Below are positions 1 to 61,607 of a stretch of 61,607 nt of DNA, piece by piece. The notes beneath the pieces are model-generated. The model ran no database searches. It worked only from the letters and a program-made list of their open reading frames with translations, and was not told the origin of the DNA. The position numbers and the translations under genes are program-made. Positions within the stretch are counted from its first letter, which is position 1. Each line of letters starts with the position of its first letter. The stretch is from Acidobacteriota bacterium (GTDB taxonomy: Bacteria; Acidobacteriota; UBA6911), in contig JAAYAM010000017.1 of the NCBI GenBank assembly GCA_012719355.1, forward strand, positions 1 to 61,607, read 5' to 3'.

Positions 1-51
1 CGTGACCTCCTGACTGCCAGTCAGGCACTCTCCCAGCTGAGCTACAGCCCC
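1..51 (-). tRNA. tRNA-Ala (GGC), truncated by the window edge
   Basis: The minus strand reads GGGGCTG (acceptor), TA, the D arm GCTCAGCTGGGAGAGT, then the anticodon stem CCTGA/TCAGG around loop CTGGCAG, giving anticodon GGC for alanine. The variable loop, T arm and 3' acceptor strand lie beyond base 1, so only the 5' two thirds are visible. Confidence 0.9.
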
Positions 52-181
52 ACAAGCGCCTAACTCTACACGTCACAGTCCCTTCAGTCAAGTGCGCATC
101 ACCGCGGCCGCTGCATCAAAACCGATTGCCACAATTTCCCTTTTCACCAATAATAGCCTGCCGAAAGGAGAGCCGACACTC

Positions 182-625
182 ATGAATATCGCTTCAATAC
201 TGTTGTTTCTGGCCACAGCACTCGCACAACCGGCAAGCCGTCCCTTTACCCAACAAACGCTGCAGGACTTCCTCGAAAACAGTGCCCCCTTTGATTTCGT
301 CCTCATCGACGTGCGTTCGACCCCGGAAGTGACCGCCGGAATCGGCAGCAACTCATGCAGACCCTACAACCTTGCCTGGCCCGCCCAGTTCCAACAGGAA
401 ATCGGAAGAATACCGAAAGACCTCGCCATCATCGTCTATTGCGCCGGCGGCAACCGGTCCAGGCAGGCCGCAGCCTACCTCAGAGAGGCCGGATACACCA
501 ACGTCTACGACGCCGGCGGATTCCTGACATGGGACGGGCCAACCGTTCCGCCATCCGGCATCAAACCCGCATCGGCGCTGCCCGAACCTGCCTGCGGCAC
601 AAAGAGCGTCCGTTTCGTCAACTGA
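182..625 (+). CDS. exported rhodanese-like sulfurtransferase domain protein
   Basis: A 147-residue single-domain rhodanese. The ATG is chosen because AAAGGAG lies about 12 bases upstream and a signal peptide (residues 1-16, hydrophobic core ending TALAQ) starts there. The active-site loop is CAGGNRS with Cys87 as presumed persulfide carrier, in the six-residue length typical of single-domain rhodaneses. The CDC25/rhodanese fold covers roughly residues 25-115. Export would place it in the periplasm, possibly in sulfur or thiol trafficking; the substrate cannot be told. No operon partner is evident: a tRNA lies upstream on the other strand and the oxidoreductase gene starts 122 bases downstream. 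Confidence 0.8.
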   Translation: MNIASILLFLATALAQPASRPFTQQTLQDFLENSAPFDFVLIDVRSTPEVTAGIGSNSCRPYNLAWPAQFQQEIGRIPKDLAIIVYCAGGNRSRQAAAYLREAGYTNVYDAGGFLTWDGPTVPPSGIKPASALPEPACGTKSVRFVN

Positions 626-747
626 TCAGCAGGCCCCCACTTCAAAACTGCCGACCCTCTTCTAAATCGTGTTATCCTCAATGAGGCGGCCGACGGACGC
701 AGACGGCGGCCGCAACTGAAACAAAAGACGATCGGCTAGAGTGAGTT

Positions 748-2586
748 ATGGGTATTCCGAGCTGTTACGCAGGAAAAATCCTGCACGTAAACCTGACTAC
801 AGGGAGCATTACAGAGGAAATACTCCCCGAAACCGTCTACCGGGATTTCATCGGCGCTAATGGTGTCGGGGTGCGGTACCTCTACGAGAAGATGAAAGCC
901 GGAACCGACGCCCTCGGTCCCGACAACATTCTCGGTTTCGTCACCGGCAGCCTCACCGGGACGTTGGCGCCGGGGAGCGGGCGCCATATGCTCGTGACCA
1001 AATCTCCGCTTACCGACACCTGGGCTGAATCCAACTCCGGAGGAACGTTCGGCCCCGAACTCAAGAACGCCGGCTATGACGCTGTGTTTTGCTCCGGCAT
1101 CTCTCCCACTCCGGTGTACCTCCTCGTCCGCAACGGCAGGGCGGAACTGAAAGACGCCACCTCTGTCTGGGGGAAGGACACGTATGAAACTCAAGACCAG
1201 TTGCTGAGCCTCTACCGCGACCCGAAGATCAGGATCGCCTGCATCGGCCCCGCAGGAGAGAAGCTGTCACTCCTGTCCGGCGTCGTCAGCGAGCGAGGAC
1301 GCATCGCCGCCCGCAACGGCGTCGGAGCGGTCATGGGATCAAAGAGACTGAAGGCTGTCGTCGTCAGAGGCGAAACCTCACGCATAAGACCTGCCAGCCG
1401 GCAGAAATTCGGTGAGGCCATGCAGCAGTTCCTCGCCATTCTCAACAGCAGCGAATACGCCAAGGCGCTTGCCGAAGCCGGCACCGGCAGCAATATCAGC
1501 CTCCTGATCTCAATCGGCGACGCTCCGCTCAAGAACTGGCGCGAATCCGGACTCGACAAACTCCCCTCGCTCGCCAATCTCGACGGCGTGAACATGGACA
1601 AGTATAAGGTCAGTAATTTCGGATGCTACGCCTGCCCCATCACCTGCGGCGCCATCATCAAACAGCAGCAGGGGCCCTTCGCCATCAAGGATCATGTGCA
1701 CCGCCCGGAATACCAGACCATCGCTTCACTCGGCGGACTGCTGATGAACGACAACCTGGAAGCAGTGATCAAAGCCACAGACATTTGCAACCGCTACGGC
1801 ATCGACACCATGGGCGTCGGCGGAGCTGTCGCGATGGCGATGGAGTGCTTCGAGAACGGCCTTCTTACCCGCGATGACACCGACGGCGTCGAACTCACAT
1901 GGGGAAACGCCGAAGCCATTGTAGCCATGGTCGACAAAATCGCCAGGCGTGAAGGATTCGGAGCAGTACTGGCCGACGGGACACATAAGGCCGCAGAACG
2001 TATCGGGAAGGGGGCCGAGAAATACGCTATGGCCGTCCGCGGGAAGAGCCTCGCGGCGCACGACCCGCGAATGTCTCCGTCTCTCGGAACCGCCAATATA
2101 GCCGATGCCAATCCGGCCCATCACATGGACAGCCAGATCACTGCCATGCTTTCCCAAGGCGCGACGATCGGCTCAGATCCGGCGCTGAAGCCCCCAAAAG
2201 ACAATCCTTTCGCCGGCTACGCAATCGGAAGCGCATATCATCAGATCCTCAACGCCTCCGGACTCTGCTCATTGTATACCGTCGCAACTACTCCCCCGCC
2301 CATAGCGGAGTTGATAGCAGGCGCGTGCGACTGGGATTTCGGATGGGAGGAAGCAATGCGGGCCGGAAGACGAATTCTGACGTTGAGGCAGGCATTCAAC
2401 GCCCGTGAAGGCCTCACACCGGATCAGTTCGAACTTCCCAAGCGGATCCGATCCACCGCAAGACACGATTACTCGGCCATGAGGGACGGCTATTTCATTG
2501 AGATGAAGTGGGACGTCGAGACAGGGAAACCTTCAAAAGAGGTACTGGACGAATTGGGGCTTGCGGCCCTCACCGGCGACCTGTAG
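748..2586 (+). CDS. aldehyde:ferredoxin oxidoreductase (AOR) family, tungsto/molybdo-pterin enzyme
   Basis: 612 residues, the normal length for AOR family enzymes, which oxidise aldehydes to carboxylates with ferredoxin using a bis-pterin tungsten or molybdenum centre and one [4Fe-4S] cluster. Cluster ligands are visible as C293-x2-C296-x3-C300 (GCYACPITC) plus a late Cys507 in NASGLCSL. The N-terminal pterin-binding domain shows the family pattern GRIAARNGVGAVMGSKRLK near residue 185. ATG 748 follows GAGTGAG. The gene ends in a 17-base convergent overlap with the GH15 gene. No MoaD-like or ferredoxin gene is adjacent, so substrate and partner are unknown. Confidence 0.9.
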   Translation: MGIPSCYAGKILHVNLTTGSITEEILPETVYRDFIGANGVGVRYLYEKMKAGTDALGPDNILGFVTGSLTGTLAPGSGRHMLVTKSPLTDTWAESNSGGTFGPELKNAGYDAVFCSGISPTPVYLLVRNGRAELKDATSVWGKDTYETQDQLLSLYRDPKIRIACIGPAGEKLSLLSGVVSERGRIAARNGVGAVMGSKRLKAVVVRGETSRIRPASRQKFGEAMQQFLAILNSSEYAKALAEAGTGSNISLLISIGDAPLKNWRESGLDKLPSLANLDGVNMDKYKVSNFGCYACPITCGAIIKQQQGPFAIKDHVHRPEYQTIASLGGLLMNDNLEAVIKATDICNRYGIDTMGVGGAVAMAMECFENGLLTRDDTDGVELTWGNAEAIVAMVDKIARREGFGAVLADGTHKAAERIGKGAEKYAMAVRGKSLAAHDPRMSPSLGTANIADANPAHHMDSQITAMLSQGATIGSDPALKPPKDNPFAGYAIGSAYHQILNASGLCSLYTVATTPPPIAELIAGACDWDFGWEEAMRAGRRILTLRQAFNAREGLTPDQFELPKRIRSTARHDYSAMRDGYFIEMKWDVETGKPSKEVLDELGLAALTGDL

Positions 2587-4387
2587 TTCGTGTTCCCAAG
2601 CGCTCCTGTGCGGGGCCCCCTTCCTTCGTCAGGTTTCGGGCCGTGTTGATGAGCCCCACATGCGAGAACGCCTGCGGGAAATTCCCCACCAGCCGCCTCT
2701 CCTCGAAAGCGTATTCCTCGGAGAGGAGCCCTACATCATTGCAGAGACCCACGAGCTTCTCGAAGATTTCCCGCGCCTCCTCGCGACGCCCTTGCAGCGC
2801 AAGATTATCGGCCAGCCAGAAGGTGCACAGCAGAAAAGCTCCTTCTCCCGGAGGCAGGACCTCGAGTTCCGGGAGATTGAGGTACCGATGCACAAACCCG
2901 TCTTCCGTCAGTCTCGACTGGATAGCCTCGACGGTTCCGATCACTCTTGGGTCATCAGCCGGGAGAAAGCCCACGACCGGAAGCATCAAGAGGCTGGCAT
3001 CGGTGTGCCTGGCGCCGTAATACTGAACGAAGGTGTTCATTCCCGGATGGAATCCTTCGCGGCATACCTCTTCATGTATTTCCGCACGAATTTGACGCCA
3101 CCGGTCAACAGGACCGTCGTGTCCGAACTCCTCAACAAGCTTTATGCCGCGGTCAAACGCAACCCAGGCCATTACTTTGGAATGGGTGAAATGCCTCCGC
3201 GGTCCACGCATTTCCCAAATTCCGTGGTCGGGCCTTTTCCAGCCTTCTTCGAGAAACCTGAGCAGGGCCAACTCTATCCTCCATGCCTCACCACTCGGCG
3301 GGAGCCCTGAGCGCTCCGCTGCGTACATGGCGTCCATCATCTCCCCGTAGACGTCGAGCTGGAACTGCCGATGTGCGGCATTCCCGATGCGCACAGGTCT
3401 CGATTCCTCATATCCCGCCAGCCAGTCCAACTCGAGTTCCGGCAGCCGTCGCTCACCTGCCAGGCCATACATCAGATGCAATTCCGAGGGCCTCCCCGCG
3501 ACAGTATTGACCAGCCACTCGCGCCAGGCGCAGGTCTCGTCGATGTACCCTCCCATGACAAGAGCATACAAGGTGAAGGTCGCGTCCCTGATCCAGCAGT
3601 AACGGTAGTCCCAGTTGCGTGTTCCGCCTATCAATTCCGGGAGAGAGGTAGTCGGGGCGGCAACCACCCCGCCGGTCGGCCTGTAGGTCAAAGCCTTCAG
3701 GATGACAAACGAACGTACCACAGCTTCCCTCCAGGGACCGCTGTATGAGCATCTTCCCGACCATTTCCGCCACCAGGCTTCGGTTTCGCGCAGGCTCACC
3801 TCCGGATCAAATCGGGGAGGCTCGTCTGAATAAGTCGGAAACCAGGTCAGCATGAACGGGATCCGGTCTCCCTCAGAGACCGTGAAGTCAGCCACCGTGT
3901 GCATCCCTTCGCCATGGAATTCCGCCCCGGCATGAAACAGGAGGCTGTCCGGGCCCGCTGTCGCCCGCAGGTCTCCCAGACGGGTCCGCCGAACCCACGG
4001 CACCACCCAGCCATAGTCGAATCGTATGGTCAGATGCATGTGCATCGGGACCTTGCCTCGCCTCCCCTCAACGATCCTCATGACATCGGGAGTCGAGGTC
4101 ACGTCGCGCAGCGGCATCCAGTCGATAATCGCCACAACCCCATGTGCCGTCTCCATTTCGGTCTCGAGCACAAGCGTGCCTGGACGATAACGGCGCCGCA
4201 CTGCAACGACTTCTTCCGCCGGCGCCAGCTGCCATCTCCCGTTTTCCGGAGTCCCAAGCAGCGCCGCAAAACACGCACCTGAATCGAACCGCGGGAAACA
4301 GAGCCAGTCAATCGAGCCGTCGCACCCGACCAGTGCAGCAGTCTCGCAGTCCCCGATCAATCCATAGTCTTCGATCCGAAGCGGCAT
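2570..4387 (-). CDS. glycoside hydrolase family 15 (glucoamylase/trehalase-like)
   Basis: 605 residues with the bacterial GH15 arrangement: an N-terminal beta domain (about 1-200, starting LRIEDYGLIGDCETAALV) and an (alpha/alpha)6 barrel. The barrel has the substrate-site stretch GGTRNWDYRYCWIRDAT near 255-270, the probable catalytic acid Glu392 in GIWEMRG, and the probable base Glu515 in GEGAFLLCTFWLADN. It would release glucose from alpha-glucans or trehalose. No signal peptide is seen, so it is probably cytoplasmic, consistent with glycogen or trehalose turnover together with glgA and glgP in this window. It is divergent from the SDR gene. Confidence 0.9.
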   Translation of the reverse strand: MPLRIEDYGLIGDCETAALVGCDGSIDWLCFPRFDSGACFAALLGTPENGRWQLAPAEEVVAVRRRYRPGTLVLETEMETAHGVVAIIDWMPLRDVTSTPDVMRIVEGRRGKVPMHMHLTIRFDYGWVVPWVRRTRLGDLRATAGPDSLLFHAGAEFHGEGMHTVADFTVSEGDRIPFMLTWFPTYSDEPPRFDPEVSLRETEAWWRKWSGRCSYSGPWREAVVRSFVILKALTYRPTGGVVAAPTTSLPELIGGTRNWDYRYCWIRDATFTLYALVMGGYIDETCAWREWLVNTVAGRPSELHLMYGLAGERRLPELELDWLAGYEESRPVRIGNAAHRQFQLDVYGEMMDAMYAAERSGLPPSGEAWRIELALLRFLEEGWKRPDHGIWEMRGPRRHFTHSKVMAWVAFDRGIKLVEEFGHDGPVDRWRQIRAEIHEEVCREGFHPGMNTFVQYYGARHTDASLLMLPVVGFLPADDPRVIGTVEAIQSRLTEDGFVHRYLNLPELEVLPPGEGAFLLCTFWLADNLALQGRREEAREIFEKLVGLCNDVGLLSEEYAFEERRLVGNFPQAFSHVGLINTARNLTKEGGPAQERLGTRTTGRR

Positions 4388-4539
4388 TCTCCCCTCCTTG
4401 CCTGTCGTACATGCACGTGAAGGTCCATCCCACCCGCTTCCGGGCGTGGGTTGACTCCATCCCTACCCTGAGATAGATTTCTGCCATCATCGTCCCCGGT
4501 CCCCATGCCTTCAATACGTCCTTTCAGCAAGGGAGACCT

Positions 4540-5577
4540 ATGAACGACAGACCCCCTGTGGTGGTAGTGACCGGCGCTTCGGCCGGACTCGGACGTGCCA
4601 TAGTCCGTGAATTCTCGCGTCAGAAAGCGCACATAGGACTTCTGGCACGAGGACGCGCCGGGCTCCAGGGCGCGGCGCGCGAGGTGGAAGATGCGGGAGG
4701 AAAGGCTTTTGCCGCCCCTGCCGATGTGTCCGATCCCCAGCAGGTCGAAGCTGCAGCAGAAGCAATAGAAAACGCTTTCGGCCCGATCGATATCTGGATC
4801 AACAATGCCATGGTCACGGTAATGTCGCCGGTGAGCCGGATGAAGCCGGAAGAATACCGGCGTGTTACCGAAGTAACATACCTCGGCTCAGTCTACGGAA
4901 CGCTGGCGGCCCTCAAACGGATGCTCCCCAGGAATCAGGGAGTCATCGTTCAGGTCGGCTCCGCGCTGGCTTACCGCTCAATTCCTCTCCAGTCGGCGTA
5001 CTGCGGCGCCAAACATGCACTTGAAGGATTTCTGAGCTCGCTGCGCACAGAACTACTGCATGACGGCAGTAATGTCCGGATCACTTCCGTCCATATGCCG
5101 GCCCTCAACACCACGCAGTTCGGCTGGATGAAAAACCGTCTTCCGAACGATCCGCAGCCGGTTCCTCCGATATACCAGCCCGAAGTGGGCGCTCGCGCCG
5201 TCGTCTATGCGGCGCAGCACCCGAGGAGGGAAATGTTTGTCGGAATTTCAACGGTCGGCGCTATTGTCGGGAACAGGATAGCCCCGGGGCTGCTCGATTG
5301 CTACCTCGCCCGGACCGGTTATGAAAGCCAGCAGACGGACACTCCCGCGGATCCCGCCAGCCCGAACAACCTGTGGCTTCCGGTCCCGGGAGATCACGGC
5401 GCACACGGATCTTTCGACGACAGGTCCAGGAACTGGAGCCTGCAACTGTGGGCAAACACCCACCGTACGAGCCTCGCAGCTGCGGGCGCAGGAATAATCG
5501 GCGCCGCCGTCGCCGCCTTCATTTCCAGCAGAAAGAGCAGATCGAGATGGCCCCTGCTCCGGTGGAAGAGCCGTTAG
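4540..5577 (+). CDS. SDR family NAD(P)-dependent oxidoreductase with C-terminal membrane anchor
   Basis: 345 residues. The Rossmann glycine motif TGASAGLG is at 11-18, NNA near 88-90, catalytic Ser141 and Tyr154-x3-Lys158 (YCGAK) complete the classical SDR site. The core ends near residue 250; a tail of about 90 residues follows, ending in a hydrophobic helix (AAAGAGIIGAAVAAFI) and a basic end, suggesting attachment to the inner membrane. The ATG follows CAAGGGAGACCT. Domain order resembles uncharacterised short-chain dehydrogenases with a C-terminal anchor; the substrate is unknown. Confidence 0.85.
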   Translation: MNDRPPVVVVTGASAGLGRAIVREFSRQKAHIGLLARGRAGLQGAAREVEDAGGKAFAAPADVSDPQQVEAAAEAIENAFGPIDIWINNAMVTVMSPVSRMKPEEYRRVTEVTYLGSVYGTLAALKRMLPRNQGVIVQVGSALAYRSIPLQSAYCGAKHALEGFLSSLRTELLHDGSNVRITSVHMPALNTTQFGWMKNRLPNDPQPVPPIYQPEVGARAVVYAAQHPRREMFVGISTVGAIVGNRIAPGLLDCYLARTGYESQQTDTPADPASPNNLWLPVPGDHGAHGSFDDRSRNWSLQLWANTHRTSLAAAGAGIIGAAVAAFISSRKSRSRWPLLRWKSR

Positions 5578-5703
5578 ACGAGACAAATCCCGAAAGCGGC
5601 TGAATAAGATTGCAATGCCCGCTCCTTTGTATTACTTTGGCGCGGACATGCAGCGGGAGTGACTTTCCAACCAGCTTTTTGTAGTACGTAGGAAATAGGT
5701 ACG

Positions 5704-6822
5704 GTGGGTGAAGAGGCAACGGCAACTCGTCTGCTGGAGCGGCGCAGAATTCTGGGGATGACAGCCGCGGGAGTCCTGTCTCTTCTGAACCTGCCCGGCC
5801 TCGCTGCCCGGCTGCCGATCAGCAACCGTCTCAGTCCTCTCAATCGAAAACGTCCCCGTCGTCCCTACACACGGTACATCGTGCTGCATACAACAGAGGG
5901 AGAAGAGCAGGGGTCGCTCAAAAAAATCATCCGTCGCGGCGAAGCGCACTACTGCGTGACTTACTCCGGCAAAGTCTACAGGATTATTGACAAGGAGAAG
6001 ATCGCAAAGCACGCGGGACGGAGCATGTGGGAAGGGCGGACGACTATCGACAACTATTCGATCGGGATTGAGGTTGTAGGCTATCACAACCGGGACATCA
6101 GAGAAGCGCAATACACCTCGCTCCGGGAACTGCTGCGCCAGCTGAAATCCATCTATAACATCCCGGATAAGAATGTGCTTACCCACTCGATGGTGGCCTA
6201 CGGGCTTCCAAACCGCTTCCATGACGGTAATCACAGGGGTCGCAAACGATGCGGAATGCTCTTCGCGAGGCCGGAAGTGCGCGCCCGTCTCGGTTTGAAA
6301 GCAAAGCCCGAGCGCGATGTGGACGTCGAGTCGGGACGTTTGATTGTCGGCGACAAGGAACTGTTCGCCATGCTGTTTGCGCGACAGCCTGTCGCAGTTG
6401 CAGCCGCTGCGTCGGAACCGGCAAAGCCGACCGCTCCTGCCGCGGACGACGCGCAGGGCTTTGAAGGATTTCTCGAAATCGGCAAAGACGGCGACAGCCC
6501 GCGCGCATTGGCAGGAAAGGCATGGAAGAGCAAATCGACGATCTATTTTTTCCCGGATGGCCGCGTACGCACAGGTGAGGAATTGAGCAGACTCTCGTCG
6601 GGCCTGAAACTGCTCGAAAACCCTCCCAAGGGGACACGGCTCCTGCTCGGCTACGTCTACGGCGGACATGTGAAAATCCGCCGTCCGCCCTCAAGCATCG
6701 CGGGAGACAAGTGGAATTACCCATCTACCTACTATCGCACTCCTGACGGCTCCATTGTGAATGGAGACGAGGTAGACCCCAAGGCAATTCCGGCCGGCAC
6801 ACTGGTTCTTTACCAGCGTTGA
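5704..6822 (+). CDS. N-acetylmuramoyl-L-alanine amidase-like protein (amidase_2 fold), Tat-like signal
   Basis: 372 residues from GTG 5704. The N terminus carries RRRILGMTAAGVLSLLNLPG, an arginine-rich leader resembling a Tat signal. The amidase_2/PGRP zinc site appears as His62 (IVLHTTEG), His161 (LTHSMVAYG) and Cys183 (GRKRCG), with Glu123 in SIGIEVVGY. Cys as third zinc ligand occurs in T7 lysozyme, whereas AmpD has Asp. An Ala/Pro linker (about 235-260) leads to a C-terminal region of about 110 residues with a repeated hydrophobic pattern, possibly cell-wall binding. Likely cleaves the amide between MurNAc and L-Ala in the periplasm. An ATG at 5758 is an alternative start but would lose the arginines. 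Confidence 0.75.
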   Translation: MGEEATATRLLERRRILGMTAAGVLSLLNLPGLAARLPISNRLSPLNRKRPRRPYTRYIVLHTTEGEEQGSLKKIIRRGEAHYCVTYSGKVYRIIDKEKIAKHAGRSMWEGRTTIDNYSIGIEVVGYHNRDIREAQYTSLRELLRQLKSIYNIPDKNVLTHSMVAYGLPNRFHDGNHRGRKRCGMLFARPEVRARLGLKAKPERDVDVESGRLIVGDKELFAMLFARQPVAVAAAASEPAKPTAPAADDAQGFEGFLEIGKDGDSPRALAGKAWKSKSTIYFFPDGRVRTGEELSRLSSGLKLLENPPKGTRLLLGYVYGGHVKIRRPPSSIAGDKWNYPSTYYRTPDGSIVNGDEVDPKAIPAGTLVLYQR

Positions 6823-7139
6823 ATATTGAATCAGCTTTGAACGGTTATCTGCCCGACAGGATCGCAAACGTGCGGTTTTCATGAACCACTGCCGGAAGGG
6901 CTCTAGTCAAGCCGGCTAAAGCCCTTTCCAACCGATAGAGGCTGCTGCGAGCGTTTCCTCTATCATTCAATAATCAAGCCTTCTGCGAATCCAGCTTATC
7001 GCTGTAGTGCTTCATTAGGGAGGTACTAGAAGGATAGCACATGCGTAATTCTACGCAAGAGCAATAGTCGGATAAGCGACGTTCAGGACGGAAATGCCCC
7101 CTTCGCCAAGGACTTTCAACATTCTCAACAATAACCTTG

Positions 7140-7168
7140 TTGCGCGATACCGCCGAAGCAACTATATT
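7140..7168 (+). promoter_or_regulatory. candidate sigma70 promoter upstream of hutI
   Basis: TTGCGC, a spacer of exactly 17 bases, then TATATT. It lies about 250 bases before the hutI start, leaving a long leader that includes the phosphatase-like remnant. Based on sequence match only. Confidence 0.3.
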
Positions 7169-7274
7169 GCGATAGCATAGTCGTTTTCGATCCGGCGAAC
7201 GGCGGAATGCTTTCCCTTCCTGGTTCATCGAGATACGGTGACCTGTCTGAAATCGCCCGAAGGTTTGCGCGGGC

Positions 7275-7409
7275 TTGATGGGAGGGTTGAGCTATGACGC
7301 TGTATTGTTGATGCTGGAACCGGACGACGTGCCGGTTCTGCGCCGATTCACGGGAAATGCGGAACTGAAGGATGATGTCACCATTGTCGCCCTTAAGGCA
7401 CAAATTATA
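7275..7409 (+). pseudogene. remnant resembling the C terminus of an RsbU/SpoIIE-type PP2C phosphatase
   Basis: The frame encodes RRFTGNAELKDDVTIVALKA. This resembles the last strand region of SpoIIE/RsbU phosphatases, where an Asp-Asp pair binds metal (pattern FTG-A---DD-T-V-LK). In-frame stops lie at 7239 and 7248, no upstream PP2C sequence is visible, and the frame runs into the hutI start, so an intact protein is unlikely. A chance match cannot be excluded. Confidence 0.3.
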
Positions 7410-7419
7410 GGAATTTTAA

Positions 7420-8679
7420 ATGCTGCTGCTCAGAAATATTGCACAGATCGTCACGCTTCGCGGTGGCCCGATACCAAGAGTGGGCGCTTCCATGTCGGAT
7501 CTCGGCATCATTGAAAACGGTGCAGTCCTGATCCGCGGAGACCGTATTGTGTGGGTCGGACCGACCAAGGATCTGCCTGTCCGGGAACCTGGAATCAGGT
7601 ACCAGACACTTGATGGAATGGGACTTGACCTCGTCGCGCTCCCTGGATTCGTCGACTCCCATACTCATCCGGTATTTGCCGGCACACGGGTCGAGGAATA
7701 CGACCTCAACGTGCAGGGAAGGAAATACGAAGAAGGCGGCATAGCCGCCAGCGTCAGGCAATTGAGGGCCGCGACGGTCAACCAGCTTATCGAGAAGGCC
7801 GAGCGCTATTTCCGTCACTTTCTTTCTCACGGCACCACGACTATCGAAGCGAAAAGCGGCTACGGGCTGAGCCTCGAGGATGAACTGAAAAGCCTTCAGG
7901 TGCTTGCCGCGCTGCGCGGGCGGAACCGCCTGGAAATCATCCCGACTTTCATGGGAGCGCATGCCGTGCCGGAAGAACGTGCCGGGTCCAGGGCCGACTA
8001 CATCCGCGAAATCATCGAAGAGATGATTCCACGCGTTGCACAGGAAGGACTCGCCTCGTTCTGTGACGTCTCTTGCGAAAGGGGCTATTTCACGGTTGAA
8101 GAATCCCGAGCGATTCTCACGGCGGCCAAGCAGGCGGGACTCGGGATCAGGATTCACACCGACGAATTCTCCCGCAGCGGTGGAGCCCGCCTGGCGGCGG
8201 AACTCGGCGCCAGCAGCGCAGATCACCTGCAGTGCATCGACGACAGCGATATAGAGGCACTGAAAAGATCAGGGACTGTGGCGACGCTGCTGCCCGGAAC
8301 CGCTTTCAATCTCGGAATGATGCGATACCCGCCCGCGCGCAAGCTCATCGCAGCTGAAGTCCCGGTCGCTCTTGCCACCGATTTCAATCCCGGCACCTGC
8401 TTTACACTGAACATGCAGCTGATTCTGGCGATCGCCTGCACCCAGATGCGCATGAGCCCGGCCGAGGCGATTACCGCAGCCACGATTAATAGCGCGTATT
8501 CCCTGGGTCTGTCCGACAGGCTCGGGACGCTCGAGGAAGGAAAACAGGCCGACATAGTCCTGATGGACGTTTCCGATTACCGCGAGTTGCCTTACTTCTT
8601 CGGAACCAATCACTGCGTCGTCACGATAAAGAAAGGAAACGTGGTCATCAACAGACTGGAACAGCCGTGGAAAGAATAG
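7420..8679 (+). CDS. hutI: imidazolonepropionase
   Basis: 419 residues, the usual HutI length. Catalyses the third step of histidine degradation, 4-imidazolone-5-propionate to N-formimino-L-glutamate, in the cytoplasm. Amidohydrolase features: metal-site SHTHPVFAGTR near residue 75, EAKSGYGL near 140, the IHTDEF histidine near 245, and the late ALATDFNPGTC aspartate loop. ATG 7420 is preceded by AGGA 8 bases upstream. The 3' end overlaps ftcD by 13 bases, so the two are translationally coupled. hutH and hutU are not in the window. Confidence 0.97.
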   Translation: MLLLRNIAQIVTLRGGPIPRVGASMSDLGIIENGAVLIRGDRIVWVGPTKDLPVREPGIRYQTLDGMGLDLVALPGFVDSHTHPVFAGTRVEEYDLNVQGRKYEEGGIAASVRQLRAATVNQLIEKAERYFRHFLSHGTTTIEAKSGYGLSLEDELKSLQVLAALRGRNRLEIIPTFMGAHAVPEERAGSRADYIREIIEEMIPRVAQEGLASFCDVSCERGYFTVEESRAILTAAKQAGLGIRIHTDEFSRSGGARLAAELGASSADHLQCIDDSDIEALKRSGTVATLLPGTAFNLGMMRYPPARKLIAAEVPVALATDFNPGTCFTLNMQLILAIACTQMRMSPAEAITAATINSAYSLGLSDRLGTLEEGKQADIVLMDVSDYRELPYFFGTNHCVVTIKKGNVVINRLEQPWKE

Positions 8680-10199
8680 TGGAATGTGTGCCCAACTTCA
8701 GTGAAGGTCGCAACAGGGATGTTGTCGATGCGATTGCCGCAGCTTTCACGTCGACGCCGGGCGTGGCGCTGCTCGATACCGAGATGGACGCCGCTCATAA
8801 CCGCTGCGTCATCTCTGCTGCGGGAGATCCCGACGGCGTCGTCCGCGGGATAATCAAAGCCGTGGGAAAAGCCGTCGAGCTGATTGATCTTCGAACCCAC
8901 AAGGGAGAACATCCCAGGATGGGGGCGGCGGATGTGATCCCATTCATACCGATCTCAGGCGTAACGATGCAGGAATGCGTCGAGCTCTCGGTCAGAGTGG
9001 GACAGATCATTGCGGAACGCTACGGTATTCCGGTATATCTCTACGACCAGTCCGCACGTATTCCGGCCCGCCAGGATCTTGCATATGTCCGGAGAGGACA
9101 GTTTGAACGAATCCGGGAAGAGATCCGCACGAATCCCGACCGCAGACCCGATTTCGGTCCGTGCGAGGTTCATCCTTCGGCAGGCGCAAGCGCCGTCGGG
9201 GCGCGTTTCCCCCTGATCGCCTACAACATTTATCTCAGAACGAACGATGTCAGGATAGCTTCTGCAATCGCCCGCGCAATAAGGTTTTCATCGGGAGGGT
9301 TGCGCTATGTCAAGGCCCTCGGATTCCAGATCAAGGAGCGCAACCAGGCCCAGGTCTCGATGAATCTGACAAACTACGAAGCAACCCCGATATTCCGCGT
9401 ATTCGATCTGGTGTGCCGGGAAGCGGAGCGTTACGGTGTCTCGGTGGCGTCCAGCGAAATCATCGGGCTGATTCCGCAGAAGGCGCTCGACGCCACGGCC
9501 GAATATCATCTGCGGCTGGAGAACTTCGGCAGAAATCAGGTTCTGGAGAACCGCCTCGCGGATGTTCTCGGCAACAAGTCGGGCATGGATGAGTTTATTG
9601 CCAGCGTTGCAGGATCGGATCCGATCCTGCCGGCGGGAGGAAGCGTTGCAGCTCTGGCCGGCTCCCTCGGTGCGGCGTTGGGCGAGATGATGTCGGGTGT
9701 GACGGAAGGAAAAGAGAAATTTGCCTCAGTGGAGGGTGAGGTGCACAGAATCCACGCGGAACTCACAGAGCTTCGAAAGACGCTGAGGCGTCTCGTCGAC
9801 GAGGACTCCGACGCATTCAGATCCCTCATGGAAGCGGCCAGGCTCCCCAGGCAGGATGATCAGCAGAGAGCCGCCAGGGAGGAAGCAATCGAGCATGGGA
9901 CCCGGGCAGCCACGGAAACCCCTATCCGTACCGCAAGGTCGGCATGCCGGGCGCTCGAGCTTCTGCGGATTCTGGCGGAAATCGGCAACCCCAGCGCGAG
10001 ATGCGATGTCGCGGCGGGGGCACAGATGGCCGGCGCCTCGCTGAAGGCTGCTCAGTACAATGTTCTTGCCAACATTCCCGGCCTTAAGGACAGGGAATTC
10101 GCCGGGACCTGCCGCACGGAAGTCATGGAGCTTGTCAGGAGAGGCCAGTCTATTCTCCGGCAGATCGATGAACTGATGTTGTCGGCTGATTCGGAATAA
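8667..10199 (+). CDS. ftcD: bifunctional glutamate formimidoyltransferase / formimidoyl-THF cyclodeaminase
   Basis: 510 residues. The transferase half (about 1-300) begins RIVECVPNFSEGRN, the family signature, and moves the formimino group of formiminoglutamate to THF. The cyclodeaminase half (about 310-500; DPILPAGGSVAALAGSLGAALGEM) turns 5-formimino-THF into 5,10-methenyl-THF and ammonia. Both activities are fused as in animal FTCD; many bacteria keep them on separate proteins. The GTG start lies inside hutI (13-base overlap). It completes the HutI reaction by capturing the one-carbon unit on folate. Confidence 0.95.
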   Translation: MERIVECVPNFSEGRNRDVVDAIAAAFTSTPGVALLDTEMDAAHNRCVISAAGDPDGVVRGIIKAVGKAVELIDLRTHKGEHPRMGAADVIPFIPISGVTMQECVELSVRVGQIIAERYGIPVYLYDQSARIPARQDLAYVRRGQFERIREEIRTNPDRRPDFGPCEVHPSAGASAVGARFPLIAYNIYLRTNDVRIASAIARAIRFSSGGLRYVKALGFQIKERNQAQVSMNLTNYEATPIFRVFDLVCREAERYGVSVASSEIIGLIPQKALDATAEYHLRLENFGRNQVLENRLADVLGNKSGMDEFIASVAGSDPILPAGGSVAALAGSLGAALGEMMSGVTEGKEKFASVEGEVHRIHAELTELRKTLRRLVDEDSDAFRSLMEAARLPRQDDQQRAAREEAIEHGTRAATETPIRTARSACRALELLRILAEIGNPSARCDVAAGAQMAGASLKAAQYNVLANIPGLKDREFAGTCRTEVMELVRRGQSILRQIDELMLSADSE

Positions 10200-10261
10200 G
10201 ATTGGCAAATCTTCCGGTGAGCGCGATGCAAATGGACAAGGGAAGAGGAGACGGGGTTGCG

Positions 10262-10444
10262 CTACTGGCTCTTTTCGTCCTTGTTGTTCTCCGTCCCTTC
10301 CTGACCTGACTTGAGCGAAGACTTGAAATTCCGTATCCCTTCACCGAGTCCTTTTCCCAACTGCGGGATCTTGTTAACCCCGAAAATCAGGATAACGACG
10401 ATTGCGATGATAATGACTTCTGTTGTTCCAAGATGCGGAATCAT
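10262..10444 (-). CDS. tatA: Sec-independent (twin-arginine) translocase subunit TatA/TatE
   Basis: 60 residues. A short periplasmic start leads into one membrane helix (about 8-22, EVIIIAIVVILIFG), the hinge and amphipathic helix NKIPQLGKGLGEGIRNFKSSLK, and a charged tail. This is the TatA architecture, forming the protein-conducting element for folded Tat substrates. GGAGG six bases before the ATG fixes the start. No tatB or tatC is adjacent. Tat-type leaders occur on the amidase and the PaoA-like subunit in this window. Confidence 0.93.
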   Translation of the reverse strand: MIPHLGTTEVIIIAIVVILIFGVNKIPQLGKGLGEGIRNFKSSLKSGQEGTENNKDEKSQ

Positions 10445-10818
10445 ATCTACCCTCCGGGTTGTTCCAGGTACAGACGCTGGAAAGATACTTCAAGACCAGC
10501 AGCGAAGTCAATCCAATGCTGCGGGCCCGCACCTCCAATAAAAGCCCTCAAAGCCCTTGTGTCATTTGGGGAAATGTCCTATAAATCCCAGCAGTAAGCA
10601 CATTTATTGTGATCGGTACTGTTTAAGGAGCATCTGATAAAGCTTTCATCTGAATTTTCGCTTCTGTGCCCCGCTCGAGAGCTCGCGATGATTCGGGCAC
10701 GCAGTTTGAAAGAGATACTTTGCAATTCGGCTTAATTCGTCGGGACGGATTCAGGATTATGCGGACAGTGCTCTCTAAACGGCATTGAGCAGGAGAATCT
10801 CTGAAAGGAGCAGTTCAT
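10445..10818. other. 374-base gap between tatA and the corrinoid methyltransferase operon
   Basis: Divergent intergenic region that must hold both promoters; none matches the sigma70 consensus well. A possible leader structure lies at 10666-10700: GTGCCC and GGGCAC pair around a small GCTC/GAGC hairpin. No cobalamin riboswitch core is recognised despite the corrinoid operon downstream. Confidence 0.4.
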
Positions 10819-11613
10819 TTGAAAATAATTGGCGAAAAGATCAACGGAACGAGAAAGCGCGTTGCTCAGGCTATCCAGGACCGGGATTCAGAATTCATTC
10901 AGGATCTGGCTCGCAGTCAGGCCGAAGCCGGTGCCGACTGGCTTGATGCCAACGCCGGCACATCACCCAGTCGTGAAGCAGACGACCTCATCTGGTTAAT
11001 TGAAAACATCCAGGCCGTAACCGATAAACCAATCTGCATCGACACCGCAAACGAAAAGGCATTGGAGATCGCCATAAGAGCGGTCAAGAAGACGCCGATG
11101 GTCAATTCAATCAGTGGAGAACCGCACCGGCTCGCAATGATCCCGATCGTGGCCGAAAACAAGTGCCCTGCCGTGGCGCTGGCGCTGGACGAGCAGGGAG
11201 TGCCTAAAACCGTGGACGATCGCCTCAGGGTGGTCGGGAATCTTCTCAAGGAAACCCGCAAGGCCGGCATAGAAGATGACCAGCTGTACTTCGATCCTCT
11301 GGCGATGACCATAGCCACCAATATCGAATCAGGGAATATTTTCTTCGATTCGATCCGCGCGATTCGCAAGGAATATCCTAAGGTCCACATCACCTGCGGC
11401 CTGAGCAATATCTCATTCGGACTTCCGGCGCGGGCACATATCAACAGAGTCTTTATGAGCCTTGCCATGCAGGCCGGACTCGACTGCGCCATCATGGATC
11501 CGAACGACAGGGATCTCAGGAGCGCCATCTATTGTACGGAACTGTTGCTGGGACTCGACCGGCATTGTCTGAGATATACTCGCGCATTTCGCGCAGGAGC
11601 CTTTAACAAGTAA
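10819..11613 (+). CDS. methyltetrahydrofolate:corrinoid methyltransferase (DHPS-like fold, AcsE/MT-II type)
   Basis: 264 residues, same length class as AcsE and MtgA-type enzymes, which move methyl groups between a corrinoid protein and tetrahydrofolate. The TIM-barrel pterin-binding family shows GEKINGTRKR at the start, GADWLDANAGTS near 38, CIDTANEKAL near 73, and PMVNSISGEP near 93. TTG 10819 is chosen because AAAGGAG sits 10 bases before it. First gene of a three-gene operon with corrinoid protein and UroD-family partner. Expected role: the second methyltransferase, giving 5-methyl-THF. The direction in vivo is inferred. Confidence 0.85.
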   Translation: MKIIGEKINGTRKRVAQAIQDRDSEFIQDLARSQAEAGADWLDANAGTSPSREADDLIWLIENIQAVTDKPICIDTANEKALEIAIRAVKKTPMVNSISGEPHRLAMIPIVAENKCPAVALALDEQGVPKTVDDRLRVVGNLLKETRKAGIEDDQLYFDPLAMTIATNIESGNIFFDSIRAIRKEYPKVHITCGLSNISFGLPARAHINRVFMSLAMQAGLDCAIMDPNDRDLRSAIYCTELLLGLDRHCLRYTRAFRAGAFNK

Positions 11614-11657
11614 AAATCCCGTTCTTACCAAATCAGGAAGGAAAAAAAGGAGAGCTT

Positions 11658-12296
11658 ATGTCGAAAGAACTGATTGATGCCGTCGTTGATATGCGTGAGG
11701 AAGACGCTGTAAAGATTGCCGAAGATCTGCTGAACTCCGGCGCCAATCCCATGGGTGTTCTGGATGACTGCCGTGAGGCGCTCGGCATCATCGGATCGCG
11801 TTTTGCCGCCGGCGAATGCTTCGTCCCGGAACTGATTCTGGCAGGCGAAATGTTGCGCCAGATTGCCACTTTGGCGAGACCGAGGATTCAGCAATCGGGG
11901 AGCGCCCCTCAGCAGAAGCTGGGCAGAATCGTTTTCGGCACGGTTGAAGGGGACATCCATGACATCGCGAAAGACATCGTGGTGTTCATGCTTGACATCA
12001 ACGGCTTTGAGGTAATGGATCTCGGCGTCGACGTTCCGGCCGCAAAGTTCGTGGAAGCGGTGCGGGAATTCAAACCCCAGGTTGTCGGACTCAGCGGATT
12101 TCTGACCCTTGCCTACGACCCTATGAAGAATACGGTCCAGGCTCTGAAGGATGCCGGACTGCGCGACAGCGTAAAGATCATGATCGGCGGCGGGCAGATG
12201 GATGACCAGGTCGCCGCATATGCGAAGGCGGACGCTTACGGCAAAGACGCAATGGCAGCGGTCACCCTTGCAAAGGGATGGGTAGGAGCAAAATGA
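11658..12296 (+). CDS. corrinoid (B12-binding) methyl-carrier protein, MtbC/MtgC-like
   Basis: 212 residues: an N-terminal four-helix cap (about 1-85, with the GECFVPELILAGEML pattern) and a Rossmann-like B12 domain (about 88-212). The cobalt-coordinating motif DxHxxG appears as D99-I-H101-D-I-A104, so the His ligand is kept but the usual Gly is Ala. Later motifs GLSGFLTLA and IGGG are normal for the family. It would shuttle the methyl group between the UroD-like and the methyl-THF enzymes. Strong AAAAAAGGAGAG ribosome site. The UroD gene starts one base after its stop codon region. Confidence 0.9.
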   Translation: MSKELIDAVVDMREEDAVKIAEDLLNSGANPMGVLDDCREALGIIGSRFAAGECFVPELILAGEMLRQIATLARPRIQQSGSAPQQKLGRIVFGTVEGDIHDIAKDIVVFMLDINGFEVMDLGVDVPAAKFVEAVREFKPQVVGLSGFLTLAYDPMKNTVQALKDAGLRDSVKIMIGGGQMDDQVAAYAKADAYGKDAMAAVTLAKGWVGAK

Positions 12297-12297
12297 A

Positions 12298-13641
12298 ATG
12301 CCAAAACCAGCAGATTTCGACAAGTTGACACCGGCTCAGAAGCTGGAAGCCCGTCTCGCCGCATGGCAGAACCATGAAGGCATTGAGTTTGCCGATAAGG
12401 AAAAGGAAAACGAGTACAGATTCCGCGCGCAGATTCTTGCCGACGTGGTCAAGCTGAGGAAGCCGGCCCGGGTGCCGGTTCTCATCGCGACCGGTTTCTA
12501 TCCTTTCCCTTATGCCGGTTATACCTGCCGGGATGCCATGTACGATTACGACAAACTCGGCAAGGCCATGATGAAGTTCCATGCCGACTTTGAACCGGAC
12601 GCCGTGGCATCGCCGGGGCTGTATGGGCCCGGCAAGGCTTTCGAGGTGCTGGATTATAAGCTTTATCACTGGCCGGGCCATGGTGTGCCGGAAACCACCT
12701 CGTACCAGTGTGCGGAAGCTGAGTACATGAAAGGGGATGAATATCCTGATTTTCTGAAGGATCCCTCCGACTACTTCCTCCGCTTCTATCTGCCGCGCGT
12801 TTTCGGGGCGCTGGAGCCGCTGAAAGAACTTCCCCCGTTCACCAACCTCCAGGAACTGCCGTTTGTCGGTCCCGGTATCTTTCATTTTGGTCTTCCTCAC
12901 ATTCAGGACGCCCTGAAGAAACTGATGAAGGCCGGCGAGATATCGCTCGAGTGGTTTACCAGAGTCGTCGAGATCGAGAAGAACATCATTACCTCTCTTG
13001 GAATGCCGAAGTTCCAGGGAGCTTTCTCGAAGGCACCGATGGATGTCCCCGGAGACACGATGCGGGGAACAAAGCAGATTCTGCTGGACAAGTTCCGCAA
13101 GCCCAACGAAATCATCGCGGCTTCCGAGCGTTGTGCCCAACTGATGCTCGACATGGGCGTCCGCAATTCAGTCTGGGGCGGCCCGCCGACAGTATTTTTC
13201 CCGCTGCACAAAGGCGCTGACAGCTTCATGTCCCCTGCCGACTTCAAGAAGTTTTACTGGCCATCCCTTAAGACGGTAATGCTGGGGCTGATCAAGGAAG
13301 GGCTCATACCGTTCATGTTCGTGGAAGGAAGCTATAATCAGCGGCTCGATATTATCACCGATCCCGATATTCCCGCCGGGACCACCATCTGGTACTTCGA
13401 TAAGACGGATATGAAGGAAGTGCGAAAGCGTCTCCAGGGTTGGGCATGCTTCTCAGGCAACTTCCCTTCTTCTCTGTTGAAAACGGGAACCGTCGATCAA
13501 GTCAGGTCGCACTGCAGGCAACTGCTGGATGATCTGGCCGGCGACGGCGGATATTACATGGTCAACGGTGCAGTTCTCGATGAAGCAATCCCGGAGAACC
13601 TGCACGCCTATGTCGAGACGGTCAAAGAGTACGAGATATAG
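12298..13641 (+). CDS. uroporphyrinogen decarboxylase (UroD)-family methyltransferase
   Basis: 447 residues, about 100 longer than MtaA or HemE. It shares the UroD-fold C terminus (SGNFPSSLLKTGTVDQVR near 386-403, then a final IPENLHAYVETV). The zinc HxC...C motif of CoM-type methyltransferases is missing: the equivalent stretch reads FMFVEGSYNQRLD (339-351) and the later Cys position reads MVNGA (421-425). In a three-component system this would be the substrate-specific methyltransferase that demethylates a donor and loads the corrinoid protein. HemE function is unlikely given length, sequence and the operon. The substrate is unknown. Confidence 0.75.
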   Translation: MPKPADFDKLTPAQKLEARLAAWQNHEGIEFADKEKENEYRFRAQILADVVKLRKPARVPVLIATGFYPFPYAGYTCRDAMYDYDKLGKAMMKFHADFEPDAVASPGLYGPGKAFEVLDYKLYHWPGHGVPETTSYQCAEAEYMKGDEYPDFLKDPSDYFLRFYLPRVFGALEPLKELPPFTNLQELPFVGPGIFHFGLPHIQDALKKLMKAGEISLEWFTRVVEIEKNIITSLGMPKFQGAFSKAPMDVPGDTMRGTKQILLDKFRKPNEIIAASERCAQLMLDMGVRNSVWGGPPTVFFPLHKGADSFMSPADFKKFYWPSLKTVMLGLIKEGLIPFMFVEGSYNQRLDIITDPDIPAGTTIWYFDKTDMKEVRKRLQGWACFSGNFPSSLLKTGTVDQVRSHCRQLLDDLAGDGGYYMVNGAVLDEAIPENLHAYVETVKEYEI

Positions 13642-13650
13642 GCTCTCCTG

Positions 13651-13688
13651 AAGCCCGGGCATGAAGAATTTTCATACCCGGGCTTTTT
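13651..13688 (+). terminator. intrinsic terminator of the corrinoid methyltransferase operon
   Basis: AAGCCCGGG (13651-13659) pairs with CCCGGGCTT (13677-13685); ATGAA and TTCAT extend the stem past one C/A mismatch. It is followed by TTTTT. It lies 10 bases after the UroD-family stop codon. Confidence 0.9.
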
Positions 13689-13869
13689 GTGTGCGCCCGA
13701 GAAGAACCTCTCCGCGGCCCGCCACTGTTTTTGCTTTTGAATCGCGCATCGTTTGACATATGATCGGCTCATCGAAATCCGCGCAGCATGAAAACAAAGC
13801 AATTCGAGGCCTGTGCGAAGTCAGTTGAAACAGCCGGTGACCGGCAGACCATTTTTCCAGGAGAGTCCG

Positions 13870-15108
13870 ATGAGTCAACCAGCCGTTGTTAAGCCGCAGA
13901 TGGCTGCAATCAAGACGCCAGCCTATGCATGGGTAGTTTTATTTGCCGTGTATCTTGCAACTCTGGCAGCCCCGCTCAATCAGATGAAAGTCCCGCCCGT
14001 GATGTCGATCCTCATAAAGACGTTCGGCCTCGACTACGGCAGCGCGGGCATGCTGATGTCCATCTTTTCGATCATGGGTTTCGTGCTTGCAATACCCGCC
14101 GGATTTATCATGGGAAGATTCGGGATCAAGGCGACCGGACTGATCGCGGTGGGGGCCACCGTCATCGGAGCCGGGATAGGAGCATTGTCAAACGATGCAA
14201 ATCTTCTCTTCGCCGGCAGGTTTGTTGAAGGAATCGGGATGGGCCTGATCATGGTGGCCGCTCCTTCGGCCATTTCACTCTGGTTCCCGGCAGAAAAGCG
14301 CGGACTGCCGATGGGCTTGTGGGCAAGCAGCGTCGGAGTCGGAAGTATTGCCGCGCTGAACCTTGCGCCCGCGCTGGCTCAGGCACACAGCTGGCGGGCC
14401 GTGTGGTGGGTCGGAACGGGGCTCGCAGCGCTGGCCTTCGTACTGTTCGCACTCCTCTTCAGATTGCCGCGTCAGAATGAACTGGGCGGATCGGCTTCGC
14501 AGACAAGCGCCCCGGAAGAGGGTGGGAAGCCTGCTCCCGTGAGCCTCACAAAAGCCATGGGCAACTTCAGCCTCTGGATGATCGCAATCACTTTCGGATG
14601 CTTCAACCTTACCGTCATGGCGTGGAACACGTTCTACCCTGATTTCCTGGAGACGCAGAGGAACTTCTCCCCGGCATATGCCTCTTTCGTCACCAGTCTC
14701 CTGATGATGATCGCGATCTTCTCAGGACCGGCGGGAGGCTATATTTCAGACCGTATCGGCTCGCGCAAGTCGGTCATCATTGTTCCATTTATCGTGCTGA
14801 CTGTGCTCTTCTTCCTGCCGTTCAACATCACCGGCTGGACCATTCCGGCACTGATGATACTGGCCGGCGTAGTGGTAGGGCCGGTTGCGCCGGTATGCCT
14901 GGCGGCTGTCCCTGAGGTGATGAAATCGCCGCAGACTATCGGGATAGGGCTGGGGGTGGCTGCGTTCTGCCAGAACCTGGGTATGTTCATAGGGCCGGCG
15001 CTCTTCGGTCAGCTGGTCGAAGTGACCGGCTTCGCAATGGCGGGATATCTCATGGTACCGATCTGCATTGCGGCAATCATCTGCACCTGGCTCGCGAAGA
15101 TCCGGTAA
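13870..15108 (+). CDS. major facilitator superfamily transporter
   Basis: 412 residues with about 12 hydrophobic segments and a central charged loop near 200-230, the MFS 6+6 layout. The signature loop after helix 2 reads GFIMGRFGIK (an RxGxR/K variant) and the equivalent loop in the second half reads GGYISDRIGSRKS. It opens with the NarK/CynX-like pattern MSILIKTFGLDYGSAGMLMS. The ATG at 13870 is chosen for the CAGGAGAG site; an in-frame GTG at 13813 lacks one. It is separated from the corrinoid operon by a terminator, so transcribed separately, but it may import that pathway's substrate. The substrate cannot be read from sequence. Confidence 0.9.
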   Translation: MSQPAVVKPQMAAIKTPAYAWVVLFAVYLATLAAPLNQMKVPPVMSILIKTFGLDYGSAGMLMSIFSIMGFVLAIPAGFIMGRFGIKATGLIAVGATVIGAGIGALSNDANLLFAGRFVEGIGMGLIMVAAPSAISLWFPAEKRGLPMGLWASSVGVGSIAALNLAPALAQAHSWRAVWWVGTGLAALAFVLFALLFRLPRQNELGGSASQTSAPEEGGKPAPVSLTKAMGNFSLWMIAITFGCFNLTVMAWNTFYPDFLETQRNFSPAYASFVTSLLMMIAIFSGPAGGYISDRIGSRKSVIIVPFIVLTVLFFLPFNITGWTIPALMILAGVVVGPVAPVCLAAVPEVMKSPQTIGIGLGVAAFCQNLGMFIGPALFGQLVEVTGFAMAGYLMVPICIAAIICTWLAKIR

Positions 15109-15169
15109 TTCCTCTCCTTCATGCCCGCGGATCGCGCAGATCACACATCCTGGCTGCGCAATCCGCGGC

Positions 15170-16234
15170 TCACTTCTTCATACCCAGATCCTCGATCTTC
15201 CCGGAAGTGAACACTCCTCGCCTTATCAGCCTGTCAGCCATGGCCGTGCAGTAATCGCACTGGCTGCATTCCTTGTCGCATGATGTGATTCTTTCGAAGA
15301 AGCCGGCGCGGTCCAGGGACTTGTTGTCAAGATGCAGCAGGTGTGACATGCCGGCAGAGTACAGGTTTCCGGCCATCAGTTCGAGCAGGTCTCCATCCCA
15401 GCTCTCACCCAGGTAGGCTTGCACGCATCTCAGGACCATGCTTTTCGAGCTGGTTCTCCCCACCAGCTTGAAATAGGAGGTGATACCGCCGTACCTGCGG
15501 GTATCCTCCGGCCGAATCCATCCGGACTTGAGAAACTGCGACAGATCCGTTTTGGAGATCTGGAGGCAGTTGAGGCTGAAAACATTGTCCTCGGATCGCA
15601 CCGCGGCGCCATCAGGCCTTCTTGACTTGTGCGAGATGTAGTTGAAATGGAATTTTCGAAAAGCGCAGCGGAAGAGGCAGCCCTCATTAACCATGAGCTT
15701 GATTTCTGCGCCCGTCGCATCTCTGATCCTTTTCAGGAGCCCGGGATTGCGGTTGATATCGACGTGAGGAGTTATTACATCCGCTCCTGCTTTGCGAAAG
15801 ATGACTCCCTTTTCGACACAGTCGATATCTCCCAGGACTGAGGCACAGATCTCCAGCCGGGGAAACCGTTTCCGCACTTCACGGATGTAAAGAGGGTTGG
15901 CCATCGTGACGGATTCGACGCCGTGCTCTTCGTGAACCCGTTTCAGGTAGGCCATTGTGGAATTCAGAACCGAAGACGAGTACCAGTCATCCCCTTCGCA
16001 GATCGAGTTCAGCAGCAGATTGACCCTGATTCCCTCGCTGTGGATTCGGCCGACGATATCGACGAACCGGTCAAAGCTCATTTCCGGCGCGATCCTGCCC
16101 GCCCCGCCATACTGCTGCGGACCCGAAAGATAGATCTCCCGGATTCGGTTGTTCCCCCCGTTTGCGAGGCGGAATACTTCCGTCAGTGTTTCCGGATCGT
16201 TGTTGTAGGGGACAGAAAACTCGAGCACTCCCAT
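15170..16234 (-). CDS. peptidase U32-like protein
   Basis: 354 residues from ATG 16234, chosen for GGAG seven bases upstream; a longer frame to 16321 would overlap the next gene by 58 bases. A TIM-barrel U32 pattern is visible: REIYLSGPQQYGG near 33, FPRLEICASVLGDI near 125, and NEGCLFRCAFRKFHF near 185. U32-family proteins such as UbiU/UbiV hold a [4Fe-4S] cluster; here Cys in CLFRC, NCLQ and the C-terminal CDKECSQCDYC are candidates. Despite the family name, peptidase activity is not implied. It follows the PaoB-like gene by 29 bases and is probably co-transcribed. Confidence 0.65.
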   Translation of the reverse strand: MGVLEFSVPYNNDPETLTEVFRLANGGNNRIREIYLSGPQQYGGAGRIAPEMSFDRFVDIVGRIHSEGIRVNLLLNSICEGDDWYSSSVLNSTMAYLKRVHEEHGVESVTMANPLYIREVRKRFPRLEICASVLGDIDCVEKGVIFRKAGADVITPHVDINRNPGLLKRIRDATGAEIKLMVNEGCLFRCAFRKFHFNYISHKSRRPDGAAVRSEDNVFSLNCLQISKTDLSQFLKSGWIRPEDTRRYGGITSYFKLVGRTSSKSMVLRCVQAYLGESWDGDLLELMAGNLYSAGMSHLLHLDNKSLDRAGFFERITSCDKECSQCDYCTAMADRLIRRGVFTSGKIEDLGMKK

Positions 16235-16263
16235 CGGCGGCTCCAGACTGGTGCAGGTGCCGG

Positions 16264-17226
16264 TCACGCGCAGGCGAGCAGAGCTCTTTTCACCATCGTT
16301 TTGGCGATCGGAATCTTCCACTTGTTCCTGTCGCCCGGAAGAACCGATGCGGCTGCCACGGCCTCAGCTCCGGCAGCATCGGCGGTCGATTCCGTGATGC
16401 GCTTCCCTTTGATGAATCCTTCCGCCTTTTCCGCCCGGTAAGGCTTGTTGAACACAGCGTTCAGGCATATGCGGGCATCGCTCTCCCCCACCATCACGGC
16501 GCAGTTGACGATTGGAAAATCGATCGATTTCCGGATGGCAAACTTGTTAAATGCGCTCCTGGTTCCCGCTGCAGGGGTTGGTATCTGGATCTCGGTAACG
16601 ATTTCATCAACGGCAAGCACGGTGGAACCGGGGACAGTCATCTCCCAGAACTGTTCGGCCTGAATGGTACGCCGGTTGGTTCTGATCCGCGCGTTAAGAG
16701 CAACGAGAGCCGGCGCCGTATCGCTTGGGTTGACGGCAATGCAAAGCTTCACCGGACCGAAAATCGAGTGGTACCGGTTGTCCCCCCCCCAGGCATAGCA
16801 CTCCTGGCCCCCTTTTCGAAAACAGTTGAACCTGTTGTCGGGATTCCTGAAATACCAGCAACGGTTCAGCTGGCAGATATTTCCTCCGATGGTCCCCATT
16901 TCGCGAATGTGAGGAGTGGCGGTACGATGCGCGGCTTCCGCCAGTGCCGTGTAGCGGCTGCGGACCAACTCGTTCTTCGCGATGTCTTCCAGCCGGGTCA
17001 GAGCCCCGATTCTGAGCATCCCGTTTTCTTCCTTGACGTAATCCATACCGGGAATGCTCTTGAGGTTCACGACAACTTCCGGATGCGTCGGCAGGATCTC
17101 AAAGCGCATGATCCCCAGCAGATCCGTACCGCCAGAGATGAGCGCGGCTTTTCCGCTCCGCAGAACCGATGAAGCCTCCTCGACCGTCCTGGCATCAATA
17201 TGCGAGAACTTCTTCCATGTTTTCAT
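16264..17226 (-). CDS. FAD/[4Fe-4S] subunit of a molybdenum hydroxylase (PaoB/YagS-like)
   Basis: 320 residues. The FAD-binding motifs of the xanthine oxidase medium subunit are present: LISGGTDLLGIM near 29 and GTIGGNICQ near 112. A Cys-rich insert follows, with four Cys in CQLNRCWYF, FNCF and QECY, matching the extra [4Fe-4S] cluster of PaoB and 4-hydroxybenzoyl-CoA reductase beta subunits. AAGGAG before ATG 17226 fixes the start. It would pass electrons from the 2Fe-2S subunit to an acceptor through FAD. The molybdenum (PaoC-type) subunit is not in the window. Confidence 0.85.
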   Translation of the reverse strand: MKTWKKFSHIDARTVEEASSVLRSGKAALISGGTDLLGIMRFEILPTHPEVVVNLKSIPGMDYVKEENGMLRIGALTRLEDIAKNELVRSRYTALAEAAHRTATPHIREMGTIGGNICQLNRCWYFRNPDNRFNCFRKGGQECYAWGGDNRYHSIFGPVKLCIAVNPSDTAPALVALNARIRTNRRTIQAEQFWEMTVPGSTVLAVDEIVTEIQIPTPAAGTRSAFNKFAIRKSIDFPIVNCAVMVGESDARICLNAVFNKPYRAEKAEGFIKGKRITESTADAAGAEAVAAASVLPGDRNKWKIPIAKTMVKRALLACA

Positions 17227-17252
17227 TGTCGGACTCCTTGCTGTAGAGAGCT

Positions 17253-17912
17253 TCAGGCGCTCTCCTTGAGGTTTCCTGCCGCTTCGATGACAGCTAAAGG
17301 ATGCTGCTGGTACGTGCCGCACCGGCACAGATTCCCACCGAGCGCATCTCTGACATCCGCCTCAGTCGGATCACCGTTTCTGTCAAGCAGAGCTTTAGCG
17401 GTACAGACAAACCCCGGAGTGCAATACCCACACTGAAACGCATTATGGTTGATATAGGCCTGAATGATCGGGTGCTTCGCCTTGGCGATCCCTTCAGCAG
17501 TCTCCACCGTGGCACCATTGCACTCGCAGGCCAGTGTCAGGCAGGACAGGATCGGCCGTCCGTTCATGATGACGGTGCACGACCCGCAAGCACCATATCC
17601 GCCGCACCAGTCCTTGGGGGACGTTAGACCGATCTGATCGCGGAGGAGCTGCCTCAGAGTCCAATGAGGCTCCACAGCCCGCCGGTATACGTCGCCGTTA
17701 ACAGTCAGTTCTATCTGGATGAATTCCGGTTGGGAACCAGGATCCGCGGCAGCGGCCGGCAGCGCAATCTCGGCTGTTTCGGCTGCAGCAGCGGAGGCGC
17801 TTATGGTTCCCAGAGTAGGTGCGCCTACAACAAGACCCGCATCTCTCAAGAAGTCACGACGGGAGATATGACCAGATACTTCCTTGCCTTCAAGGTTCTT
17901 ATCTTTTGGCAT
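17253..17912 (-). CDS. 2x[2Fe-2S] subunit of a molybdenum hydroxylase with Tat leader (PaoA/YagT-like)
   Basis: 219 residues. A twin-arginine leader SRRDFLRDAGLVVGAP (about 17-32) precedes the ferredoxin-like domain (WCGGYGACGSCTV) and the C-terminal 2Fe-2S domain (FQCGYCTPGF, NLCRCGTY). The order and Tat leader match PaoA of the periplasmic aldehyde oxidoreductase PaoABC. ATG 17912 has GAGAGGGG upstream; the frame extends to 18047 without a better site. It is followed after 26 bases by the PaoB-like subunit, but neither PaoC nor the XdhC-like PaoD chaperone is nearby, so the holoenzyme cannot be assembled from this locus alone. Confidence 0.88.
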   Translation of the reverse strand: MPKDKNLEGKEVSGHISRRDFLRDAGLVVGAPTLGTISASAAAAETAEIALPAAAADPGSQPEFIQIELTVNGDVYRRAVEPHWTLRQLLRDQIGLTSPKDWCGGYGACGSCTVIMNGRPILSCLTLACECNGATVETAEGIAKAKHPIIQAYINHNAFQCGYCTPGFVCTAKALLDRNGDPTEADVRDALGGNLCRCGTYQQHPLAVIEAAGNLKESA

Positions 17913-17961
17913 TTTCCCCTCTCTTCTGATCAGGCTGTCAGTTCTCAAAAAACCTGCTTGT

Positions 17962-18474
17962 TCAGATGAACATCTCTTCATCCTGTGCGGTCGCGGAGCG
18001 GTTTTTGCCTCTTCTGAAAAGCACGTCCAGTCCGACCCGGACGGCACGGGTGATGGCGCTGGCTTCGTTGAGGGGGGCGAGAATGCTGCTGTGTACGAGT
18101 TCGATCGTCTGCTCGACCTTCGTGGTCGCCAGATGCACCGTGTCCTGGATGTGGCGCATTTCCCTGCGCGCCGTGGCAGTGGCTTCAGCCAAAAAATCGT
18201 CCAGATCAGCAGCTCTTCTGGAAACCAGATCCGATGTTACCGTGAGCTTCTCCTGTATCGGTTTTATTCCATCGGCTACACTCCGGATGGCCGTCACTGC
18301 TTCCTCCACCCTGGAAGAAACGAGCTCAACGTTCCTGAGCAGATCTTTGCTCATGCCATCCATCCATACCGTCATCTGGCGGATGGCCCTGTACATTCCG
18401 AAGAAAAGAATCGTCTGGATGAGAACCGCTATTGCCAGAATTCCGGTGAAGACAATGAGGATAGTTTCTTGCAT
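17962..18474 (-). CDS. DUF948-like membrane-anchored coiled-coil protein
   Basis: 170 residues: one N-terminal membrane helix (about 5-28, ILIVFTGILAIAVLIQTILFFG), then a long helical region with regular heptad-like spacing (about 35-140) and a charged end. The arrangement matches DUF948 proteins, which often sit beside YtxH genes as here: only 5 bases separate it from the YtxH stop. No enzymatic motif. Likely a cell-envelope or stress-associated structural protein; function unknown. Confidence 0.65.
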   Translation of the reverse strand: MQETILIVFTGILAIAVLIQTILFFGMYRAIRQMTVWMDGMSKDLLRNVELVSSRVEEAVTAIRSVADGIKPIQEKLTVTSDLVSRRAADLDDFLAEATATARREMRHIQDTVHLATTKVEQTIELVHSSILAPLNEASAITRAVRVGLDVLFRRGKNRSATAQDEEMFI

Positions 18475-18479
18475 CGAGG

Positions 18480-18776
18480 CTATGCCTTATCCTTTTCTTC
18501 CCGATACGCCTGCCGGCCGGCTTCGAACGCCGCCGAGAGTGAATCCCGCTGTTGCTGCAGGAGATCCTTCCCCCGATCAACGTACTCGGAAGTTCTTCCT
18601 GCGACAGTCTTGGTGCGGGTTGCGACGACCTCGGCGCTTTCACGTGCCTTCGACGCTATCAGCTTGCGCGTCTCGACTCCACTCCGGGGAGCCATCAGGA
18701 GCGCAGTCGCGGCGCCAAGTACCGCGCCGAGCATCAGGAACAGTATTTTCTCGGCCGAGTTGCTTTCTTCACTCAT
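18480..18776 (-). CDS. YtxH-domain small membrane protein
   Basis: 98 residues. Membrane helix with the YtxH pattern KILFLMLGAVLGAATALLMAPRSG (split here over residues 10-33) followed by a helical, charged tail rich in Ala, Glu, Arg and Lys. YtxH proteins are small, often stress-induced, and of unknown biochemical role. First of a two-gene unit with the DUF948-like gene, divergent from nth. Confidence 0.75.
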   Translation of the reverse strand: MSEESNSAEKILFLMLGAVLGAATALLMAPRSGVETRKLIASKARESAEVVATRTKTVAGRTSEYVDRGKDLLQQQRDSLSAAFEAGRQAYREEKDKA

Positions 18777-18901
18777 ATGCTTAGTCTCCTATGATCGGTA
18801 GGCCTCTTGATATCACGCGCTCCCACAAAAAGTCAAACTTATAAGAACCGCAGACAGGCCGCATAAATACGTTCAAGGGAGTATACGTTCAATGGAGTAT
18901 A

Positions 18902-19588
18902 ATGGTTACCTGGACCATGCAAAAAAGAAAGAAATTCGATGCACCGGAACAGGCCGAAAGGGTCCGGTTGATTCTCGAGGGACTCGACAGCGCCTTTCCT
19001 GACGCTCAATGCGCTCTCAAACACAGCAACGCTCTGGAGCTTCTGATCGCGACCATACTGTCCGCTCAGTGTACGGACGAAAGAGTCAATCTGGTCACGA
19101 AGGATCTATTCAAGAAGTATCGGACGCCGCACGACTACGCAAACGCAGCAACCGTCGAGCTCGAAACCGATATCCGGTCGACGGGCTTCTACCGTAACAA
19201 GGCAAAGAGCATCCAGGGAGCCTGCAGGATGATCGTGGATAAGTTCGGATCAAGAGTCCCCGACACTATGGAAGCGCTTCTGCAGCTACCCGGTGTTGCG
19301 CGCAAGACGGCCAATGTCGTCTTGGGAGTCGCGTTCGGTAAAGCGGAAGGGATTGTAGTCGACACCCATGTCACGAGAGTCTCGAGGCGTTTGGAGCTGA
19401 CCGAAAACGAAATGCCGGAACGGATCGAACGCGACCTGCTCGAAGCCATACCGAGAAACCGATGGATCTCCTTCTCCCACCAGATGATCCTTCACGGCCG
19501 GCATGTCTGCAAAGCGCGCAAGCCTCTCTGCTCAGTCTGCACTCTGGAGAAGGTCTGCCGGTCAAAAGACAAAACCTTCAACAGCTGA
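18902..19588 (+). CDS. nth: endonuclease III (DNA glycosylase/AP lyase)
   Basis: 228 residues. Removes oxidised pyrimidines in base excision repair. The helix-hairpin-helix reads LPGVARKTANVVL with catalytic Lys135, and Asp154 lies in VDTHVTR. The [4Fe-4S] loop is C203-x6-C210-x2-C213-x5-C219, canonical. ATG 18902 has GGAG close upstream; an ATG at 18917 is possible. The 3' end overlaps the convergent glycerate kinase gene by 11 bases. Confidence 0.96.
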   Translation: MVTWTMQKRKKFDAPEQAERVRLILEGLDSAFPDAQCALKHSNALELLIATILSAQCTDERVNLVTKDLFKKYRTPHDYANAATVELETDIRSTGFYRNKAKSIQGACRMIVDKFGSRVPDTMEALLQLPGVARKTANVVLGVAFGKAEGIVVDTHVTRVSRRLELTENEMPERIERDLLEAIPRNRWISFSHQMILHGRHVCKARKPLCSVCTLEKVCRSKDKTFNS

Positions 19589-20921
19589 GCAGTACGATGT
19601 GCAGATCCATGACGTTGGTGCGCGTCGGACCTGTTATGACAAGGTCGCCAAGTTGCTGGAAAAACCGATAGGAATCGTTCCTCTTAAGTGATTCATCCAG
19701 GAAGTCCGTGCCGATTTCACGGCAGCGGCCGAGGGTTTCATTATCAGCGACTGCCCCTGCAGCATCGGTCGGGCCATCGGTCCCGTCGGTCGCCACACTC
19801 GCCACCACGCATGGGGACGAAAGTTCGGCAAGCGGCCGAACACAGTGCAGAACAAACTCCTGATTGCGTCCCCCTTTTCCTTTTCCCGTGATTTTCACGG
19901 TCGTCTCTCCGCCGCTTATGATGCAGGCCGGCCGTCGGAGGGGACGGTCGTGAGCGCCTATTTTGGCGGCGATATTCATGTGCAACCGGGCGGCGGCGGC
20001 ATTGTCTCCGTCCAGACGGCTCGTCAGGACCATCGAATTGTAGCCAAGCCGCTTTGCAGTCTCCGCCGCAACCGTGCATGTCTGGGCATTGCTGCCGGCG
20101 ATGAACGAATCGATGTTGCGAAATACCGGATCCCCTTCCTTCGGGGTTTCCTCCAGATATCCGGACCGCCCGAGATCCAGGAGCTTTCTCACGTTGCGGG
20201 GAACCCGGCCAAGAAGATTCAGCCCTTTCAATATGTCAATGCAATCTTCAAACGTCGTCGGATCGGGAGCGGTCGGTCCGGATGCAATCGTCGCGATATC
20301 GTCGCCCACGACATCTGACAGGATAAGCGACACGGCTCTCGCAGGAGCAAGCACTCGCGCCAGTCCACCTCCCTTGATCGCAGACAGGTGTTTGCGAACC
20401 GCATTCATCTGGTAGATGTCTGCGCCGGAATCCTGCAGAAGCCGCGTGCAACTGATCTTGTCCCTGAGGGTGATCCCCGGGGCCGGCGATACGAGCAATG
20501 CAGAAGCGCCTCCCGAGAAAAGACAGAAGACAAGATCATCCTCGCATATGCACTCCCGCGCAAACGAGAGCATTCGTCGCCCGGCGGCGGCGCTGCCGGA
20601 ATCGGGAAGTGGATGACCCGCCTCGACGATTTCAGCTCGTTTTAGGGGGAGGCTATGGCCGTATTTCGTCACCAGGAATCCGCCCGCGATACGGTTTCCC
20701 AGCATCTGCTCGGCGGCACGCGCCATCGGGGCGGCGGCTTTGCCGGCACCGAGGATCCACACTTTTCTGAAGCGGGCGAGATCAATGCAGCGCCCCGCAA
20801 TGTTCAGGAGCGTTCCCTCGCGGTTGAGTAATTTCCGCATCGCCGCTGCGGGATCCGAAGCGCGGAGTGCTTCTTTCCAGATGCGGGCGGCATCTGCGCG
20901 GAGGCTGCGGCAGGATTTCAC
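19578..20921 (-). CDS. glycerate 2-kinase (DUF4147/MOFRL family)
   Basis: 447 residues, normal for the MOFRL-type glycerate kinase that makes 2-phosphoglycerate from D-glycerate and ATP. The N-terminal DUF4147 domain has WILGAGKAAAPMARA near 55 and CLFSGGASALLVSP near 133. The C-terminal MOFRL domain has SGGETTVKITGKGKGGRNQE near 330 and ATDGTDGPTDAAGA near 370. It overlaps the upstream response-regulator gene by 4 bases, implying one transcript. It would feed glycerate or serine-derived carbon into glycolysis. Confidence 0.92.
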   Translation of the reverse strand: MKSCRSLRADAARIWKEALRASDPAAAMRKLLNREGTLLNIAGRCIDLARFRKVWILGAGKAAAPMARAAEQMLGNRIAGGFLVTKYGHSLPLKRAEIVEAGHPLPDSGSAAAGRRMLSFARECICEDDLVFCLFSGGASALLVSPAPGITLRDKISCTRLLQDSGADIYQMNAVRKHLSAIKGGGLARVLAPARAVSLILSDVVGDDIATIASGPTAPDPTTFEDCIDILKGLNLLGRVPRNVRKLLDLGRSGYLEETPKEGDPVFRNIDSFIAGSNAQTCTVAAETAKRLGYNSMVLTSRLDGDNAAAARLHMNIAAKIGAHDRPLRRPACIISGGETTVKITGKGKGGRNQEFVLHCVRPLAELSSPCVVASVATDGTDGPTDAAGAVADNETLGRCREIGTDFLDESLKRNDSYRFFQQLGDLVITGPTRTNVMDLHIVLLSC

Positions 20922-21955
20922 GGCAGACCAGCAGACGAATTCATGTTCTGAAAAACCCTCTCGTACAGATCAGCGAACACGGTTACAACCTGAGGATCGA
21001 ACTGGGTCTGAGCGCAGCGATTCAATTCCCTGAGCGCATCCTGCGGAGACCGCGGCAGGCGATAAGGTCTTCCGATCGTAATCGCATCGAATGCTTCAAC
21101 CACCGCAATTACCCGCGCCCCGAGAGGGATCAGGTTGCCTTTGAGTCGCCCGGGATAACCGGTGCCGTCATAGCGCTCACGGTTGTGGCGGATGGACTTG
21201 AGTACCTCCTCGTCGTTCAGGACCGGCCTGAGCACTTCATCCGCCAGCGAGCTGCGCTCCTGGATGTGCCGCTGCTCATCGCTCGTCAGCGGGCTCTCCT
21301 TGTTCAGCAGCATGTCTTCCACCAGAATCATACCCACATCGTGCAGAAGCGCCGCCAGATAAACCTTTCTGATGCCGTCGTCGGTCATTCGCAGTTCCCT
21401 GGCGACGTATCGCGACTTCTCGGCCACCCTGACACAGTGTCCTTCGTTAAAGGGCAGTTTCAGATCCAGCAGATGAACAAACACCTGGGTCATCGAATAG
21501 AAAAGGCGGCGTGTCTCTGCAGCCCTCTCTTCAGCCACCTGCTGCAGGTATTTCTGGTAATCCCGATTCGAATTCTCGAGAAGCCGTTTATCCATGGCGC
21601 GATTGACGGAAATGAGCACCTCGTCGAGATTGAAAGGCTTCATGATGTAGTCATACGCCCCCGAACGCATGCTCTCAATTGCCGTTCCGGCGCTGTCGAT
21701 CGCGGTAATCATGACGACGATGATTTCCGGATATGCCGACTTGATATCGTGTAGCAGCTCCGTCCCCTGTTTGCCGGGCATCCGTATATCCGTCAATGCG
21801 ACATCAAAAGGGTGCGCGGTCAGCGTCGCGAGAGCTTCAACGGCATTCCCCACCGTCACGCACGCATATCCGGCCTCTTCGAGCGTGGCCTTGAGTATTT
21901 CCTGTATATAGACTTCGTCATCGACTATAAGAACCCGTCCTCTGCACTTGTTCAT
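20918..21955 (-). CDS. response regulator: REC plus degenerate HD-GYP domain
   Basis: 345 residues. REC domain 1-120 with phospho-acceptor Asp56 (ALTDIRMPGK) and Lys106 (KPF). A coiled linker (about 120-160) leads to an HD-GYP domain (about 165-340), the fold of c-di-GMP phosphodiesterases. HD is at 205-206 (LLHDVGM) and GYP at 266-268, but several metal ligands differ: the HHE of HHExxDGxGYP reads NRE (258-260), and the IKxH histidine reads Glu233. It may be a signalling-only domain. Start: ATG 21955; the stop overlaps glycerate kinase by 4 bases. Confidence 0.85.
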   Translation of the reverse strand: MNKCRGRVLIVDDEVYIQEILKATLEEAGYACVTVGNAVEALATLTAHPFDVALTDIRMPGKQGTELLHDIKSAYPEIIVVMITAIDSAGTAIESMRSGAYDYIMKPFNLDEVLISVNRAMDKRLLENSNRDYQKYLQQVAEERAAETRRLFYSMTQVFVHLLDLKLPFNEGHCVRVAEKSRYVARELRMTDDGIRKVYLAALLHDVGMILVEDMLLNKESPLTSDEQRHIQERSSLADEVLRPVLNDEEVLKSIRHNRERYDGTGYPGRLKGNLIPLGARVIAVVEAFDAITIGRPYRLPRSPQDALRELNRCAQTQFDPQVVTVFADLYERVFQNMNSSAGLP

Positions 21956-22045
21956 AGTTGCTCAGCGGTTCCTCTCTCATCGGGATATTGACAGCACTCC
22001 GGCTCCCGGGTAGATTTTATGCTCACAATTTTCAGAGGAGATCCC

Positions 22046-22243
22046 ATGGAACAGAAGTTCGCCAGTTTCGTGGAGGCATGCAGTTACAAGGTCAACGAAA
22101 AGCAGCACCACTGTGGTGACTGCCGGTATTTCATATCGGAGGAGCAGTTTACCGATGCCCCTACGAATTGGGGGACCTGCCCGCATCATTCCCATGCCTT
22201 TATAAAGTATCGTCGCGCGTGCTATTCCTTTGAAAGCAAGTAA
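22046..22243 (+). CDS. small Cys/His-rich protein, metal or Fe-S binding
   Basis: 65 residues from ATG 22046, preceded by AGAGGAG at ideal distance; an upstream ATG at 22019 lacks a site. Four conserved-looking Cys groups: EACSY, HCGDC, GTCPHH and RRACYSF. The C-x2-C plus CPHH spacing suggests a zinc ribbon or a small HiPIP-like cluster protein; the small BssB-type subunits of glycyl radical enzymes look broadly similar, but the likeness is weak. No function can be assigned. It stands alone between the divergent HD-GYP gene and a convergent hydrolase. Confidence 0.7.
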   Translation: MEQKFASFVEACSYKVNEKQHHCGDCRYFISEEQFTDAPTNWGTCPHHSHAFIKYRRACYSFESK

Positions 22244-22306
22244 GTCTTTATACCACGACCGGTAAAGAATCAGAGGATTTGATTATTGCACCGGATCTGC
22301 CGTTGA

Positions 22307-23536
22307 TCAGTTATTCCTCTTTTCATCCGGGTCGAGGATCGAAGCTGCCACTATATTGGCGACCACGGCCCGCAGGTGGTTGATGCTCTTTCCACCCCCC
22401 GGGTGCAGCCGGCTGGTCAGCAGAATGATTGAAGTATCGGTCGCCGGGTGTATCCAGAGCGAGACGCCGGTGAATCCGCTGTGCCCAACACCCCTGTAAA
22501 ACAGGTCTCCTTTAGGCGCCGAGTAGGTGGAGTGTATGTCCCACCCGAATCCTCTGATTTCGGGCTGATCAGCTGGAGACTGAGGGGAAATCATCGCTGC
22601 GACTCCCAAGGGAGAAAGAAGTCGCTTCCCCGCGTACGAGCCGCGGTTCAAAAGCATCTGGGCAAAAACCGCGAGATCTCTGGCAGTAGAAAAGAGACCT
22701 GCATGACCTGCAACCCCGCCCATTCTCCAGGCGGTCGGGTCGTGGACTTCACCACGGATCATCTGATTCGCCGAGGTCGAGCGCCTTTCGTTTCTTCTCG
22801 GTTCCGTAGGCGCAATGCGTGCAGCCAGGCTTGCCGGCGGCCGAAAACAGGTGTCACGCATGCCAAGCGGGCTGAAGATGCGCTCTTTAGCGAACACATC
22901 AAGCGTCATGCCGGAAAGGACGCGGACAATCTCGCCCAGTGCAATGAAGTTCAGGTCGCTGTACTTGAATTCCCGCCCGGGTTCCGCATCGGTGTCGATA
23001 TCCCAGAGTTCCTCGAGAGCTTCAGCCGTTCCGCTCCATTTCCTGGACAGATCAAATCCTGCCGGCAGCCCCGAGTAGTGATTCAGGAGATGGCGTACCG
23101 TGATGTCGTCTTTCCCGTCCCCGGTGAATTTGGGAAGATAGTGTTTGACCTTGTCCTCGATCCTCAAGGTTCCATTCTCTACCAGAAGCATTATTGAAGG
23201 GAGAGTCGCGACGACCTTGGTCAGAGATGAAATGTCGAATATCGTATCCACCGTCATCGGTTCTGTCGACGGCTTGACTGATCGGTTGCCGAACGCTTTG
23301 AGATAGGCGATCTGGCCGTGGCGCGCCACGAGCACGACGGCTCCCGGAATCTCCTTCGCTTTCATTGATGCCGCGACTGCTTCATCAATGAAGTTGAGTT
23401 GCGACGATATCATCCCGACCGATTCGGGACTGGCCATAAGCATCTCGCCACCGCCGTCATCAGCCGAAGACAAGCGTGCGCCGCACAAGAGAACCGCTGT
23501 AATCAGCAGGCAGAAACCAAAATTTCGCATAGACAA
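22307..23536 (-). CDS. exported serine hydrolase of the beta-lactamase class C/EstB family
   Basis: 409 residues with a signal peptide (about 1-25, LLITAVLLCGARLSSA). The class C fold motifs are visible: S104-L-T-K107 (nucleophile and Lys), Y192-S-D (place of YxN), and GHSGFTG near 355 (place of KTG). These proteins act as esterases, D-aminopeptidases or transpeptidase-like enzymes; few are true beta-lactamases. Probably periplasmic and acting on peptidoglycan peptides or esters. Divergent from gcdH. Confidence 0.88.
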   Translation of the reverse strand: MSMRNFGFCLLITAVLLCGARLSSADDGGGEMLMASPESVGMISSQLNFIDEAVAASMKAKEIPGAVVLVARHGQIAYLKAFGNRSVKPSTEPMTVDTIFDISSLTKVVATLPSIMLLVENGTLRIEDKVKHYLPKFTGDGKDDITVRHLLNHYSGLPAGFDLSRKWSGTAEALEELWDIDTDAEPGREFKYSDLNFIALGEIVRVLSGMTLDVFAKERIFSPLGMRDTCFRPPASLAARIAPTEPRRNERRSTSANQMIRGEVHDPTAWRMGGVAGHAGLFSTARDLAVFAQMLLNRGSYAGKRLLSPLGVAAMISPQSPADQPEIRGFGWDIHSTYSAPKGDLFYRGVGHSGFTGVSLWIHPATDTSIILLTSRLHPGGGKSINHLRAVVANIVAASILDPDEKRNN

Positions 23537-23636
23537 AACCCTGTGGGCTGCATAATATCAGATTTCGAAAGTCCCAGTCCCCCTCCGCAGACAGGTATCC
23601 GGGAAGAAGCATATTAAAACAAAAAGGTGATATCTG

Positions 23637-24806
23637 ATGAATCCATTTCGAGGCGTAGATTTTTACCAGGCGGACGATCTGCTGTCGGATGTCGAACGGA
23701 TGGCCCGCGACACAGTCCGGGAATGGGTAGGTGAAAGAGTGGTGCCGGTGATCGACACGCACTTTGAAGACGGTACCTTTCCGATGCACCTGATTCCCGA
23801 AATGGCGGAACTGGGTCTTTTTGGAGCCAATCTCCCGGAAGAATACGGCTGCGCCGGGATGAACAACGTTGCATACGGCCTGGTGATGCAGGAACTCGAG
23901 CGGGGCGACAGCGGAATACGCAGCTTCGCGTCCGTTCAGGGCGCGCTGGTCATGTATCCGATCTACACTTTTGGCACTGAGGAACAGAAGCGCCACTGGC
24001 TTCCGCTGCTTGCCCGAGGCGAGAAGATCGGCTGTTTCGGACTCACAGAGCCGGATCACGGATCGGATCCCGGAGGCATGACGACGACTGCAATCCGTAA
24101 AGGCGACCGTTACGTACTTAACGGAACCAAGTCCTGGATCACCAACGGAACCATTGCGGACGTCGCGGTCGTCTGGGCAAAGCTCGACGGGCAGGTGACA
24201 GGGTTCCTGGTAGAGAACGGGACCTCGGGATTCACCGCACCCGAAATCAGGCACAAGATGTCGTTACGCGCATCCATCACGTCGCAGCTTATTTTCGAGG
24301 ACTGCGCGATTCCGGAAGAGAACCTCCTGCCGGGATCAGGAGGCCTTGCCTCTCCGCTGAGGTGTCTTAACCAGGCTCGCTACGGGATTGCCTGGGGAAC
24401 AATTGGCGCGGCAATGGCCTGCTATCACGCGGCGCTGGAGTATTCGCTCGAGAGAATCCAGTTTGACCGGCCGATCGGCGGGTTTCAGCTCGTTCAGGAG
24501 AAGCTTGTGTATATGCTGACTGAAATCACGAAAGCGCAGCTCCTAGCTCTGCGGCTGGGAAGGCTCAAGGATGAAAACAGGATCGAACACAGTCAGACAT
24601 CACTCGCAAAGCGGAACAACTGCGCCATGGCGCTGGAGGTTGCAAGGATGGCGCGGGACGTACTGGGAGCAAACGGCATCAGCCTCGAGTATCCGGTCAT
24701 CCGTCATATGTGCAATCTCGAAGCGGTGAAAACCTATGAAGGGACCCACGACATCCACACCCTGATACTGGGCCAGAGCATCACGGGCCAGAATGCGTTC
24801 AGGTAG
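23637..24806 (+). CDS. gcdH: glutaryl-CoA dehydrogenase (acyl-CoA dehydrogenase family)
   Basis: 389 residues with close family matches: SGIRSFASVQ, where the Arg that holds the glutaryl carboxylate is kept, GCFGLTEPDHGSDPGGM, NQARYGIAWGTIGA, LKRNNC-like LAKRNNC, and the catalytic base Glu368 in TYEGTHDIHTLILG. Converts glutaryl-CoA to crotonyl-CoA (or glutaconyl-CoA) using FAD and ETF, at the end of lysine, tryptophan and anaerobic aromatic degradation. A short AT-rich stretch with AAAAAGGTGAT precedes the ATG. It ends 12 bases before the convergent glgA stop. Confidence 0.93.
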   Translation: MNPFRGVDFYQADDLLSDVERMARDTVREWVGERVVPVIDTHFEDGTFPMHLIPEMAELGLFGANLPEEYGCAGMNNVAYGLVMQELERGDSGIRSFASVQGALVMYPIYTFGTEEQKRHWLPLLARGEKIGCFGLTEPDHGSDPGGMTTTAIRKGDRYVLNGTKSWITNGTIADVAVVWAKLDGQVTGFLVENGTSGFTAPEIRHKMSLRASITSQLIFEDCAIPEENLLPGSGGLASPLRCLNQARYGIAWGTIGAAMACYHAALEYSLERIQFDRPIGGFQLVQEKLVYMLTEITKAQLLALRLGRLKDENRIEHSQTSLAKRNNCAMALEVARMARDVLGANGISLEYPVIRHMCNLEAVKTYEGTHDIHTLILGQSITGQNAFR

Positions 24807-24818
24807 ACGGCAAGCCTC

Positions 24819-26318
24819 TCACCTGGCGCCGAGCCGCCGGTCGCGGATGGCACGGTAAAGCTCGAGGTAATCCGTTGCGGAGCGGTCCCACGACCAGTCC
24901 TGCGTCATCGCTCGCTTCATCATCTCCTGCCAGGCGTTCCGGTTTGAATACAGCGCAAGCGCCTGTCTCAAAGCGACCATCATTTCAGCTGCGCTGTATC
25001 CGGAGAAACTGAAACCGGTTGCTTTGCCCGACTCCCATGGAATGACGGTATCGGCGAGTCCACCCGTTTTCCTGACGACCGGAATGGTTCCATAGCGGAG
25101 GCTGTAAAGTTGATTAAGGCCGCACGGCTCGAATCGGGACGGCATGAGAAAAATGTCGCAGCCTGCTTCTATCCTGTGTGCCAGCTGATTACTGAAGGTC
25201 AGCTTGGCCGCCACCTTTCGGGGATGCCTTGCTGCCAGATCCTCAAGGAATTCGTGGTATTTCTTCTGCCCCGTCCCGAGTATCACAAGCTGCAGATCCA
25301 GAGCCGTAATTTCGTCGGCGGCTTCCAAAATAAGGTCGAATCCCTTCTGATCGGAAAGTCTGGATACCATGCCGACGAGAGGTACGCGTCGCCGTAAGCG
25401 CGGCAGGCCGACCTGCTTCAGCAGATGATTCTTGCAGGCGGCCTTTCCCGCAAGGTTCCTGACCGAGTAGTGAGCCGGAATCAGCGGGTCTCTCGATGGA
25501 TCCCACTCGCCGTAATCTATTCCGTTGACGATCCCGGTCAAATCGTCTTCCCTGTCCCGCAGGACGCCTTCGAGGCCCATTCCGAATTCCGCACCACTCC
25601 GTATTTCAACCGAGTAGGTCCGGCTGACGGTGTTCACCTTGTCCGAAAGTTCGATTCCCGCCTTCATTGAATTCACCTGGCCCCAGTACTCGAAAGGGGA
25701 CATGGGATAGAAATGGCGCTGGTCGATTTCCGCGTAGTCGAGCGCATCTTTCGAGTACAGTCCCTGATAAGCCAGGTTATGAATTGTGAAAAGGGTTCCG
25801 GTCCGGGAAAAGAAAGGCTTGTGGCGGTGATTCATATCGAGAAGCCCCGGAACCAGGGCGGTATGGGAATCATGACAGTGGAGGATATCGAATGGCTGCC
25901 CGAGTCTTTCAAGCAGTTCAAGCGCGGCTTTCATGAAGAAGATGAAGCGCAGCATGTTGTCCGGGTACCCTTCGCCGGTAGAGGGATCGTCATAGATCCC
26001 TTCGCGGTCGAAGTAGGTGCGGGACCCGATGAGATACACGTCAGTTCCATTCATGCGAGTCTGGTGGATTTCCGCACTTTCGATAGACGGGCCCATCCGG
26101 ACATCAAATCCGTTGACTGCACCGCACGGCCTCGTGTCAAAGGGGCCGCTGAGGGCGGCTCTGTGCCCGGGGATGATCAGGGTCGTCTTGACCCCGCATT
26201 TCTCGAGCGCACGTGGCAGCGCTCCGGCGACGTCGGCAAGTCCCCCCACCTTGGCAAACGGAACCGCTTCGGCGGCAAGCATGACAACATTGGGTTCAGA
26301 CGAGTGCAGCTGGCTCAT
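24819..26318 (-). CDS. glgA: glycogen synthase (ADP-glucose type, GT5)
   Basis: 499 residues, GT-B fold. The ADP-glucose-binding motif KVGGLADVAGALPRAL is at 23-38. The C-terminal domain has GMVSRLSDQKGFDLI near 313 and MPSRFEPCGLNQLYSLRYG near 395, the retaining-site EPCGLNQ loop. Extends alpha-1,4-glucan chains. It follows glgP by 40 bases in the same direction, so synthesis and phosphorolysis are co-transcribed. No glgB or glgC is in the window. Confidence 0.95.
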   Translation of the reverse strand: MSQLHSSEPNVVMLAAEAVPFAKVGGLADVAGALPRALEKCGVKTTLIIPGHRAALSGPFDTRPCGAVNGFDVRMGPSIESAEIHQTRMNGTDVYLIGSRTYFDREGIYDDPSTGEGYPDNMLRFIFFMKAALELLERLGQPFDILHCHDSHTALVPGLLDMNHRHKPFFSRTGTLFTIHNLAYQGLYSKDALDYAEIDQRHFYPMSPFEYWGQVNSMKAGIELSDKVNTVSRTYSVEIRSGAEFGMGLEGVLRDREDDLTGIVNGIDYGEWDPSRDPLIPAHYSVRNLAGKAACKNHLLKQVGLPRLRRRVPLVGMVSRLSDQKGFDLILEAADEITALDLQLVILGTGQKKYHEFLEDLAARHPRKVAAKLTFSNQLAHRIEAGCDIFLMPSRFEPCGLNQLYSLRYGTIPVVRKTGGLADTVIPWESGKATGFSFSGYSAAEMMVALRQALALYSNRNAWQEMMKRAMTQDWSWDRSATDYLELYRAIRDRRLGAR

Positions 26319-26358
26319 GACGAAGATCTCCCTCGACGCACGTACAGATCCGGAATTT

Positions 26359-28524
26359 TCATTTGTCTTTTTCGATGCTCGAAACCTGGTGTGTTCCCGG
26401 CAGATAATACTTGAGCACGTACTCCTGCACCATCCGCCAGGTCGTGAACTTCGGCAGCATGGTGGCCATCGACCGGCGTATCATCGAAATCCAGTTATGG
26501 GGAATGCCCCGTTCATCCCTGTCATAGAAGCAGGGAATGACGCGCTCGCTGAGGACCTTCATGAGATTGATATTGTCGATCCGGTCCTGCTCCGCCACCG
26601 ATGACGGCCGGCTGTCATCTCCGATCGCGAACCCGTTCGTACCGTCATATGCTTCGCGCCACCAGCCGTCGAGTATGCTCAGGTTCAGGCCGCCATTGCA
26701 AATGACCTTCTGTCCGCTGGTGCCGGACGCTTCCAGCGGCCGTCTCGGATTGTTCAGCCAGACGTCGCAGCCGGAAACCATCTGGCGGGCTATATGGACA
26801 TCGTAGTTCTCGATGAACACCAGCCGCCCTCTCAATTCGCTGTATTTGCTGAGGTGCAGTATCTTCTGGATCCCGCGCTTCCCTTCACTGTCGGCCGGGT
26901 GGGCTTTCCCGGAGAAGATGAACTGCACCGGCCGCACAGGGTCCGTAGCCAGCCTGACGATGGTGTCGTAGTCTTCGAAGACCAGGGGAGCACGCTTGTA
27001 CGTGGCGAAACGCCGGGCGAACCCGATGGTGAGCGCATCGGGATTGAGCAGCCGATCCATTGAGGTGATATCGCCGAACGTCATGTTTCGAATCCAGAAA
27101 CGGCGCCGCGTGAACTCGATCAGGGCCCGCCGCAGCCGGTACCTTAGAGCCCATATCTCTTCGTCGGTGACGAATTCGGGGTCGAGCATCCGCTCCCAGA
27201 AAGACGGAGAATGGATATCCCGGTCCCAATGCGGCCCGAGTTTGTTCCTCCAGAAGCTGCGCACTGGACCTTTCATCCATCCCATCAGGTGAATGCCGTT
27301 GGTGATGTGACCGATCGGGACCTCATCCACCGGCCTGTCAGGGTAAAGCACATGCCACATATTTCTGCTGACCTGCCCGTGCAGTTCGCTGACGGCATTG
27401 GCGGCGCGGGAGGTCTTCAGCGCCAGCACGGTCATGCAGAACGGCTCCTGATCGTTGCTGGGATCGACCCGTCCCAGAGCCATCAGATCTTCGAAAGAAG
27501 GAGTGACCTGGGGCTGGAAACGCTGCAGCGCGTACTTGACCAGATCAGGACTGAACCGGTCGTGCCCCGCCTCGACAGGCGTGTGGGTGGTGAAGACGCA
27601 TTGCCGCTTCGTGCGGGCAAGAGCCTCCTGGAAACTCAATCCCGCGGCAAGCTTTTCTCTGATCAGCTCGAGTGCCAGGAAAGCCACATGACCTTCATTC
27701 ATGTGATACAGGGAAGGCTCGACCTTGAGGACGCGCAGGAGGCGCACGCCTCCGACGCCAAGGAGCATTTCCTGCATAATTCTGGTTGAAGTGTCTCCAC
27801 CGTAGACATGCAGAGTCAGATCGCGGTGGAACTGCTCGTTCTCCGGCCGATTGGCGTCCAGCAGGTAAACCGGGCAGCGCCCGACATTCACTCTCCAGGC
27901 CTGGAAATAGATCTCGGAGAGGTTGACCTCCACCTGGCAAACCAGCCGTTCACCCGATTCGTCGAGCACCGGATCGAGAGGCAATGAAGCCGGACGAAGC
28001 GGCGTGTAGTACTCGGTCTGCCAGTTCTCCCGGCTGATCATCTGCTGGAAATACCCTTCGCGATAGAAGAGGCTGATTCCGACGAGGCCTAGTCCGAGAT
28101 CGCTGGCTGAACGTGCATGGTCGCCTGAGAGAATTCCGAGTCCGCCGGCTGAAATAGGCAGTGTCTCATGAAAACCGTACTCCGCAGTGAAGTACGCCAC
28201 GGGTCTGGAGATCAGCTGTTGCGCGTGATGACCTGCCCATGTGTCTTTCTGGCTCATGTAGTTTTCGAAGGCCGAAATGACACCACGAACGCGACGGGCA
28301 AAGACAGGATCCTGCAGACGGGTTCGCAACTCGTACTCCGAAATGTCCTGCAGGACTGCTACCGCATTGTGATAGAGATCCTGCCATCCGCGGGGTGAAA
28401 GCTCCTGAAATATCTCCTGACTCTCCTGATGCCAGGTCCACCAGAGATTCCTGGCAAGACGCTTTAGCTTGTCAAGCAGGTCAGCAGTCTCATCCTCGTA
28501 GCCGTATGGATTTGTAACTAGAAT
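26359..28524 (-). CDS. glgP: alpha-glucan/glycogen phosphorylase, start codon unclear
   Basis: Releases glucose 1-phosphate from glucan. The PLP lysine lies in EASGTSGQKVICNGG; other family blocks are YFTAEYGFHETLPISAGGLG and HMNEGHVAFLALE. ORF callers would start at TTG 28329 (656 aa), but in-frame codons upstream encode LARNLWWTWHQESQEIF, the conserved N terminus of this family. That frame is open to a TGA at 28549-28551, yet contains no ATG, GTG or TTG before the motif. I therefore place the start near ATT 28524 (721 aa), which has a GGGGGG run eight bases upstream. CTG 28539 or a sequencing error is possible. Operon with glgA. Confidence 0.88.
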   Translation of the reverse strand: MLVTNPYGYEDETADLLDKLKRLARNLWWTWHQESQEIFQELSPRGWQDLYHNAVAVLQDISEYELRTRLQDPVFARRVRGVISAFENYMSQKDTWAGHHAQQLISRPVAYFTAEYGFHETLPISAGGLGILSGDHARSASDLGLGLVGISLFYREGYFQQMISRENWQTEYYTPLRPASLPLDPVLDESGERLVCQVEVNLSEIYFQAWRVNVGRCPVYLLDANRPENEQFHRDLTLHVYGGDTSTRIMQEMLLGVGGVRLLRVLKVEPSLYHMNEGHVAFLALELIREKLAAGLSFQEALARTKRQCVFTTHTPVEAGHDRFSPDLVKYALQRFQPQVTPSFEDLMALGRVDPSNDQEPFCMTVLALKTSRAANAVSELHGQVSRNMWHVLYPDRPVDEVPIGHITNGIHLMGWMKGPVRSFWRNKLGPHWDRDIHSPSFWERMLDPEFVTDEEIWALRYRLRRALIEFTRRRFWIRNMTFGDITSMDRLLNPDALTIGFARRFATYKRAPLVFEDYDTIVRLATDPVRPVQFIFSGKAHPADSEGKRGIQKILHLSKYSELRGRLVFIENYDVHIARQMVSGCDVWLNNPRRPLEASGTSGQKVICNGGLNLSILDGWWREAYDGTNGFAIGDDSRPSSVAEQDRIDNINLMKVLSERVIPCFYDRDERGIPHNWISMIRRSMATMLPKFTTWRMVQEYVLKYYLPGTHQVSSIEKDK

Positions 28525-28565
28525 AGTAGTGCCCCCCAGTCTGATGTATCAAGGTCTACCCGAAT

Positions 28566-28587
28566 TGTCGGATTCGTGATCCCGACA
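28566..28587. repeat. inverted repeat TGTCGG-N10-CCGACA between glgP and HU
   Basis: Six-base arms spaced by ten bases in the glgP/HU divergent promoter region. The spacing would suit a dimeric regulator on one DNA face. Short enough to arise by chance. Confidence 0.3.
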
Positions 28588-28600
28588 TTTATCTCTCGTG

Positions 28601-28625
28601 TGTTATTCAAGCACCCAGAATAACA
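28601..28625. repeat. inverted repeat TGTTATTC-N9-GAATAACA, candidate operator
   Basis: Perfect eight-base arms around nine bases, in the divergent region between glgP and the HU gene and about 70 bases upstream of the HU -35 box. It has no T run and looks more like a protein-binding site than a terminator. Confidence 0.4.
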
Positions 28626-28694
28626 AATTTGAAGGCCCGCCTTCCAGTTTCGACGCGCAGGCGCGGCTTCGCGGCTTCCAAAGATCCTTTTCGC

Positions 28695-28723
28695 TTGACT
28701 CATGCGGGCGCGGGTGCTATTAC
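28695..28723 (+). promoter_or_regulatory. sigma70 promoter of the HU gene
   Basis: TTGACT, 17-base spacer, TATTAC, with transcription expected near 28730 and the HU TTG start at 28771. Confidence 0.6.
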
Positions 28724-28770
28724 TCGGCCGATTTTCCCCACAAACTAATGGCGCAGAAAGGGGTGACTCC

Positions 28771-29043
28771 TTGAACAAGGGTGATCTTGTAGGAAAAATT
28801 GCTAAAGATACAGGCCTTACTAAGCCCCAGGCAGAGGCAGCGTTCAACTCGTTGATCCGGGGAGTAACAGCTTCTCTGAAGAAGGGGCAGAAGGTCACTA
28901 TCGTGGGCTTCGGCACCTTCTCGGTAGCCAAAAGAAAAGCCCGCATCGGCCGCAATCCTCAGACGGGCGATCCGATCAAAATCGCCGCCCATAAGGTACC
29001 GAAGTTTTCATCTGGAAGCGAATTGAAGAAGGCGGTCAGATAA
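28771..29043 (+). CDS. HU-family DNA-binding protein
   Basis: 90 residues from TTG 28771, the exact HU length, with AAAGGGGTGA upstream; the longer frame from 28702 starts inside the promoter. Family signature GFGTFSVAKRKARIGRNPQTG spans about 46-66 and the beta-arm ends GDPIKIAAHKVPKFSSG. Forms a dimer that bends DNA and compacts the nucleoid. HU and IHF subunits are hard to separate from sequence alone; the absence of an IHF partner nearby favours HU. Confidence 0.93.
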   Translation: MNKGDLVGKIAKDTGLTKPQAEAAFNSLIRGVTASLKKGQKVTIVGFGTFSVAKRKARIGRNPQTGDPIKIAAHKVPKFSSGSELKKAVR

Positions 29044-29045
29044 GA

Positions 29046-29084
29046 AATCCCGCGGCGGAATCATCCGGGTCCCGCCGCGGGATT
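29046..29084. terminator. bidirectional hairpin between HU and rpoD
   Basis: AATCCCGCGGCGG (29046-29058) pairs perfectly over 13 bases with CCGCCGCGGGATT (29072-29084), loop 13. It lies between the stop codons of convergent genes. T tracts are short on both sides, so termination is likely but not textbook. Confidence 0.65.
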
Positions 29085-29099
29085 CTGGCGCAATGGCAA

Positions 29100-30686
29100 C
29101 TAATTCTTGCCCACGAAGTCTGCGAATTCACGCAGTTTGTTGGAACGGTACGGACTGCGCAGCTTCAGAAGAGCCTTCTCTTCGATCTGGCGTATCCGCT
29201 CTCTCGTTACCTGGAATATCTCTCCGACTTCCTGCAGAGTATACTCCTTCCCCGTCTCATTGAGACCGTAGCGCATTCTGACGATCTCCTGTTCCCGGGG
29301 AGACAGCGACTGCAGCGCCGAGTTGGTCACTTCCCGAAGATTGTGTTTCATGACATCTTCGTCGGGAGACACTGCATTCTTGTCTTCGATGAACTTGTTG
29401 AGCACGGCATCCTTGTTATCCGCGATACTGGCTTCGAGAGATATGGGCTCCTGGGCCGCCTTCAGGATCTGTGTCACTTTGGCGACAGGGGTCTTGAGTT
29501 CTTTAGCCAGCTCATGCACTGAAGGTTCTCTCCCCATTCGCTTGGTGAGTTCGTTGGCGACCTTCAGAACGCGGTTCATGGCTTCGACCATGTGGACAGG
29601 AATCCGGATCGTCCTCCCCTGATCGGCGATTGCGCGTGTGATACTCTGGCGGATCCACCAGGTCGCGTATGTCGAGAACTTGTGACCAAGGCGATAGTTG
29701 AACTTGTCGACGGCCTTCATCAGACCGATGTTCCCTTCCTGCACAAGATCGAGCAGATCCAGCCCCGGATAGGAGTAGTTTTTCGCGATGCTGAGCACCA
29801 GCCGGAGATTCGATCTGACAAACTGATCTTTCGCATGCAGCATCTCCGCCTTGTTCTCGCTGATCAGCGCGAGAATCTTGCGCAACTCATCTATATTGGT
29901 GAGGTACTGCGACTCCAGTTCCGCAAGCCGCGCCCGCACCTCTCGCAGAGCCTTCTGGTCCCCACGCTGGGACATCGATTTGACCGCCGCCTGAGCCGAC
30001 TCCATCTGGTGCAAGACCTCTTCAACGCTCCCAACCAGCGTGTTTATCTGGTTCTCGGAAAAATCGAACTTCTGAAGCGAGTTGAAGATCGCTTCGCGGT
30101 TGCTCTTAATTTTGTTGAGATCCTTGGCAGTCTTGCCTTCGCGTGATCTTGTCCGTTTCAGATCCCCTCTTGCCTCACGGTATTTCGCCTCGAGTTTCTC
30201 CAGACGCGTGATGATCCTCCGGATCTGGCGCATCCTCGCCCGGGTGCGCTCCTCGAGCGAAGCCTCGCTTTCAGATTCACGCTTCTCATCAAACTGCGGC
30301 ACCGGCGCCTGAGCCCCTGCAGGCTGCAGTTCGTCTGCCATTTCCATCACCTTGTAGGTGTTGATTGTCGTCAGGGAGAGAAGGCGCAGGGTGTTCAGCT
30401 TGGCCGACTCGATCTTCTTCGCGAGGTACACTTCCTGCTCGCGCGTGAGCAAAGGTATCTTGCTCATGCTTCTGTAGTAGATATAGAGCGGGTCCGCCGA
30501 AGCAGTCGCCTCATCTCCTTTCCCAACCGGTTTGTTCTCGTTGGGAACGCGGTCAAATCGGACCCTGTCAACATAGTTGGCTCGCGTCAGCCGCGGAAAT
30601 GCCTCGGAAGCACCGAATTCATCGTCCAGGTCGATGGAATCATATTCGGTTTCTTCCAAAACATCATCTCGTTCTAATTCGATCAT
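29100..30686 (-). CDS. rpoD: RNA polymerase primary sigma factor (sigma70, RpoD)
   Basis: 528 residues. Region 1.2 begins DPLYIYYRSMSKIPLLTREQE (about 66), followed by a helical non-conserved region (about 100-285) and region 2 (VRSNLRLVLSIAKNY, then the DNA-melting FSTYATWWIRQSITRAI). Region 3 contains HMVEAMNR and region 4 has REQEIVRMRYGLNETG and VTRERIRQIEEKALLKLR. The N terminus before region 1.2 is only about 65 acidic residues with no clear region 1.1. It directs housekeeping transcription; promoters of the TTGACT-17-TANNAT type in this window agree. Confidence 0.96.
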   Translation of the reverse strand: MIELERDDVLEETEYDSIDLDDEFGASEAFPRLTRANYVDRVRFDRVPNENKPVGKGDEATASADPLYIYYRSMSKIPLLTREQEVYLAKKIESAKLNTLRLLSLTTINTYKVMEMADELQPAGAQAPVPQFDEKRESESEASLEERTRARMRQIRRIITRLEKLEAKYREARGDLKRTRSREGKTAKDLNKIKSNREAIFNSLQKFDFSENQINTLVGSVEEVLHQMESAQAAVKSMSQRGDQKALREVRARLAELESQYLTNIDELRKILALISENKAEMLHAKDQFVRSNLRLVLSIAKNYSYPGLDLLDLVQEGNIGLMKAVDKFNYRLGHKFSTYATWWIRQSITRAIADQGRTIRIPVHMVEAMNRVLKVANELTKRMGREPSVHELAKELKTPVAKVTQILKAAQEPISLEASIADNKDAVLNKFIEDKNAVSPDEDVMKHNLREVTNSALQSLSPREQEIVRMRYGLNETGKEYTLQEVGEIFQVTRERIRQIEEKALLKLRSPYRSNKLREFADFVGKN

Positions 30687-31170
30687 AGTTACTGATATCC
30701 TTTAAGGAGAATTTCGCCGATAACTCCCTTTTGCAGCTAAACCTTTCTTGTATTATGACTTAAGGGTGCTTCGTACTTTATGGTCCCGACCCTCTCACAC
30801 CCGAGAGCAGTTACATCTTTTATAGATAGTCGTACCCTAAAATAGTTTCAGCTGGCGGGAATAAATTGTGGGCTCGGTTGCCACCTCGTTGTTATTTGGT
30901 TGGAACATCTCATAACACTCGGTACTACGGAAGAGCGTTGTTTTCGTTCCGCTTTTATTTATAGCATCCCGGGAACATTTTTCGCAACGGGATTATGGTT
31001 TTCGCGTATGATTTTCTCTTGGTAAACCATGCAATTAGCGGGACCATAGGGAGTCGGGGTTCGGCTAGAAACTTAGTAGATGAATTGAGCGGGTCGTTTG
31101 ACTGGCCGGCAGATTTTCACTAATATAAAGGATTTCCAACTTCCGTTTTCAGTACCAGTTCCAGGGAGGA
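30687..31170. other. 484-base divergent gap between rpoD and the ABC operon
   Basis: Noticeably more AT-rich than the flanking genes and without any credible reading frame. It must hold the rpoD promoter, for which only weak candidates are seen (CATAAT/TAATAC on the minus strand near 30755-30765), and contains the well-formed ABC-operon promoter at 31098-31126. No RNA gene or repeat is recognised in the rest. Confidence 0.5.
31098..31126 (+). promoter_or_regulatory. sigma70 promoter of the GldA/F/G-type ABC operon
   Basis: TTGACT, 17-base spacer, TAATAT; start of transcription expected near 31133, about 40 bases before the first gene. Confidence 0.65.
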
Positions 31171-31176
31171 ATGGGT

Positions 31177-32112
31177 GTGATCGAAGTAGAACATGTCAGC
31201 AAGGTCTATAACGGCCGACGAGCCGTGGACGATATCTCGTTCCGGGTTGAAAAGGGAGAGGTCCTGGGATTCCTAGGACCCAACGGAGCGGGAAAGACCA
31301 CCACCATGCGGATACTCACCTGCTACATGCCTTCGACTGAGGGTACTGCCAGGATAGCGGGTTATGACGTCTTTGAGGACAGCATCGAAGTGCGCAGGCG
31401 GATCGGCTATCTCCCTGAGAATCCTCCGCTGTACATGGAAATGACGGTCGAGTCGTACCTCGATTTCGTGGCCAGAATCAAAGGGGTTCGTCCGCGTCAG
31501 CGTAAGAGTCAGGTGAATGACGTCATCGAAAAATGCAACCTGGGAGACGTGCGGAGCCGAATAACCGGAAAGCTCTCCAAGGGATACAAGCAACGGGTCG
31601 GCCTCGCCCAAGCGCTCCTCAATAATCCCGAAGTGCTGATCCTCGACGAGCCCACACTCGGTCTCGATCCCAAGCAGATTTACGATATCCGTACGCTTAT
31701 CAAGGGACTCGCCGAAAACCACACCGTGATCCTTTCGACCCACATTCTTCCGGAAGTCAGCATGACCTGCAACCGGGTTGTCATCATCAACAAGGGGAAG
31801 GTTGTGGCAATGGACACCCCCGACGGTCTGGCCCGGCAAATGGCCGGTGCCGAGCGGGTCTCGCTGACCGTCGAAGGGCCGGCGGACGTTGTCCGGGACA
31901 AGCTGGCGTCGATTGACGGTGTACTGAACGTCCAGGCGAGTGACCCTGCGACCGAAACGTCGACAACTTACACGGTCGAATGCAAACTCGGCTCCGATCT
32001 CCGCAGCACGCTGGCCGCAGCGGTGGTAACGCAAGGTTGGGGGCTGCTCGATCTCCACGGGGTTTCGATGAGTCTCGAAGATGTGTTCATCAACCTAATT
32101 ACAAAGGAATGA
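31177..32112 (+). CDS. ABC transporter ATP-binding protein (GldA-type)
   Basis: 311 residues. Walker A GPNGAGKTTT near 34, Q-loop region GYLPENPPLY near 83, signature LSKGYKQRVGLAQAL near 133, Walker B EVLILDEPTLGLD near 153, and the switch His in STHILPEV. GTG 31177 is preferred because GGAGGA ends six bases before it; ATG 31171 abuts that site with no spacing. The C-terminal about 90 residues form the extension common in GldA/NatA-like ABC-2 exporters. First gene of a four-gene operon with permease, GldG-like and DUF4340 proteins. Confidence 0.9.
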   Translation: MIEVEHVSKVYNGRRAVDDISFRVEKGEVLGFLGPNGAGKTTTMRILTCYMPSTEGTARIAGYDVFEDSIEVRRRIGYLPENPPLYMEMTVESYLDFVARIKGVRPRQRKSQVNDVIEKCNLGDVRSRITGKLSKGYKQRVGLAQALLNNPEVLILDEPTLGLDPKQIYDIRTLIKGLAENHTVILSTHILPEVSMTCNRVVIINKGKVVAMDTPDGLARQMAGAERVSLTVEGPADVVRDKLASIDGVLNVQASDPATETSTTYTVECKLGSDLRSTLAAAVVTQGWGLLDLHGVSMSLEDVFINLITKE

Positions 32113-32152
32113 TCCAGGCCGGTTCCGGCTGCTGTCAACAAGAGGGTCCGCT

Positions 32153-32920
32153 ATGCAAAACATTCTGGCAATCTGGCAGCGCGAGATGAAAAGCTACTTT
32201 GTCTCGCCGGTTGCCTATGTGGTATTGACGATTTTTCTGTTCCTTTGCGGGTTGTTTTTCTTCGGAGGTCTCGCCCAGCTCGTCCAGATCAGCATATCCC
32301 AGGCGCAGATGGGCGGCCAGATCCCTATCGACGTGCCGAGAGAAGTAACCTCCTATCTGTTCCGGACGATGGCCTTGATCCTGCTGTTCCTGGTTCCGAT
32401 GCTTACCATGGGGCTTTTCTCCGAAGAGAAAAAGCGGGGAACGATAGAGCTGCTGCTCACCACGCCAGTCGGCAACTCCCAGGCTCTCGCCGGAAAATAT
32501 CTGGCAAGTCTCACATTCCTGGTAGTTCTGTTTGCCGCCAGCGCAATCACGATACTGCCGCTTTTTGTGTACAGCCAGCCCGACTGGAAACCGATACTGT
32601 CCGGCTATTTTGGAATGTTCCTTTACGGCGCCGCACTGCTGGCGCTCGGCCTGTTTATCTCCACCCTGACCGAAAACCAGATTATCGCGGTCTTCATCAC
32701 GTTTGGCGTGAGCCTCGTGCTGTGGGTCATTGCACTGGCGGGGGAGTGGGCCGTCGGGAGTGCCAGGAGCATCATCGAGTATCTCTCGGTAATCGGACAT
32801 CTTGATGATTTCATAAAAGGGGTAATAGATACCTCGCACATCATTTACTACGTCACCTTTGCGTTCGTCGGACTTTTTCTGGCATATCGTTCACTCGAGT
32901 CAATGCGGTGGAAGGGCTAA
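32153..32920 (+). CDS. ABC-2 type permease (GldF-type)
   Basis: 255 residues with six predicted membrane helices and the family start LAIWQREMKSYFVSPVAYVVL. The cytosolic loop MGLFSEEKKRGTIELLLTTPV is the ABC-2 permease signature (about 85-105). It pairs with the upstream ATPase. The stop codon overlaps the next start as TAATG. In Bacteroidetes GldAFG is linked to gliding, but relatives are widespread in non-gliding bacteria, so an export role of unknown substrate is the safer statement. Confidence 0.88.
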   Translation: MQNILAIWQREMKSYFVSPVAYVVLTIFLFLCGLFFFGGLAQLVQISISQAQMGGQIPIDVPREVTSYLFRTMALILLFLVPMLTMGLFSEEKKRGTIELLLTTPVGNSQALAGKYLASLTFLVVLFAASAITILPLFVYSQPDWKPILSGYFGMFLYGAALLALGLFISTLTENQIIAVFITFGVSLVLWVIALAGEWAVGSARSIIEYLSVIGHLDDFIKGVIDTSHIIYYVTFAFVGLFLAYRSLESMRWKG

Positions 32921-34527
32921 TGAGAAAATATTTGCAGAAACTCGATACATTAGGCCTGTTGCTCCTGGTCGGCGCGTTCATCTGGTATTCAGTGTCGAAT
33001 GTCTGGGGAGCCTGGAATCTTGCGCTCGCAATTGCAGGCGCGGCTCTCCTGATTGTCGGAGTCGCCGCCAACTACAGACAGATCCTGGGATCACTGGGAA
33101 AGCGCTCGACCAAACACGCTGCCAATTATGTTATTTCGGTGGTGCTGGTCGTCGCGATCGTCTGCGGGTTGAATTACATCGGCCAGAAACATCCGAAGCG
33201 GATCGACACAACCGCATCGGGCCGCTACACACTGGCACCCCAGACGGTCCAGATCCTGGAAAAATTAGACAGAGACGTGGAGATCAAGGCTTTCTTCCCG
33301 GGTGGAGAACACGCTCCGTTGAAGGAACTGCTGACGCAGTACAGGACCGAAAGTTCGCGCATTCGCTACGAATTCATCGATCCTGACAGACAGCCGGACA
33401 TCGCCAGGCAGTACGATGTCTCGACCTATGGCGTGGTCGAGAACCCTTTCACAAGGACGCAGCTGAAGTTCGGAACCGTGGTGATCTCGCAGGGCGATCG
33501 CAAGGAGAAGATCGAGAAGCGCTCCGAAGAAGTGCAGGAACAGGATCTCACCAACGCTATTATCAAAGTCGGTCGGAGCGAGGCTAAACAGATCTACTTC
33601 GTCCAGGGGCATGGCGAGAAAGACCCATCCGATTCCGATCGCCCCGGGTTTTCCGCAGCCAAAGAAGCCCTGGAGGGACAGGGATATGGGGTCGGGACTG
33701 TCAACCTGGCCGCCGAAGGGAAAGTTCCCGATGATGCCAAAGTCTTGATCATGGCAGGTCCGAAGACAGAGCCTTTTCCCCAGGAGATGCAGTTCATCAG
33801 CGACTTTCTGAACAGAGGAGGCGCCCTTCTGTTGATGGTGGATCCTCAGCCTTCCCCGTCTATGTCCCCTTTCCTCGAGGACTGGGGAGTAACGGTCAAT
33901 AATGACGTCGTGCTTGATGTCAGCGGAGCGGGACGTCTCATGGGAACCGGCCCGGAGATTCCCCTCGTCATCAGCTATGAACCTCACCGGATTACGGAAC
34001 GTTTTGATTCGATGACGTTCTTCCCGTACACCCGCTCACTTGAGCCGAATCCTACTCCGCTGGACGGAATAACAGTCGAACCACTGTTCAAGACCAGTCC
34101 GGACAGCTGGGGAGAAACGAATCTAAAGAGCACTAATCTGTCGTATGATCCGCCTGAAGACCGCAAAGGCCCGCTTGCACTTGCCGTAGCGATAACTAAA
34201 CAGATCAAGTCTTCGGAGGCGGATTCTGATGCGGATTCCGATGCGAATCCCGGCGGCGCCGGACGGATTGTCGTAACCGGAACATCGACTTTCCCTGTCA
34301 ACGCCTACTTCCCCGCACAGGGGAACGGCAATATGTTTCTGAACATGGTCAGCTGGCTGGCGGAAGATGAAGATTTGATTTCCATCCGGCCCAAACAGAC
34401 CGACGACCGGAGGATCATACTGTCGCAAAGCCAGCTGTCAATCCTGCGCCTTATCACGGTTTTCCTGCTCCCGGGGATTGCCCTTGTCACGGGAGTCCTT
34501 GTTGTTGTAAATCGCCGGAGGAGATAG
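32920..34527 (+). CDS. GldG-family ABC accessory protein
   Basis: 535 residues from the ATG of TAATG (coupled to the permease). Two N-terminal membrane helices (about 12-50), a third near 70-90, then a long soluble domain with the GldG/DUF7088 pattern YTLAPQTVQILEKLDRDVEI and a Rossmann-like domain (QIYFVQGHGEKDP, VLIMAGPKTEPFP, LNRGGALLLMVDPQ). A final membrane helix precedes NRRRR. A low-complexity Asp/Ser/Ala segment (SEADSDADSDAN) lies near 425-437. It probably forms the extracytoplasmic part of the ABC complex. Confidence 0.85.
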   Translation: MRKYLQKLDTLGLLLLVGAFIWYSVSNVWGAWNLALAIAGAALLIVGVAANYRQILGSLGKRSTKHAANYVISVVLVVAIVCGLNYIGQKHPKRIDTTASGRYTLAPQTVQILEKLDRDVEIKAFFPGGEHAPLKELLTQYRTESSRIRYEFIDPDRQPDIARQYDVSTYGVVENPFTRTQLKFGTVVISQGDRKEKIEKRSEEVQEQDLTNAIIKVGRSEAKQIYFVQGHGEKDPSDSDRPGFSAAKEALEGQGYGVGTVNLAAEGKVPDDAKVLIMAGPKTEPFPQEMQFISDFLNRGGALLLMVDPQPSPSMSPFLEDWGVTVNNDVVLDVSGAGRLMGTGPEIPLVISYEPHRITERFDSMTFFPYTRSLEPNPTPLDGITVEPLFKTSPDSWGETNLKSTNLSYDPPEDRKGPLALAVAITKQIKSSEADSDADSDANPGGAGRIVVTGTSTFPVNAYFPAQGNGNMFLNMVSWLAEDEDLISIRPKQTDDRRIILSQSQLSILRLITVFLLPGIALVTGVLVVVNRRRR

Positions 34528-35901
34528 ATGCGCTTTAAGGGTACTCTCGTATTGCTGATTGTCGGCCTTGCTCTCGGAGCATACGTCTACTTTTATGAGA
34601 TAGGGGGCGGAGAACAGCGCGAGAAGGCAAAACAGGCTGAAAAGCAGGTCTGGAAACTGGAAAGCAGCGACATCAGCCGGGTTGACCTTGTGTCGGCAGA
34701 GGAACACATCACTGTGGTCAGGAAAGGCGAGGATGAATGGACCCTGACCGCGCCACGGTCCTACGAGGCGGATACGGACGAAATGGAGCGTCTGGCAATC
34801 GCCGCTTCAAACATCCTGCGCGAGAACATCATAGAGGAAAATGCATCAAGCCTAGGCCAGTTCGGGCTCGATCCTGCTCAATCGAGCCTCAAGGTCTCAA
34901 CCATAGACGGCAAGGAGTATGGAATCGATTTTGGACACCGCAATCCAACCGGTAATTCCGTGTATGCCGCGCTCCCGGGCAAAAAAGAGGTGTTTCTGGT
35001 TTCGAGTGCGGTTGCGGAGACATTTGAGAAAAAGACCAACGAACTGCGAAATCAGCGAGTCCTGAAGTTCAAACAGCCTGAGGTTGAGTCATTGAGCCTG
35101 AAGAGCCCGAAAGGCGATATTCAGCTGATGAAGGACGAAGACGACCAGTGGTGGCTTACGCATCCGGAAAAGGTTGCGGCCGACTCGCCTGGTATACGGG
35201 GAATTCTGAACGCGCTGTCGATGGCGAGAGTGAAGGAGTTCTTCGACAAGGTTCCAGGGGACCAGTCGAAGCCGGGATTGAATAAGCCGTTCATCGACGT
35301 CCGGCTAACCTATGGGAAAGACAAGGCAGCCAGGCATCTGTTGATCGGGGCGGAAAGATCGAGTTCCGACGGCACGGAGATGTACCTGGCAAAAGACGAA
35401 TCGAGAGAGGACCTGTTTTTCGTCGACAAGGATCTGGTCGACAAGCTCCTCAAATCGCACGCCGATGTGCGGGAAAAGGCACTCGCCACGTTCCAGCGCT
35501 GGAACGTGAATTTCATCTCTTTGACCAACAGCAAGGGATCATTCACCTTCAGGAAAACGGGCGGCGAATGGCTCGTAGGTCAGGAAGGCACCAGGAAGGC
35601 CAACTGGGAAGCCATGAACGCGATTCTCGACGCGATGGAAAAACCGGTTAACCGCTGGATCGACAAGCCGGCGCCCCTGTCCACCTATGGACTTGATAAG
35701 CCCCTTATTCGTGTAATACTTAAACAAGGCAGTCGTGTGATGGCTGACTGTTCGTTCGGCAAGGCGGATAAGGAAGGCGGGGTTTACGCCCAACTCAGAG
35801 GCGTATCAGCAGTCAAAGTAGTCGATCCCGAAGTCATAGAGGCGCTGGACAAGGGCGAACCGGATTTCGTTGAAGCGTCGACGGAGAACACGGAAAAGTA
35901 G
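34528..35901 (+). CDS. DUF4340-domain membrane-anchored protein
   Basis: 457 residues. Starts directly after the GldG stop codon. One N-terminal membrane helix (about 5-25), then two repeats of the DUF4340 fold: modules with W-x-L at about 55 (DEWTLTAP), 205 (DQWWLTHP) and 345 (GEWLVG), alternating with sections such as GLDKPLIRVILK. DUF4340 genes regularly close GldF/GldG-type ABC operons, as here; the molecular role is unknown. Likely periplasmic, anchored in the inner membrane. Confidence 0.85.
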   Translation: MRFKGTLVLLIVGLALGAYVYFYEIGGGEQREKAKQAEKQVWKLESSDISRVDLVSAEEHITVVRKGEDEWTLTAPRSYEADTDEMERLAIAASNILRENIIEENASSLGQFGLDPAQSSLKVSTIDGKEYGIDFGHRNPTGNSVYAALPGKKEVFLVSSAVAETFEKKTNELRNQRVLKFKQPEVESLSLKSPKGDIQLMKDEDDQWWLTHPEKVAADSPGIRGILNALSMARVKEFFDKVPGDQSKPGLNKPFIDVRLTYGKDKAARHLLIGAERSSSDGTEMYLAKDESREDLFFVDKDLVDKLLKSHADVREKALATFQRWNVNFISLTNSKGSFTFRKTGGEWLVGQEGTRKANWEAMNAILDAMEKPVNRWIDKPAPLSTYGLDKPLIRVILKQGSRVMADCSFGKADKEGGVYAQLRGVSAVKVVDPEVIEALDKGEPDFVEASTENTEK

Positions 35902-35937
35902 CCAGTGTCCCCGGCAACTGCCGAACTGTCACAGGAG

Positions 35938-35966
35938 TTGCTATTTATGCAGTCGTCAGGTATACT
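35938..35966 (+). promoter_or_regulatory. sigma70 promoter of the rimP-nusA-infB operon
   Basis: TTGCTA, 17-base spacer, TATACT. Transcription would start near 35973, just before the terminator hairpin at 35987. Confidence 0.65.
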
Positions 35967-35986
35967 TCGCGGTGCTGCTTTTGTAC

Positions 35987-36012
35987 AAAGTGGGCGCATG
36001 CCCACTTTTTTT
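35987..36012 (+). terminator. intrinsic terminator/attenuator in the rimP-nusA leader
   Basis: AAAGTGGGC (35987-35995), loop GCAT, GCCCACTTT (36000-36008) and an uninterrupted seven-T tract (36006-36012). It lies between the operon promoter and the rimP start at 36029, so RNA polymerase must read through it. It could also end the DUF4340 operon. Position matches the NusA-responsive leader terminator known for the B. subtilis nusA operon. Confidence 0.85.
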
Positions 36013-36028
36013 ATTTGAGGGTTCAAAA

Positions 36029-36532
36029 ATGGCAGTTTCAGATTTGAACCAGCGCCAATCCCTGACTGGCAGGATCACTGAACTGGCAGAGCAGCTTGGG
36101 GCTTCCATAGGAATGGAAATAGTCCTGGTGGAAGTCAAGGGGGACGAAAACCGCGCAGTCGTGCGGGTCTATATTGACCAGCCCGACGGCGTTTCGCTCG
36201 ATGATTGCGAGCGATTCAGCAAGCGTTTTTCCGTCCTGCTGGACGTGGAAGACTGGATTTCGTTCAGCTATATTCTGGAAGTGTCCTCACCCGGAATTGA
36301 TCGTCCGCTGGTGAAGCAATCAGATTTTCAACGCTTTTCCGGAAAAGATGCCAGGGTTCGGACGCGGCTCCCCATAGAGGGGCGGAGGAATTTCAGGGGC
36401 AGGATTGTAAGTGCCGTTGACAACCGTGTTGAACTCGAGATCGCGTCGGGAAAACGTATTGGAATCGCGTTGACGGACATCGAAAAGGCCAACTTAATAG
36501 GTGATATAAACATGAGGCCGCAGGGGTCCTGA
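36029..36532 (+). CDS. rimP: ribosome maturation factor RimP
   Basis: 167 residues from ATG 36029, with TTTGAGGGTTC upstream; the longer frame back to 35870 runs through the terminator. The N-terminal domain has the pattern GMEIVLVEVKGDENRAVVRV and YIDQPDGVSLDDCE; the SM-like C-terminal domain has VSSPGIDRPLVK. It assists 30S subunit maturation. First gene of the nusA operon; nusA begins 4 bases after its stop. Confidence 0.95.
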   Translation: MAVSDLNQRQSLTGRITELAEQLGASIGMEIVLVEVKGDENRAVVRVYIDQPDGVSLDDCERFSKRFSVLLDVEDWISFSYILEVSSPGIDRPLVKQSDFQRFSGKDARVRTRLPIEGRRNFRGRIVSAVDNRVELEIASGKRIGIALTDIEKANLIGDINMRPQGS

Positions 36533-36536
36533 AATT

Positions 36537-38021
36537 ATGTCGAACATTATCGCTCAGACAATCGAACAGATCAGCAAAGAGAAGAACGTTGATCCCAAGA
36601 TCATCATCAGCGCGTTGGAAGACGCGATGGTGGCCGCTTCCAGAAAGTTCTATAAGACGAACGAAGACATCAACGCCAGGTTTGATCCGGAGACCGGAAT
36701 GGTGGAGATCTTCGCAGTCAGGCGCGTAGTGGAGAAAGTTGAAAATCCCAACCTGGAGATGTCGCTGAGTGAGGCCAAGGAAATAGACGAAACGCTCGAG
36801 ATCGACGATACGGTGGAAATACCGAAGCCGACAGACGTTCTGGGAAGGATAGCAGCCCAGACGGCAAAGCAGGTGATTCTGCAGAAGGTCCGCGAAGCAG
36901 AACGGCAGAACATCTACAACGAGTTTTCGGAAAAGATCGGAGAGATGGTCAACGGGATCGTGAAGCGCTTCGAAGGACCCGATATTATTGTGGATATCGG
37001 GAAGACCGAGGCACTGCTTCCGCTGCGCGAGCAGTCCAGGGCCGAAACCTACAAGCAGGGCGAGCGCGTTCGTGCCCTGATAGTAAAGGTACTTCCGGTG
37101 GCAAAGGGTCCGCAGGTCATCCTCTCCCGGACCGATCCGCAGCTGCTTGTCCGGCTGTTTGAAATGGAAATCCCGGAGATCTACGACGGAACCATTGTGG
37201 TCAAGAGCGCCGTGCATGAACCGGGTGACCGGGCCAAGGTTGCGGTGGCTTCAATGGATCGTGATGTTGATCCGGTCGGAGCCTGCGTCGGAATGAAAGG
37301 TTCGCGGATCAATTCCATAATCCGGGAGTTGAGGGGAGAGAAGATCGATATTGTCCAGTGGTCTGATGACCCTGCACAGTATGCGACGAATGCTCTGAAC
37401 CCGGCCAAGGTCTCGAAAGTCCTCATCATCGATCAGGCCGAAAAGCGGATGGAGGTAATCGTCGAAGAAAAGCAGCAATCGCTCGCTATCGGCAAAAAGG
37501 GACAGAACGTCCGGCTCGCTTCGAGGCTTATCGGATGGCAGATTGACGTCAAGAGCGAAGAGCAGAAGAAGCAGGAAGTGCTCAGCGTGATGGAGTCTCT
37601 GACGTCGTCGTCAACATCGCTGTCCGAACTCGAGGGCGTAAGCGATCGCGTCATCGAACGGTTGCGTGAATCGGGAATCGAAAACGTCGAGCGCATACTG
37701 GAACTCGGCGAGGAGAAGCTCAGAGACATCCCGGGATTCGGAGAGAAAACGGCGGCGAAGGTAATGGAGGCTGCCAGAGACCTGTTTGAAGAGGTGGAAA
37801 TCGAGGTGCCGGAAGGGATGGATTTGCCTACCGCAATCCAGGCTGCGTCCCAGGAAGAGGTAGAGGCTGAACTGGCGCAGCTGCCACAGGCAGACCAGGA
37901 AGAGGAAGAAGAAGCAGAATCCCCATCAGTCAGCGCTTCCGAAAGTGAGACCGTCAGCGAAGAAGTCTCCTCAGTACAGGAAAGTACCGAGAGTACCGAC
38001 GACGAGAACAAGCAGATCTGA
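36537..38021 (+). CDS. nusA: transcription termination/antitermination factor NusA
   Basis: 494 residues. N-terminal polymerase-binding domain (1-130), S1 domain (about 135-200; VKRFEGPDIIVDIGKTEALLP), two KH domains (about 205-345; GACVGMKGSRINSI and AIGKKGQNVRLASRL). A C-terminal helix-hairpin-helix pair follows (about 360-420; LEGVSDRVIERLRESGI, IPGFGEKTAAKVMEAA) and an acidic Glu/Ser tail of about 70 residues. Binds RNA polymerase and promotes pausing and hairpin-dependent termination; likely regulates its own operon at the leader terminator. Confidence 0.97.
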   Translation: MSNIIAQTIEQISKEKNVDPKIIISALEDAMVAASRKFYKTNEDINARFDPETGMVEIFAVRRVVEKVENPNLEMSLSEAKEIDETLEIDDTVEIPKPTDVLGRIAAQTAKQVILQKVREAERQNIYNEFSEKIGEMVNGIVKRFEGPDIIVDIGKTEALLPLREQSRAETYKQGERVRALIVKVLPVAKGPQVILSRTDPQLLVRLFEMEIPEIYDGTIVVKSAVHEPGDRAKVAVASMDRDVDPVGACVGMKGSRINSIIRELRGEKIDIVQWSDDPAQYATNALNPAKVSKVLIIDQAEKRMEVIVEEKQQSLAIGKKGQNVRLASRLIGWQIDVKSEEQKKQEVLSVMESLTSSSTSLSELEGVSDRVIERLRESGIENVERILELGEEKLRDIPGFGEKTAAKVMEAARDLFEEVEIEVPEGMDLPTAIQAASQEEVEAELAQLPQADQEEEEEAESPSVSASESETVSEEVSSVQESTESTDDENKQI

Positions 38022-38202
38022 GTTTTCTGCAGGTATGTTCCGCGGAATGAGACCGGGCGAAGCGAAATAGCCCGTCGCGTGGCGGAAATGTTCACGTCTG
38101 CAATAAGAGCTCCGTTGCAAACAGCATCGGGGTTGTTTTAAGATTCTTATTTGACTAAAATTTGATCCCCCATAGGCGGGAGTGGTAGAGGTCTTTGCGC
38201 AA

Positions 38203-40938
38203 ATGGATAAAATAACCGTCGCGGAACTGGCGACAGAATGTTCAGTAAAGAATCAGGTAGTGCTCGCTGAACTGAAGCGTCTGGGCTTGTATGTCTTTTC
38301 GCCTACCGCGACGATTGATGTGAACTTCGCCGAAACCATCCGGAAGAAGATTCTGTCGCAGCGCGAGGCCGAAGAGATCAAGGCACAGGAGGCCGAAAAG
38401 AAGAAGGCAGCCAGGGCCGAAAAGAAGCCTGCGAAGAAGGCCGCCACTCCGGCTGCACCACGCCCGGCTGCAAGAAAAGCGAGAAAAGCGCCGAAAACGA
38501 CGCAGAAAGCGGTGGAACCGGAACCGGCTCCGAAGATCTCGCTGGCTCCTCGAAAGGGACGAAAACACTACGACCGTGAAGCTGCCGAGCTCGTGGAAGA
38601 ACCAAGGCCGGTGGAAAAGCCGGCTGAGGAACCTCAGGCTCTTCAGCCTCAACCGGTTCCTGAACCGGAAGCAGCGCCGTCCGCACCTCCTGCACCCGTT
38701 CAGGAAGAACCTCCTGTAACTGCCGCGCAGGAAGAAGCTGTTCCGGAACCGGCTGCCGTCGAGCCTCCTGCGGAGGAGATACCCGCACCGGTGCAGGAAG
38801 AGCCCAAAGCTGCGGAACCGGCTGCCGAGACCCCAACACCGGCAGCGGCTTCGGCACCAACGCCGCCTGCAGAAGAAACCCAGCCCCCTGCAGCGGCTCC
38901 GGCGGGCCCGCCTGAAGCAGCAGCTCATTCGGGAACTGTCGCGAGAAAGATAGTTGTCCCGAAAGCCAGAACCAAGATACTGATGCGGACGACCACCGAG
39001 AGAGTAGTAACGCCCGAGATAACAGAGCGTATACTGAAAGGGCTGCAGGAACAGAAGCCTGCCGCGCCAAGAACTGCTCCCCCGACAAGGTTTGTCAGAA
39101 AGAAGAAGACCGGCAAGCCTGAGGTAACCGAAAGAACCGCCAAGGCGGTCGAAGTACCTCGACCACCGGCTTCCCCGGAGGATTTTAGACCTATCGCTAT
39201 TACAGAAGGTGTCACAATAAAAGAGCTTGCGGAAAAGATGAACATCAAGTCGAAGTACATCATCCAAAAGCTCATTTCGAAAGGAATCCTGGCCTCCATC
39301 AACCAGACCCTAGACATTGAAGCTGCTAAGGAAGTCTGTGCTGAATTCGGATTCCGTGCTGAAGTAATCAGCTTCGAACAAGAGGCCGAAGCAAGTCAGG
39401 AAACGCCGGACAAGCCTGAGGATTATCAGACTCGTCCTCCAGTGGTCACCGTCATGGGCCACGTAGACCACGGCAAGACGTCTCTGTTGGACGCCATCCG
39501 CCAGAGCAACGTCATCGCAACGGAGTCGGGCGGGATCACGCAGCACATCGGAGCGTACCAGGTGGACATCCGGGGCCGCAGCATCGTCTTTCTGGACACC
39601 CCGGGCCATGAAGCATTCACTCTTATGCGCGCTCGCGGGGCGCAGGCCACCGATATCGTCGTTCTGGTGGTTGCTGCGGATGACGGAGTCATGCCTCAGA
39701 CGATAGAGGCTATCCATCACGCTAAAGCGGCCAACGTGCCTATGATTGTCGCCATTAATAAGGTAGACAAACCTGGAGCTCAGATTGATCGAGTGAAACA
39801 GGCGCTTGCCGACCAGGGATTGCTCCCTGAGGATTGGGGTGGCGATGTCGTGACGGTGCCGGTGTCAGCCAAGCAGAAGACCAACATTGACCTTCTGCTG
39901 GAAATGATTCTTCTGGTCGCGGACATGAAGGAGCTGAAAGCGAATCCGAAGCGCGCGGCATCCGGTGTCGTACTCGAAGCTAAGGTAGACAGGGGACGGG
40001 GCTGCGTCGCTACCGTCCTGGTACAGAATGGAACGCTCGAAGTAGGAGATTCTGTTGTCGCAGGCTCCGTCAGCGGACGTGTACGTGCCATGGTCAATGA
40101 CCGCGGCAAGAACATCAGCACTGCTGGCCCGTCGATACCGGTGGAAATCCAGGGACTGCAGGACCTGCCGATGGCCGGCGATGCTTTCCAGGTCTTCAAG
40201 GACGCGGCAAAGGCACGGCAGGTGGCAGAGTACCGCCAGACGAAGGCAAGGGAGCAGTCGCTCACCAAGAGTGCCCGCCTGTCGCTGCAGGCGCTGTATG
40301 AACAGATGAGAGCGGGAACGGTCAAGGAGCTTCCGCTCATCGTGAAGGCCGACGTTCAGGGATCGGTGGAGGTTGTCACCGAGATGCTGAACAAGCTCAG
40401 CACGGAAAAGGCGAAAGTCAAGATCCTGCACAGCGGTGCAGGAGCGATCACGGAAACCGATGTGCTGCTCGCCTCAGCCTCCAATGCCGTCCTCATCGGG
40501 TTTAATGTCAGGCCCGAACGCAAGGCTCAGGAACTGGCAGACACCGAAGGAGTGGAAATCAGGCTCTACACGGTGATCTACAACCTGACGAATGAGATCA
40601 AGGCGGCCATGATCGGGATGCTCGAATACACGACTCACGAGAAATACGTCGGCCGGGCCGAGGTACGCGACACATTCAAGGTTCCGAAGTTCGGATTTAT
40701 CGCGGGTTCGTACGTTCTCGACGGAGTCATCCGGAGAAATGCCGAGGCACGCCTCCTGCGGGACAATGCGGTTGTACATGAGGGGAAGATAACCTCGCTG
40801 CGCCGTTTCAAGGATGACGTCGCCGAGGTGAAGTCAGGATTCGAGTGCGGCATAGGTTTCGAGCACTTTTCCGATGTCAAAGTGGGCGACATAATCGAAG
40901 CGTACGTTATAGAAAAGGTCCAACCTACCTCTCTTTAG
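38203..40938 (+). CDS. infB: translation initiation factor IF-2
   Basis: 911 residues from ATG 38203 ([13 protein letters not shown], the usual IF-2 N-domain opening); a GTG at 38182 in frame adds seven residues but its ribosome site is too close. A Pro/Ala/Glu-rich linker covers about 70-260. A second N-type domain ([18 protein letters not shown]) precedes the GTPase core: G1 [10 protein letters not shown]3 DTPGHEAF, G4 NKVDKPG. Domains II-IV follow, ending [17 protein letters not shown]. Brings initiator tRNA to the 30S subunit. ylxR and ylxQ, common between nusA and infB elsewhere, are absent. Confidence 0.96.
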
Positions 40939-40997
40939 ACGAGCCCTGCGGTTTGTGTTGAATCGTCAACCGCAGATCTCTCTCAGCATACAAGCGG

Positions 40998-41285
40998 ATG
41001 CCGATAGCGTACTGTACTCTGGAACTTTTTCTGCCGTACTCTCAGTCTCTTAAGGAGAAGCGAATGGTGCTGCGCAAAGCGCAGGACAGGCTGCGTGCGC
41101 GCACAAATTTTTCAATAGCGGAGGTGGAATACCAGGATCTATGGCAGCGGGCGAAACTGGCGGCTGTTACGGTAGCCTCCGATAACGCGGTGCTGGAAAG
41201 AGTCACGCAGCAGTTTGTGCGGGACGCGGAGAACATTCTCCAGGAACTCCTGATCGACTGCCGGGTAGAGTACATGGATCCTTGA
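40998..41285 (+). CDS. DUF503 family protein (YlxP-like)
   Basis: 95 residues, with the family pattern LELFLPYSQSLKEKRMVLRK near the start and AEVEYQDLWQRAKLAAVTVA in the middle. YlxP homologues sit between infB and rbfA in many bacteria, as here, and have been linked to ribosome assembly. rbfA starts 10 bases downstream. Confidence 0.9.
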   Translation: MPIAYCTLELFLPYSQSLKEKRMVLRKAQDRLRARTNFSIAEVEYQDLWQRAKLAAVTVASDNAVLERVTQQFVRDAENILQELLIDCRVEYMDP

Positions 41286-41295
41286 GTTTTCAGGC

Positions 41296-41652
41296 ATGCA
41301 ACCGTCACGAAGACCCCAGAGAATAGCCCTTCAAATCCAGCATGAAGTGAGTGTGATGATTTCGAGGGACATGAAGGACCGCAGAGTCGGTTTCGTAACC
41401 GTCACTGGTGTTCAGATGAGTCCCGATCTCAGGCACGCACGGATCTTTGTTTCCCTGATGGGATCTGAAGAGGAGAAGAAAGAAAGCATGGACACTCTGA
41501 CCCATGCGGCGGGATGGATACGCCGCGAGCTGGGCCAGAGGATACGGATGAAATTTGTCCCGGAGATAGCTTTCCTTACCGACACATCACAGGATTATGG
41601 CAGGCACATTGACGAACTTATCGATAAGATCCACGGAAACACGGACGAGTAG
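41296..41652 (+). CDS. rbfA: 30S ribosome-binding factor RbfA
   Basis: 118 residues, single KH-like domain with [20 protein letters not shown] (about 33-52) and [14 protein letters not shown] (about 85-98), both family signatures. Helps 16S rRNA processing and cold adaptation of 30S subunits. The truB reading frame begins within its last 56 bases. Confidence 0.95.
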
Positions 41653-42565
41653 CACAGACGGAGTCATAGTAATCGACAAACCTGCCGGATGGACATCGCA
41701 CGACGTTGTCGCCAAGATCCGCAACTTGACGAAGATAAAGAAGGTGGGACACACCGGTACACTTGATCCATTTGCAACCGGAGTTCTGCCGCTAACGCTC
41801 GGAAAGGCGACCCGTTTAACCAGCTATTTCGTCGCTTCAGACAAGGTATATCACGGCGTGATGCGGTTCGGCTTCGCCACCACCACCTTCGACGTCGACG
41901 GTGAGCCTTTGGGCGAAGACACCAAACCGAGGCTCGATCAGCAACTGCTCCAGGAGATCTTCTCACGCTACCTCGGAACCATACGCCAGACTATCCCGCC
42001 TTACTCAGCCAAGAAAGTGCAGGGACAACCACTCTACGCGTATGCCAGAAAAGGAGTCGAGCTCGAGCCCTCCACAAAGGAGGTGACAATCAAGTCGCTT
42101 GAACTCGTGAGCGTGGAGGGGTGTGAAGTCGAATTCGAACTCACCTGCACGGCGGGCACCTATGCTCGCAGCCTCGCGCACGACATCGGAAGGGATTACG
42201 GGTGTGGCGCTCATCTTGTCAGGCTGCGCAGATTACGGAGCGGCGAATTCCCCCTGACTGCCGCCGTTCCGCTCACCGAAGGAGAACAGTTCCACCCCCG
42301 GGAGTTCTTCCTCAGCAGGATGATTCCGCTGCGCGACCTTCTGCATGAGATTCCGTCTATCGTCATATCAGCAGGAGACAGGGAAAAACTCCTCCACGGA
42401 ATGGATGTGAACCTGATTACCGACAACTGGGAAAACGAAATCTACCGGCTCATTGAAGAAGAAGGCGAGCTTGTCGCCCTGGCTCAGCGAATCCAGACCT
42501 TTGTCTCACCCGTGGCACAACCGGTCCGCTGGATCCGGGTCCATCCTCGAGTGACCTTCGGTTAG
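41597..42565 (+). CDS. truB: tRNA pseudouridine(55) synthase TruB
   Basis: 322 residues. Makes pseudouridine 55 in the T loop of tRNAs. Catalytic Asp lies in [15 protein letters not shown] (about residue 54); other blocks are [15 protein letters not shown] and [23 protein letters not shown] 41597 lies inside rbfA (56-base overlap); the only other start before the conserved core is TTG 41609. It closes the operon, followed by a strong hairpin. Confidence 0.95.
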
Positions 42566-42577
42566 AAGTCCGTCGCG

Positions 42578-42611
42578 CCCTCGTTTCCGGCCGCAAAGCC
42601 GGAAACGGGGG
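42578..42611. terminator. hairpin between convergent truB and ComEA-like genes
   Basis: CGTTTCCGGC (42582-42591) pairs with GCCGGAAACG (42598-42607), extended by CCC/GGG to about 14 pairs, loop CGCAAA. No T tract on either side, so it may act as an RNA-end stabiliser or factor-assisted terminator. Confidence 0.6.
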
Positions 42612-42625
42612 CGGTCAGCCGGACT

Positions 42626-42928
42626 CTACAACACCAGCAGATCCTTTATTTTCTGGAACTTCTTTTCTCCGATCCCCTTCACATTGATGATTTCTTCAAT
42701 CCGGTTGAACTTCCCTACCTTGGTCCTGTATTCGATGATGTTCTTTGCTGCAGCCGGCCCGATGCCCGGAATGGTCTGCAACTGCTCAACCGTTGCGGTG
42801 TTAAGATTCACCTTTTCGACCGGCGCGGGATCTGTGGCAGCCTTCTGGGCGAGGACTGAAACCGAACTGAACAGAAGACAAACCGACAATGCCAGAATGC
42901 AGGCAACCCTGGACTGACTTGCTCTCAT
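42626..42928 (-). CDS. exported helix-hairpin-helix protein (ComEA-like)
   Basis: 100 residues from ATG 42928, fixed by AAGGAGG six bases upstream. Signal peptide about 1-28 (ILALSVCLLFSSVSVLAQ). The C-terminal ComEA-type HhH pair is complete: VNLNTATVEQLQTIPGIGP and VGKFNRIEEIINVKGIGEKK. Such proteins bind double-stranded DNA in the periplasm during natural transformation; lone short versions also occur in non-competent bacteria. No other com genes are nearby. Confidence 0.85.
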   Translation of the reverse strand: MRASQSRVACILALSVCLLFSSVSVLAQKAATDPAPVEKVNLNTATVEQLQTIPGIGPAAAKNIIEYRTKVGKFNRIEEIINVKGIGEKKFQKIKDLLVL

Positions 42929-43075
42929 TTGAGGCCTCCTTACACGTTTTTTCAGGTGCAACTAATGACTTCCCTTCTTCTCCATATGTAATGAACGTGC
43001 TCAGATTTGAGCCAAGAAAAGATGACCCTGTTTCGAGCCGTCTCCGCTCTCCCCCCTCCGAATGCCTCCGAACTC

Positions 43076-43104
43076 TGGAAACAGGCAGACTCATGTGAGA
43101 TAAT
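43076..43104 (+). promoter_or_regulatory. candidate sigma70 promoter of the TPR-ispE unit
   Basis: TGGAAA, 17-base spacer, GATAAT; start expected near 43111, about 40 bases before the TPR gene ATG. Confidence 0.4.
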
Positions 43105-43149
43105 GACTGCGCAAAAAAACCGATCCTGAACATAAGGAACAAACAGGCT

Positions 43150-45192
43150 ATGAATTGCAGCTTCCTCCGTCCGCTAAGGTATTCTTTTTTGTGCCTTGGC
43201 CTGATGTCGGTGTGTCTTTCCGCACCCGCCCAGCAGAAGAACTCTCAGTCGACGGGACCTATCAATCTCGACAGAGAGTTAGAAGATTCCACCCCCGCCG
43301 ACCGCGCCGCCAGCTATTACCATTTCGCTCTTTCGAAGTGGTACGAGGATAATGGCGATGGCGCCAAGGCTATCTCCGAGATGGAGGCTGCACTCAAGTA
43401 CAACCGCAAAAGTCCGGCGATTCACCTCGAGATTGCTTCTCTGATGGAGAGATCGGGGAGGATCTCAGAAGCAATCGAACATGCCGGTGAAGCAGTCAGG
43501 CTCGATCCGAAGAATCCGGAACCGCGCTGGCTCCTTATTGGCATTTATTTCCGCTCCCAGCGAACCGGCGCGCCCGCCGAAGGGATAGAGAAAGCCATCC
43601 AGGAACTGGAAAAGCTGAAGGAGATCACACCGAAGGACGAACGCGTCTACTACGCCCTCGGCAGAGCGTATTTCAGGATCCAGCAGCCGGAAAAGGCCAT
43701 CGAGGCATTCGAACAATTTCAGAGTCTCTCTCCCGGCGTCGACAGCGGATACCGTGAAATTGCGCGGTATTACGAGTCCGCGGGGCAGGATGACAAGGCG
43801 ATCGAGTATCTGAATAAGGGATTGAAAGTGCAGCCTGATGCACCGGAAACCCTCGTAGTGCTCGGGAGGCTTTACACGAAACTCAACCGGATCGAGGAAG
43901 CGATTCCGGTTTACCGGAAACTTCGCACAATCAGCAATAACGATCCCGGGGTGAGCTATCATCTTGCATATGCGCTGGTCGAAAAGAACGAGCTCGGGGA
44001 AGCGATTCAGATTCTTGACGAGCTTATTCGAACTGAACCCGGAGATACCGCGACTCAACTGCTGCGAGGCAGGGCGTTGCTTGGGCTGCGTCGATACCAG
44101 GAAGCGATTGAGACTCTCGAAAGGGTCACCAAGTTAAATCCCGCGGTTCTTGAAGCACAGTATTTCCTTGCCAGGGCGTACGAGCTGAGCGGCAAGCACT
44201 CCGAGGCAGTGAAGATCTTCCTTACTCTGCTGGAAAAGACACCGGAGGATTCCAGGGAAGCCCGGAACAACCGTCTGGTCTTCCGGCAGCACCTGGCTGC
44301 GAATTATCTGGAGATGGGGGAAAACGACAAGGCGCTCTCCCTCTATGAGCAGCTGGCCGCGGCCGACCCGGAGAGAAACAGGGAACTTCTGGAGGCTTAC
44401 CGGATCAGCAAGAGATTCGACAAGGCGCTGCCGCTCGGCAAACAGCTGATGGAAAGCAGGCCCGATGATCTGACCATAGCCATGGTTTACGCCAGAACGC
44501 TGGCCGATGCCGGAAAGACGGAGGAAGGCGCCGCGATACTGTCCAGACTGCTCGAGTCGAATCCTGAAAACGTAGATCTTTACGTCAATCTGAGCCAGAT
44601 CTACCTTCAGGCAAAACGCTACCAGGAGGCGGAGAAAGTCCTGCTGCGCGCCGAGAACCGGAAACTGGACAGCGAAAACGACGAAAGGGTGAAATTTCAG
44701 CGGGCGGCGGTGTATGAAAGACAGAAGGATTTCGACCGCGCAGAACTTCTCTTCAAAGAAATCCTGAGGATCAATCCAAACAGCGCCGTCGCTCTGAATT
44801 ACATCGGCTACATGCTTGCCGATCGCGGCGTGCGGCTCGAGGAAGCTTTGCAATATGTAAAGGAAGCCCTGGCCATCGATCCTGACAACGGCGCCTATCT
44901 CGATTCTCTCGGATGGGCGTTCTTCAAACTGAACGATCTGGAAAATGCCGAGAAGTACCTCCTGGAAGCCGATGCCAGGGTCAAAGATGATCCCGTAATC
45001 GACGATCATCTGGGCGACCTTTACTTCAAGACCGGAGATCTGCAGAAGGCGCATGACTACTGGCAGAAGGCGCACCACCACTGGATGAATGATCCCGCCC
45101 GGGCCGACACGGAAAAGGAAGAGTTCGAAAAGGTCAAGCGCAAGCTGGAGACGGTTCGGGACATGCTGCGGAAGCAGAAGTCGCAGAAGTGA
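43150..45192 (+). CDS. exported tetratricopeptide-repeat protein
   Basis: 680 residues with a signal peptide (about 1-28, LCLGLMSVCLSAPAQ). Some 15 or more TPR units fill the rest, for example AISEMEAALKYNRKSPAIHLEI, AIEYLNKGLKVQPDAPETLVVL and ALQYVKEALAIDPDNGAYLDSL (each near 34 residues apart). The C terminus is basic and helical. Periplasmic TPR scaffold, likely protein-protein interaction in envelope assembly; partner unknown. Overlaps ispE by 4 bases (GTGA). Confidence 0.9.
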   Translation: MNCSFLRPLRYSFLCLGLMSVCLSAPAQQKNSQSTGPINLDRELEDSTPADRAASYYHFALSKWYEDNGDGAKAISEMEAALKYNRKSPAIHLEIASLMERSGRISEAIEHAGEAVRLDPKNPEPRWLLIGIYFRSQRTGAPAEGIEKAIQELEKLKEITPKDERVYYALGRAYFRIQQPEKAIEAFEQFQSLSPGVDSGYREIARYYESAGQDDKAIEYLNKGLKVQPDAPETLVVLGRLYTKLNRIEEAIPVYRKLRTISNNDPGVSYHLAYALVEKNELGEAIQILDELIRTEPGDTATQLLRGRALLGLRRYQEAIETLERVTKLNPAVLEAQYFLARAYELSGKHSEAVKIFLTLLEKTPEDSREARNNRLVFRQHLAANYLEMGENDKALSLYEQLAAADPERNRELLEAYRISKRFDKALPLGKQLMESRPDDLTIAMVYARTLADAGKTEEGAAILSRLLESNPENVDLYVNLSQIYLQAKRYQEAEKVLLRAENRKLDSENDERVKFQRAAVYERQKDFDRAELLFKEILRINPNSAVALNYIGYMLADRGVRLEEALQYVKEALAIDPDNGAYLDSLGWAFFKLNDLENAEKYLLEADARVKDDPVIDDHLGDLYFKTGDLQKAHDYWQKAHHHWMNDPARADTEKEEFEKVKRKLETVRDMLRKQKSQK

Positions 45193-46073
45193 AACCCGCA
45201 CCCCTCAGGATTCGGTCTTTTGCCAAGATAAATCTCGCTCTTGCGGTATTGGGGCGCCGTCCGGACGGGTATCACGATATCCAGACCGTGTTTCAGACGA
45301 TCAGCGCGGGGGACGAGATTGAATTCCGGGACTCGTCGCGGTTGGAATTGGTCTGCGAAGGGCTGCCGGACGTCCACCGCGAGGACAACCTGGTCTGGAA
45401 GGCCGCCTCCGCTCTCGCTTCACTTTTCCCAGCCAGAGGGGCAGAGATCACTCTCAGGAAGAGTCTTCCCGCCGGTTCGGGCCTCGGCGGCGGCAGCGCC
45501 AACGCGGCGGCCACACTGCTGGGCCTTCGACGTTTCTGGGAGCTCGACATCCCCGATTCGGTTCTGGTCTCTCAGGCGGAGAAACTGGGTTCGGACGTCC
45601 CCTTCTTCCTGACCGGAGGAACTGCTTTCGGTAGCGGCAGGGGGGAGAAGATCGACCCTATGCCCGATTTCCCGTCGACCCATCTGGCAGTCGTGTTTCC
45701 GGGCGTCCATGTCTCGACCGCTGAAGCCTATAGATCTCTTAATTTGGGATTGACTTCCACGGAAAACGACCCTAGAATTCATCGTTTCCGCGCACAGGTG
45801 CAATCTGCAACGGCGCACCTGTGCGGGATCTTTAATGATTTTGAGACTTCGGTCCTGAATGCCTACCCCGAAATCCTGGAAGCCAAAGAGTTCCTGGAAG
45901 AAAAGGGTGCAGCAGCAGCACTGCTGTCGGGCAGTGGATCATCTGTCTTCGGATTCTTCTTGGATGAGGAATCAGCGTTCGCGGCTGTCCGTGGAGTTTC
46001 GCGGAAAGCCTGGCGAGTGTTTCCGGCGAAGACCCTCTCTCGGGCTGAGTATTTCCATAAAATGTTCGGGTAG
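45189..46073 (+). CDS. ispE: 4-diphosphocytidyl-2-C-methyl-D-erythritol kinase
   Basis: 294 residues, GHMP kinase of the MEP isoprenoid pathway: phosphorylates CDP-methylerythritol at the 2-hydroxyl. Motif 1 is SFAKINLALAVLGRRPDGYHDI, the ATP loop is LPAGSGLGGGSANAAATL (about 94-111), and motif 3 is ALLSGSGSSVFGFF. Starts with GTG overlapping the TPR stop. Shows that the organism makes isoprenoids by the MEP route. Confidence 0.96.
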   Translation: MKPAPLRIRSFAKINLALAVLGRRPDGYHDIQTVFQTISAGDEIEFRDSSRLELVCEGLPDVHREDNLVWKAASALASLFPARGAEITLRKSLPAGSGLGGGSANAAATLLGLRRFWELDIPDSVLVSQAEKLGSDVPFFLTGGTAFGSGRGEKIDPMPDFPSTHLAVVFPGVHVSTAEAYRSLNLGLTSTENDPRIHRFRAQVQSATAHLCGIFNDFETSVLNAYPEILEAKEFLEEKGAAAALLSGSGSSVFGFFLDEESAFAAVRGVSRKAWRVFPAKTLSRAEYFHKMFG

Positions 46074-46088
46074 ACGCCGGCGCTGACT

Positions 46089-46102
46089 GCGAATGCATTC
46101 GC
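46089..46102. repeat. perfect 14-base palindrome before tRNA-Gln
   Basis: GCGAATGCATTCGC, 12 bases upstream of the tRNA 5' end. It may affect processing of an ispE-tRNA transcript or be a chance palindrome. Confidence 0.35.
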
Positions 46103-46114
46103 GAAAGATAATGC

Positions 46115-46189
46115 TGGGGCGTCGTCAAGCGGTAAGACACAGGTCTTTGGAACCTGCATTCGAAGGTTCGAATCCTTCCGCCCCAGCCA
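46115..46189 (+). tRNA. tRNA-Gln (TTG), CCA encoded
   Basis: Acceptor TGGGGCG pairs with CGCCCCA; anticodon arm CAGGT/ACCTG with loop CTTTGGA gives anticodon TTG; T arm GAAGG-TTCGAAT-CCTTC; discriminator G and an encoded CCA follow. Complete cloverleaf. Confidence 0.97.
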
Positions 46190-46219
46190 TCTCGCGGCGC
46201 CTCCAGGAGTGGTGCACTG

Positions 46220-47182
46220 ATGGATAACACTGGATACAAGCAAGTCAACAGACAACTGAAGGTCTTTTCCGGAAACGCCAATCTGCCGCTGGCCCAGGAC
46301 ATCTGTGAACATCTGCAGATCCCGATCGGCAAGATTAACCTTACCAGTTTCAGCGACGGTGAGGTTTACTGCCAGATCCTCGAAAACGTCAGGGGAACGG
46401 ACGCGTTCCTGGTCCAGCCGACATGCTGTCCTGTCAACCACAACCTGATGGAACTGCTGATCATGATCGACGCTTTCAAGCGGTCGTCGGCAGCACGTAT
46501 AACCGCAGTGATTCCCTACTACGGCTATGCGCGGCAGGATCGCAAAGACAAACCGCGCGTGCCGATCTCGTCAAAACTTGTGGCGGACCTCCTTACGGCT
46601 GCCGGAGCGGATCGCATTCTCTCCATGGATCTGCACGCCGGTCAGATACAGGGCTTTTTCGACATACCAGTGGATCACCTGTATGCGGCGCCGGTTCTGA
46701 TCGAGTACCTGAAAAGGCTGGATATACCCAACCTGACCGTGGTCTCGCCCGATGCCGGAGGAGTTGAGCGCGCACGAGCATTCGCGAAGAGGCTCGACGC
46801 AGACCTGGCGGTGATTGACAAGCGGCGCACCGGGCCGAACGAGGCCGAAGTTCTGCACATAATCGGACATGTCGCGGCACGCAACATTCTTATCTGCGAC
46901 GATATGATCGATACCGCCGGCACACTCGTCAACACGGTGCAGGCGCTGCGAAAGAAGAAGGCGGAAAAGGTCTTCGCCTGTGCGACGCACGGGATTCTGA
47001 GCGGACCGGCGCTTGACAGGCTGCGCAACTCCCCGATAGAGGAGATCATCCTTACCAATACAGTGCCGATGGACGAGTCAAAGCTTCTGCCCAATATGAA
47101 GGTTTTGAGTGTGGCCGGATTGCTGGGCACTGCAATTCAGAGCATTCATGAAGAGACTAGTGTTAGTAACTTATTCGTTTAG
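46220..47182 (+). CDS. prs: ribose-phosphate pyrophosphokinase
   Basis: 320 residues. Makes PRPP from ribose 5-phosphate and ATP. Blocks: FSGNANLPLAQDIC at the start, IPYYGYARQDRKDKPRVPIS (flexible loop, about 98-117), SMDLHAGQIQGFFDIPVDHL (about 138-157), and the PRPP loop ICDDMIDTAGTLVN (about 230-243). Class I type. Lies directly after tRNA-Gln and before the L25 gene. Confidence 0.97.
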   Translation: MDNTGYKQVNRQLKVFSGNANLPLAQDICEHLQIPIGKINLTSFSDGEVYCQILENVRGTDAFLVQPTCCPVNHNLMELLIMIDAFKRSSAARITAVIPYYGYARQDRKDKPRVPISSKLVADLLTAAGADRILSMDLHAGQIQGFFDIPVDHLYAAPVLIEYLKRLDIPNLTVVSPDAGGVERARAFAKRLDADLAVIDKRRTGPNEAEVLHIIGHVAARNILICDDMIDTAGTLVNTVQALRKKKAEKVFACATHGILSGPALDRLRNSPIEEIILTNTVPMDESKLLPNMKVLSVAGLLGTAIQSIHEETSVSNLFV

Positions 47183-47236
47183 AGTCGGGTTTTCGGCCGC
47201 TCGAGGCCGCAGACCCTGAGGAAGGAGTTGGGTTTC

Positions 47237-47887
47237 ATGCCAACAGTAATCGATGCTCAGCTACGGACCCCGGGCGGCAAGAATGCAAACAGGCGGCTCC
47301 GGAAATCGGGAATAATCCCGGCTGTGATTTATGGTCCCGGGAAGCAGCCCGTCGCGGTTTCCGTCAATCCGAACGACATCAGGGCGATTCTTCATTCGGA
47401 ATCCGGAAAAAACACGATCTTCGGTATCACGGTCGACGGTGCAGCCCAGCACAACGCGATGATCAAGGACTACCAGCTGGATCCCATCAAGGGTGGATTG
47501 ATACACACGGACCTGCTGGAAATCGCCATGGACCGCATGCTGCAACTGACGGTCGACATTGAATTGATAGGCGATCCCGAGGGGGTGAAGATCGGAGGAG
47601 GGATTATGGACTTCGTCACCCGTTCGATCGAAGTCGAGTGTCTCCCTTCGGATATTCCGGAATCAATAAAGATTGATGTAAGCCATCTCAAGATAAACGA
47701 CTACATCCGCGTCAAGAATCTGCAGGTGGATCCGAAAGTCACGGTGCTCACCGAGCCTGAAGTGGTAATCGTGACTGTCGTTCCTCCGGTCAAGGAAGAG
47801 GTTCCTGCGGAAGCTGCAGCGGCGGAGCCTGAGGTCATCAAGAAGGGTAAGACGGCCGAAGAAGGTGAGGAAGAGAAGAAGTCCTGA
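47237..47887 (+). CDS. rplY: 50S ribosomal protein L25 (TL5/CTC family)
   Basis: 216 residues: the N-terminal 5S rRNA-binding L25 domain (about 1-93; GGKNANRRLRKSGIIPAVIYG) plus the C-terminal beta domain of CTC/TL5 (about 98-185) and a Lys/Glu tail. ATG 47237 fits GAAGGAG nine bases upstream; TTG 47228 lies too close to it. Confidence 0.95.
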   Translation: MPTVIDAQLRTPGGKNANRRLRKSGIIPAVIYGPGKQPVAVSVNPNDIRAILHSESGKNTIFGITVDGAAQHNAMIKDYQLDPIKGGLIHTDLLEIAMDRMLQLTVDIELIGDPEGVKIGGGIMDFVTRSIEVECLPSDIPESIKIDVSHLKINDYIRVKNLQVDPKVTVLTEPEVVIVTVVPPVKEEVPAEAAAAEPEVIKKGKTAEEGEEEKKS

Positions 47888-47907
47888 AGCATCGGGACTG
47901 GACCTGA

Positions 47908-48495
47908 ATGGAAGCGGGACGGGAAATCGACAGAATCATAGTGGGACTGGGGAATCCCGGCGAACGACATGCATGGAACCGGCACAACATCGGATTCATG
48001 GTCGTGGAAGCGCTGGCACAGAAGGCTTCCGGCAGCTGGTCGTTCCACATGCTTTCACGTACTTGCCCGTTCCGGATCGGAAACCATTCAGTGGTTCTCG
48101 TTCAACCCATGACATACATGAACCGCAGCGGAGAAGCCGTCCGGGTTTTGCTTTCCGGGCTCAAGCGCGGCCCGCAGGATTTGCTGCTGGTTTTTGATGA
48201 TCTGAACCTGCCGTTTGGCCGGATCCGAATCCGGGAACGCGGCTCGGCCGGCGGGCACCGCGGTCTGGAGTCGATCCTGAGCGCTCTCGGAACCGACGAG
48301 CTGGTCCGGGTTAGAATGGGGATAGGCGAAGAAGGAATGCCGATTGACAAATCAGAATTCGTTCTGGCGGATTTTCCGCCCGAGAGTCGGCCAGGGGTGG
48401 ACGACATGATTCGGAGAGCCGAAAACGCCATTACATCCATACTGAATGAAGGTGTTCCCAAAACAATGGCGATTTTTAACGCAATAGTGCAGTAA
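47908..48495 (+). CDS. pth: peptidyl-tRNA hydrolase
   Basis: 195 residues. Frees tRNA from stalled peptidyl-tRNA. Conserved: IVGLGNPGERHAWNRHNIGF with catalytic His about residue 30, QPMTYMNRSGEAV, and LVFDDLNLPFGRIRIRERGSAGGHRGL. Follows L25 by 20 bases and precedes rpsF by 10, so it is part of the prs-to-dnaB series. Confidence 0.95.
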   Translation: MEAGREIDRIIVGLGNPGERHAWNRHNIGFMVVEALAQKASGSWSFHMLSRTCPFRIGNHSVVLVQPMTYMNRSGEAVRVLLSGLKRGPQDLLLVFDDLNLPFGRIRIRERGSAGGHRGLESILSALGTDELVRVRMGIGEEGMPIDKSEFVLADFPPESRPGVDDMIRRAENAITSILNEGVPKTMAIFNAIVQ

Positions 48496-48505
48496 GGAGA
48501 AAACC

Positions 48506-48952
48506 GTGAGAAATTACGAAGTGGTTTTTGTTGCCGCTCCCACTTTAACCAGCGAGGAACTGGACGGCTTCATCAATCACCTGCAGACCGTGGTTGAAGG
48601 CAAAAACGGCAAGATAGTCAAAGTCGACAACTGGGGTAAGAAGTCGCTGGCGTACAGGATCAGGAAATTCCGTGAAGGCTACTACGTAGTGCTCTCGATC
48701 GAAGGGGACGGCGCCGCCATTGCGGAACTGGAACGTCGGTTCAGGGTGACGGATTACATCATCCGGTTCATTTCTGTCCGGATTGATGCGGACCTGAAAC
48801 GTTCCGAGAAGATCAAGGCAGCACGACAGAAGAAGGGCGCCACGCAGGTCGCGGGAACGGTCGAGACTCCGGAACCCGCAGCAGGCCCCGAGCCGGAACA
48901 GACGCTCCCGGCAGGTCCTGAACCTGAACAGGCTCCTCCGGCAGGTCTGTAA
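48506..48952 (+). CDS. rpsF: 30S ribosomal protein S6, C-terminally extended
   Basis: 148 residues. The S6 domain is about 1-97 (NYEVVFVAAPTLTSEEL; VDNWGKKSLAYRIRKFREGYY). A roughly 50-residue tail ends in two copies of GPEPEQ within Pro/Ala/Glu-rich sequence. S6 forms a heterodimer with S18, encoded 60 bases downstream. Confidence 0.95.
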   Translation: MRNYEVVFVAAPTLTSEELDGFINHLQTVVEGKNGKIVKVDNWGKKSLAYRIRKFREGYYVVLSIEGDGAAIAELERRFRVTDYIIRFISVRIDADLKRSEKIKAARQKKGATQVAGTVETPEPAAGPEPEQTLPAGPEPEQAPPAGL

Positions 48953-49012
48953 CGAGTTATCACAAGGGATCAGGCGAACACACCTGGCCCACATCAGCAG
49001 AAAGGCGAAACT

Positions 49013-49246
49013 ATGCCAGGTCCAAGAAGATTCAGTATTCGGCGCAAGCGGGTATGTAAGTTCTGCGCCGAGAAAATCACCTATATCGATTTCAAAGATG
49101 GGAAGCTCCTCGGCCATTTCATTCCGGAGCGCGGCAAAATACTTCCCCGGAGGATCAGCGGCGTCTGCTCGACTCATCAGCGCCTGTTGTCGGAAGCTAT
49201 CAAACGCGCCAGGCACGTGGCCATATTACCGTTCGTCGCTGACTAA
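49013..49246 (+). CDS. rpsR: 30S ribosomal protein S18
   Basis: 77 residues with the S18 pattern [19 protein letters not shown] near the start and [31 protein letters not shown]. Has CxxC plus a Cys at SGVC, as in zinc-type S18. Preceded by AGAAAGGCGAA. S6 and S18 form the platform of the 30S subunit. Confidence 0.96.
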
Positions 49247-49271
49247 GCCATTTATGTGGAAAAGGTGAAAC

Positions 49272-49733
49272 ATGAAGGTCATTCTGAAACAGGACGTTGA
49301 GAAACTGGGCAAGTCCGGTGATATCGTTAAAGTCGCACCGGGGTACGGCCGCAATTATCTCATCCCAAGAAAGCTCGCGCTCGAGGCAACCCCGGGCAAC
49401 ATCAAGATGGCGGAAATGGAGAGAGTATCCAGGGCACGGCGCGACCATCGCGAGAAGGAAGCCGCGACACTGCTCGCCCAGGAGATCGTGAAGCTCACCG
49501 CTACGATCCGCCGAAAAGCCGGCGAGGGGGGTTCGCTCTACGGCTCCGTGACGGCAATGGACGTGGCGGACTTCCTCGTCTCGCACAAAATCGATATCGA
49601 CAAGCGCAAAATCCAGCTGGACGAGCCGATCAAGACGACCGGCGAATACCAGGTCCAGATCCGCCTGCACCGCGAGGTGACGGTTCCCATCAGAGTCATC
49701 GTGGAACCGGAGCCCGAATCAGCATCCGAATAG
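49272..49733 (+). CDS. rplI: 50S ribosomal protein L9
   Basis: 153 residues, the standard two-domain L9: N-terminal VILKQDVEKLGKSGDIVKVAPGYGRNYLIP (quoted in part; about 3-32), a long connecting helix (about 40-75), and a C-terminal domain containing GSLYGSVTAMDVADFL. AAAGGTGAAAC precedes the ATG. Confidence 0.96.
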   Translation: MKVILKQDVEKLGKSGDIVKVAPGYGRNYLIPRKLALEATPGNIKMAEMERVSRARRDHREKEAATLLAQEIVKLTATIRRKAGEGGSLYGSVTAMDVADFLVSHKIDIDKRKIQLDEPIKTTGEYQVQIRLHREVTVPIRVIVEPEPESASE

Positions 49734-49742
49734 ACGATTGCT

Positions 49743-49781
49743 GACTGACGATTGCCGAAAACAACCCGACAATCGTCAGTC
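49743..49781. repeat. 12-base inverted repeat between rplI and dnaB
   Basis: GACTGACGATTG (49743-49754) and CAATCGTCAGTC (49770-49781), perfect arms around 15 bases, with part of the arm (GACGATTG) also present just upstream at 49733-49740. No T run. It would form a stable RNA hairpin in the dnaB leader. Confidence 0.6.
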
Positions 49782-49838
49782 GCAGCCGTCCAGTACGATC
49801 TTCAATCGATCTTCAATCTTATCCGGGGTCTCGGACCA

Positions 49839-51182
49839 ATGGCCGATATCAGTCTGGAGAAAGTGCTCCCTAACAATCTGGAAGCGGAGCGGTCCATCCT
49901 CGGCGCAATCCTCCTCGACGACAAGGCGCTTCTCGTCATTTTCGAGATTCTCAAGCCGCAGGACTTCTACCTGGACAGCCATAGACGCATCTTCGAAAAG
50001 ATGCTGCATCTCATGAACAACTCCAGGCCTGTGGACATGATTACGCTCAAAGACGAGTTGCAGAGGGCTAATGAGCTCGAAAGCATTGGGGGTGCGGCCT
50101 ACCTGGCAGGCCTCACCGACGGACTGCCACGGGCCCTCAATATCGAACACTACGCCCGCATCGTGCGGGAAAAATCGACGCTGCGGCGACTGATCCAGAT
50201 CTCCAGCGAAACGATGACCCGCAGCTATCAGGACGAGGATCCTGCAGAGGAGATCCTGCAGCAGATGGAGAAGTCGATCTTTGAGATCTCTAACCAGCAG
50301 TTTCGTACGGGCTTCACTTCGATAACCCCCGTCGTCAGCGACGTCTTCAGGGAAATCGAAGAACTGGCAAACCAAAAGGCACCGGTAACCGGACTTGAAA
50401 CCGGTTTTGTCGATCTGGACAAAATGACCGCCGGAATGCATCCGGGCGATCTCATAATCGTGGCCGCCCGCCCCGGACTGGGCAAGACGAGCTTATGCCT
50501 CAATATCGCCGAGCATGTCGCAATACGAAAAGGGAAGGCTGTGGGAATATTCAGCCTCGAGATGAGCAAGGAGCAGCTCGTCAAACGCTTTCTCTGCAGC
50601 GAAGCCAGAATTGACGCTCACCGGGTGAATACGGGATTTCTGAACAAGGAAGACTGGACGAAACTGAGCCGCGCGGCCGGAGATCTCTCCGAGACGAAGA
50701 TATTCATCGACGATACAGCTAACATCACAATCCCCGAATTGCGTTCGAAATCGCGCCGCCTCAGCCTCGAGCACGGACTGGACCTTATCATAGTCGACTA
50801 CCTGCAGCTGATGTCGGGCTCAACACAGCGCTATGAGAACCGCACCCAGGAGATCGCGCAGATTTCCCGCGGCCTCAAGGGGATCGCCAAAGAGCTCGGC
50901 ATTCCTTTGATTGCCGTCTCTCAGCTGAGCCGCGCCGTCGAATCGCGAACGGGAGAACATCGCCGCCCCCAGCTCTCGGACCTCAGAGAGTCCGGCTCTA
51001 TTGAACAGGACGCCGATCTCGTGCTGTTCATCTACCGCGAAGAAATGATCAACCCTACCGACGACAATGTCGGGATGGCCGAGCTGATCATTGGGAAACA
51101 GCGAAACGGCCCGATCGGTTCAGTTCAACTCGCCTTCAGCAAGCAGTTCACCAAGTTCGACAACCTCTATCCAAGACCCTGA
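49839..51182 (+). CDS. dnaB: replicative DNA helicase DnaB
   Basis: 447 residues from ATG 49839 (MADISLEKVLPNNLEAERS, the usual opening); a TTG at 49752 would add 29 residues running through the inverted repeat. N-terminal DnaG-interacting domain (about 10-115), then the RecA-like core: Walker A AARPGLGKTSLCLN (about 206-219), LIIVDYLQLMSG Walker B, RESGSIEQDADLVLFIYR and KQRNGPIG. No intein. Confidence 0.96.
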   Translation: MADISLEKVLPNNLEAERSILGAILLDDKALLVIFEILKPQDFYLDSHRRIFEKMLHLMNNSRPVDMITLKDELQRANELESIGGAAYLAGLTDGLPRALNIEHYARIVREKSTLRRLIQISSETMTRSYQDEDPAEEILQQMEKSIFEISNQQFRTGFTSITPVVSDVFREIEELANQKAPVTGLETGFVDLDKMTAGMHPGDLIIVAARPGLGKTSLCLNIAEHVAIRKGKAVGIFSLEMSKEQLVKRFLCSEARIDAHRVNTGFLNKEDWTKLSRAAGDLSETKIFIDDTANITIPELRSKSRRLSLEHGLDLIIVDYLQLMSGSTQRYENRTQEIAQISRGLKGIAKELGIPLIAVSQLSRAVESRTGEHRRPQLSDLRESGSIEQDADLVLFIYREEMINPTDDNVGMAELIIGKQRNGPIGSVQLAFSKQFTKFDNLYPRP

Positions 51183-51238
51183 GAAAACGGAGGGAAAAAT
51201 CGGACGCCTCGCGAAAATATCCGGTTAAAATAACCTCT

Positions 51239-51997
51239 GTGAAGATTGCAACCTGGAATGTAAACGGGATCAGGGCCCGCCAGACGCAGGTCCTTGAATG
51301 GATCCGGAACGACGGCCCTGACGTGATCTGCCTGCAGGAGATCAAGGCTTCGCGCGAGCAGGTGCCGGAAGCTCTGTGCGAAATGTCCGGCTACTGGTGC
51401 TATTGGCACGGGGAGCGCGCCTATTCGGGCGTCGGGTTGCATATCCGCCGCGACATATCTCCCGAAAAGCCGCACTTCGAACACCCGGACTTCGACAGCG
51501 AAACCCGCATCGTCACTGCCCGCATCGGCAGCCTGGTAATCACCTCCGTGTATGTCCCCAACGGCGGCAAGGATTTTGCCGCCAAAATGCGTTTCCTGGA
51601 ATCGATGGAGCGCTACGCGACGGAATGCCGTACCAGAAAGATCGACCTGATACTCTGCGGCGACATGAATGTCGCCCGGACGGATATGGACGTCCATCCA
51701 AAAGAGCGGAAGCCGAACGTTATCGGCCAGCGTCCCGAGGAACGGGAGCTGTTCGAACGCGTAATCGCAAACGGCGGGATGGTTGATCTCGGTCGCGCTT
51801 TCGATCCCGATAACGACCGGCTCTTTACCTGGTGGCCCCCATGGCGCAACATGCGCCAGAGAAATATCGGCTGGCGCCTCGACTACATTCTTGCAAGTCA
51901 GGCTGCCGCCAGCCGCGTCACTCAATGCTCGGTTTGCGCACAGTTCGGCACGAGCGACCATGCGCCGGTAGTCGCCGATTTTGCCGACCTGCCCTAG
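51239..51997 (+). CDS. xth: exodeoxyribonuclease III (AP endonuclease)
   Basis: 252 residues from GTG 51239. Exonuclease III signatures: KIATWNVNGIRARQ, ICLQEIKA (metal-binding Glu near 34), CGDMNVART (catalytic Asp/Asn) and a final TSDHAPVVADF with catalytic Asp-His. Acts in base excision repair. Follows dnaB by 56 bases. Confidence 0.95.
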   Translation: MKIATWNVNGIRARQTQVLEWIRNDGPDVICLQEIKASREQVPEALCEMSGYWCYWHGERAYSGVGLHIRRDISPEKPHFEHPDFDSETRIVTARIGSLVITSVYVPNGGKDFAAKMRFLESMERYATECRTRKIDLILCGDMNVARTDMDVHPKERKPNVIGQRPEERELFERVIANGGMVDLGRAFDPDNDRLFTWWPPWRNMRQRNIGWRLDYILASQAAASRVTQCSVCAQFGTSDHAPVVADFADLP

Positions 51998-52000
51998 CGC

Positions 52001-52624
52001 TCAACTCCGCCCTCGCTTGCTGAAGAAGTCGGTTATCAGATCCTGCACGGCTTCGATGTGCCCCGAAAAGAAATGATCACTCCCCTCGATTTTGTGCAGC
52101 GTCGCCGTTGCGGGAAGCTGCGCGGCAAGCAGGTCCAGTTTTTCCGCAGAACAGAACTCATCACGGGTACCGATCACGTAAAGCGCCGGCTTGGGACACA
52201 CGTCCAGAAATCCGAAATCGTACAGGTCCAGCGGTAAGGCCAGTCCCGTCATCAGCTTGATGCGAGGGTCCGCAGACGCTACCTGCAGCCCCACCCATGC
52301 CCCGAACGAATACCCGATAACCGCCAGATCCAACCCCCGATATCTCTCTTCGAGCCACCGTATGGCCGCTCTCACGTCCTCCTTTTCTCCCATTCCATGG
52401 TCGAACTGGCCGCTGCTCTTCCCGACAGCGCGGAAATTGAAGCGGAGAGCGGTAAATCCTGCACTGGCCGCCGCCCTGGATGCCCTGTAGACGACCCGGT
52501 TGTCCATAGTGCCGCCATAGACGGGGTGAGGGTGACAAACGACGACCGCACCCTGAGGCTCGCCCTCCGGCTTACGAAGGCTCGCTTCGAGTTGCACCGC
52601 TCCGGCTGAAATCAGAAACGTCAT
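52001..52624 (-). CDS. alpha/beta hydrolase, dienelactone-hydrolase-like
   Basis: 207 residues. HPHPVYGGTMDNRVVY near 31, nucleophile Ser in IGYSFGAWVG (near 106), acid Asp in GTRDEFC (near 153), and His in GSDHFFSG (near 182) complete the triad. The family (YdeN/CutinaseLike small hydrolases with HPHP) is widespread and mostly uncharacterised; probable cytoplasmic esterase or thioesterase. The gene lies 45 bases after cbiO in the same direction. Confidence 0.85.
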   Translation of the reverse strand: MTFLISAGAVQLEASLRKPEGEPQGAVVVCHPHPVYGGTMDNRVVYRASRAAASAGFTALRFNFRAVGKSSGQFDHGMGEKEDVRAAIRWLEERYRGLDLAVIGYSFGAWVGLQVASADPRIKLMTGLALPLDLYDFGFLDVCPKPALYVIGTRDEFCSAEKLDLLAAQLPATATLHKIEGSDHFFSGHIEAVQDLITDFFSKRGRS

Positions 52625-52669
52625 ATCCGCCCCCTTGCCAATGTCAGTAAGCCACGAGGCTGCCTCAAT

Positions 52670-53413
52670 TTACGGCCTCGTTTCCGCCTTCAGAGGCAGC
52701 GGCACCTCGAGTCCGTGCTCTTCCATCAGGCGGGTATCGGAAAGGATCGTCTGGGCGTCGCCGTCAGCCCATATCTTCCCGCGGTCCATGACAACCGTCC
52801 GCGAACAGACATCGAGAACGAATCCCAAATCATGGGTCGCGACGATCAGGGTTACCTCCAGTCTGGAAACCAGCTCGATCAGGCGCTTACGGTTTCGCGG
52901 ATCAAGATTACTCGTCGGCTCGTCCATCCCCAGAATGGCCGGCTCCATTGCAAGAACGGCTGCGAGCGAGACCCGTCGCCGCTCTCCCAGGCTGAGATGA
53001 TGCGAAGAGCGCGACCCGATCGACTGCTCCAGGCCGCACTCGCGCAGCGCCTTATTCACCCTTGCAGGAATCTCCTCGGCCGGAACCCCCAGGTTCAACG
53101 GGCCAAAGGCAATGTCCTCGAAAACTGTCGGGCAGAAGAGCTGATCATTCGGGTCCTGGAAGAGCAGCCCGACTTTGCTCCGGATCTGCTGGAGATTGGA
53201 CCGCTCCAGATTCAGGTTCGCAATTTTTATCGGGCTGCTGCCGGTCAAGACTCCGTTCAGGTGCAAGAGCAGCGTCGATTTCCCGGCTCCGCTCGGGCCG
53301 ACGATGGCCACGCGCTCGCCGGTGCGCACGTCAAGATCGATTTCCTGCAATGCCCTTGTACCGTCAGGATAGCTGTAGTTGAGCCGGGTTATTCGAATCG
53401 CGTATTCAGTCAT
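52670..53413 (-). CDS. cbiO: ECF-type cobalt/nickel transporter ATPase
   Basis: 247 residues from ATG 53413 (GGGGAAAG directly upstream); the frame back to 53452 overlaps cbiQ. Walker A IVGPSGAGKSTLLLHLNG, Q-loop LFQDPNDQLFCPTVFEDIAFG (in part), signature LSLGERRRVSLAAVLA, Walker B AILGMDEPTSNLDP. Powers metal uptake with CbiQ and CbiM. Confidence 0.92.
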   Translation of the reverse strand: MTEYAIRITRLNYSYPDGTRALQEIDLDVRTGERVAIVGPSGAGKSTLLLHLNGVLTGSSPIKIANLNLERSNLQQIRSKVGLLFQDPNDQLFCPTVFEDIAFGPLNLGVPAEEIPARVNKALRECGLEQSIGSRSSHHLSLGERRRVSLAAVLAMEPAILGMDEPTSNLDPRNRKRLIELVSRLEVTLIVATHDLGFVLDVCSRTVVMDRGKIWADGDAQTILSDTRLMEEHGLEVPLPLKAETRP

Positions 53414-53423
53414 CTTTCCCCGT

Positions 53424-54131
53424 TCATCGCGCCCAAATCGTCGCGCCCACAAAAGCCGAGGTCCCCGCGAGAAACACTATGTCATGCCACGAAAACCTTC
53501 TCGGCGCAACGACCGGGAAATCGCCGGAATACCCTCTCGACAGCATGGCTGAATGCATCCGTTCAGCCCGCTCAAAGGAACGGATCAGGAGAGTCCCCAG
53601 CATTGAACTCAGAATCCTGAGTTCCTCTGTTAACGGGGCTCGTCCCACCCGCCTGCAGTCGCGAGCCTGTTTCATTCGCATCGCCTCTTCCATCAGCACA
53701 AAGAGGTAACGATACAGAAACCCGAGGTTTATCACCACGATCTGTGGGAACCCGAATCTCCGCAGACCGCACAGGAGTTCGGCAAAACGTGTCGTGTTGG
53801 TCAAGAGAATAAGAAGTATGAGACAGAGAACCGCCCTGACGGCCAGCGCTCCGAATCCTGCATATCCCTTCCATGGCGCGGCGACGGCGGCCAGCATGAT
53901 GAATGGAAGAAGCACCACCATCCGTTTCATGATATACCCGAGCGGTATCTGGGAGATTCCCATCAGAACGGCCGCCGCGAAGAGATAGGAAAAGAAGATC
54001 GCCTCGGCGTCCGTCGGAATGCTCAAGACTCCCACAATCAGAATCGCGAATGCCAGAAGCTTTGTCCTCGATTCCAGGGTATGGAGCGGAGAATCCAGCG
54101 AGGAGTATCGGTCGATGAAGTTGTGTCTCAC
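53424..54131 (-). CDS. cbiQ: ECF-type cobalt/nickel transporter transmembrane protein
   Basis: 235 residues, about six membrane helices. The conserved T-component coupling motif AMLSRGYSGDFP (ARG-type, near 195) contacts the ATPase. N terminus RYSSLDSPLHTLESRTKLLAF is typical of CbiQ. It overlaps cbiM by 4 bases and is followed by cbiO after 10 bases. Confidence 0.92.
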   Translation of the reverse strand: MRHNFIDRYSSLDSPLHTLESRTKLLAFAILIVGVLSIPTDAEAIFFSYLFAAAVLMGISQIPLGYIMKRMVVLLPFIMLAAVAAPWKGYAGFGALAVRAVLCLILLILLTNTTRFAELLCGLRRFGFPQIVVINLGFLYRYLFVLMEEAMRMKQARDCRRVGRAPLTEELRILSSMLGTLLIRSFERAERMHSAMLSRGYSGDFPVVAPRRFSWHDIVFLAGTSAFVGATIWAR

Positions 54132-55012
54132 GGCCGGCTCCTGCGCCTCCAGATGAAAGCCAGCAAGAATCCCGTGACAATGACAAGAGTGAAGATTGTG
54201 CCACTGATAAGAAAGTCAATGCCGCTCAGCGCCGATTCCTCCGCCACATGAGATTGCGAGGCGATGAGCAGCTTTTCCATCGGGTCCGGCAGGCTGGAAC
54301 TCCCCGCGAGTACAAGTATCACGGCGGGCATGCCTATAAACACGAGAGCTCCGGCCCAATCCGCGCCTCGAAATCTGCCGGCGCCGTTTGTGTCCAGCAG
54401 GTCCGGGCGCACTCTACTGAGAAATCCGAGGACTCCGGCAGTCAGGGCCCCCTCGATTACACCGACAATCATGTGGTAACCCGGTATTGCCGCCAGCCCT
54501 ATCTGGAGAGGAACCGCGCCCGAGAGGCCCAGCTGAAGCGCACAGAACGCGGAAGAAATTACAGAGGAGAACCATCCGGCGAGGAATCCCGCGACCGCCA
54601 GGCGATTGTCTCTACCCGACTTTCCCTTGAACAACCTGAAGACCGCATATCCGCTGAAGCAGGTAATCGCGCCAATGTTGAATATGTTAGCTCCCAGGGC
54701 TATCAGCCCCCCATCCTGCAGGAACAGCGCCTGTGCGATTACCACGGTCGCCATGGTCAGGAATCCCGCCATCGGCCCGAGCAGTATGGCAAGAAGGCTT
54801 CCGCCGATCAGGTGGCCGGATGTGCCCCCGGCCACCGGAAAATTCAGCATCTGGGCGGCGAAGACAAACGCGCCGAGCACTCCCATGAGCGGGATTATCC
54901 GGTCGGATAGATCAATCCGGGCCCTTCTTGCCGCAAACAGTATTCCCGCCGCGGAAATCACGTCGAGCGAGAGCGCGACGCGGGTGGTCAGAAAGCCGTC
55001 AGGTATATGCAT
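54128..55012 (-). CDS. cbiM: cobalt/nickel ECF substrate-binding component CbiM with CbiN-like end
   Basis: 294 residues. Begins MHIPDGFLTT, where the N-terminal amine and His2 help bind Co2+ or Ni2+. Helix blocks GGTSGHLIGGSLLAILLGP and LGANIFNIGAI follow. Residues about 225-294 form an extra part with two helices and SSLPDPMEKLL, resembling the PDGLE/CbiN domain, so CbiM and CbiN are fused (NikMN style). Metal choice between Co and Ni is open. Lies 66 bases downstream of nrfA. Confidence 0.9.
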   Translation of the reverse strand: MHIPDGFLTTRVALSLDVISAAGILFAARRARIDLSDRIIPLMGVLGAFVFAAQMLNFPVAGGTSGHLIGGSLLAILLGPMAGFLTMATVVIAQALFLQDGGLIALGANIFNIGAITCFSGYAVFRLFKGKSGRDNRLAVAGFLAGWFSSVISSAFCALQLGLSGAVPLQIGLAAIPGYHMIVGVIEGALTAGVLGFLSRVRPDLLDTNGAGRFRGADWAGALVFIGMPAVILVLAGSSSLPDPMEKLLIASQSHVAEESALSGIDFLISGTIFTLVIVTGFLLAFIWRRRSRP

Positions 55013-55078
55013 CGCGGAAATTGTAGTTCAACGAGGCTATGAAAGACAGAGACGATCCGTCCGGCTGACGCAGGCATC

Positions 55079-56476
55079 TTATGTCTTCGGGTCGGGCGCA
55101 TCTTCGGCGCGAATCAAGGGGCGGGCTTTGATGCCGCGCACGGCAAGCTGCCCGCGGCGAGCATGATCAAGAGCCTCCACGAGGATACGCAGTGTCTCTG
55201 CAGAGGCATGGAACCCCATCGAGTTTTCCGCTTCTACATAGTCAATGTAAAACTGCGCACTCCGCTGATAGCTGCGGGCGAGGTTCAGATCTTCTTCTGC
55301 ACGCCCATCCTTCATTGCGTCGCGTATGTCGAAAATCAGTTCGACCAGCGCATCCATGGCACGGTCTCTCGCCTCACCAAACCTGACCTGGATGTCCTCC
55401 GCCCGAGCCTTCAATTCCTCTTCGGAAAAATGGTGGCACGTCTGGCAGGCGCGGTTGATATTGAGCAGCGGGCTGCGGACATGATGATCGCTGATCTTCA
55501 AGCCGCCGTGTCGCTGATAAGGCATGTGGCAGTCGGCGCAGGCCACGCCCGAGCGCGCATGTACGCCCTGGCTGAAAATCTCGAATTCAGGGTGCTGCGC
55601 CTTGAGCACGGGCGCCTTTGTTTCCGCGTGCACCCAGTCACGAAAATTCTGTTCATTGTAGTACGCCAGGGCGTCTTCGACTTTCAGCCCTTTCGTCCAC
55701 GGGAAAACGAGCCGCTTTTCGTCCCCTTTGAAGTAGTACTCCACATGGCACTGAGCACAGACATAGGTGCGCATTTCCTGTGCCGTGGCGCTGTTGACAT
55801 CATAGTCCTTCACTCCCTCAGACGCCTTGAGGGCTTTTATCCCTTCAATGAACGCGGGCCTGGTGATGCGCAGCTGCATGGTTTCCGGATGATGGCAGTC
55901 AATGCAGGCGACGGGGTGGCTGACAAGTTTCGTAGCCTCCTGATAAGGCATGCGGTTCAGTTTCTCAAAGCCCGCAAAAATGTCTCCGTTCCCCAGCTCG
56001 CGGTAGGTGACATACGTCGAGGCATGGCAGTTGAGGCATGTCCCGGGCTGGCTGAATTCCTGAACGCGTCGTGTGAATCGCTGATCGGTCAGCATGTATG
56101 CGTGGCCTCGCTCTTCCCGGAAATCAACGGCGAAGGCATATCCCGCCCACATGATCTTCAGGCGAGGGTCACCCGCCAGCTTGTTCCGGGAGACCGAACT
56201 CCTCGGATCCGCCTCAGTAGGCGCGTGCCGTAGCGCCTCTGATCCACCATAGCGCGTCCTCTCCTGATCGACCGTTCGTTGATACGTATCGTACTGGAGC
56301 GGGAAATTCCTTGCCCAAACAGCAGGATCATCGATATTCTCGGTCAGTTTCACCACCCGAAAAAACGGATCCTGCGCCTCCTGCCTGCGCTCGAATATGT
56401 TAACCAGCAATGCAATCACCAGGATCGTCACGACTGAGGAAGCCGCGACCACAAAAAGCGTTCGTCTACTCATCAT
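55079..56476 (-). CDS. nrfA: cytochrome c nitrite reductase, ammonia-forming, pentaheme
   Basis: 465 residues, N-terminal anchor/signal 1-28. Five heme motifs: C147LNCH, C191IDCH, C240AQCH, C313ADCH, C344QTCH. Spacing of motifs 2-4 (49 and 73 residues) matches E. coli NrfA. The first, active-site motif is CxxCH rather than CxxCK, so the proximal ligand would be His. CHVEYYF and KAQHPEFE carry the catalytic Tyr and His region. Reduces nitrite to ammonium in the periplasm with NrfH. Starts 9 bases after the nrfH stop. Confidence 0.94.
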   Translation of the reverse strand: MMSRRTLFVVAASSVVTILVIALLVNIFERRQEAQDPFFRVVKLTENIDDPAVWARNFPLQYDTYQRTVDQERTRYGGSEALRHAPTEADPRSSVSRNKLAGDPRLKIMWAGYAFAVDFREERGHAYMLTDQRFTRRVQEFSQPGTCLNCHASTYVTYRELGNGDIFAGFEKLNRMPYQEATKLVSHPVACIDCHHPETMQLRITRPAFIEGIKALKASEGVKDYDVNSATAQEMRTYVCAQCHVEYYFKGDEKRLVFPWTKGLKVEDALAYYNEQNFRDWVHAETKAPVLKAQHPEFEIFSQGVHARSGVACADCHMPYQRHGGLKISDHHVRSPLLNINRACQTCHHFSEEELKARAEDIQVRFGEARDRAMDALVELIFDIRDAMKDGRAEEDLNLARSYQRSAQFYIDYVEAENSMGFHASAETLRILVEALDHARRGQLAVRGIKARPLIRAEDAPDPKT

Positions 56477-56485
56477 CTGCTCTCT

Positions 56486-56965
56486 TCATAGGTGCCCCAC
56501 TGTACCGTGGCACTCGATACACTGAACATCTGAACCGTGAGCCCGGGTCTGCCTTATCGAGTCGACAATCCTGTCATGACACTTCAGGCAAGCCGATTCG
56601 GTGACCTGGTAGCTCCGAGGTGTTATCAGGATTTCGTCAGGAAATCTGCCGGTTGTAAAGGCGAGCGAATGAAAGAATCCGTTCGTGGCTTTCGTGCGGT
56701 ACTTCGCCACGAATCCGGGGGGCGTATGACAGTCGTTGCACACCGCAACTTTGCCATGGCTCGATTTTATCCAGCTTTCATACTGCCCGCGCATCACGTG
56801 GCAGTTCGCGCAAGCTTCGGGACGGTCTGTCAGATAAGAGGAGCCTCGCGCGTAACCGAACGTGTAGAGCGCGACCCCCAGCATGATTCCAACAACAACC
56901 GCCGGCAGAATTCTCGTCAACACTTCCTGTTCCTCTGCTCCGGATGACGGTTTATTCCCGCACAT
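56486..56965 (-). CDS. nrfH: NrfH tetraheme quinol dehydrogenase subunit
   Basis: 159 residues. Membrane helix about 17-38, then four hemes: C52ANCHVM, C76NDCH, C126LKCH, C149IECH. The CxxCHxM of heme 1 is the NrfH hallmark, where Met is axial ligand. It anchors NrfA and passes electrons from menaquinol. Belongs to the NapC/NirT family. First gene of the nrf operon. Confidence 0.93.
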   Translation of the reverse strand: MCGNKPSSGAEEQEVLTRILPAVVVGIMLGVALYTFGYARGSSYLTDRPEACANCHVMRGQYESWIKSSHGKVAVCNDCHTPPGFVAKYRTKATNGFFHSLAFTTGRFPDEILITPRSYQVTESACLKCHDRIVDSIRQTRAHGSDVQCIECHGTVGHL

Positions 56966-57130
56966 CCTACTATTGAATCAGCCGCAATACCATCCTCTCC
57001 TTCTGTTTTTTGCAGCCGGACAGTCACCGCGCGGGCTTGATTTTACCCCGCCGAACGGTAAAGATGCTCACCATTGGGACTGCCATAACACCCCCCTCTT
57101 GCGAACCACCATAAAACGAGGAACTCTCAA

Positions 57131-58537
57131 ATGAGAACCATCACATACAGGATCGGCCGGATAGCACTGGCTGCCGGCGCGGCTCTTGCCTTAACCCTTT
57201 CGATCGGCGCGCAGTCACGCTCTCAGAAACCGACACAGGATGATCGGGAGCGTTCGTCATACACACCTGTGAACGAAGAGCCTTTCGAGGAAGTAAGGAA
57301 GCGGGACATCGCGGAAAAACCACGCATCATGGCGGCCCACATGAAACTGCTGGAGTCGCGCTACGATCTGAGCCGCCGCGTGGCGCCTGATGCGACAATG
57401 ACCCGCGGCAAACCGATTCCGGTCGGCCCCACCGCCCGGCTGAAGGGAGGATTGACATGGGAGCAGCTGGGGAAAATGACTCCGGAAGAGATAAGGGAAA
57501 AAGATGTATTCCCTTATCTGCCGCTGCCGCACATGAATCATCCAGTCGGCGGCATGGTCTTCCCTCAGATGCAGATAAAGCAGATGCCGCGCCTTGAACG
57601 TTTCGATCTCGATTTCGACCTCCCGGAGCACTTCCTGCCGGAATTCCCGCCGGCCATGTTTCTGACAACCAGGCCCGATCTGGGAGACGTCTCAAAGGGC
57701 CAGATTGTGACAATCGACAACTTCTATGAGTTGTTCAACGGAATACTGAACCCCAAGCAACTCGATGGACTCCGGTTGCTGGTAACGCAGTTTCCACAGC
57801 AGCAGTTCAACGCCACCGAGGACCGCAAGACGGACAAACCCGAAGGGATGTTGGGGGTTACCTGTTTCGACTGTCACGTAAACGGCCATACATCAGCAGC
57901 AACCCACCTGGTAGGGGATATCCGTCCGCAGGAACATCGCAGGCGTATCGATACCCCCACTTTGCGGGGAGTCAACATCCAGAGGCTGTTCGGCTCGCAG
58001 CGGGCGCTTCGCACAGTCGAAGACTTCACCGAGTTTGAACAGCGCGCAGCCTATTTCGACGGCGACATAGTGCAGGCAATCAAGAAAGGACTGAACATCC
58101 TCGAGCGCGGCCACCAGGTCCACAATATGGCGGAAGTTCAGGAACTGCTGGATTTTCCGCCGGCACCCAAACTCGACCTCTTCGGGCGTCTCGATCCTGC
58201 CAGGGCTACACAGGCGGAACTTAGAGGGGAGGATCTCTTTTTCAACAAGGCCAAGTGCGCTCCCTGCCACACGCCTCCTTATTACACAGACAGCCTGATG
58301 CATGACCTGAAGGTCGAACGCTTCTATAAGCCCCGCATGGAAGGAGGCATGATGATGACGGCACAGGGGCCGATAAAAACGTTCCCCCTGCGCGGAATCA
58401 AGGAATCGCCGCCCTATTTCCACGACGGGCGGCTGTTGACCCTTGAGGATACCGTGGAGTTCTTCAACATCGTGCTCCAGACCGGACTGACACAACAGGA
58501 AAAGGCGGATCTCGTAGCCTTCCTCAGGACACTGTGA
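57131..58537 (+). CDS. exported di-heme cytochrome, CcpA/MauG-related
   Basis: 468 residues with a signal peptide (about 1-27). Heme motifs C245FDCH and C376APCH; the second is followed by YYTDSLMHDL and an ESPPYFHDGRLLTLEDTVEFFN block, the C-terminal pattern of bacterial cytochrome c peroxidase/MauG proteins. The first about 230 residues lack similarity to CcpA and are rich in Pro, Met and Phe. Likely a periplasmic peroxidase or electron carrier; MauG-like oxidase activity is possible. It is divergent from nrfH, so co-regulation is plausible. Confidence 0.8.
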   Translation: MRTITYRIGRIALAAGAALALTLSIGAQSRSQKPTQDDRERSSYTPVNEEPFEEVRKRDIAEKPRIMAAHMKLLESRYDLSRRVAPDATMTRGKPIPVGPTARLKGGLTWEQLGKMTPEEIREKDVFPYLPLPHMNHPVGGMVFPQMQIKQMPRLERFDLDFDLPEHFLPEFPPAMFLTTRPDLGDVSKGQIVTIDNFYELFNGILNPKQLDGLRLLVTQFPQQQFNATEDRKTDKPEGMLGVTCFDCHVNGHTSAATHLVGDIRPQEHRRRIDTPTLRGVNIQRLFGSQRALRTVEDFTEFEQRAAYFDGDIVQAIKKGLNILERGHQVHNMAEVQELLDFPPAPKLDLFGRLDPARATQAELRGEDLFFNKAKCAPCHTPPYYTDSLMHDLKVERFYKPRMEGGMMMTAQGPIKTFPLRGIKESPPYFHDGRLLTLEDTVEFFNIVLQTGLTQQEKADLVAFLRTL

Positions 58538-58619
58538 TTCCACGGCTGCCCACAACTGTGTTGCTTTGCAGCCGCCGCAGACGATAGAATCGGCCGCGTT
58601 TGCACGAGGAGTCACCGAT

Positions 58620-59813
58620 ATGACCGTCGCTACCACAATTCAGCAGCAGCTCCAGGGCGCCTCCTGGATCCGAAAGATGTTCGAGGAAGGGATTCGCCTG
58701 AAGGCCGAACGGGGCGCGGAAAACATCTTCGATTTCACTCTGGGAAATCCGAGTGAGGATCCGCCGCCGGGTGTAATCGAAACGTTTCAGCGCCTGGCAA
58801 ATCGGAATGCGCCGGGTTCTCACGGCTACATGCCGAATTCCGGGTTCCAGGCAGCAAGAAGAGTCGTCGCAGAACGCCTCAAGAGGGACACCGGCCTTCC
58901 ATTCGATGAGAACCTCGTCCTTATGACGGTCGGTTGTGCGGGAGCTATGAATACCGCACTCAAGGCGCTTCTTGATCCCGGCGACGAAGTGATCGTCCCT
59001 ATGCCCGCCTTTCCCGATTACCAGTTCTATATAACAAACCACGGCGGAAGAATGGTGCCGGTGGAAACGGATGAAGATTTTTCGCTCGATGTGGCGCGGA
59101 TCGAGGCCGGGATAACGGTCCGGACCCGCGCCATTATCCTGAATTCCCCCAACAATCCGACAGGCGTCATCTACTCTGAACAGGTACTGCGGGATCTGGA
59201 CTCGGTGCTGAGGAAAGCCGATCACACGATAGTGGCCATCAGCGACGAACCCTACAAATCGATTGTGTACGACGGCGCAAAATGCCCTGAGATGGCATCA
59301 ATAGTTTCCAACTGCATGGTCACCACATCCTGGTCCAAGACTTGGGCTCTGGCGGGTGAACGGATCGGCTACCTGGCAATTTCTCCGCGGATTCCGGATG
59401 CGGCCGCATTGTCAGTCGCCTGCAATTTCACCAACCGCATTCTCGGATACATCAACGCGCCTGCAATCTGGCAGCTCGTTGCCGCAGAGGCGCCCGAGGA
59501 AATGACGGATTTGGCGGCATACCATGAGAAGAGGTCGCTGTTGTGCGACGGCCTTGCGGAGATCGGCTATAAGGTCAAGAAGCCTCAGGGCGCGTTCTAC
59601 GTATTCCTCAAGACACCCATCCCGGACGACCTGGTTTTTGCCCGGACACTCCAGGAAGAGGGGGTGCTGGCCGTACCGGGAAGCGGCTTCGGGCGCAGCG
59701 GCTTTGTCCGGCTCTCCCTTACCGTCCCCAGGGACACGATAATCCGTTCGCTTCCCGCTTTTTCCCGGGCATTGCAGAAGCAGACGGTCGGTCCCGGAAC
59801 CCGCTCAATCTGA
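58620..59813 (+). CDS. class I/II aminotransferase (aspartate aminotransferase fold)
   Basis: 397 residues from ATG 58620 with GAGGAG eight bases upstream; a TTG at 58566 is a poorer choice. PLP site: Lys240 in TTSWSKTWALAGERIGYLA, NSPNNPTGVIY near 175, Asp in SDEPYKS near 209, and the C-terminal Arg in GFVRLSL. PLP-dependent amino transfer between an amino acid and a 2-oxo acid; exact substrate not readable. Confidence 0.88.
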   Translation: MTVATTIQQQLQGASWIRKMFEEGIRLKAERGAENIFDFTLGNPSEDPPPGVIETFQRLANRNAPGSHGYMPNSGFQAARRVVAERLKRDTGLPFDENLVLMTVGCAGAMNTALKALLDPGDEVIVPMPAFPDYQFYITNHGGRMVPVETDEDFSLDVARIEAGITVRTRAIILNSPNNPTGVIYSEQVLRDLDSVLRKADHTIVAISDEPYKSIVYDGAKCPEMASIVSNCMVTTSWSKTWALAGERIGYLAISPRIPDAAALSVACNFTNRILGYINAPAIWQLVAAEAPEEMTDLAAYHEKRSLLCDGLAEIGYKVKKPQGAFYVFLKTPIPDDLVFARTLQEEGVLAVPGSGFGRSGFVRLSLTVPRDTIIRSLPAFSRALQKQTVGPGTRSI

Positions 59814-59894
59814 GATATGAATTTTGAATTCAGGAATTTAATAGTATTATTTTAAGAAAACATAAGGTTCTCTTATCGAAGGAGTGAGTGACAC

Positions 59895-60197
59895 ATGAAG
59901 AGTTTTTGCACACTGACCGCTTTAGCATTGCTCGTTGCAGTGCCCCTGTCCCTGATGGCTGCAGAAGACGGCGCCGCGGTTTACAAATCCAAGTGCGCGG
60001 CCTGTCACGGAGACAACGGCGAGGGCAAGTCCGCGATAAAGATGCCTCCCGTCAAAGGAACCACCATGACGGTAGAGCAGCTCGTCCCCTATCTGACCAA
60101 AGGTGAACCCGGCAAGACCATCCACGGCAAGCCGATCTCCGGCCTTTCCGAGGAACAGGCTAAAGCGGTTTCCGAATTCATCAAAGAAATGAAATAG
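59895..60197 (+). CDS. small exported cytochrome c (class I)
   Basis: 100 residues; signal peptide about 1-22 (LALLVAVPLSLMAA) and one heme C34AACH. A distal Met (Met50 or Met58) is available. A strong GAAGGAG precedes the ATG; the AT-rich upstream has a TATTAT at 59845. Periplasmic electron carrier, possibly serving the di-heme enzyme or NrfHA. Followed by a terminator-like hairpin. Confidence 0.9.
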   Translation: MKSFCTLTALALLVAVPLSLMAAEDGAAVYKSKCAACHGDNGEGKSAIKMPPVKGTTMTVEQLVPYLTKGEPGKTIHGKPISGLSEEQAKAVSEFIKEMK

Positions 60198-60217
60198 TGC
60201 AGTTGCCCGGTAGTGGA

Positions 60218-60247
60218 GAAAGGGATCTGCTTACGCAAATCCCTTTC
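60218..60247. terminator. hairpin behind cytochrome c and the histidine kinase 3' end
   Basis: GAAAGGGAT (60218-60226) pairs with ATCCCTTTC (60239-60247), with TGC/GCA inside. It covers the stop codon of the convergent kinase gene. It could terminate the cytochrome transcript; there is no long T tract. Confidence 0.55.
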
Positions 60248-61607
60248 CCTCATCCTTCATTTTCCGCTCAGCCGCCTTATCGCCGCCACCGTGTCTGACC
60301 GCCGATTGAATTGCCAGGATCAGGGCATTTGACGGCCCGCCCTTGGTGACAAAAGCAACGGCACCGGCAGCTCGAATCGCGGATTCCATCGCGGGGTCTT
60401 CGTGCATTGAGAGCCCGACGACCGCGATACCCGGATGGGTCTTGCGAAGCTCCTCTGTTGCAGTGATTCCATTCATCACCGGCATACTGACGTCCATAAC
60501 GACCACATCCGGCTGCAGATCGCGTGCAAGCTCCACTCCGGCTTTGCCGTCTCCGGCTTCTCCAACAACCGCGATATCCGGTTGATCCTGAAGCACCCGG
60601 GACAGTCCGTAGCGCAGCACAGGATGGTCGTCGACAAGTATGACCCGTATCTTCTGCTTGCCGCCCCGAACCGTCAGATCGGAAGGTACAATCCGCTTGA
60701 CCGGTTCTGACACTCCTTCCACTGCCGGCTGGACGGCGGCTGTTGCGACTGCCATAGGCATGTGAAGACTGAAACGGCTTCCCGCTCCCGGAGTGCTCTC
60801 GACGACGAGCCTGCCGCCAAGGTAGCTCGCACGCTCCCGTATGCTGAAGAGGCCAAATCCGGCACCGGCCTCACCCGCTACTTCGAGCCGGCTGACATCG
60901 AATCCCGACCCTTCATCCTCGACCCTCACCAGCAGTTCGTCGCCGTTTCTCCGGCAGAGAACCCGTGCGCTGTCGACGCCGGAATGCTTGACGATGTTGA
61001 ATAGAAACTCGCGCACGGACTCGAAAAGAAAGGCGCGGATATGCTGCACGAGCGGCGTGCCGATCGGAGTTGTATCGACGTTCACCTCGAGCCCATGCTT
61101 CTCCTTCATATTCCGCGCCAGCCAGCGGAGGCCGGCACTAAGCCCCTTTTCCTGCAGCACGGGCGGGCTCAGTTCAGCCGTGAGCGACCGGGATGCCTGA
61201 ATCGCCTGGTCCAGGACGTCGGTAACCTGTGCGCAGGCCTCTTTGACGCTTTCGTTGCGGCCCAGCAGACCGATTGAGAACTTCGCGGCCACCAGAAGCT
61301 GCTGCAGATGATCATGGAGCACCCTTGCCAGGCGCTGCCGCTCGCGCTGTTCGGTCTGAACCAATTCGGTCGCCAGCGCCCTGAGTTGATTCGTGCGCTG
61401 GGCGGCGATTTGGAAAGCCCGGTCACGTTCAACCCTGGTACGAAGCGCGCCGATGCCGAAAGCCATGTCGCTGGCAAGCTCCTGGAGAAGTACCAGCTGT
61501 GACTGATCGAGAGCATCCCTTTTGTGTGCCAGTATCGTCAACGCGCCGAACGGCTTTTCGCCGGCGCTCAACGGGAGCGCAAGGAGCGATCCGAACCCCT
61601 GCTCCAG
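60231..61607 (-). CDS. GAF - histidine kinase (HisKA_3) - receiver hybrid protein, N terminus outside window
   Basis: The frame is open to the window edge, so only about 458 C-terminal residues are seen. Order: end of a GAF domain (LLALPLSAGEKPFGALTIL), a HisKA_3 dimerisation domain with the phospho-His in LARVLHDHLQQLL (His codon near 61316), an HATPase with FLFNIVKHSG and GAGFGLFSIRERA, then a NarL-type receiver domain (VDDHPVLRYGLSRVL, VVMDVSMPVMNG). It ends after the receiver with no HTH, so a separate output protein must exist. NarL-style signalling beside respiratory genes fits a redox role, but this is inference. Confidence 0.88.
   Translation of the reverse strand: MEQGFGSLLALPLSAGEKPFGALTILAHKRDALDQSQLVLLQELASDMAFGIGALRTRVERDRAFQIAAQRTNQLRALATELVQTEQRERQRLARVLHDHLQQLLVAAKFSIGLLGRNESVKEACAQVTDVLDQAIQASRSLTAELSPPVLQEKGLSAGLRWLARNMKEKHGLEVNVDTTPIGTPLVQHIRAFLFESVREFLFNIVKHSGVDSARVLCRRNGDELLVRVEDEGSGFDVSRLEVAGEAGAGFGLFSIRERASYLGGRLVVESTPGAGSRFSLHMPMAVATAAVQPAVEGVSEPVKRIVPSDLTVRGGKQKIRVILVDDHPVLRYGLSRVLQDQPDIAVVGEAGDGKAGVELARDLQPDVVVMDVSMPVMNGITATEELRKTHPGIAVVGLSMHEDPAMESAIRAAGAVAFVTKGGPSNALILAIQSAVRHGGGDKAAERKMKDEGKGFA

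Follow-up and report, generated by a model that had tools for sequence, protein, structure and literature searches.

The stretch of DNA analysed here (the window, 61.6 kb) carries an operon with the gene order rimP, nusA, infB, DUF503, rbfA and truB, as assigned by domain and family models, and a promoter and a terminator hairpin are present ahead of its first gene (Table 1). The gene upstream, a DUF4340 gene on the same strand that belongs to an ABC-transporter/GldG/DUF4340 operon, has its stop at 35901, 85 nt before the hairpin. The hairpin, AAAGTGGGC-GCAT-GCCCACTTT, spans 35987-36008 with nine perfect pairs and a calculated fold of -13.6 kcal/mol. It begins 20 nt 3' of the -10 box and ends 20 nt 5' of the rimP ATG, and the first three residues of the T-run at 36006-36012 pair with the AAA of the stem. 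An earlier note on this DNA had described a nine-pair hairpin and seven T following a promoter and preceding the rimP start, all of which are found in the sequence where it had put them; its end coordinate, 36031, is the G of the rimP ATG.

Table 1. Features of the rimP-nusA-infB leader and operon (window positions)
Feature	Position	Strand	Basis
Sigma-70-type promoter TTGCTA-17-TATACT of the rimP-nusA-infB operon	35938..35966	+	sequence, pattern scan, relatives
Predicted start (about 35973-35974) and very short leader GCTGCTTTTGTAC	35973..35986	+	predicted from the -10 box
Intrinsic terminator: stem AAAGTGGGC/GCCCACTTT, 9 bp, loop GCAT, T7 tail; rimP-leader core GGGC...GCCC	35987..36012	+	
Shine-Dalgarno GAGGG of rimP, outside the hairpin	36017..36021	+	sequence
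rimP, ribosome maturation factor, first gene of the operon	36029..36532	+	PF02576 and PF17384 above cut-off; RimP models
nusA, proposed source of feedback	36537..38021	+	TIGR01953, 407 bits; NusA_N, S1 and KH domains
infB (IF-2), downstream member of the operon	38182..40938	+	PF11987, PF00009, PF04760

The sequence and a pattern scan place the -35 box of the promoter at 35938-35943 and its -10 box at 35961-35966, with a spacer of 17 nt. By itself the promoter is unremarkable, matching the consensus at 9/12 positions, and 12 such promoters were found in 15 kb against 5.9 expected. Although weak by match alone, it is supported by its conservation at fixed spacing in eight close relatives, the window counted. 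In this set, phylogenetic footprinting by anchored comparison showed TTGCTATTT to be 100% identical in 8/8, and GTATACTT to be present in 8/8 with identical spacing. The promoter spacer is only 51% identical among the eight, and the DNA just 5' of the promoter shows 27% identity. The earlier suggestion of a 17-spaced promoter ahead of rimP is therefore confirmed by sequence, pattern scan and footprint alike. The interval from the hairpin to rimP is too short to hold a promoter, and consequently an operon transcript from this promoter must, as had been proposed, read through the hairpin.

Transcription is predicted to start at about 35973-35974, approximately 14 nt 5' of the hairpin. Around this predicted start the element GCTGCTTT has a mean identity of 95% in close relatives. 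It lies at 35974-35981 in the window, and more distant Acidobacteriota (L101, L143) have a similar GCTGCTTTCG; candidate roles are a start-region element or pairing of its CTTT with the AAAG at the stem base. Across the phylum, -10-like boxes are enriched near the hairpin core (47/81 leaders vs 12.4 shuffled), and recognisable -10 boxes lie mostly 10-35 nt 5' of the core, suggesting that very short leaders are common in Acidobacteriota and that polymerase meets the stop signal after about 40 nt of RNA.

When hairpins were required to have eight or more stem pairs and six or more T in seven, this was the sole one on either strand of the window, and the same criteria gave one match altogether in ten dinucleotide-shuffled copies of the full window. 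Footprinting showed the stem and T-run to be 96% identical among the eight close relatives, at the same spacing. When the leader was folded, no competing structure that lay within 6 kcal/mol of the optimum abolished the terminator, a result that suits a polymerase-directed factor better than a riboswitch. Strong intrinsic terminators are thus very rare in the window, with one perfect stem of at least 8 bp. Relaxing the stem to at least 7 bp, with at least six T in seven, yields three, two of which lie opposite the genes' strand or at gene edges; this rarity suggests that the lineage ends most transcripts in some other way. The DUF4340 gene itself contains a perfect 9-bp palindrome, CACGTTCCAGCGCTGGAACGTG (35487-35508), that no proper T-run follows.

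Conservation of the hairpin before rimP in relatives, which the earlier note had named as a check, was found in 8/8 close relatives and, across the phylum, as a strong hairpin with a T-run in 108/121 distinct Acidobacteriota rimP leaders. The controls gave 12/357 random stretches of the same loci and 1-4/121 shuffled leaders. The relatives compared include metagenome bins, and 13/121 leaders are without such a hairpin and T-run by the criteria used. The upstream gene encodes DUF4340 within the close group only. Elsewhere it encodes an M16 peptidase, Lon, a radical-SAM/TRAM protein, a glycosyltransferase, GcvT, a methyltransferase or a TPR protein, with the hairpin retained, and in L015 the hairpin is still present although the upstream Lon gene lies on the opposite strand. 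Persistence of the hairpin beside a changed or divergent upstream gene argues that it belongs to rimP-nusA and not to the upstream operon. The terminator between the promoter and the nusA operon is therefore inherited independently of the upstream gene. It would nonetheless also block read-through from the DUF4340 operon, insulating rimP-nusA-infB. In two leaders (L004, L005), a long insert separates the terminator from rimP, and the hairpin ends 285-296 nt before the start of the RimP domain, compared with about 60-90 nt usually.

The hairpin core has the form GTGGGC(3-8)GCCCAC in most Acidobacteriota and ACGGGC(4)GCCCGT in Desulfobacterota, so that the outer stem pairs covary between the two phyla, G-C/T-A being swapped for A-T/C-G. 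Changes on both sides of the stem number 21 vs 4.4 in shuffled sequences, and the two pairs outside the core change together. The invariance of GGGC in the covariation set is biased because sequences were chosen by that core; among 110 unselected best hairpins, exact GGGC/GCCC occurs in 67 and GGGT/GCCC is the next commonest form. In L100, L104, L133, L108 and L135 the GGGC core is replaced by another G+C-rich stem (for example GCGGCCG...CGGCCGC or GGCGGCC...GGCCGCC) with T-runs at the same place, the position being kept and the core exchanged.

A covariance model built from 48 leaders returned the rimP site as the top match in its own 4.57-Mb genome (E 2.0e-6), with nothing else below E 0.08 in that whole genome, and it matched at E <= 0.1 in 32/40 related genomes. 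The pattern GTGGGC(2-8)GCCCAC occurs at two places in the 4.57-Mb genome, and the GGGC...GCCC core was seen in only 1/16 background hairpins, a small sample. The core was found to be specific to rimP leaders and not a property of ordinary terminators. The model also gave a weak match (E 1.0) elsewhere in the same genome, on contig C350:12797-12835 (L201:1440-1550), directly 5' of fliW (NF009793 above cut-off). This site has a promoter-like TCGACA-17-TACAAT and a hairpin ending in T7, and a csrA-like start lies downstream; the terminator stem might face competition from a GGATA/TATCC pairing, in the manner of a fliW-csrA attenuator.

Naville and Gautheret (2010, PMC2965389) described the rimP-leader as more widespread than any other transcription attenuator; its conserved stem is GGGc...gCCC, it has no antiterminator, and they proposed a role for NusA. 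As in that class, a terminator with a G-rich 5' arm, a C-rich 3' arm and a T-run lies directly before rimP-nusA-infB, 4-130 nt from the gene, and there is no larger conserved structure. The hairpin and T-run fall in the 5' UTR of the operon, AAAGTGGGC/GCCCACTTT contains the GGGc...gCCC stem core, and no antiterminator is visible. Unlike the published rimP-leader, the Acidobacteriota core is extended to GTGGGC...GCCCAC and the leader is usually very short; unlike some Gammaproteobacteria rimP-leaders, the Acidobacteriota version is without a second upstream terminator. With all features testable here present, the locus is, on its sequence, a very compact further case of the rimP-leader attenuator. 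Rfam family RF01770 (rimP) has the same position and role before rimP. Nevertheless, an Rfam scan of 35700-36200 gave chance matches only and none to the rimP family, and RF01770 run against the whole genome gave no match at the rimP locus at its gathering cut-off of 47 bits. RF01770 (102 positions) exceeded the cut-off in only 1/14 control genomes, indicating that it covers a narrow version only.

In Bacillus subtilis, NusA is autoregulated by NusA-stimulated termination in its own 5' leader, as summarised in a review (Mondal et al. 2016, via PMC12288461). The two leaders share a promoter, a leader terminator and a rimP(ylxS)-nusA operon that is reached by read-through. They differ in length, since the B. 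subtilis leader is about 180 nt (cited in PMC2965389) and the hairpin here begins approximately 14 nt after the predicted start. A closer parallel in length is provided by gbs0413-gbs0418 of Streptococcus agalactiae, where RNA-seq detected a short RNA whose 3' end lies 31 nt from the start, ahead of rimP-nusA (PMC4448216). There too the leader is very short and termination precedes rimP-nusA-infB; that species belongs to another phylum, and the short RNA seen there is predicted here. In Escherichia coli NusA controls its own operon (PMC6511841), and the t1/t2 region of metY-rimP-nusA-infB has TGGGCTTTAGGCCC and T7 directly before rimP with a GGGC...GCCC core. Unlike the acidobacterial locus, the E. 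coli operon has the tRNA gene metY upstream, several promoters and an extra upstream terminator. The B. subtilis-like layout that the earlier note had proposed for NusA autoregulation, with promoter, leader terminator and rimP-nusA in that order, thus holds up. Its idea of the same layout in an apparently unrelated lineage stands for the layout only, and not as an isolated parallel, because the element is a published, widespread one (PMC2965389) that is found in nearly all Acidobacteriota examined.

The anatomy of promoter and terminator has good support, and the locus is most probably (probability about 0.8) a rimP-leader-class attenuator at which NusA on the elongating polymerase raises termination and so limits rimP-nusA-infB. 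RNA polymerase would start approximately 14 nt before the hairpin and would have made about 40 nt of RNA on meeting the intrinsic terminator. Some polymerases would stop there, releasing an RNA of about 40 nt, and the rest would proceed into rimP-nusA-infB. By binding the elongating polymerase, NusA would raise termination, such that high NusA would give less expression of the operon and low NusA more. With a hairpin and T-run right after the promoter, no competing fold and a leader of about 14 nt, the simplest reading is that termination efficiency would be set by a polymerase-bound factor. NusA control in B. subtilis and E. coli and the short RNA of S. agalactiae make NusA the most likely effector in this lineage, by homology only. 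A riboswitch or T-box was considered separately and rejected, the leader of about 14 nt before the hairpin leaving no room for a ligand sensor.

It is unlikely that read-through at the attenuator is set by a different effector, such as RimP, IF2, NusG or a growth or temperature signal. Naville and Gautheret (PMC2965389) considered RimP, a protein that interacts with rRNA, other products of the operon are equally placed for feedback, and infB expression increases in the cold in E. coli; however, NusA is the product with reported control of leader termination in B. subtilis (PMC12288461) and with self-control in E. coli (PMC6511841). An equally unlikely variant for Acidobacteriota is a minimal attenuator whose hairpin forms within about 35-40 nt of the start, at which sigma is perhaps still bound and read-through reports the speed with which NusA replaces sigma on the polymerase. 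If so, the conserved GCTGCTTT at the start would belong to a timing device, and NusA would not be acting on the mature elongation complex. Somewhat less probable still is that the hairpin stabilises the mRNA at its 5' end, or acts as a pause site, and terminates little: a stable hairpin near the 5' end could protect the mRNA, and some members of the phylum have short or broken T-runs, but almost every leader keeps a T-run after the stem (positions with 70-75 T of 78), and stability alone needs none. The least probable reading, in which the hairpin terminates the ABC-transporter/GldG/DUF4340 operon and rimP-nusA is transcribed by unregulated leakage or from a promoter within the upstream gene, draws on the nearby same-strand DUF4340 stop with no other terminator between, but was rejected on the change of upstream neighbour, and is at odds with the conserved promoter at fixed spacing between that gene and the hairpin and with relatives whose upstream stop lies as far as 265 nt off, the hairpin remaining beside the promoter.

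Attenuation by NusA thus remains the preferred reading, and the general picture of rimP-nusA attenuation is unchanged by the acidobacterial case, whose notable feature is its compactness. The present Rfam model is shown to miss the acidobacterial rimP leader. A known attenuator type, here with a clean footprint, is extended across an entire phylum that is for the most part uncultured, and the leader may offer a compact template, beyond model organisms, for the old proposal that NusA reads the hairpin directly.
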